IMG/VR virus record: IMGVR_UViG_3300034198_002886
Location: 1-23,986 of that record
From: a virus
Length of the DNA: 23,986 nt
Strand: one strand, 5' to 3'
How positions within the stretch are numbered: position 1 is the stretch's first letter; each line of letters starts with the position of its first letter. A program made the position numbers and the translations under genes. Positions 1-23,986 of the stretch are shown piece by piece. The notes under the pieces are model-generated. The model did not search any database, was not told the DNA's origin, and worked only from the letters and a program-made list of their open reading frames with translations.

Positions 1-1
1 C

Positions 2-1102
2 CATTCAGACGGATACACATTAACTTCTAGGTCAAGAGATTCTGTAAGTGTTAGCAATTATTTAGATTTTGAACATTGGGCGGCATTGGATGTATTTACT
101 TTTGCAGAAGGTTCTAACGATGAAGTTGTTGCTATTTCACCTTGGACTCTTAATGAGTTCGTTGTATTCCTGCGAAACAGTATATTTTATGTTAATGTAG
201 GAACTGGACGCTACACAGATTCACAACCACTTGCATCTACAGCCTCGATGAGAAACCTTGTTTCTGATATGGGTTGTGTTGCAAAACGCTCAATCGTACT
301 TGCTGATGGTGGCATCATCTTCTTGTCAGATAATGGTGTGTATTTTATGAATCCAACACAGGTTGGAACTAATGAGTCGATGCGATTGCTTACTAGTGCT
401 AATCCTTTGTCAGCACCGATTGATGATATTATCCAGCGTATCAACAGGCAGTACGCATATCGAGCAGTTGGAACATATTGGAACAATAGATACTATCTAG
501 CCGTTCCTTTAGACTCATCGGTTGATAACAACTGCGTTTTAGTTTATAACTTTATTCTTAAGAACTGGGAGTCCGTAGATACATACCCTGCTGGCTTTGA
601 TGTATTCAGTTTTGCTGTAGGTAAGAAGGATAATCAAAGACGCTTATACGGATTTGATACAGATGCTGGTATTTTCTTGTTAGAGGATTTAGAATACGAT
701 GAGTATGGTGCTTCTACTGGAACTCCTGTTCTTCCGTTTTATATTCCTGCATTGCTATCTACATCAGCGTTTACTCCTAATCAGATACAGGGTGAATTAA
801 AGACCAGACTCTACACCTATGATGTTTTGAAGGACAAGCGTTTCTCTACGCTTGAGGTTGACCTAGTTTGCGAGCCAGCGAGTCAAATCTCAACCTATGT
901 AGAAACAATCAACCCAGACACAACAACCCTTGTTGATGTATATGGTTCACCAACTGCTGAGGATTCTACACGCAGACTAGCGGTAAGAAAGATTGGATAC
1001 GGATTACAGGCTCGTTTTACAACTAACTCATTAAGAACATCTATTCGTGGAACTAATCTAACAGCCACGATGCTCGGTAAACAAAACATTTCTAAAAAAT
1101 AA
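2..1102 (+). CDS. Tail nozzle/stabilisation-like beta-propeller protein, 3' part (5' truncated by window edge)
   Basis: The frame is open to the left edge, so the true start lies outside the window. The TTG at 86 is an internal leucine and not a start. The visible 366 residues begin HSDGYTLTSRSRDSVSVSN. Short beta-strand-rich repeats follow, with motifs such as YLDFEHWAALDVF, DEVVAISPW and FLRNSIFYV. These recall the propeller part of podovirus tail proteins (P22 gp10 stabilisation protein, T7 gp12 nozzle), where a 'site of event, magnitude, limits, instrument' pattern of aromatic strands recurs. It ends 5 bp before the fibre gene and opens the visible late operon. The role would be closing the distal tail tube. 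Family assignment is by pattern recall; the structural role is fairly sure, the exact homologue is not. Confidence 0.6.
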   Translation, partial: HSDGYTLTSRSRDSVSVSNYLDFEHWAALDVFTFAEGSNDEVVAISPWTLNEFVVFLRNSIFYVNVGTGRYTDSQPLASTASMRNLVSDMGCVAKRSIVLADGGIIFLSDNGVYFMNPTQVGTNESMRLLTSANPLSAPIDDIIQRINRQYAYRAVGTYWNNRYYLAVPLDSSVDNNCVLVYNFILKNWESVDTYPAGFDVFSFAVGKKDNQRRLYGFDTDAGIFLLEDLEYDEYGASTGTPVLPFYIPALLSTSAFTPNQIQGELKTRLYTYDVLKDKRFSTLEVDLVCEPASQISTYVETINPDTTTLVDVYGSPTAEDSTRRLAVRKIGYGLQARFTTNSLRTSIRGTNLTATMLGKQNISKK

Positions 1103-1107
1103 CTCTT

Positions 1108-2208
1108 ATGCCACAAATTCAAAAAGGCGATACATTCGCAGACGGACAACAGGTAACAGGTGCAAGACTCAATCAGTTGGTTGACTCTGCCACCATCTTA
1201 CCTGCTATCATCACAGACCAAACTAACTTGACAGCCAACACAGTTGCTACTGGGGACTCGGTTCTCCTCTACGACTTGTCTGCTACGGCTCTCCGTGAAG
1301 CAACTGCCTCAGACTTGCTTAACTCTGGCATTGCTATAACCACATCTTCTGTAACTGGTGGTTCTAACTCAGATATTACAATAACACCTAATGATGCAAC
1401 TATTGTATCGGGTGCTACTTATACTTCTGGAGATGGATTAACTGTTGTAGTTACCTCTAACGCTCACGGATTGGCTGTAGGACAAGTTGTTCTTATCTCT
1501 AGTGCTGGTACTGGGTACAACGGAACTTTTAGACTTACTGCTGTTACAACTAACACATTTACTTATGTAATGACTACTGCGGCTACGGCTGGTTCTGGGT
1601 CATTGTCATTTACACGAAAAGGCACAGTTAAGAACACGGCAAACAAAGCAATTTCTGGCAATCTTTATGTAGATGGTAATGCCGTAATTACTGGAACTAC
1701 TATTAATACTGGTGCAGTAACTAATACTGGTAATGTAAGCGTTGGAGGAAATCTAACTGTAACTGGAACTACAACCGCTAGTTTAACTACAACATCTACG
1801 GCTGTTACGCAAACATCTACAGATAGTTCAACCAAGATTGCTACTACGGCATTTGTTAATAGTTGGAATCCTATCAAGGCTTGGGTTAATTTTAATGGAA
1901 ATGGTTCAACTGTAGGTGCTAACTTAACAATCAATGCTAGTTTTAATGTTACTAATGTTGTTTATGAAGGTACAGGTGTATATTCAATTAATTTTACAAA
2001 CGCAATTTCCGATGTTAATTATGCAATAGTTGCAAATGGTCAGATTGGTTCAACTGGTGGTTGTCCTACTGTTGGGCTTCATACAACAGGAGGTGTTGGT
2101 AATAATCCAACTACTAAAACTACAACCAAAGTTATTATAGCATCCGTAAAAGATAGCACTGGTGCAAATTTAAATCAATCTAACATCTCAGTAATGATTC
2201 TTCGATAA
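1108..2208 (+). CDS. Tail fibre / receptor-binding protein
   Basis: A 366-residue protein with modular fibre architecture. An N-terminal attachment-like module (about 1-75, starting MPQIQKGDTFADGQQVTGAR) is followed by a beta-rich domain (about 78-175) containing SNAHGLAVGQVVLIS and GYNGTF, a pattern common in virion decoration modules. Next come Gly/Thr/Asn strand repeats (about 185-230: GNLYVDGNAVITGT, GNLTVTGTTT), then the STKIATTAFV motif typical of phage tail fibres. The last ~110 residues (KAWVNFNGNG, YSINFTNAI, NYAIVANGQ) look like a receptor-binding tip found in many environmental phages. No chaperone-type catalytic autocleavage motif is visible. ATG follows the previous stop by 5 bp with no Shine-Dalgarno. 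The Thr codons are repetitive, giving mild low complexity at 1680-1860. Confidence 0.75.
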   Translation: MPQIQKGDTFADGQQVTGARLNQLVDSATILPAIITDQTNLTANTVATGDSVLLYDLSATALREATASDLLNSGIAITTSSVTGGSNSDITITPNDATIVSGATYTSGDGLTVVVTSNAHGLAVGQVVLISSAGTGYNGTFRLTAVTTNTFTYVMTTAATAGSGSLSFTRKGTVKNTANKAISGNLYVDGNAVITGTTINTGAVTNTGNVSVGGNLTVTGTTTASLTTTSTAVTQTSTDSSTKIATTAFVNSWNPIKAWVNFNGNGSTVGANLTINASFNVTNVVYEGTGVYSINFTNAISDVNYAIVANGQIGSTGGCPTVGLHTTGGVGNNPTTKTTTKVIIASVKDSTGANLNQSNISVMILR

Positions 2209-2639
2209 TGCTCCTTGCAGAACTAATCCAGTTCATTAAAACAAACAGCGTCAAATCTAAGAGGGCTTGCTTCCAATTAGATGACGAGGGATTAGATATG
2301 TATGTTAAATGGGCATTCAACAGGAACTACCTATTCCTTGTTTCGGATGAAAATGGTATTTCTGGTCTAGGAATCGCTTATCCGTTGCCAAAATCTTATG
2401 ACGGGTTTATTAGAAGCATTCTTCCGTATGACGAAGAACTCTCGTTAGAGTCAGAAAAAACTAACGATTTGTGCATCATGGATTGGTTAGCGTCAACATC
2501 TGAGTCAAGAAAAAAACTTATGAACAAATTTTTTGAAAGATTTCCTAACTGGGAGAACCAAACTAAACTTGGAATCCACTACGGAAAAGTAAAACAACTT
2601 AACAACAAATATATGAACAAATTGAAAGGAATTAATTAA
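2208..2639 (+). CDS. HlyC-like (GNAT-fold) acyltransferase-like protein in the T7 gp13 position
   Basis: A 143-residue protein starting at the ATG of a TAATG overlap with the fibre stop. Its C-terminal half carries the motif series of the RTX toxin-activating acyltransferases (HlyC/ApxC): IMDWLA with Asp92, then a basic helix ending in FFERFP, then H124-x-G-K-V. In HlyC the corresponding elements are FIDWIA (catalytic Asp92), KKFP and THVGKV. The N-terminal catalytic His of HlyC (His23) has no counterpart; residue 23 here is Gln and the only His is H124, so activity is uncertain. The gene lies just before the ejection-protein genes, where T7 encodes the GNAT-fold gp13. A role in modifying or assembling internal virion proteins is inferred. 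The match is by eye and from memory of HlyC. Confidence 0.55.
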   Translation: MLLAELIQFIKTNSVKSKRACFQLDDEGLDMYVKWAFNRNYLFLVSDENGISGLGIAYPLPKSYDGFIRSILPYDEELSLESEKTNDLCIMDWLASTSESRKKLMNKFFERFPNWENQTKLGIHYGKVKQLNNKYMNKLKGIN

Positions 2640-2640
2640 T

Positions 2641-3618
2641 ATGGGTCTCGGATTACCAGAAGCAATAATCGGCTCATCAATACTTGGTGTTGCTGGTGGT
2701 GCTATGAACAAGCCAAAAGCAGTTTCAGCACCTCCACCCCGTAACTATCTCAATGAGATGCGAACGGCACTGGATTCACAAGCGGCTATCCAAGGTCAGT
2801 TACTTGGATTAGAGTCCCAATACACCCCACAGTATCAAGCACTTCAACAACAGACCCTAATGGGTCAGATGGGTAACCTAGGAAACCTATATGGAACTGC
2901 TGGTCAACTATCACAAGGATTGCAGACACAGTACGCAGGTATGCAGATGCCCATCTATGGTGCATTAGGTCAGATGTCTCGTGATGCATATCAGAGTGGA
3001 CTTGGTGCTGAAACCATGGGTCTCTATAACACTATGCAGAGACAGGCACAGGCTGGTCTCGATGCTGGTTATGGACTTACTCCAGAGATGCAGGCACAGG
3101 CACAGCAATCGGCTCGTGCGGCTATGACCGCAAGGGGACTCGCTGGCGGTGGACAGGGTGTTGCACAGGAGGTTCTTAACTCCTATGCCCTAGGAAAAGA
3201 TAGATATCAAACATCGTTGGCTAACGCACAAGGTGCGTATAATCTTGGAACTAATCAGTTCGCAAATGGTATGGCTACCTATGGAACTCCGATGATGGCT
3301 CAACTTAATCAAGTTTCACCAACTTCACTTATTGGAACTGCTGGCACTATGGCTGGTGCATTGGGAACTAAGATTTTCCAACCAGAATCTCAGTACTCTG
3401 CTGGAGTATATGGTGCTAACCAAGCGAACGAAATGAATACACAACTTGCAAACCAACAGGCACAGGCTGGCTGGGCTTCTGGAATGATGGGCATGGCTGG
3501 AAGCCTTGGTGGTTCATTGCTTAAAAATCCTGCATTATTTACTGGAACTACAACTCCAAAAGTCCCAAATGAAGCATATCTAAATTCTATTGGATACGGC
3601 ATTTCTGGAGACGCTTAA
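2641..3618 (+). CDS. Internal virion (ejection) protein, T7 gp14-like
   Basis: A 325-residue protein with a hydrophobic Gly/Ala segment at the N terminus (about 5-22, AIIGSSILGVAGGA), then long Gln/Ala/Met/Gly-rich helices (YQALQQQTLMGQMGNLGNLY, MQAQAQQSARAAMTARGL). It ends with further small-residue segments (SLIGTAGTMAGALGTK, MGMAGSLGGSLL). This composition is typical of podovirus ejection proteins that insert into the outer membrane of the host during infection, as T7 gp14 does. It is the first of three consecutive genes placed like gp14, gp15 and gp16. It starts 1 bp after the previous stop in an AT-rich leader without a Shine-Dalgarno, implying translational coupling. No enzymatic motif is seen. 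Confidence 0.65.
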   Translation: MGLGLPEAIIGSSILGVAGGAMNKPKAVSAPPPRNYLNEMRTALDSQAAIQGQLLGLESQYTPQYQALQQQTLMGQMGNLGNLYGTAGQLSQGLQTQYAGMQMPIYGALGQMSRDAYQSGLGAETMGLYNTMQRQAQAGLDAGYGLTPEMQAQAQQSARAAMTARGLAGGGQGVAQEVLNSYALGKDRYQTSLANAQGAYNLGTNQFANGMATYGTPMMAQLNQVSPTSLIGTAGTMAGALGTKIFQPESQYSAGVYGANQANEMNTQLANQQAQAGWASGMMGMAGSLGGSLLKNPALFTGTTTPKVPNEAYLNSIGYGISGDA

Positions 3619-3621
3619 TTT

Positions 3622-6039
3622 ATGGCTTCACCATTTCAACAATACCAAGGTGGTATCGCACCAGTAGCAGGCATCGCTGAGGCTGGTGCTAATATTGGTC
3701 GTATGTCTCAACAGGGACTAGCCAGTTTTGGTCAGTCTCTCGCTGAAGGTATTCAAAAGTATCAAGAGAACTCTGCAGAGAATCAGATGATTGACCAAGA
3801 GGCACAGGGTCTCGGTCAGCAGTTGAAGCAGTACCATGATATGTTTGCTAACAATCCAGAGTACGCTGACTTCTCAAAGCAGTTATCTCCTTTTGTAGAA
3901 AAACTTTCTAAGATTCCAGAGATGTCACTCGCTCAGAAGCGTGGTGCATTGAATGGTGCTAAGGTTGCATTTAGTCAGATTGGAACAAATCTCCAGATGT
4001 ACGATAAGTTCCTGCAGATGGAGAAGTTGAGTGCGATGCAGAGGGCATTGGATACTCCTATCGAAACAAACCTCAAGGGAGAGAGCCTAAAGGTATCTGC
4101 TCCATTGTATGTTAAAGATGCATTAAGATTGTTCGATTACAAGAAGGACTACGCTTCTCAAGAGCAGGAGTTCATCGCTAAAATTTATAAACAGAATAAC
4201 GACAATCCTAAGAACACTATCGATGTAACGCAGGCACTCGCCTCGTACAGACAGGCTGTCAAAGATGCGTCAACTGAACTCGCTAAGACTAATCCTTTAG
4301 GAAATATTCTTGGTGAGCAGGTCGATGCACAGATTGCTAGACGCTCTAAGGAGGGTCTATCTCCAGCAGAGCAGATGGCTTACGCTAAAACAGTTAATGT
4401 TTCTGCAGAACAACTAGCCAAGACTAGAGGTGTAACGAATGCACCAGCCATACTTGAAGGTGATTTAAATAAATATTTATTAACCAAGGATGCCAGTGGA
4501 AACTTAGTTAAGAGCAAAGAATACAAGGCAATGCAAGGTAACAAACTTCAAGCAAATCCTTTAAATGTACAGAATAAGAACAGATATCTGTTTGAAAGAG
4601 AAACCAAACAAGAGGCAGAGGCTTTAGGAATCTGGGACGAAAAAGAAAGATTAAAGGCACAGAAACTAGATAACGCACTTGAGAAGGGTCAGTTTGAGGC
4701 TTCCAAAGTAAGACCGAATGAAAACGCTTACTACCAGAGTGTCATCGATAAGATGAATGAAATCAAGAATGCTAAAGGTATTGAGTCGAGAAAATCAATG
4801 CTCGCAGACAAAGACATTCAATCAAAGATTTCTGAGTACGCTAAGGGTAATTTTGATGAAGTTGGAATACCATCTGAAGCACTAAAACTTGCTAACAAAT
4901 TAGGTTTTGATAGGACTGATTATGGTTTCAACATGAACGCACAAACGCTCGCAGAGGCACTTCCTCTCGGTCTTGGTGCTGTAGCCCTACCAATGCAGTA
5001 TGGTGAAGTTAATGAAAAACTACCACCAGCGTTAACAGACTTCTTCTCAAGAATTAAAGAAGGTAAGATTAATAAAGATACTGCAACTGTTGATGTAGGA
5101 AGACCAGATGTTTCAGCAAAGAAACAACAAGAAATTAACAGGGCTAAACCAATTTGGCAACAAACTCCAGAAACTATTGCAAACAATAATACTGCTGTTC
5201 AAACAGGAGTTCCTGTTGGTGGTGCAAAAAATCCTTCACAACTTAAACTCGGAGATATTAATATCGGTAGCCAAGAGCAGATGAGGGCTATTCCGCAGGC
5301 TGAGAGAACACAGATTCTCAAGCAGACATTCGCCAAGATTCTCGGCAAGAAGGATGCTAACGGCAACTTCGTAGTTCCTTATGACTTCGACCAGACCATG
5401 AAGTTCTTTGCTCCTAGCGAACCTGTTGTTAAAAATATCGCTGGTATTGGAATGATGATTCAACAACCAGATGGAAAATGGGAACAACTTAAGGGTCAAG
5501 GATTACAAGATATGCGTAAAGAAGGAATGGGTGTGTTTGGAAGAGTTGACCCTAATACTGGCGAACTAGCAGAAGATGAAGTTGGAATCGAGGGTAGCGG
5601 TATCATGGTATCTGGAGTCTATAAGGGAAGCGATGCATCCCTAGATAAGTTCTATGACGATATGGGTGCGTTCTCTGATGCACGAAGAGGATTAAAGAGA
5701 GCATTAGAAGTCAATGCTATGACTGGTGAATCCTTGAATCCTTCACTTCGTGGTGAGATGGCTGTTGAAGTATCGATGATTATATCTGGTCTTCGTAAGG
5801 ATGTTGTTGGTGGTGGACAGGTATCCGACTATGAAAACAAATTACTACAGAAGATTGTTGCAGACCCAGCAGCGATATTCAGTCTAGAGTCTGCTGATAA
5901 AGCGGCTTTACAAGCAATCCTTGCTAGAACAGAGAGAAAGATTCTTGCATACGGAAATGGACGGGGATTATCTGTAAGATTAACAGATACAGGCTTGACA
6001 CCAACGCAATCTGCTAGGAAAAAGATAAAAGGTTTATAA
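3622..6039 (+). CDS. Internal virion (ejection) protein, T7 gp15-like
   Basis: An 805-residue, largely helical and highly charged protein between the gp14-like and giant gp16-like genes, in the place and size class of T7 gp15 (about 750 residues). The N terminus (MASPFQQYQGGIAPVAGIAE) is followed by Gln-rich helices (about 30-130) and Lys/Glu-rich coiled stretches (about 300-400). A Gly/Ile-containing region follows at about 590-680 (GIGMMIQQPDGKW). The C terminus is helical and basic (SARKKIKGL). No membrane segment or catalytic signature is evident. A part of the periplasmic DNA-ejection conduit is inferred from position. The segment around 4440-5260 is visibly more AT-rich than the flanks. 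The gap from the upstream gene is 3 bp. Confidence 0.6.
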   Translation: MASPFQQYQGGIAPVAGIAEAGANIGRMSQQGLASFGQSLAEGIQKYQENSAENQMIDQEAQGLGQQLKQYHDMFANNPEYADFSKQLSPFVEKLSKIPEMSLAQKRGALNGAKVAFSQIGTNLQMYDKFLQMEKLSAMQRALDTPIETNLKGESLKVSAPLYVKDALRLFDYKKDYASQEQEFIAKIYKQNNDNPKNTIDVTQALASYRQAVKDASTELAKTNPLGNILGEQVDAQIARRSKEGLSPAEQMAYAKTVNVSAEQLAKTRGVTNAPAILEGDLNKYLLTKDASGNLVKSKEYKAMQGNKLQANPLNVQNKNRYLFERETKQEAEALGIWDEKERLKAQKLDNALEKGQFEASKVRPNENAYYQSVIDKMNEIKNAKGIESRKSMLADKDIQSKISEYAKGNFDEVGIPSEALKLANKLGFDRTDYGFNMNAQTLAEALPLGLGAVALPMQYGEVNEKLPPALTDFFSRIKEGKINKDTATVDVGRPDVSAKKQQEINRAKPIWQQTPETIANNNTAVQTGVPVGGAKNPSQLKLGDINIGSQEQMRAIPQAERTQILKQTFAKILGKKDANGNFVVPYDFDQTMKFFAPSEPVVKNIAGIGMMIQQPDGKWEQLKGQGLQDMRKEGMGVFGRVDPNTGELAEDEVGIEGSGIMVSGVYKGSDASLDKFYDDMGAFSDARRGLKRALEVNAMTGESLNPSLRGEMAVEVSMIISGLRKDVVGGGQVSDYENKLLQKIVADPAAIFSLESADKAALQAILARTERKILAYGNGRGLSVRLTDTGLTPTQSARKKIKGL

Positions 6040-6047
6040 ACTATTTT

Positions 6048-9000
6048 ATGGCTGAACAATACTCTCAACCAAGGGCATATTTGGGGGGCAATGATGCCCA
6101 ACCCAGCAATGTCACTAACACTGGAAATAAAGCGTATCTAGACGATAGTCTCTACGCACCATTATCTAGTAGTGGAGGTAGTTCTGTTCAGCAGTTTACT
6201 GGCGATGAAGAAGTAGATAAATGGTTAAACACTCTCCCTGCAGAACAGCGTCAGATTGAATTGGATGCAATCAATGCTCCTTTGACTGGCGAAGAGGTCG
6301 CACAGAAGAGAGCAAAGAATCCATTGTATGTTCCAACATTAGAAGAGTTTAAAGCATTAAGAGATTATAAGAAGACACAGGATACAGAGTTCCTTAGTGG
6401 TCTAGGAGAAGCGGCTATGCACATCGCTGGACAGTTTGGAAGTGCGGCTGAGTTTATTGCAAAACACCCTTTAGAATCAACATATAAAGCACCTGCTAAT
6501 TTAGTTGAGGCTACATTCCAAGGGTTCAGAAATTTCTATGGTATGCTTGGTGAGTCAGAGAATCCAGACTCTGTAATGTTTAAATTCAAGGATTTAATAA
6601 CTGGTGATGGAACTGATGAATCACAGTACGACCAATATTTAAAAGCGTTGCAGTTCAATAACGATACGAATGATTTGATGTCTGGAAAGCAGACAATCGT
6701 TATGAACAAGGACTACATCAACAACGAGATTGTACAGGTAACATCTAATTTTACAGACCCAACATTGCTGGTTGGTTTGATGACTGGCGGTGTAGGTTTA
6801 ACTGGCAAGATAGCACAGGCTATCGGACAGGCTGAGAGACTAGCCGCATTCGGTGCTAAGGCATCCGCAATCAAGAATGGTCTTTACGCTGGAACTTTAA
6901 GATGGGGTGCTGGTGTTCCTCTAGAGATGATTGGTGGTGCGACAAGAAACACTATCGATTACGCTGTGCAGAAGGGTGCAAACGCATTCGAGTTCGCAAG
7001 CGGTATCAGTGCCGCAGAGGGTCAGAATTATGTCAGACGATTCGGATTCGGAACTGCTGTTACAGATTTAGGTGGCTACGGAGTGCCAATCGCATCGGAA
7101 CTATCTCAAGCGTATGTTGGTGCTGGAATCGCTAAGGGCTTTGGTGAGGCACTGAACGCAACAATCGCAACGGCTGAGAAGCAGGGATTCAAGCGTGGTG
7201 GAATCTCGTTCGCTAGACAGGCACTAGAAGAATCTAATGCCATGCTCGCCAAGGGTGGACAGGGTCTATCTAAACACGCATCAAATTTACTCAAGGTACT
7301 CGACAAGGCTGACCCGTTCTTAATCTACGCTAGGACTGGATTAGAGGGTGCTACGGCTGGTATGGTCGTAGGTGGCGGTCTAGGATACCTTAACGACAAG
7401 GAGCAAGGTATGTACTCTGGAATGGGTGCTGGTATGGCTCTCGGTGCTATCGGTGCTTTGGGTGGTCGTGGGTTATCTGATATCAGTGGTGCTACTAGGA
7501 GCATGAGGTATGGTGTGCAGGCTAAGATGGCTCTAGAGATAATGAAGGACAGAAGTCCAGTAAGCAACCAGACTTGGAGTCTATTGCAGAATGTATTTTC
7601 AAAGAATGTAGATGATATCAACAAACTCATCGTTGCTGTAGACACGGCACTTCCTAACACGGAATGGGCTACAATGAGTCCAGATGAATTAAAGCAGACG
7701 CTCAAGGCTCGTGGTTTAGACCCAGATAAGTTTGACGGATTCGAGCATGAGACAGTTCCTGCATTCGAACCAAAAGCAAAGCAAACAGATTTTTCACAGG
7801 TATCTCCAGAGAAGTATGCAAACTTCCTTGCGATAGATTTTGGATATCTTCCAGAGACTATGAAGAATGCGATTTCTGGTGGTGACCTATCATCGTTCAG
7901 AGATTTATTGGTAAAGAAAGGATTAACTAAATTTAAGGATGTTCCAGACAATATAGTTAAATTAGTTGCAGATGAATATATTAAGCGTGAAAATACTCAC
8001 CGAGCAGAAGTTCAAGGAAGAAAATTTGAGTTCACTGAGCAACAGAAAGCAAGATACGATAGACTTGCGGCAGAAGAAAGTGGTGGCAAACAACCTAAAG
8101 GAACTGCTGAAGCATACAAGAAGCAGATGCAGGATTACTTTGAAAAGAATAAAAAAGATTACTACCATGGTTCTCAAGAATTTACAAAAAACGAAAGATT
8201 CAAACGACAAGTTGAAACGGCTTTAGATGTTCAAAGAAGTTTAGACCCTTCTGAAAGAGCAAAAGACCTTCAACAATTAAAGGATAGTTTAGACCCTAAA
8301 AATATTAAGATTTATGAAGAGACTTTACGCAGGGCTAAAGAAGAAGGCTTAGTTAATTCTAAAGGAGTTGGTGAGGCTGAGGCTAGTGTTGTTCGCTACA
8401 AGAAGGATGCTAATGGAAACAAGATTCGTGCCATCGATGAGATGGGTTATGAACTTCCTACTGTTGCAGAATTATCTGGAGCAAGCGGTTGGCATGAATC
8501 GAAGGGTGTTGGTGGAAAGAGTAGAGTTGTTATCAACACAGATTGGTTATCAAAGAACACTGCCCCTCATGAGTTCGGTCACGGGATATTTTCAGAGTTA
8601 GTTTTTCAACCAGTATTTAAAGAGAGAATTAGAGGCTATGTCCTAGGCAATGTAGATAAGGATGGTAAGATGATTACACCTCCGTTGATTGATTTAGAGA
8701 CAGCCAAGAAGTTCTTCACAAGATATATTGATATAGAAAATACAGCAGAGATTTCCGTTGAAAGAAAGCAACTTCTAGATAAGGCACTCAAAGAATACTT
8801 TATCGATGGTAAGATGAATGTCATAGACCCTGTATCGAAAACACCATTCTTAGAGAAACTCGTTGAAGAGTTCGGTACATACTATTGGACTCAGTTTATT
8901 AAAGGCAAGCCAGTCGATTTCTTATTTAGGGGTGGTGAGATGTCCATGATGGATAATGTTCTTGAGATGGTTAAGAACGGATATATTGACATGATGAAGA

Positions 9001-12000
9001 CGGAGATTGAACGGGCTAATCCTAACTTTAGATTCAATGAAGATGCCACCAGTCTCAATGATGCATTTACAGACAGAAAAGGTAATCGTGTCAGAGTCCC
9101 AGAACTAGACGCACTCATGACCGACATGGTCAAGGCTGTCATGCAGACAAATCGCAAAGGTTCGTTTGATTTCAGTTCTTTATCAGTTGCTGGACAGGAG
9201 GCTTACATCAAGGCTAATGGTCTTGAGCGTATCGTAAAAAAGCAACCCACTGGCAAGTACAAGGTGATGTCGGACAAAGAATTAGATGTCGCTAACAAGG
9301 CTCGTGGTGTAGAAATTTTTAAGGCTCTGGACGCACTAGACCCTAAACTCAAGGTCGTTAAGGATGACAAAGGTAATGTTATCGGTGGATTAACCAAGGT
9401 TAACAACGAGTATGTAGGATTGTTATCCAACGAGGTTCTAGACCATCTGGTTGCCACTGGACATATGTCGCAGGGAGAGTCCTCTAAGATTAAATTGTTC
9501 CAAGATATTTCTTTGGGTAAGACTAAAGCCAATGTCGTTGAGATGACCTACTTCGGTCTATCCGCACAGACAACAACTGGTGCTGTAGATATCCGTGTAT
9601 ACGGAAACAAAGTTCCAGTCAAGAATCGCAAGGTTCTCGTTCTTGGAGTAGATAACACATTCAGACAGAATGGTGTATTCAGTTCTAAACTGTCCACCAT
9701 GGACTGGCAGGTAATCGAGACTCGTGGTAAGAACCTATGGGAAGACCCTGTAGTCAGACAACTGTGGGGAGATGACAGGGGAGCATTTGAGGGTGACTTC
9801 TTTAGATACCTAGAGAACGCAAGCAAGCCTAAGACAGACCCAACTAGAATCAATGACTTCGCTGAACTCTGGCAGGAGAGCGGTGCTATGAAGCGTAACA
9901 TCATGCAACAGTTCGCTGGCTTAGGCAAGCAGGCTGATGTTGCTTACGCTAACACTCCTTTGACGGAGATTCACTGGGACATCAACCAGTCGTTCATGTA
10001 CCTTCGTGCCGATAGAGCGAGCAACATCCGTTTATCGAATGAGAGGATAACATACGACCATAGGAACGCTGGACATGATATCAGTCGCAACATGATGCCT
10101 GCTGAGATGATGAGCGAGGATACTCCTAATGGAAAGATACACAAGCACCCATCTGGTTATAGATTCATTGAGAACGATAAAGGTGTAAGAGTATTTGATG
10201 CGAATGGAGATGACATCGGTTCGTTTAAAAATCTTGATGACGCACTCGTCAAGGCTAAACAAGACTACACTGAAAAGTTTCCGAATGAAAAGCCTATCGA
10301 TAGTTTAGACAATGTTAAGGCTGATGTAGTTAAACCGCAGTTTGAATCAAGGGCTGAATATATTAATAAAAGAGTTATAAAACAACTTAAATCAATGGGT
10401 GGAAATTTTCATGGAAAAGCAATAAAGAGATTAAAAGAAAAAATTGAACAGTCTAAATTTGACCTTAAACTTTCAGAAAATAAGCAAAGTACAGGTTTAG
10501 TAAATATGAGAGACCTAATAGAAGGGTATACAAAAGATGTAGAACTTTTCCAAAAACTATTAGATGGATTTGAAAGTGGTGATTTATCTAAATTAACACA
10601 AACTGAAATACTTGCTGGATTAGATAGACTAGACCCATATGTTTATCCAAAAGTAAATAAAACCATATTAGATATGTTTATGGAGGCTGGTATTGTATTT
10701 GCAAAAGAATGGGATGCTAAGTATCCTATGACATTCCGTTCTCCTTTAGATGATGCAATTAAATCATTTTTTGCTGGAGATAAAGAAGTCACTGCACAAC
10801 AGTTGCTTAAAAAATTACTCCGTGTAGGTTCTTCAAAGGGAATTCAAATCTATTCTGAGGCTGACGCAATTGGTTTGGTTAAATTGCTTAAATCAAAAAT
10901 TGAAAAAACCAAAAGTATACATAGAACTATTAATCCAGAAACTGGAAACTATTATCCTCGTGGAACTCCAGATGCTCCAGTTATTGAAAAGGTCGCTGGT
11001 GAAAAACCAGCAATATTAGATAAAGATGAAATTCTTAAGTACTTAGATGAAAACAAAATTATTCTTACGATTGAAGAGAATGCTAAAGAAGTAAGAGGAT
11101 TAAATACGGAAGACTATACTGCAGATGGCACTAGAAGCGGTTATCGTGAAACGGCATTAAGAATTAATCCTATGTATATGCATGATGTTATTGGTCACTA
11201 CAATAAGGCTGTAGCACATCTTAGAACTACAGATAGAGTTGATTCTGAAGGTAATCGTGTTAATTTTGGTGATGAATATCAAGCCAATAACACAGATAGA
11301 GCCAATGAAAAAAATCTAATTTATTTAAAAAGAAGAGCAGAAAGAGCAAAGAAATTTCTTGGAATATTAGATTTAAATACACTTAAGAATGTTGCTTTGA
11401 CTGATGACGCAGTAAATAGTTCTTTAGAAAAATTGGCTGACTCGACAATTACATCGTTTGATATTGAGGCGGTTGTTGGTCAACTTATAAATTCACAATC
11501 TACAAGCAAAGAACGAGCATTTAATTTTGCTATTCAAAATGCGGCACTAAATGCCGCTCCAGATGGAGGTACATTAACTAATTTTAGTGAAAAGAAATTA
11601 AAGAATTATGCATTAACAATTAATAATCTAATAGATGCTTGGGCTAGTTCTTCATTACAATTATTAGGAAAAGTTAGCGAAGGGGAATATAAATCTTATT
11701 TACATACTGGTAGGGATGATAGTATTAACGCACGAAATATTATAGACAGGGGTGTTTTATCAAAAGAAAATATGACAAAGTTTATTAAGTTTGTTCAAAA
11801 TAATTATAAACTTAATTTAAATAAACCTGCTTATGATTTATTTCTTGAACTTGCAAGTCATAACACAATGTTTGTGCAAGGATTTGGCGAACCATTATTT
11901 ATGCCAGAAAATAACCAAAAGGTTGGGCTTAAAGTTCATAGAGAATTATTATCTTTAGCGGCAGATAGAGTAACAAAAACAAAAGAGTTTACAAAAGAAA

Positions 12001-15000
12001 ACGGATTCGATGATTTGCAAAAAATAATACAGGAAGGATATTTTGGTGGAAGATATAAACTAGATTATATTATGCCAGAAAAAATCATGACTGGAATAAC
12101 TGAATTTGCTAATCTTGGAGAAATGAAAAGAGGTCGCAAATCCAATGTTCTTGATAGATTAGGTAATGGAACAAATCTAGAATACTTAGAGGATGTACAT
12201 AGTTATTTAAGTTTTGGTAACATAAGATTTACTGAAAATGGTGATGTATTTTTTAGACCAATAGGAGACGATTATGGTAGACCTTTAAGGGCTACCAGTG
12301 TTGGTCACGGTGCTAGAGAAATTTTTGTTAATTCTTTTAAACATTTTGATTCAAAAGAAATAGTTGATAGCCTTGTTAAAAGAGCAATGGTACAAGATTC
12401 GCTTAAAGAAAGATTACAAAGAGCAGATGAATCAAGTGAAGCAATAGATAGAGAATCATGGAAATTTGAAGATTTAAGTAAAGATAAAATCATGGAATGG
12501 TCTATTGATTTTCAGTCTCAAATTGATAGATATAATGCGGCTAATTTAGAAGGTGAGGCTTATCCGTTTATGTCTGTAGAAGAATGGGGAGTGCATTTAA
12601 TTAAGATGCAGATTCGTGAGGCTATTCAGAAGGGACAAAGAAAAATAACCATCACACACCCAGATGATTCTCCAACAAAATCTAATGCACCAGAATCTCG
12701 TTATAGAATGTATGGTGTAATTCTTCCTAATCTTGCTAGAGGAATTGTAAAAAAATATGGAATTGAAGTTAAACAAGACCTTAAACTACATACTAAAAAT
12801 GTTTCAGATGCATTAGAAGCCCATGGAAAACACGCTTCAGTAACTCATGTTTTAATGCAAAATGCACTAGATATTTTTCAACGAAATGCATCTGGTGAAT
12901 CTGCTGATGTTATTAATAAAATAACAATTGAATTGGCTATGCCTGTTAAAAATTTAATTGCTAGAGAAAAAGATAGGTTGATTAAAAATGCTGGAAAAAC
13001 AGATGAATCAACAATCGAATCTGCTACAAGACTTTCTAGAGATGGAGGAGACGATTGGAATTTTACAACAACTGAGTTAATTCAAAATGGAGTTAATAAT
13101 CCAGAACTTAGAATTGCTTTACAAAATGTAGTTGGTGGCAAAACTAATGAATGGAAATCATATTCAAAATATTTAATAGAATCTGAACGCTCTATTAAAG
13201 GAAAACAAATGCCTTCTAATGTAAATTTGTGGACTATTCCAGATGCTGATAAAGCAAAACTGCAAACAGAGTTAGCAATTGACCGAGGATATAGTTTCAT
13301 TCTTAACGATGAAATCATCCAAGCGTTCATTCGTAACGATGAGGGTACGGCTATGAAGCAGTATATGCCTAGGGATAAGAAAGAGAAAGTCGTTCCTCGC
13401 ATTGTTAATAAAGAAGAATACAATAGAATGATGTCTATTATTAAATCTCCAAATATGGCACATCTTAAGGCGGCTTATGATAGAGAAGATATAACATTCG
13501 ATAACTTTGACCATAGTAAATATAGAAATTATCATGTAGTGTCTCATGGTCTAGATAATGCTCCAACATTTGATTGGACAGATTCAGACACTGGTGAAGT
13601 TATACATAAGGGAGAAGGTGGTGGAACATATCCTGCATATAAAACTCCATACGCATGGGCTACAACAAAGCCAGATATGGCTGATATGATTAATAGAGTA
13701 GGTGAATTAAATAAAGCAGAACATGGTGAATGGATTGCACCAGTAATGTTCTTTAAATCTCCAGACACAAAGACCCGTGGAACTCCAAATGGTTCTAATG
13801 GTTATTTGAATGCAATGAGTTTACTTAATCGTAAGGGTGCAATTGATGATGTTAAATTTAAGAATGCTTTAGTTCTCGCATTCAACGAAAGCAAGAAACC
13901 TATTGGAAATATCGATACTCCTATTTCAGAACTTCTAAGTAATGCTAGAAGTATTCTTTCAGATAAAACATATGCAATGAAATCAAGGGCAAAATTAATC
14001 GAAAGATTAAATAGCAAAATGCATAATGTTATTGATTTTAATAATCCAGAAGTTCAAAAATTAATTCCTACAATTGGTGATTATACTGGTAAAAAAATTA
14101 TTAAACCAGAGTTTTTAGATGCAGTATTTGGAATGATGAGTGACCCATTATTCAGTCATGCTAAATCTCGTCAGTCATATGGTGGTGATGTGTATGGTAT
14201 GTTAATGTTTGATGGTACAGTTAGGGCTGAAAAGGGAGACTTCCATGGCTCTTATGCATATAGTATTATAAAAACAGATGGCACACCAGTTAAAGTTGAT
14301 TACTTAACAACACCTATAAATCCAACTAAGTTAGTTAAGTCTGCTATAACTAAAGTTAAATACGAAAAAGGAAATAAGAGTATGCCTGTGTTTGATGAAG
14401 AAGGAAATGGTATTTATAAAACAACTAAATTAAAACCAAAATCAACTTCATCGTTCATGGTTCAAACTGGTCAAACACAAAGACCTATTGTTCATAATAA
14501 ACTTTATATGCCTAGAGATGTTAATGACAAAACTGTTGGCAAAATTGTTTATGAGCCTAGAGATATTTCTTGGGTAGATATTGGTCACTATCCTAACGAT
14601 GGAGACCATGAACATAATGTATGGGAGAACAGGAACTCTGGCTTGTGGGCTGACTTTGATGGAAAAATAACAACAAAAAATCCACAAGAATGGGATGACC
14701 CATCTTTTACACATTCTGAGTGGTTTATGGGTTTAAGAAGGAAACACAGAGATGATAGAAGAGCATATAGCCCAGAATCATCTGGAAGGTATGAGAATCC
14801 AAAATATGATGCTGATGGAAAATTAACAGAAAAAGGAAGAATAAGTGTAACATCTCTTACCGATAGAGAATATACCATGGATGGTTTAGATAAAGATATT
14901 GCTTACTATGCTAAGGTAAAAAAAGACTTAGCAGATAGACTTGGATTTCCTGCAGTTGATTATGATGCCTATCTTTTTAGACCATCTAAAAAAATACAGA

Positions 15001-15674
15001 AAGAAATGGGTGTTGATTTAGACGCACATGAATCTTATGGTGACGGACTTTATTACAACAAAGCAATTAAATTTATGCCTAACGAGTTCAAGGATGGACT
15101 CAAGCGTCTCATCGATGCGGTTGATGCACAATCTAATAGAGACCAAGTTCCAGCAAATGTTAAGGCTGGAGTAAGCACTCTCGTGCAGGCTATCAAGAGA
15201 CAGGGCGATGAAGATGTTAGGGCAGGAATCATCCGTGGTGTCCAGCAACTCGCTGACGCTATCGATAGACAATCTGATGAAGACAAAGTACCAGAGAGAG
15301 TTAAGGCTGGAATCAAGAATCTAATCAAGGCGAGCCAAGAGGTTGGCAAGCCAGTTAAACCCAAGGCACAACCTAGAACCACTGCCAAGACTACCCCTAA
15401 GAATGTGCAGGTAGAGAACGAACCTGCTCCAGAGACACAACCAGTATTCAACAACAACTTCCCACAACCTCAGTTCACATCCAAGTGGAGGTCGTTCGTA
15501 CAGGAGAACACTACCGATGGTAACAGCATATTCAAGAACGCAATGAACTATGTCATCATACAGGCTGGAAAGAAGTACAGGGTTTACAATCCATACAAGA
15601 CGATGATTGGCATCTACGATGACCTAGAGCAAGCCAAACGAAGAGTTCAAAGAGACGAGCCTAAACAACGATGA
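6048..15674 (+). CDS. Giant polyvalent ejection protein with HEFGH metallopeptidase motif (T7 gp16 position)
   Basis: A 3208-residue single frame, more than twice the length of T7 gp16 (about 1300). Gly/Ala-rich membrane-like segments lie near residues 238-262 and 431-478. A zinc-peptidase motif H841-E-F-G-H845 follows, with E940/E941 in EEFGTYYW as a possible third ligand. From about 1590 to 2240 there are fragments of a domain common in large phage polyvalent proteins (ILKYLDENKI 1662, YRETALRI 1699, AHLRTTDR about 1720, IREAIQKGQRKITIT 2189, VILPNL about 2224). A further such module lies around 2640-2760 (GDVYGMLMF). Helical repeats occupy about 3014-3098, and a small beta/alpha module ends the protein. 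No lysozyme or transglycosylase motif is convincing. A likely role is ejection with the genome, with the peptidase acting on host envelope, host protein or virion protein. Its GC content swings between about 18% and 53% per 60 bases. Confidence 0.7.
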   Translation: MAEQYSQPRAYLGGNDAQPSNVTNTGNKAYLDDSLYAPLSSSGGSSVQQFTGDEEVDKWLNTLPAEQRQIELDAINAPLTGEEVAQKRAKNPLYVPTLEEFKALRDYKKTQDTEFLSGLGEAAMHIAGQFGSAAEFIAKHPLESTYKAPANLVEATFQGFRNFYGMLGESENPDSVMFKFKDLITGDGTDESQYDQYLKALQFNNDTNDLMSGKQTIVMNKDYINNEIVQVTSNFTDPTLLVGLMTGGVGLTGKIAQAIGQAERLAAFGAKASAIKNGLYAGTLRWGAGVPLEMIGGATRNTIDYAVQKGANAFEFASGISAAEGQNYVRRFGFGTAVTDLGGYGVPIASELSQAYVGAGIAKGFGEALNATIATAEKQGFKRGGISFARQALEESNAMLAKGGQGLSKHASNLLKVLDKADPFLIYARTGLEGATAGMVVGGGLGYLNDKEQGMYSGMGAGMALGAIGALGGRGLSDISGATRSMRYGVQAKMALEIMKDRSPVSNQTWSLLQNVFSKNVDDINKLIVAVDTALPNTEWATMSPDELKQTLKARGLDPDKFDGFEHETVPAFEPKAKQTDFSQVSPEKYANFLAIDFGYLPETMKNAISGGDLSSFRDLLVKKGLTKFKDVPDNIVKLVADEYIKRENTHRAEVQGRKFEFTEQQKARYDRLAAEESGGKQPKGTAEAYKKQMQDYFEKNKKDYYHGSQEFTKNERFKRQVETALDVQRSLDPSERAKDLQQLKDSLDPKNIKIYEETLRRAKEEGLVNSKGVGEAEASVVRYKKDANGNKIRAIDEMGYELPTVAELSGASGWHESKGVGGKSRVVINTDWLSKNTAPHEFGHGIFSELVFQPVFKERIRGYVLGNVDKDGKMITPPLIDLETAKKFFTRYIDIENTAEISVERKQLLDKALKEYFIDGKMNVIDPVSKTPFLEKLVEEFGTYYWTQFIKGKPVDFLFRGGEMSMMDNVLEMVKNGYIDMMKTEIERANPNFRFNEDATSLNDAFTDRKGNRVRVPELDALMTDMVKAVMQTNRKGSFDFSSLSVAGQEAYIKANGLERIVKKQPTGKYKVMSDKELDVANKARGVEIFKALDALDPKLKVVKDDKGNVIGGLTKVNNEYVGLLSNEVLDHLVATGHMSQGESSKIKLFQDISLGKTKANVVEMTYFGLSAQTTTGAVDIRVYGNKVPVKNRKVLVLGVDNTFRQNGVFSSKLSTMDWQVIETRGKNLWEDPVVRQLWGDDRGAFEGDFFRYLENASKPKTDPTRINDFAELWQESGAMKRNIMQQFAGLGKQADVAYANTPLTEIHWDINQSFMYLRADRASNIRLSNERITYDHRNAGHDISRNMMPAEMMSEDTPNGKIHKHPSGYRFIENDKGVRVFDANGDDIGSFKNLDDALVKAKQDYTEKFPNEKPIDSLDNVKADVVKPQFESRAEYINKRVIKQLKSMGGNFHGKAIKRLKEKIEQSKFDLKLSENKQSTGLVNMRDLIEGYTKDVELFQKLLDGFESGDLSKLTQTEILAGLDRLDPYVYPKVNKTILDMFMEAGIVFAKEWDAKYPMTFRSPLDDAIKSFFAGDKEVTAQQLLKKLLRVGSSKGIQIYSEADAIGLVKLLKSKIEKTKSIHRTINPETGNYYPRGTPDAPVIEKVAGEKPAILDKDEILKYLDENKIILTIEENAKEVRGLNTEDYTADGTRSGYRETALRINPMYMHDVIGHYNKAVAHLRTTDRVDSEGNRVNFGDEYQANNTDRANEKNLIYLKRRAERAKKFLGILDLNTLKNVALTDDAVNSSLEKLADSTITSFDIEAVVGQLINSQSTSKERAFNFAIQNAALNAAPDGGTLTNFSEKKLKNYALTINNLIDAWASSSLQLLGKVSEGEYKSYLHTGRDDSINARNIIDRGVLSKENMTKFIKFVQNNYKLNLNKPAYDLFLELASHNTMFVQGFGEPLFMPENNQKVGLKVHRELLSLAADRVTKTKEFTKENGFDDLQKIIQEGYFGGRYKLDYIMPEKIMTGITEFANLGEMKRGRKSNVLDRLGNGTNLEYLEDVHSYLSFGNIRFTENGDVFFRPIGDDYGRPLRATSVGHGAREIFVNSFKHFDSKEIVDSLVKRAMVQDSLKERLQRADESSEAIDRESWKFEDLSKDKIMEWSIDFQSQIDRYNAANLEGEAYPFMSVEEWGVHLIKMQIREAIQKGQRKITITHPDDSPTKSNAPESRYRMYGVILPNLARGIVKKYGIEVKQDLKLHTKNVSDALEAHGKHASVTHVLMQNALDIFQRNASGESADVINKITIELAMPVKNLIAREKDRLIKNAGKTDESTIESATRLSRDGGDDWNFTTTELIQNGVNNPELRIALQNVVGGKTNEWKSYSKYLIESERSIKGKQMPSNVNLWTIPDADKAKLQTELAIDRGYSFILNDEIIQAFIRNDEGTAMKQYMPRDKKEKVVPRIVNKEEYNRMMSIIKSPNMAHLKAAYDREDITFDNFDHSKYRNYHVVSHGLDNAPTFDWTDSDTGEVIHKGEGGGTYPAYKTPYAWATTKPDMADMINRVGELNKAEHGEWIAPVMFFKSPDTKTRGTPNGSNGYLNAMSLLNRKGAIDDVKFKNALVLAFNESKKPIGNIDTPISELLSNARSILSDKTYAMKSRAKLIERLNSKMHNVIDFNNPEVQKLIPTIGDYTGKKIIKPEFLDAVFGMMSDPLFSHAKSRQSYGGDVYGMLMFDGTVRAEKGDFHGSYAYSIIKTDGTPVKVDYLTTPINPTKLVKSAITKVKYEKGNKSMPVFDEEGNGIYKTTKLKPKSTSSFMVQTGQTQRPIVHNKLYMPRDVNDKTVGKIVYEPRDISWVDIGHYPNDGDHEHNVWENRNSGLWADFDGKITTKNPQEWDDPSFTHSEWFMGLRRKHRDDRRAYSPESSGRYENPKYDADGKLTEKGRISVTSLTDREYTMDGLDKDIAYYAKVKKDLADRLGFPAVDYDAYLFRPSKKIQKEMGVDLDAHESYGDGLYYNKAIKFMPNEFKDGLKRLIDAVDAQSNRDQVPANVKAGVSTLVQAIKRQGDEDVRAGIIRGVQQLADAIDRQSDEDKVPERVKAGIKNLIKASQEVGKPVKPKAQPRTTAKTTPKNVQVENEPAPETQPVFNNNFPQPQFTSKWRSFVQENTTDGNSIFKNAMNYVIIQAGKKYRVYNPYKTMIGIYDDLEQAKRRVQRDEPKQR
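8568..8582 (+). other. Zinc-peptidase active-site motif HEFGH
   Basis: Codons for His841-Glu-Phe-Gly-His845 within the giant protein, in the context KNTAPHEFGHGIFSELV. HExxH preceded by a small/Pro-Ala helix start and a strand (SRVVINTDWL) is the classical zincin active site. The candidate third zinc ligand is Glu940 or Glu941, about 95 residues later, which would make it a gluzincin-type enzyme. Peptidase specificity cannot be read from the sequence. Confidence 0.65.
15087..15350 (+). repeat. Degenerate helical repeats near the C terminus of the giant protein
   Basis: Four imperfect units of roughly 20-28 residues, at about residues 3014-3098, share the pattern (V/F)(K/R)(A/D)G-x3-L-x2-A(I/V)-x2-Q-(S/G)(D/N)-x-D. 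Examples are FKDGLKRLIDAVDAQS, VKAGVSTLVQAIKRQGDED and VRAGIIRGVQQLADAIDRQS, followed by VKAGIKNLIKASQ. They are amphipathic helices followed by a Pro/Lys/Thr-rich linker. This may be an oligomerisation or spacer stalk. The DNA repeats are too diverged to look recent. Confidence 0.55.
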
Positions 15675-15976
15675 ATCCTACCGACCCAGATTTAGCGAAC
15701 GCAATCCAAGACTTCAAGAAGGGTGGATGGGTTATCGCTCTACTGGGTTCTATGGGTATGCTTGCTAGGTTAATCTTAACTGAGGAGAAGTATAGTTTCT
15801 GTGTATGGCTCAGAAAGATTATCGCTGGTGGCATTGTAGGGGTTCTGGCTTACTTCGCCCTGTACGGCACTAGCATAGACCCTCTGTACAAGAGCGTAAT
15901 CTATTCTATATCTGGCTCACTAGCCCCAGAGGTTTGGGAGTTCGTTAGACGCAAATTTAAAAAACAAACTAAATGA
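15671..15976 (+). CDS. LydA-type (superfamily III-like) phage holin
   Basis: A 101-residue membrane protein with three hydrophobic segments at about 20-36 (WVIALLGSMGMLARLIL), 50-66 (IIAGGIVGVLAYFALYG) and 73-92 (YKSVIYSISGSLAPEVWEFV), and a strongly basic C terminus (RRKFKKQTK). The layout, with LLGSMGMLARL, a central Gly-rich helix and a final APEVWEFV, resembles the LydA holin family. Such holins form inner-membrane lesions that trigger lysis at the end of the late programme. The ATG overlaps the stop of the giant gene (ATGA), so translation is probably coupled. T7 has its holin gene (17.5) in a comparable late position. No endolysin gene is visible next to it, so the lysis enzyme must lie elsewhere or be unconventional. 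Confidence 0.65.
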   Translation: MNPTDPDLANAIQDFKKGGWVIALLGSMGMLARLILTEEKYSFCVWLRKIIAGGIVGVLAYFALYGTSIDPLYKSVIYSISGSLAPEVWEFVRRKFKKQTK

Positions 15977-16353
15977 GATTAATCCTACTAGCATTATTAT
16001 TTACAGCCTGTTCAACGCTTCCAGATAGCGATGTTATAAACGAAGATGTTATTCATATGGCACAGGATGCTATTGTACCTGCTGTCTCTGACCAGCACAC
16101 GCTACTCTATTCTTACGCTGGTGTAGGTCTTGTAGTTCTAGGTGCATTGACCTCAGCATTCTGGGACAAGAAGAGTGGATTGATTTTAATCCTATGTGGT
16201 ACTGCATCTGGTGCAGTTCCTTATGTAGTAACATCTAGTTACTTCGCTTGGATATCTGCTGGCTCGCTACTAGCCGTAGCCTCTATAGGCATATGGTACT
16301 TACGCTGGAAGGCTATGCACGAGGCTAAGGAAGAGGAAGAAGCGGACGCTTAA
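15973..16353 (+). CDS. Small membrane lipoprotein, possible lysis accessory
   Basis: A 126-residue protein with an N-terminal signal ending in a lipobox-like LLFTAC (Cys13; Phe at -3 is non-optimal). A short polar stretch of about 30 residues follows, then three hydrophobic segments at about 46-64, 68-87 and 90-110, and a charged tail (EAKEEEEADA). The ATGA overlap with the holin stop and the late position suggest a lysis-related role such as spanin or holin partner. A classic unimolecular spanin would have a long periplasmic domain and a single C-terminal membrane helix, which this lacks, so function is left open. It is the last gene of the plus-strand operon and shares its stop with the convergent gene. 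Confidence 0.6.
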   Translation: MRLILLALLFTACSTLPDSDVINEDVIHMAQDAIVPAVSDQHTLLYSYAGVGLVVLGALTSAFWDKKSGLILILCGTASGAVPYVVTSSYFAWISAGSLLAVASIGIWYLRWKAMHEAKEEEEADA

Positions 16354-16640
16354 TCGTTCTTCCAAAATTCTTCTGGGATTAAGTCTATGTATATGGGTGT
16401 TCTTTCACCGATGTTTGCACCCATGATATTGAAGTGGATATGTTCTTCGGCTTCATCGTAGGACATACCTTCATCCATTAATTGGATTGCGATTATACCA
16501 GTTGAGTACACTGCAACATTAGTTCCATTTACGCAGGATAGACCGATGAATGCATCTGACAAACCATCTGCAATATAGATTTCTTCCTCGCCTATATCGC
16601 ATAGGAACTTCTTTAGTTTGTGGTCGTTGTTTTGTTTCAT
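16350..16640 (-). CDS. Conserved-type phage protein of unknown function
   Basis: A 96-residue acidic protein and the last gene of the minus-strand operon. Its central part (IADGLSDAFIGLS, VAVYSTGIIAIQLMDEG, MSYDEAEEHIHFN, GANIGERTPIYID) has the pattern of a small protein widespread in tailed phages for which I know no function. The ATG overlaps the upstream gene's stop by 4 bp (ATGA type). Its stop codon is read from the same TTAA that ends the convergent lipoprotein gene. No nucleic-acid-binding or catalytic motif is evident. Confidence 0.6.
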   Translation of the reverse strand: MKQNNDHKLKKFLCDIGEEEIYIADGLSDAFIGLSCVNGTNVAVYSTGIIAIQLMDEGMSYDEAEEHIHFNIMGANIGERTPIYIDLIPEEFWKND

Positions 16641-16882
16641 AAATCAATCTTGTAGTAAGGTATTATACTGATAGTTCCAGACGAGTTCTTGCGTCTAAGT
16701 TTTCTCATAGCAACCTTGCTTTGGTTGGCTTGTATAAAATCTCTGATAACTTTACAGGTTTGTTCCTTGCCCATCTTGAATGCTTCCTGCAGTTGTTCCC
16801 TAGAGAAGTATCCATCTGGAACTTCATCTTGGATTGGCTCTCTAATCAAGCGAGCGAGTTTAAGCAGTTTTGCTTTGTTCAT
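16637..16882 (-). CDS. Small winged-helix-like protein
   Basis: An 81-residue basic protein. Residues about 24-50 (DGYFSREQLQEAFKMGKEQT) read like the first helices of a winged helix-turn-helix. The strand-like tail GTISIIPYYKIDL would form the wing, as in small phage winged-helix proteins. A DNA-binding or regulatory role is inferred from shape only. The gene starts 23 bp inside the 3' end of the upstream gene and has no Shine-Dalgarno. Confidence 0.5.
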   Translation of the reverse strand: MNKAKLLKLARLIREPIQDEVPDGYFSREQLQEAFKMGKEQTCKVIRDFIQANQSKVAMRKLRRKNSSGTISIIPYYKIDL

Positions 16883-17042
16883 AGAGTTTGTTTACTAGGT
16901 CAACATCCTTATCAGACTTAGCCCAAGATAGGGCTAGGCTGAGGTAATGCTTGAACAGGTACGGCTCTTTGATGTTGCTCTTGGCTTTAGATAAAGCGTT
17001 AGCAAATGTGTGAGTTCGGTTATGTAGTTCTTTATTGTTCAT
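16860..17042 (-). CDS. Small helical protein of unknown function
   Basis: A 60-residue protein, counting from the ATG at 17042 (MNNKELHNRTHTFANALSK). The in-frame TTG at 17060 is a less likely start because it would lengthen the overlap with the upstream gene. It consists of predicted amphipathic helices (FKHYLSLALSWAKSD, VNKLYEQS). No family is recognised. It is supported as a gene mainly by its place in an unbroken chain of short overlapping minus-strand genes and by the lack of a credible alternative on the other strand. Confidence 0.45.
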   Translation of the reverse strand: MNNKELHNRTHTFANALSKAKSNIKEPYLFKHYLSLALSWAKSDKDVDLVNKLYEQSKTA

Positions 17043-17238
17043 CTTTATTTTTAATATCAAAGGTTGGATTCTCTATTACGACAAATTGGTCAGAGCGAAA
17101 ATGGCGAATCCTGCCATCACATTCAAGAACAATAGCAAAGATATCGTTAGAAAATGTTCCTCCATCACGAACATATAATATAATGCCACCACCGAGTTCA
17201 GTAGTAACAAGCACAGGATTGCGGAACTCATAAATCAT
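17032..17238 (-). CDS. Small beta-rich protein of unknown function
   Basis: A 68-residue protein with alternating hydrophobic strands (NPVLVTTELGGGIILYV, IFAIVLECDGRIRHF, DQFVVIEN), suggestive of a small SH3-like or beta-barrel fold. Its ATG overlaps the stop of the phosphoesterase gene in an ATGA tetranucleotide, implying translational coupling. No catalytic residues are recognisable. The plus-strand frame over the same bases is a shadow. Confidence 0.45.
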   Translation of the reverse strand: MIYEFRNPVLVTTELGGGIILYVRDGGTFSNDIFAIVLECDGRIRHFRSDQFVVIENPTFDIKNKDEQ

Positions 17239-17984
17239 AGTCCTTTAACGGAGTAGATAAATTGTTTGCCTACCTTGTGGGCTTGCCAGACCTTCCAATC
17301 GTTGCCCTGCACAAACCCATAGAGCCAGCCGTGACCCCATTTAGAGGTGGCTAGGCGGTTCTTAGCGTAGCCCATATCCTCTTTACGACACAGACATCCA
17401 CCCGAAAATCCAACAGCCCCTCCGTGCCTCCTAGCGTTAGTCTGCTGGATGCTGTGAAGGTGACCCATAATCAAAGCACCACCTTGGTCAGCGTAATGTA
17501 TAGCGTGTTCCTCTACTGCTTTACCACCACAGGTATAGCCGTGAACGAACTTTACTTTGCCTAGGGTATGCACTCCGTCCTCTGCGTGGTATTCATAGAT
17601 GCTCTTGCAACCAACCGACTTCAATGTGTTCTTGATATCGTTATCTAAATCCATACAATAGTCTTTAACGATTCCGTTGGTATTGTTTGAGATAATCTGG
17701 CTGAGTCTGTCCTCGTGGTTGCCGTATAGGAATGCTGACAGGTTGTGCTGACCTAGACGCTTGATGAACTCTTTGCCAGACTTTACATCATCGACAAGGC
17801 TCTCATCTTCTTCCTGTCCAGAAGCACCCTTACGGATAGAACGAAAATCGAACGCATCTCCAAGCATTATGATTTGGTGGGGCTGGTACGAGCGTAGGAA
17901 CTTATAGAACTCCTTGGCTACATCGGCATCTATCATGTCACCATGACTGTCACCTACGGCTACGAATTTAATTAGTTTACTCAT
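17235..17984 (-). CDS. Calcineurin-type metallophosphoesterase
   Basis: A 249-residue protein with the full dinuclear-metal motif set of the family: GDSHGD (Asp12, His14), LGDAFDF (Asp43), GNHEDR (Asn89, His90), FVHGY (His148) and MGHLHS (His175, His177). These enzymes hydrolyse phosphomono- or phosphodiesters in proteins, nucleotides or nucleic acids. The specific substrate cannot be told from sequence. Phage members commonly sit among DNA-metabolism genes, as here, beside a PD-(D/E)XK-like protein, so a nucleic-acid or nucleotide substrate is a reasonable guess. The length is normal for a single catalytic domain with no Mre11-type capping extension. The start ATG overlaps the upstream gene by 8 bp. 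Confidence 0.85.
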   Translation of the reverse strand: MSKLIKFVAVGDSHGDMIDADVAKEFYKFLRSYQPHQIIMLGDAFDFRSIRKGASGQEEDESLVDDVKSGKEFIKRLGQHNLSAFLYGNHEDRLSQIISNNTNGIVKDYCMDLDNDIKNTLKSVGCKSIYEYHAEDGVHTLGKVKFVHGYTCGGKAVEEHAIHYADQGGALIMGHLHSIQQTNARRHGGAVGFSGGCLCRKEDMGYAKNRLATSKWGHGWLYGFVQGNDWKVWQAHKVGKQFIYSVKGL

Positions 17985-18381
17985 AAATTTTTCCTATCCT
18001 GTGAAGTTGAGCAAGTGGCAAAAGTATTACAGATGAAGTATTATCATCACCACCATTGCATATCCTTGCACCATATCTATCTGGGTTTTTAAACACAAGC
18101 CTTAAAAATTCTTTTAATTCAAATACACGGAACATGAAGCACATGACCGCTTGGTCTTTCTCTTTAAAGATATGCAACCAATAGTCAGCCTCAGTTACCG
18201 CAACACCAGAAGGCTTGCCTCTAGAACTATATTCAAATACGGCATTGCCCGTATCAGCCCAAGTGTCACGCTCTGTTTTAACCTCGACCCTTGCTTGGTC
18301 AGTTCCGAGCCAAGTGAGCCAGCGTTCACCCTCCTGTCCGTATTGTAGGTCAACATCAAACTTATTATTGTTGTTGTACAT
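17977..18381 (-). CDS. PD-(D/E)XK nuclease-like protein
   Basis: A 134-residue protein. The first half shows a nuclease-like pattern: Glu17/Glu19 in GQEGERW, Asp28, and the pair Glu33-x-Lys35 in RVEVKTERD. A conserved-looking TGN (44-46) and PSGVAVTEADYW (57-68) follow. This arrangement is familiar from small phage proteins assigned to the PD-(D/E)XK superfamily, which includes resolvases and repair nucleases. Neither activity nor substrate can be proved here. It lies just upstream of the metallophosphoesterase and overlaps it slightly, so the two are probably co-translated. The second half (FRVFELKEFLRLVF) is hydrophobic and helical. Confidence 0.6.
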   Translation of the reverse strand: MYNNNNKFDVDLQYGQEGERWLTWLGTDQARVEVKTERDTWADTGNAVFEYSSRGKPSGVAVTEADYWLHIFKEKDQAVMCFMFRVFELKEFLRLVFKNPDRYGARICNGGDDNTSSVILLPLAQLHRIGKIYE

Positions 18382-18556
18382 GGTATTTGATTAATGGTTT
18401 ATATGGACTTCTGAACTTAGTTTTCATCGAATACGCTACGCTTCTTAGATGAGATTTAGGTATCCGTGTTCCGAAGTGAACTTCATCCATGGTCATTCCA
18501 GCGTCTATGCATACAGACACAAGGTGCTTTACATATCCGTCTGGTCGTTTCTTCAT
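18365..18556 (-). CDS. Small basic protein, possibly helix-turn-helix
   Basis: A 63-residue basic protein. The middle (VCIDAGMTMDEVHFGTRIPK, then SHLRSVAYSM) could form a helix-turn-helix, with a basic C terminus (KTKFRSPYKPLIKY). A DNA-binding role is possible but unproven. It begins in an ATGA overlap with the upstream gene and overlaps the next gene by 17 bp, consistent with the compact operon. Confidence 0.4.
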   Translation of the reverse strand: MKKRPDGYVKHLVSVCIDAGMTMDEVHFGTRIPKSHLRSVAYSMKTKFRSPYKPLIKYHVQQQ

Positions 18557-18774
18557 TTTTGTTTTTCTTGTATTTGTTTTCTAACTTTGTCTAGTTCTTC
18601 AAGAGCATTAAGCCAGCGAGAGTTATCACACTTTGCTTCAATCTCCCAATAGTTAACCTGTCGCTCAAGTTGTTCTATTTTGTTATGCAACTCAACCCAC
18701 TTATCTGCATATACCCACATCTGTTTACGCTTCGGAGTTACAGCCAATCTGTCTGCTTTTTTAGTTCTAGCCAT
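18553..18774 (-). CDS. Small coiled-coil protein of unknown function
   Basis: A 73-residue protein with a basic N terminus (MARTKKADRLAVTPKRKQM) and a predicted coiled coil from about residue 27 to the end (LHNKIEQLERQVNYWEIEA, ALEELDKVRKQIQEKQK). It probably oligomerises. No family is recognised. Its ATG sits in a TAATG overlap with the upstream stop. Confidence 0.45.
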   Translation of the reverse strand: MARTKKADRLAVTPKRKQMWVYADKWVELHNKIEQLERQVNYWEIEAKCDNSRWLNALEELDKVRKQIQEKQK

Positions 18775-19013
18775 TAGAGTATCTCGTATCCCTCTTCTTC
18801 AATCCATTGTTTAGATATAGCCGTCCAATCAGTAACATTGCCTTTAGCGTCAGCCTTTAGGATTGTTACCTCTTCTTTATATTCATTCTCGATAACATAA
18901 TCGCACCCCATGAACTTTGGTTTCATCTCAAGAAGGAATGATTCTCCTTTGAGTTCCTTTAGGTTCTTCCATACTACGGGCTTGTCTATGATTGTTGCGG
19001 TTTTCTTTTTCAT
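18774..19013 (-). CDS. Small protein of unknown function
   Basis: A 79-residue acidic protein (MKKKTATIIDKPVVWKNLKE; ends EEEGYEIL) with strand-like segments (CDYVIENEYKEEVTILKADA). Nothing diagnostic is visible. It starts in an ATGA overlap with the preceding gene and is tied to the next by TAATG, so it belongs to the same co-translated chain. Confidence 0.4.
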   Translation of the reverse strand: MKKKTATIIDKPVVWKNLKELKGESFLLEMKPKFMGCDYVIENEYKEEVTILKADAKGNVTDWTAISKQWIEEEGYEIL

Positions 19014-19402
19014 CGGTATAAGTTTTTAATTTTAACCCATTCGTCTCCTAGGATTTCTTGCTCCTTAAGATTCAGTGAGTTGAACATATGGTCAGCAAAC
19101 TTCTCTACTGCGTTTAATTTGTTCCTTGCTTCCGCTAGTTCGTTTCTTAACTTAGATGGTTTTTCGCTGGTTAGACGCTCAAGCAGTTCCTTCGGGTCGA
19201 TGCACAAGATTGTAGCACCAGCCTTAAGACTATTAGACTTAAGCGACCACTCTTGCTTTGTGTTATCTATCTTTAGTTCTTCCATGATTTCTTTTGCTTG
19301 GGATATTGCTAGTGTTATGTGTTTTATATTTTTATCTTTTGCTGATTTATTCAGCCATCTTTTTATTTTGGATTTACCAGATTCTTTAGGATTGTCCGTC
19401 AT
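19010..19402 (-). CDS. Helical/coiled-coil protein of unknown function
   Basis: A 130-residue, Lys-rich helical protein. The N-terminal part is basic (GKSKIKRWLNKSAKDKN). A middle segment (SNSLKAGATILCIDPKELLE) may form a small fold. A coiled coil spans about 85-115 (LRNELAEARNKLNAVEKFAD). The family is not recognised. It overlaps the upstream gene by 17 bp. The antisense frame at 19080-19424 is hydrophobic and Ser/Phe-rich, as expected for a shadow. Confidence 0.45.
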   Translation of the reverse strand: MTDNPKESGKSKIKRWLNKSAKDKNIKHITLAISQAKEIMEELKIDNTKQEWSLKSNSLKAGATILCIDPKELLERLTSEKPSKLRNELAEARNKLNAVEKFADHMFNSLNLKEQEILGDEWVKIKNLYR

Positions 19403-19589
19403 TATTTTTTACTTCTGTGAATAATTTAAGTAAATCAAGACGATTAACTCGCTTCATCTTTCCGTTGATAATTGGATTGAAGTAGGTCTGGTTATGAATC
19501 TTGATTGGTTTTAAGATACGAGCCATAGTCCCATCGGGTAGAACGATGTAAGAACTATCGCTATATGTTTTGTAGGTAATTTTGTCCAT
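19386..19589 (-). CDS. Small beta-rich protein of unknown function
   Basis: A 67-residue protein (SYIVLPDGTMARILKPIK, TYFNPIINGKMKRVNRLDL). The pattern of a short hairpin, 'DGT-x-ARILKP', then 'NGK-x-x-R' and a terminal helix is reminiscent of small domains found beside phage DNA-binding proteins and homing-type nucleases, but no nuclease motif is present. It starts 3 bp after the ERF gene stop, so it is probably expressed with it. Confidence 0.4.
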   Translation of the reverse strand: MDKITYKTYSDSSYIVLPDGTMARILKPIKIHNQTYFNPIINGKMKRVNRLDLLKLFTEVKNNDGQS

Positions 19590-19592
19590 AAA

Positions 19593-20426
19593 TTAGAAAG
19601 GAATCTCGTCAATGGTTTCTGGTTTAGAATCCTGTGCTGGTGCTGATTCACCATTAGACTCAGCCCATAAGCGTTGTGCCTCTGCCTTTGTAGCGAGGTC
19701 ACGCTTAGAGATTGTAGTTGATTCACCGAATGGTTTTGGTTGCCATGCGTTAGCCCAATAGTTAAGGTCGGCACACTTCTTGGTGCGGTCATTGGAGCGT
19801 AAAGGCAATGCCGACAATGGAGTTCCTTTAGCGTCACCGAATGGTGCTACGATATCTGAACTACCAGCCGATGCCTTGGCTGGCTTTGCGTTCTCGTTTG
19901 GAATCCATTTAGTTCCCTTGCTCGCCTTGTCTACATATGACTTGGCAGGAGCAGGTGACTCTACACGATTAGTTTCAGCATCATCGTCCGAAGTTGCACA
20001 ACCAGCCACAGAAGCCAAAGCATACCTGCGAAGATAAGAATAGATAGACCCAGCGTTCTGACCAGAGATTCCCTTCTCAGCAGGAATGAGAGCATCTGAA
20101 CTAACCGAACCACCATCTTCATGAATGACGATTGTTCTGACTCCGACTGAGTCCATATCACCGATTGGCATCTGTAGGATTCCGAGTCCGTGTTTAGAGA
20201 AAATTGGTTTAAGAATTTCGAGGTGCTTGGATAAGGACGCATAGTTATTTTTGTGGAATGGATTTGTTGAATCGGCAACGATGTCCTTGGTTTCGGACAG
20301 GGCTTTGATTAACGCTTTGTTTAACTCGACTTGTTGTTCTGGTGTATTTTGGTTCATGATATTTTTGTTTGGAAAAAGTTGTTTAAAGAGTTCGTAATTG
20401 TTTTGATTCATATTTTCTGCGTTCAT
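19593..20426 (-). CDS. erf: ERF-family single-strand annealing recombinase with SSB-like C-terminal tip
   Basis: 277 residues from the ATG at 20426. An in-frame TTG at 20453 and ATGs at 20411 and 20357 are alternatives, and none has a Shine-Dalgarno. Residues about 35-152 match the ERF core: NKALIKALSETKDIVADS, NPFHKNNYASLSKHLE, GLGILQMP, HEDGG, and QNAGSIYSYLRRYALASVAG followed by DDDAE. ERF proteins anneal complementary single strands in phage recombination. After a Pro/Ala/Ser linker and a short basic helical segment, the protein ends in ETIDEIPF, like the acidic DDDIPF tip with which bacterial SSB recruits partners. It works naturally with the RecE-like exonuclease encoded upstream. The gene overlaps the ribbon-helix-helix gene by about 44 bp if the 20426 start is right. 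Confidence 0.85.
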   Translation of the reverse strand: MNAENMNQNNYELFKQLFPNKNIMNQNTPEQQVELNKALIKALSETKDIVADSTNPFHKNNYASLSKHLEILKPIFSKHGLGILQMPIGDMDSVGVRTIVIHEDGGSVSSDALIPAEKGISGQNAGSIYSYLRRYALASVAGCATSDDDAETNRVESPAPAKSYVDKASKGTKWIPNENAKPAKASAGSSDIVAPFGDAKGTPLSALPLRSNDRTKKCADLNYWANAWQPKPFGESTTISKRDLATKAEAQRLWAESNGESAPAQDSKPETIDEIPF

Positions 20427-20610
20427 CTTTTGTTCGTGATAAGTGTTTGTCAATAAATTTCTGTAATATTTTTCTGCAAAAATCAGAGCGAGTATTACCG
20501 CATAGTAATGCGTATGTTGTTAAATCGTTCATGAGATTGCGTGTCAATCGCAATGTTAACATTTCTTCTGATGTCTTGATATTTTTTTTCTTGATGAGTT
20601 TGGTTTTCAT
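20383..20610 (-). CDS. Ribbon-helix-helix (Arc/CopG-like) DNA-binding protein
   Basis: A 75-residue basic protein. A strand EMLTLRLTR (about 16-24) is followed by helix NLMNDLTTYALLCG, the turn NTRSD and helix FCRKILQKFIDKHL, the usual strand-helix-helix order of the MetJ/Arc/CopG fold. Such proteins bind operators as dimers, the strand lying in the major groove. Its gene has one of the larger gaps in the operon upstream (31 bp), with a TTGACA, so it may control its own transcription and that of the ERF gene. The C-terminal tail is basic (RTKDERRKYESKQLRTL). No toxin partner is adjacent. Confidence 0.65.
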   Translation of the reverse strand: MKTKLIKKKNIKTSEEMLTLRLTRNLMNDLTTYALLCGNTRSDFCRKILQKFIDKHLSRTKDERRKYESKQLRTL

Positions 20611-20652
20611 AAATGTAGAATCACACTAGTATTCAATTGTATTACCTGTCAA
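20611..20652 (-). promoter_or_regulatory. Candidate promoter/operator upstream of the ribbon-helix-helix gene
   Basis: Read on the minus strand, a perfect TTGACA (complement of 20647-20652, overlapping the loader gene's last codons) lies before the 31-bp gap. At 18 bp spacing the -10 would be TAGTGT, a poor match. CAATTG and ACTAGT palindromes lie in between and could be operator half-sites. Tentative: the TTGACA also encodes the loader's C terminus. Confidence 0.25.
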
Positions 20653-21319
20653 CCCCAATTCCGATTATTTTATAATAATCTTTGAATCGTCTAATCATGG
20701 CTACCCCCGTCTCCTTGTCCCGATTGTCGAACCTATCTAGGAGACTAGTTCCGTTGAAGTTCGTGGATATGATGGTCACCCTGCGAGCCGTGGAACGCTC
20801 ATCGATTATACTGAACAGGTCGGATGCCATGCGTTGGGTCAGACGCTCCTTGCCGAAATCATCTAAAACTAGAACCTCAACGCTGATTAGTTTATCAATC
20901 ATAACAGAGTGCTGGCGGTCATCGAAAGACTTCTCAATCATACCCTCTAGTTTACGCATGGTTAGGAACTGAAAGTCTAACTGCCTGTCCTTTAATGTTT
21001 TATCCATCCAGAGTCTGCTGATAATCTCCCATATGCCCCTAGTCTTGCCTACACCCGTAGTTCCGTGGAGCAGTAGACCTGCTACATCTCCATCTGGTTT
21101 CCAATCTAGAACCTCTTGAACCTTCGGGTGCAATCTGGTTTTATCTGTATCCTTGAATATTGCTGGCATGGCTGGTGGATGGATTGAGTTAACAAGCCCC
21201 CTAGCGGTCACACGCTCTTGGTTCATATGCTCACGGCACTCGTGCCAGCGATGTAGAGTCCCGTCTGGATTGGCTAACAACGCTCCACGCTTTCCGCACT
21301 GACAGATGATGTCGCTCAT
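20642..21319 (-). CDS. DnaC/IstB-type AAA+ helicase loader
   Basis: A 225-residue AAA+ ATPase. Walker A is GTTGVGKT (86-93, Lys92), Walker B is VLVLDDFG (149-156, Asp153/Asp154), sensor 1 is STN (185-187), preceded by the DERSTARR segment holding the likely arginine finger, and MIRRF (209-213) is a sensor-2 candidate. The N terminus has a Cys/His cluster (Cys7, Cys9, His23, His26, Cys28, His31) that may bind zinc, as seen in some DnaC/DnaI loaders. The role is to load the host replicative helicase at the phage origin, with the winged-helix initiator encoded upstream, as lambda P does for O. The start ATG overlaps the preceding gene (ATGA). GGAG lies 8 bp upstream but inside that gene's coding sequence. 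Confidence 0.85.
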   Translation of the reverse strand: MSDIICQCGKRGALLANPDGTLHRWHECREHMNQERVTARGLVNSIHPPAMPAIFKDTDKTRLHPKVQEVLDWKPDGDVAGLLLHGTTGVGKTRGIWEIISRLWMDKTLKDRQLDFQFLTMRKLEGMIEKSFDDRQHSVMIDKLISVEVLVLDDFGKERLTQRMASDLFSIIDERSTARRVTIISTNFNGTSLLDRFDNRDKETGVAMIRRFKDYYKIIGIGVDR

Positions 21320-21534
21320 AGAACTATCTCCGTTGATTGCCAGCCCATGTTAGTTACATAGGCACGAATCGTTATTGTGTGTTTGTTCTCAACAGATTTA
21401 ACTGAAACAGAATACTTATCGTTTTCGAAAGAATATCCATCCTTTAGGTTTCCGTCCTCCATCAAGTTAACTGCAAGGTTGGTGCAATACTCATCGAATC
21501 CTAATCTTTGAACTGATTGATAATTAAAGTCCAT
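21316..21534 (-). CDS. Small protein of unknown function between initiator and loader genes
   Basis: A 72-residue acidic protein. A helix (FDEYCTNLAVNLMED) is followed by beta-strands (DKYSVSVKSVENKHTITIRA, WQSTEIVL), suggesting a small alpha/beta fold. No family is recognised. It overlaps its neighbours by 11 and 4 bp, so it is almost certainly co-expressed with the initiator and helicase loader. A replication accessory role is only a guess from position. Confidence 0.45.
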   Translation of the reverse strand: MDFNYQSVQRLGFDEYCTNLAVNLMEDGNLKDGYSFENDKYSVSVKSVENKHTITIRAYVTNMGWQSTEIVL

Positions 21535-21730
21535 TGGTAGATTCTAATTCCTTTCTTGCTTTCTTGAATGCGTATGTTGCTTGATTGAAACTAACACCAA
21601 GATTAATCTGAAATTGTTTCAGAGACCAGCCGTTCTTGATGTATTGAACTGCGAGATTCTGAATCAGTTGTTTAGGCATATGTGCCTTCACACTGCAATT
21701 GATTCTGTTCATGTATTGTTTAGAAGCCAT
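21524..21730 (-). CDS. Small helix-turn-helix-like protein
   Basis: A 68-residue basic protein. Residues about 21-63 (LIQNLAVQYIKNGWSLKQFQ, then INLGVSFNQATYAFKKARKE) fit a helix-turn-helix in which LGVSFNQATYAFKKA would be the recognition helix. It could be a regulator of the replication genes or a DNA-binding accessory. It overlaps the initiator gene by 11 bp and the following gene by 11 bp. No experimental family is known to me. Confidence 0.45.
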   Translation of the reverse strand: MASKQYMNRINCSVKAHMPKQLIQNLAVQYIKNGWSLKQFQINLGVSFNQATYAFKKARKELESTNGL

Positions 21731-22400
21731 TGTTGTGGTCGTTAGCGGTTAGCGGTTTCTTTTGCACACCCTGTGTTCGTGGTTCGAATAGTCCCATCCA
21801 TCCATTTGTAATACTCTGATTGATAGAGTCAATACTTTTCATCTCGCCCCATCCAGCGAACTGCTTCCACTGCATATCGATTGATGTCTCCTTCAATGGC
21901 TTCTTGAGTTCCTTCCTGTAATCAATCCATCTGAACCATGCGTTGCTGAATAACTCTGAACTAAATGGTAGTTGTTTTCCTACAATCGGAGCGGAGTTCC
22001 TTGTATCTATATCCTCTTTATTATCTTCTTTTATATATGTAGGAAGTTTATTTCCTCCCCCCGTGGAAGTTTTTTTCCTAGGGGTAGGCAATTTATTTCC
22101 ACCCTTCGAGCCGACTGCCCCTGCCAATGCGACCTTCTCAATCGTCCGTATAATCCTCTTTCCGTCCTCCTCTATGCGGATAATGAGTTTTAGGTCATCT
22201 AACTCCTTCAGCAGATTGCGAATCTGCCTATCTGACAGCCCCAAGGAGCGAGCCAGATACCCGTTCGAGGCATAGCACCCGTCCTCGTTATCAAGTGAGT
22301 CCACGATGCCGTATACGAACTTGGCACAAGGGGACAAGGATTCTAATTGGAATACCTCCTTGGGTATCCAGACTCCTGTGAACTTTGGGTTGTCGCTCAT
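21720..22400 (-). CDS. Winged-helix replication initiator (phage replisome organizer, lambda O-like in role)
   Basis: A 226-residue protein. Residues about 5-92 form a winged helix-turn-helix of the phage replication type (WIPKEVFQLESLSPCAKFVY; then SNGYLARSLGLSDRQIRNLL with a wing at IIRIEEDGKRIIRTI). A Lys/Gly/Pro-rich linker at 100-125 holds a repeated GNKLPT (101-106 and 116-121). The C-terminal domain (WFRWIDYRKELKKPLKE, MQWKQFAGWGE, ITNGWMGLFEP) is typical of initiators that contact a helicase loader. The linker-coding DNA contains three iteron-like repeats next to an AT-rich stretch, so the protein probably binds an origin inside its own gene. It is followed two genes later by a DnaC-type loader. 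The ATG overlaps the exonuclease stop (ATGA). Confidence 0.8.
   Translation of the reverse strand: MSDNPKFTGVWIPKEVFQLESLSPCAKFVYGIVDSLDNEDGCYASNGYLARSLGLSDRQIRNLLKELDDLKLIIRIEEDGKRIIRTIEKVALAGAVGSKGGNKLPTPRKKTSTGGGNKLPTYIKEDNKEDIDTRNSAPIVGKQLPFSSELFSNAWFRWIDYRKELKKPLKETSIDMQWKQFAGWGEMKSIDSINQSITNGWMGLFEPRTQGVQKKPLTANDHNNGF
22042..22055 (+). repeat. Iteron copy 1, GGAAGTTTATTTCC
   Basis: A 14-bp unit with inverted arms GGAA/TTCC, preceded by GTA. It is the copy adjacent to the AT-rich stretch. It differs from copy 2 at one position and from copy 3 at two. On the coding strand it encodes the second GNKLP of the initiator. Confidence 0.65.
22065..22078 (+). repeat. Iteron copy 2, GGAAGTTTTTTTCC
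   Basis: A 14-bp unit starting 23 bp after copy 1, with the same GGAA/TTCC arms. It is read in a different codon phase from copies 1 and 3 (it encodes part of PRKKTST), so its similarity cannot be explained by a repeated peptide. This supports selection on the DNA. Confidence 0.65.
22087..22100 (+). repeat. Iteron copy 3, GGCAATTTATTTCC
   Basis: A 14-bp unit starting 22 bp after copy 2, preceded by GTA like copy 1. One arm is changed (GGCA). It encodes the first GNKLP of the initiator. Confidence 0.6.
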
Positions 22401-23209
22401 AAAGTTATGTCAACGACCTGTGAATCGTAAGCAGGATATGTTCCCGTCTTCTGGCACACTGCGAATGATTCGATTGCACTATACCATTTATCGTAAGAGG
22501 TTCTTAAACTAGATAATGATATGCGATATAGACCCACTGCGAACGGGGGCTTCTTCTCGACTGCGATGAAAAAGAAGTCCTCGATTTTCTTGTTTGCGTT
22601 CTTGAACAACCAATCGTATTGGCAGTTCTGGATATCGTATCTTCTATCCCAGATTGCTTTTCTAAAACCAGATGGGCTTGCGTCCTCGCAGGTCTTGATA
22701 TCTATAGCGAACCCGTAGTCCTCGTTGTATCCATCGACACGACCCTTAAGTCTAACATCGCCTTCCTGTGCCTTGAATGTGCCGAACAGGGATAACTCCT
22801 TGTGGGTTAAGTTCTTCATTCTAACACAGGATTCCGTGTGAGCCATGATGCTATCATGCATACCGATGATGATGTCATGCTCCTCTTTATCGATTATAAT
22901 CTTGTTTGCATTTTCTAAAGCAAAGTTCTCGTTGTATTCTCGCCCCTGCTTCGACCTGCCATCCACCTTATCCTTTATGGCATAATGCTCCTCTGGGATA
23001 TCCATGAGCATATGTGCATGGAATGCCGAGCCGAGATTCATCGCCTTGGTGGACTCGCTGACCTCTTCAGTGGAAGCGAGATAGTGAGCAGGGCTTACCA
23101 TGAATCGCTTTAGAGAGGACTGCGAGAGTCCCGTTGCAGTTCTGTATGATGCATCAGTCATTCCAGCGATGAACGCTGGGTCTATGCCTTGTATATGGTG
23201 TGTGTCCAT
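22397..23209 (-). CDS. RecE-like PD-(D/E)XK 5'-3' exonuclease
   Basis: A 270-residue protein with the motifs of the exonuclease VIII/RecE C-terminal nuclease family. These are LSQSSLKRFMVSPAHYL near the N terminus, GSAFHAHML (His64), GRVDG (Asp159), the core IDIKT (Asp170-Ile-Lys172) and the following Q-x2-QYDW (195-199) of RecB-type nucleases. Such enzymes resect one strand of linear double-stranded DNA, leaving single strands for an annealing protein. The ERF protein encoded downstream would be the partner, in the manner of RecE/RecT or lambda Exo/Beta. The length matches the stand-alone phage form and not the long E. coli RecE. The protein ends in an ATGA overlap with the initiator gene. 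Confidence 0.85.
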   Translation of the reverse strand: MDTHHIQGIDPAFIAGMTDASYRTATGLSQSSLKRFMVSPAHYLASTEEVSESTKAMNLGSAFHAHMLMDIPEEHYAIKDKVDGRSKQGREYNENFALENANKIIIDKEEHDIIIGMHDSIMAHTESCVRMKNLTHKELSLFGTFKAQEGDVRLKGRVDGYNEDYGFAIDIKTCEDASPSGFRKAIWDRRYDIQNCQYDWLFKNANKKIEDFFFIAVEKKPPFAVGLYRISLSSLRTSYDKWYSAIESFAVCQKTGTYPAYDSQVVDITL

Positions 23210-23244
23210 GTGGTATATAAATATGATTGTAATACTTAAGTCAA
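23210..23244 (-). promoter_or_regulatory. Candidate promoter upstream of the exonuclease gene
   Basis: On the minus strand, TTGACT (complement of 23239-23244) is followed after 19 bp by TATATA (complement of 23214-23219), just before the exonuclease ATG. Spacing is long and a transcript would start at or inside the start codon, so this is tentative. The 26-bp gap here is one of the few in the operon. Confidence 0.2.
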
Positions 23245-23604
23245 CTTATTTCTTCTGTCTCTCGCTTTTTTATTTCGAGCGATTCTCTTCTCGTCCTTGT
23301 TCTTGTGCGTTGGATGAATCTCCTTACGCTGGTTGATTGTGAAGAACTCCCAATATAAAACAATTTTGCATAAGAAATCTTGTTTAGTTTTGTCACGCTT
23401 GGCTCGTCTCGCTAGGTTGTGAATCTTACCTTCGATTCCGTTGCAGTTTCCGCATAGCACTCCACGGATAAATCCTGTTTCATGATTGTGGTCTAGGCAT
23501 GGAGTCACGCTAGACAGGTCGATGTCGCAGAGCCAGCACCTGCCCCCCTGCTCCAACATGACCCTCTCACGCATGGCAGGGATGTCCTTACTTTTTAGTT
23601 TCAT
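23236..23604 (-). CDS. Endonuclease VII-type HNH resolvase
   Basis: 122 residues from the ATG at 23604. An in-frame GTG at 23628 would add 8 residues, but AAGGAGG lies 7 bp upstream of the 23604 ATG and supports the shorter form. Four zinc cysteines (Cys23 and Cys26 in CWLC; Cys51 and Cys54 in CGNC) flank the catalytic CLDHNHETG (Asp38, His39, Asn40, His41), the signature of the T4 endonuclease VII family. These enzymes cut Holliday junctions and branched DNA to prepare replicated DNA for packaging. The C terminus is very basic (KNKDEKRIARNKKARDRRNK). It fits with the recombination genes downstream. Its start lies within the 3' end of the small membrane-peptide gene. Confidence 0.85.
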   Translation of the reverse strand: MKLKSKDIPAMRERVMLEQGGRCWLCDIDLSSVTPCLDHNHETGFIRGVLCGNCNGIEGKIHNLARRAKRDKTKQDFLCKIVLYWEFFTINQRKEIHPTHKNKDEKRIARNKKARDRRNKLT

Positions 23605-23704
23605 TTTTGTCCTCCTTGAAGATTGCACCTATGCCAGAAATCAGACTTACGATTAATATATAGGGTATTGCTATGAAAAGGAACATACAAAAGATTTCAA
23701 TCAT
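23588..23704 (-). CDS. Small single-pass membrane peptide
   Basis: A 38-residue frame from the ATG at 23704: MIEIFCMFLFIAIPYILIVS, then a short Gly-containing stretch and a charged tail (FKEDKNETKK). It has one strongly hydrophobic helix (about 3-28) with a Lys/Glu-rich C terminus, presumably cytoplasmic. It would be the first gene of the minus-strand operon and overlaps the endonuclease start by 17 bp, in the manner of other genes here. The endonuclease's Shine-Dalgarno lies inside it. No family is recognised; host takeover or membrane signalling is conceivable but unsupported. Short length makes chance a real alternative. Confidence 0.5.
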   Translation of the reverse strand: MIEIFCMFLFIAIPYILIVSLISGIGAIFKEDKNETKK

Positions 23705-23752
23705 TTGAGGTTGACCTTACTATTTTGTTTGATATTTGTGTTTGTTGTAGTC
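23705..23752. promoter_or_regulatory. Divergent control region between the two operons at the right edge
   Basis: 48 bp separate the minus-strand operon start from the plus-strand helix-turn-helix gene, so promoters for both directions probably lie here. The plus strand has TTGACC (23711-23716) and four TTTG tetramers within 23724-23744. A good -10 is not evident in either direction. The repeated TTTG could be binding half-sites or promoter elements of a host with non-enterobacterial sigma factors. Confidence 0.35.
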
Positions 23753-23986
23753 ATGGAATATAAATCTAAATCAGAAAGATTAAGCACCAACCCTTCAGCC
23801 CAAAGCACGGGCAAGAAACTCCCGAAGGAGAAACAGGTTAAGATAAAGGATATGCTCGTGGACGGATGCGGAACTAACGAGATAGTCCGAGAGACGGGTG
23901 TGTCCAAGCAGGCGGTCATCGCACTGCGGAAGGATGCTGAGGACAATGGTGGCTTCGAACTAGGCACTTGGAAGAAGAACACTGCC
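23753..23986 (+). CDS. Helix-turn-helix DNA-binding protein (3' truncated by window edge)
   Basis: The open frame from the ATG at 23753 has 78 codons to the window end with no stop. The N terminus is polar and Ser/Lys-rich. Residues about 28-60 (QVKIKDMLVDGCGTNEIVRE, then TGVSKQAVIALRKD) form a clear homeodomain-like helix-turn-helix with the recognition helix SKQAVIALRKD. This 'degree of acting on DNA then polymerising' fold is frequent in phage regulators, small terminase subunits and resolvases. Which of these it is depends on the missing C-terminal part. It is divergent from the replication operon and could regulate it through the shared 48-bp spacer. No Shine-Dalgarno. Confidence 0.6.
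   Translation, partial: MEYKSKSERLSTNPSAQSTGKKLPKEKQVKIKDMLVDGCGTNEIVRETGVSKQAVIALRKDAEDNGGFELGTWKKNTA

Follow-up and report, generated by a model that had tools for sequence, protein, structure and literature searches.

The delivery of large effector proteins by phages, before any gene is expressed, is a poorly understood process. Among the closest described systems are the polyvalent proteins (Iyer et al. 2017, PMC5512222), very large phage proteins of many domains that are believed to accompany the DNA inward, in which a zincin-like metallopeptidase (MPTase) is a typical hub domain and GNAT, ART and ParB-type domains also occur. The peptidases of polyvalent proteins have been proposed to release domains in cis, to act on host proteins or to serve packaging, and polyvalent proteins are said not to follow the toxin layout of a constant front, a processing middle and a variable end (PMC5512222). 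The N4 virion RNA polymerase (RNAP; gp50, 3500 aa) is packaged unprocessed, and a region encompassing its peptidase domain is required for encapsidation (PMC5512222). The lack of cysteine in N4-type virion RNAPs has been published and tied to injection or cell entry (PMC2784036, PMC3915230). Polymorphic toxins (PMC3482391) combine a constant front, a processing domain in mid-protein and a recombining effector part.

Here we analysed a stretch of 23,986 nucleotides (hereafter the window) that constitutes a separate IMG/VR virus record (IMGVR_UViG_3300034198_002886, positions 1 to 23,986). The following genes were annotated upstream of, at and directly behind a 9.6-kb frame encoding a giant protein:

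2–1102, + strand: tail / head-closure protein, 5′ truncated (phrog_21185 tail, 1.3e-9; phrog_578 head closure Hc3, 7.5e-7)
1108–2208, + strand: tail-fibre-like protein (phrog_11355 tail fiber, 1.1e-7)
2641–3618, + strand: putative ejection protein A, 325 aa, 0 Cys (from gene order and cysteine count)
3622–6039, + strand: putative ejection protein B, 805 aa, 0 Cys (from gene order and cysteine count)
6048–15674, + strand: giant polyvalent-type protein in ejection position, 3208 aa, 0 Cys
15671–15976, + strand: holin-like protein adjoining the 3′ end of the giant (PF16083, 4.3e-4, below the Pfam cut-off; phrog_6384, 0.0012)

A small ORF lies between the fibre gene and the 325-aa gene. The giant is the last ejection-position gene, in an order like that of T7 genes 14-15-16 and followed by the holin-like gene, so that the T7 gp16-type position assigned to it in an earlier, sequence-only reading holds; so does the claim of a single uninterrupted ORF at 6048–15674, which has an ATG start and encodes 3208 aa. 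Beyond the holin-like gene, replication and recombination genes (Erf, DnaC-like, O-like, exonuclease VIII, endonuclease VII) occupy the reverse strand, and a metallophosphoesterase gene (17235–17984, − strand; phrog_221, 9e-14; Pfam Metallophos) lies amid these reverse-strand genes.

Using the tail gene as an anchor, we collected 80 IMG/VR loci, for which longer stretches were then fetched. Both the gene order and the cysteine-poor ORFs recur across these loci, and their giants align with the window protein, although alignments past residue 1430 are rough. The family is a clade of IMG/VR podoviruses, in which complete giants measure 2258–3375 aa in the main group and 3511–3725 aa in a diverged group. 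One contig from a different record (L001) carries an intact full-length relative with 77% overall identity to the window giant. Since dN/dS across residues 1–1433 is 0.08–0.24, which indicates strong purifying selection, the frame represents a real gene; an artefact or a set of fused genes was ruled out, the frame being intact in many relatives. tblastn of the giant (in two parts) and of its peptidase region found no counterpart among isolated phages, and among three relatives searched against the same phages two gave nothing and the third matched through cargo parts only. The peptidase part likewise gave no confirmed match in GTDB species genomes. Scans of the whole window giant with Pfam, PHROG and NCBIfam returned no match of weight, a 45-residue stray to phrog_7232 (0.003) being discarded. 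When ejection protein B was scanned in eight relatives, LysM was detected in four (three above the Pfam cut-off); this peptidoglycan-binding domain lies in the second ejection gene of L028, L029, L048 and L074, the length of which ranges from ~655 to 1397 aa.

The 325-, 805- and 3208-aa proteins of the window all lack cysteine, and nearly all of its remaining proteins have some. This exclusion extends to the relatives, with 5 cysteines in 71,696 residues for 25 giants, none in 34,078 residues for homologues of ejection protein B (n = 41) and 7 in 16,022 residues for homologues of ejection protein A (n = 52), compared to 7.4 per 1000 residues in other ORFs. T7 gp15 and gp16 and N4 gp50–52 are also free of cysteine. 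The giant resembles T7 gp16 (1318 aa) in being third after two ejection proteins, in having no cysteine and in lacking a classical transmembrane segment, yet it is 2.4 times longer and adds the peptidase and cargo described below. Based on gene position and cysteine exclusion, the giant is probably delivered with the DNA at infection, and the almost complete lack of cysteine from all three proteins of the cassette, seen in dozens of relatives, offers a simple sequence mark for ejected proteins.

In some relatives, an ORF of ~266 aa with 6–7 cysteines lies between ejection genes A and B and interrupts the cysteine-free run:

L010, 13596–14396: Cys-containing ~266-aa ORF
L031, 11781–12584: Cys-containing ~266-aa ORF
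L041, 4799–5599: Cys-containing ~266-aa ORF

Separately, Phage C75C1 (OQ984151.1, 38751–7576), the tail protein of which is a distant relative of that in the window, encodes a cysteine-free protein of 2769 residues after its fibre gene. Similarity of this protein to the window giant was not detectable and the other C75C1 proteins that were checked likewise lack cysteine, and this phage was dropped as evidence.

Conservation of the giant across relatives is high at residues 50–520 and 800–1400, patchy thereafter, and high again in the final 60 residues. As judged from these alignments, residues 1–1410 form a constant chassis made up of a predicted helical N-terminal part, the peptidase, a downstream core and a small module. 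Outside the peptidase, four segments were delimited:

6195–7637, + strand: conserved helical, Gly-rich N-terminal chassis part, residues ~50–530 (conserved in ~24 relatives)
10107–10265, + strand: small strand-rich module, copy 1, at the chassis end, residues 1354–1406
10347–14627, + strand: replaced / diverged putative cargo segment, residues ~1434–2860
15480–15668, + strand: C-terminal cap, module copy 2, residues 3145–3207

Residues 50–560 are glycine-rich and predicted to be helical, from an all-helical model of low confidence; at a pLDDT of 47, the N-terminal model was too weak as a fold-search query and was dropped. Membrane-like segments, which had been proposed for this protein, were not recovered, as no 19-residue window exceeds a Kyte-Doolittle value of 1.6 (maximum 1.24, at residue 241); T7 gp14–16 likewise contain no 19-residue window passing this threshold. 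The cap is conserved as the terminus of the complete family members examined. Its profile also matches window residues 1355–1399 and the equivalent place in many relatives, so that the cap module also closes the chassis.

Between chassis and cap, the giant appears to have been exchanged. The DNA of the window and of L001 is 83–98% identical at 6001–10,200 and from 15,001 to the end, and 50–89% identical between these intervals, with values of 50–85% in the replaced segment itself. Correspondingly, dS between the two giants is ~1.0 in residues 1434–2860 and 0.08–0.24 in the chassis and the C-terminal part. Selection at the protein level does not explain such a jump in dS, and the middle segment was therefore most likely swapped by recombination. 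Comparable patterns were observed elsewhere in the family: L119, L122 and L126 have chassis that are 96–97% identical and long low-identity blocks past residue ~1310, whereas L120 and L132 share 93–98% identity in cargo residues 1600–2000 with chassis that are only 71% identical. The pattern is weaker within the diverged group, in which L136 and L137 are nearly alike throughout. Both this replaced middle and the total lack of cysteine in the giant had been missed by the sequence-only reading.

We refer to the exchanged segment as cargo by extension from the domains found there in relatives. GNAT was recognised in the cargo of L119, as two stretches in L122, as matches in L120 and weakly in L129; the cargo of L126 includes an ART-PolyVal domain just under the Pfam cut-off (5.8e-7; 30.8 bits against a cut-off of 31.2), and that of the more distant relative L118 a ParB C-terminal domain (3.8e-37). 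Fragments of the window cargo recur in L121, L138, L118 and L133, and the window cargo, including these recurring pieces, matches no known family in Pfam, PHROG or NCBIfam. The several polyvalent-protein modules that had been attributed to the giant itself were thus not found: GNAT, ART-PolyVal and ParB were recognised only in the relatives, which carry several unrelated domains per polypeptide, and the peptidase is the only domain recognisable in the window giant. This absence of a known domain from its own cargo would fit an ordinary internal core protein, part of a gp16-like conduit with a middle that diverges by drift and no effector. However, a dS of ~1.0 in this segment against 0.08–0.24 elsewhere points to recombinational replacement rather than drift, and sister phages have recognised GNAT and ART domains at the equivalent place, so that we consider a core protein without effector highly improbable.

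Upstream of the exchanged segment, in the chassis, lies the peptidase:

8445–9167, + strand: zincin-like metallopeptidase domain, residues ~800–1040 (from alignment, AlphaFold2 secondary structure, hhalign and dN/dS)
8568–8582, + strand: HEFGH active-site motif, H841–H845
8865–8870, + strand: E940–E941, candidate third zinc ligand (invariant; opposite the conserved NEF stretch of the N4 peptidase in the alignment)

The HEFGH motif is present at residues 841–845, as previously noted, within a domain conserved in all 25 sequences compared, with E842, H845, E940, E941 and F942 invariant. The combination that defines a zincin in sequence, HExxH plus a downstream Glu, is therefore found here (H841–H845, E940/E941). 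When aligned by hhalign to a profile combining the virion RNAP of N4 with ten of N4 type, HExxH pairs with HExxH, the downstream Glu region with the NEF segment conserved in the N4 MPTase, and the strand preceding the HExxH helix with its counterpart in the N4 virion RNAP peptidase. This alignment scored 36–43, and 36–40 when repeated; none of 100 column shuffles scored above 22, the N-terminal domain scored 23, and the remaining parts of the giant did not exceed that value. An AlphaFold2 model of residues 700–1430 built from 25 sequences (mean pLDDT 68) placed a strand at 825–829, the HExxH helix at 838–849 and the E940/E941 helix at 934–951, an order of secondary-structure elements that is that of a zincin (fold description in PMC5512222).

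At the level of the fold, the evidence was less decisive. Foldseek of the peptidase model against the PDB gave no match at E ≤ 0.001, and profile searches against PDB sequences yielded chance matches only. The best VIA-align hit was a zincin-type protein (Z 4.2, rmsd 4.0, 135 aligned) and the second-best zincin-type hit reached 3.8, barely above unrelated rows; together with the lack of a significant Foldseek match, this leaves the zincin fold unproven. Structure prediction, suggested earlier as a check, thus agrees in the order of elements and offers no significant PDB fold match. Overall, the placement of HEFGH within a zincin-like metallopeptidase domain is well supported by these comparisons.

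This peptidase, together with size, the lack of cysteine and cysteine-free virion neighbours, likens the giant to the N4 virion RNAP. The two differ in that the peptidase lies in the first third of the window giant and after the polymerase in N4, and in the variable cargo of the window family; phmmer with the T7-type RNAP domain of N4 (residues 998–2103) gave nothing at E ≤ 1. With its zincin-like MPTase, and with GNAT, ART and ParB-type domains in its relatives, the giant belongs by sequence with the polyvalent proteins, and Foldseek against viral models returned uncultured phage proteins with the UniProt names 'Large polyvalent protein associated domain', 'NAT_SF' and 'ART-PolyVal-like'. A peptidase of this kind is the usual hub of polyvalent proteins (PMC5512222), so that finding one here is unremarkable in itself, and the exchangeable segment behind a constant part is the more informative feature. 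A fixed front and cap around a recombining middle, a three-gene cysteine-free podovirus cassette and a branch with an altered active site set the window family apart from the polyvalent proteins described. The family follows the layout of constant front, peptidase and variable cargo that polyvalent proteins were said not to have (PMC5512222), with a cap in addition. It shares this layout with polymorphic toxins, from which it differs in being phage-borne, in having a conserved C-terminal cap behind the variable part and in having a holin-like gene, not an immunity gene, directly downstream of the window giant.

We propose, with middling confidence, that the giant is packed and ejected as a constant front and cap carrying recombining effector cargo, which a peptidase acting in cis releases. 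The giant would reside inside the phage head and leave it together with the DNA or shortly before, with the constant front (residues 1–1410) and the C-terminal cap serving packaging, passage and processing. The metallopeptidase would most likely cut its own chain in cis during or after ejection, freeing cargo domains that, exchanged among related phages by recombination, may act on the host at the onset of infection. Release in cis is preferred because the peptidase belongs to the constant front and precedes the segment that is exchanged. At the sequence level, this proposal draws on the frame and its conservation, the set of peptidase motifs, the avoidance of cysteine throughout the cassette, the swapped middle segment and the cargo domains of relatives, from which we infer the virion location, the ejection, the peptidase activity, its action in cis and the biochemical role of the window cargo.

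The metallopeptidase could alternatively be an effector itself that, once inside the cell, cleaves a host protein (e.g. a defence or regulatory protein), with the cargo adding further activities and self-cleavage unnecessary. Effector peptidases in conflict systems are an option named in PMC5512222, and the peptidase is under the strongest purifying selection in the giant (dN/dS 0.078), as in a working enzyme. Yet one would expect weapons directed at the host to vary, and this domain sits in the constant part; its place ahead of the cargo is, moreover, the one expected of a processing domain. Both points make a host-directed peptidase somewhat unlikely.

The active site varies within the family. 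The main group has HExxH, and seven diverged relatives (L123, L124, L127, L128, L136, L137 and L139) have EExxH, with Glu at residue 841. Accordingly, the family does not strictly need the canonical zinc site; the EExxH site may be read as inactive or differently metallated and under selection, and this branch cautions against assuming ordinary zinc catalysis throughout. Another HExxH in L136 and L137 (RFHEAKH, at ~3249) was seen and not taken as the active site. That the first zinc ligand is Glu in seven relatives would suit a peptidase-like domain that is mainly structural, used in packing the giant into the head, with its active site a remnant or weakly used. The N4 precedent, in which the virion RNAP is unprocessed in the virion and the MPTase region needed for encapsidation (PMC5512222), also allows a structural role. 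A purely structural domain, however, would not require E842, H845, E940 and E941 to be invariant in 25 of 25 sequences, and we regard this role as unlikely.

In the sequence-only reading, the protease took the place of the gp16 transglycosylase; in a version of this idea, it would open the envelope for the DNA, acting on outer membrane or periplasmic proteins or on peptide cross-links. The ejection-gene position is compatible with such a function, as is the lack of a Pfam match to a lytic transglycosylase in the three ejection-position proteins of the window or in protein B of eight relatives, and the LysM domain of protein B in relatives suggests that the cassette handles peptidoglycan. Nevertheless, a phmmer search of all giants and ORFs with T7 gp16 as the query found nothing at E ≤ 1, and the domain aligns with the peptidase of polyvalent proteins and matches no cell-wall endopeptidase family in Pfam. 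An envelope-opening protease is thus very unlikely, and 'in place of the transglycosylase' is a misleading description, given that neither a sequence link to gp16 nor a transglycosylase match in the giant or in these eight B proteins was found. An ejected polyvalent-type protein with a zincin-like peptidase, the other half of that proposal, is well supported by position, cysteine exclusion, the conserved motif and the N4 profile match.

Returning to a packed and ejected giant with cis-released cargo, we suggest, somewhat more tentatively, that this podovirus family uses a cysteine-free giant as a delivery chassis, in which host-modifying cargo is swapped between a constant front and a cap in a layout like that of polymorphic toxins. 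As part of this suggestion, the acetyltransferase, ADP-ribosyltransferase and ParB-type cargo would be directed at the host cell that has just been infected. Phages of near-identical sequence whose main difference is the cargo of a single protein, itself probably injected, represent a natural experiment, which lets one ask what effect each cargo has on the host and which parts of the chassis and cap suffice for loading and injection. As a separate observation, one 88-kb IMG/VR contig (L072/L073) contains a pair of distinct tail genes and a pair of distinct family giants ~45 kb apart, and represents either two phages joined or neighbouring prophages.

Follow-up and report, generated by a model that had tools for sequence, protein, structure and literature searches.

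A very probable replication origin inside the initiator gene of a phage, with iterons and recognition helix that appear to change together

Background

Phage lambda carries four 18-bp iterons, 20, 24 and 23 bp apart, in the middle of its initiator gene O, with an A+T-rich tract after them; the initiator forms dimers, a separate protein serves as loader, and the helicase is that of the host. Two iterons together with the tract are enough to unwind the DNA, and three allow the phage to grow (PMC7466680). A comparable layout is found in plasmid pSK41, whose RepA has an N-terminal DNA-binding domain and four Rep boxes placed centrally in its own rep gene, so that the origin-encoded part of the protein serves as a linker; the protein also carries a primase-interaction domain (PMC5703833). 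Because the known natural pairs of origin and initiator are few, it is poorly understood how the two change specificity together. In PLE, a Vibrio cholerae satellite, RepA and its origin covary as one module (PMC8263062), a covariation known at the level of two groups rather than of single bases.

The stretch of DNA analysed here, referred to as the window, is the whole of the 23,986-nucleotide record IMGVR_UViG_3300034198_002886, which is probably a fragment of a virus genome. As in lambda, its iterons (three, of 14 bp) lie mid-way along the initiator gene and are followed by an A+T-rich tract, with a separate loader and a presumed reliance on the host helicase; initiator dimers, as in lambda, are probable for the window phage. 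The first-pass annotation called the system lambda O/P-like, a description that holds for its logic and fails for its sequence: hhalign of the initiator (A2) against lambda O gave a probability of 0.4% and E 0.15, which is no detectable relation, and the initiator was assigned to Pfam HTH_36 instead of Phage_rep_O. No solved structure was matched by the sequence of lambda O, and lambda P is not known to belong to a DnaC-like family. The likeness would be one of logic and anatomy only, between initiator families that appear unrelated by sequence.

The other described systems differ in their own ways. pSK41 RepA, of the RepA_N type, belongs to a plasmid and has its primase-interaction domain, whereas the window belongs to a phage with a DnaC-like loader; the folds of the two initiators are similar (Z 8.2-8.8), but the window protein gave no match to Pfam RepA_N up to E 0.1. 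PLE and the window have three semi-palindromic iterons each, those of PLE being about 30 bp long and intergenic, whereas those of the window are 14 bp long and within the gene. The cultured Pseudomonas phages Cruim01 and Skulduggery encode a related HTH_36-type N-terminal domain (about 30-40% identity to the window initiator) and, as in the window, have repeats within the gene, here spaced 20-24 bp and with an A-rich tract after them, with iteron sequences (CTATTCGGAAAA and CCCCTTCGGAAAAC, respectively) that differ from those of the window. In Skulduggery (L223) the initiator gene at 3001-3765 holds four CCCCTTCGGAAAAC repeats beside the A-rich tract and adjoins an annotated DnaC-like loader gene. 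The repeats are unannotated in both phage records, that of Skulduggery has no origin feature, and our search of the open-access literature found no description of the HTH_36 in-gene arrangement or of a residue-level code.

Here we argue from sequence comparison that the region is very probably a phage replication origin that lies within the gene for its own initiator, comprising initiator-bound iterons and a tract that is opened, and served by the loader and the host replisome. An in-gene origin is a known kind of arrangement; the more interesting result is the correspondence between residues of the initiator and bases of the iterons.

The initiator and its gene

A winged-helix initiator had been proposed to be encoded over the repeats, and family searches agree: the protein matches Pfam HTH_36 (E 2.4e-9, 37.3 bits against a cut-off of 25) and PHROG 678, 'replication initiation O-like' (1.3e-22). 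The gene and its DNA-reading element are:

21720..22400, minus strand: initiator gene, 226 aa; winged-helix domain at about residues 8-88, disordered linker at about 97-143, C-terminal helical domain
22194..22232, minus strand: recognition helix, residues 57-69 (AlphaFold model); iteron positions 1 and 5 covary with residues 61 and 62, respectively

In the AlphaFold model (mean pLDDT 73) the linker is of low confidence, the C-terminal domain is helical, and residues 73-86 form a two-stranded wing. Among the closest folds to residues 8-88 of the model are structures of staphylococcal RepA initiators, including a DNA complex; the best PDB match is 4pql (Z 8.8), and 4pt7 and 5kbj are also among the closest (Z 8.2-8.8). 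We take all three to be pSK41-type RepA. As such Z scores are middling, the fold match supports an initiator role without proving it.

Three iterons within the initiator gene

The three 14-bp repeats reported at first pass were recovered at 22042, 22065 and 22087, with start-to-start steps of 23 and 22 bp (22042-22055, 22065-22078 and 22087-22100). They are near-palindromic, with 0, 1 and 2 mismatches, in that order, to GGAAGTTTATTTCC, and they sit in the linker codons of the initiator, between its DNA-binding and C-terminal domains. In coding order the array reads:

22087..22100, minus strand: iteron 1, GGAAATAAATTGCC
22079..22086: spacer between iterons 1 and 2, coding TACCCCTA; a G or C run
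22065..22078, minus strand: iteron 2, GGAAAAAAACTTCC; codon phase unlike that of copies 1 and 3
22056..22064: spacer between iterons 2 and 3, coding ACGGGGGGA; a G-run
22042..22055, minus strand: iteron 3, GGAAATAAACTTCC
21967..21980, minus strand: probable fourth, weaker iteron, GGAAAACAACTACC; 3 mismatches, past the tract and 75 bp from iteron 3

The record holds the strict pattern GGMARTTTWTTTCC exactly three times. A search allowing up to 3 mismatches gave 8 matches in the window, where 3.16 would be expected, and 4 of the 8 fall inside 134 bp. Arm-matching sites elsewhere in the loci show no excess (197 seen against 206 expected). The idea that the repeats share one face of the helix is roughly right but not exact, the steps of 22-23 bp corresponding to 2.1-2.2 turns, with adjacent iterons rotated by about 35-70 degrees. 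The degenerate fourth copy was likewise found where it had been described, its standing as an iteron being probable by comparison with relatives: a counterpart lies at the equal place in L004 and L005, and in L004 that site (GGCAGACAGTTGCC) matches L004's own class in both arms, having changed along with the other three copies.

Relatives of the locus comprised six close ones and then about 100 further loci, from which 62 full-length homologues entered the analysis; leaving out near-duplicates reduced these to 52. The array lies at the equivalent linker position in all 62, with copy 1 starting at codons 85-111 and start-to-start steps of 22/23 bp in 30 genes and 23/23 bp in 32. The first copy is degenerate or a half-site in 16 of the 62, in the GGAA class.

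Copies 1 and 3 of the window both encode GGNKLPT, and the linker has a K/E/D/N-rich stretch, from which one might suppose that the DNA repeats merely mirror a repeated or low-complexity peptide. This has next to no chance of being correct and is refuted by codon phase and by shuffling. As first noted, copy 2 is out of phase with its neighbours (phases 0,1,0 in coding order), and among the homologues the phases are (2,1,0) in 32, (0,1,0) in 24 and (1,2,1) in 6, with no gene of the 62 holding all copies in a single phase. One 14-mer is read in all three codon phases in L035, and the copies of L035 and of L004 are identical despite their different reading frames, which reflects selection on the DNA; copies also change in concert across phases. 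Shuffling synonymous codons of the window gene destroyed the repeat, with 0 of 1,000 shuffles equalling the triple (best 8 mismatches against 6 observed), and the same held for 1,000 shuffles of codon order (none equal, best 12 mismatches).

The spacers have a character of their own: in the 52 homologues kept, at least 4 consecutive G or C occur in every second spacer and in 39 of the first spacers, where the window has CCCC and most relatives GGGG. Such runs could be contacts for the wing, a rigid hinge, or a clamp confining melting to DNA outside the array.

An A+T- and purine-rich tract beside the iterons

The low-GC, purine-rich segment that had been noticed next to the repeats was confirmed as the 45 bp past the third coding-strand copy; its GC content is 22%, and purines make up 76% of its coding strand.

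21997..22041, minus strand: putative unwinding element; two AAAGARGATAA-type units 12 bp apart

The same 45 bp average 28% GC and 70% purine in relatives, where the consensus is CATATAAyAAAGAAGATAATAAAGAGGATAAAGATACA. At unchanged residues, codon identity in the tract is 0.875 against 0.47 expected from usage, whereas ten-residue blocks outside residues 106-135 have silent-site identities of 0.35 to 0.63. The comparison of silent sites among related phages that had been suggested as a check thus finds conservation peaking, within the initiator gene, over the array and tract.

Taken at its most literal, the sequence directly suggests only a set of sites and a DNA-binding protein, and many winged-helix proteins are repressors, so it is conceivable that the initiator binds its own gene as an operator, repressing or roadblocking transcription while replication starts elsewhere. 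The scan for promoters and terminators, whose signals were no better than those of shuffles, gave no clear picture that would tell against this. We nevertheless regard it as quite improbable: the sites lie about 300 bp into the gene, away from its start, the strongest silent-site conservation falls on the tract after them, and the protein matches replication-initiation families and is always accompanied by an encoded loader.

The preferred reading is instead that of an origin, as the first-pass annotation had it, and the spacing kept in 62 homologues, the co-change with the helix and the silent-site conservation support it as an inference. On this reading the winged-helix initiator would bind three palindromic 14-bp iterons, or perhaps four, probably with one dimer on each, whose helix 57-69 would read both arms; the resulting complex would stress and then open the adjoining A+T- and purine-rich tract, the DnaC-like loader would bring the host DnaB helicase, and the host replisome would copy the phage DNA.

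Joint change of recognition helix and iterons

The closest comparison is with L004, whose protein is 88% identical to that of the window and which has GGCAAAAAATTGCC at all three iteron places. It seems to have lost the repeats while keeping the protein, an outcome that had been named as damaging to the origin reading, but the three copies have been replaced in concert by those of another class. Between window and L004 there are 9 differences in 42 iteron bases and 1 in 17 spacer bases. Among the phages the iterons fall into classes GGAA..TTCC, GGCA..TGCC, TGCA..TGCA and TGCGGAAAACCGCA.

These classes follow the recognition helix. Where residue 61 is arginine or lysine, the first iteron base is G, and where it is glutamine the base is T (sometimes C), by half-site majority in 62 of 62 genes. 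Counted as half-sites over 49 distinct combinations, R has G in 102 of 102, K has G in 60 and T in 12, and Q has T in 95, C in 24 and G in 1. Lysine initiators are loose: both G and T occur at position 1 in the L139-L144 group, which makes the code a graded one. Among the 87 winged-helix columns residue 61 is the top predictor of position 1 (normalised MI 0.58, next 0.26; 98% in leave-one-out prediction), and residue 62 of position 5 (0.42, next 0.27). Residues 61 and 62 are R and N in the window and in L004 (which has A56), Q and N in L032, Q and A in L028, and R and T in L078. Position 2 is G throughout the initiator family, which has R58; distant families with S58 instead (L148, L151, L153, L156, L158-L160, L166 and L172) have C and not G there, as if residue 58 read position 2 in these relatives. 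A dependence of position 3 on residue 56 (S versus A/E/G/Q), prompted by window and L004, was rejected since other columns predict that position equally well.

It looks as though iterons and recognition helix change together, giving a readable partial amino acid-base code. A match of this kind might also arise from shared ancestry and cassette exchange of a linked 150-bp module, with no direct contact between residue and base, which would bear on the code and not on the origin. Exchange does occur: L051 and L054 hold the helix-to-iteron block of L028 on an L033-like C-terminal domain, with breakpoints on both sides, and many helix/iteron co-changes are recombination cassettes. A tree built without helix and linker has 9 switches per trait, all coincident and 4 of them on starred branches, and trees of the linked segment have 2-3 on starred branches; well-supported independent switches therefore number only 2-4, too few for p < 0.05. 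With few starred switches and with cassette exchanges, statistical independence is modest, and much of the weight is carried by the column control and the distant families. Common descent would make many columns predictive, yet residue 61 far exceeds the other 86, which speaks against descent being the only cause. The distant families fit as well, with S58 for R58 and C for G at position 2, and the differences between window and L004 and between L050 and L027 lie mostly in helix and iterons, the latter pair looking like a local change. Ancestry and exchange without contact are on this evidence an unlikely explanation, if one to be taken seriously.

A direct code would have a wider consequence, which we put forward tentatively and with slightly less than even confidence: HTH_36-type phage initiators may use a near-modular code (residue 61 to base pair 1, 62 to base pair 5, 58 to base pair 2), with specificity switched by joint change of the helix and all iterons in a fixed 22-23 bp frame within their own gene, so that phages of the same host keep separate replicons. 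Site and reader lie within about 150 bp and recombine together, so the initiator gene by itself allows both origin and specificity class to be read for an uncultured phage, and the about 50 distinct natural helix/iteron pairs assembled here offer a direct and cheap binding test.

In one 88-kb contig, IMGVR_UViG_3300010970_000150, two initiator/loader pairs of different specificity classes (L067 and L070) occur together; this contig is two joined phage genomes or a misassembly.

Replication genes and genome context

The DnaC-type loader reported near the repeats is present:

20642..21319, minus strand: DnaC-like helicase loader (AAA+), 225 aa; PHROG 50 4.1e-19, IstB_IS21 4.9e-7

A homologue 47-90% identical to it occurs in 30 of 30 records. 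In the same 30, DnaB_C and DNA_pol_A (family-A polymerase) were each found in none, with control genomes positive for both, but the records may be incomplete, and since contigs may be fragments a missing polymerase or helicase is no proof. The neighbouring genes encode an exonuclease VIII-like nuclease, an Erf-type annealing protein and endonuclease VII. Such neighbours, together with a loader and no DnaB-type helicase or family-A polymerase, fit a phage that starts replication at an origin of its own and uses the replisome of its host.

Which host that might be is not indicated by the 13 bacterial-genome loci, which are distant HTH_36-type proteins from various phyla, and no close relatives of the initiator or loader were found in cultured phages.

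A start near 22.0 kb had been expected to appear in the cumulative GC skew. It did not: there is no turn at 22.0 kb, and the curve turns near 16.5-17 kb, close to where gene orientation flips (near 16.4 kb, 16350-17060), virion genes lying on the plus strand and early genes on the minus strand. As the skew turns where orientation switches, it marks orientation and not the origin. The T7-like virion gene order named in the first-pass annotation found no confirmation: the virion ORFs of the window gave no clear T7 matches, and a search with a single marker, PF12236, was positive in 0 of 30 records, its control being likewise silent. Among the virion genes, at 6048-15674 of the window, is an ORF of 3208 aa with no Pfam match and one marginal PHROG match, which might encode a giant protein ejected alongside the DNA.
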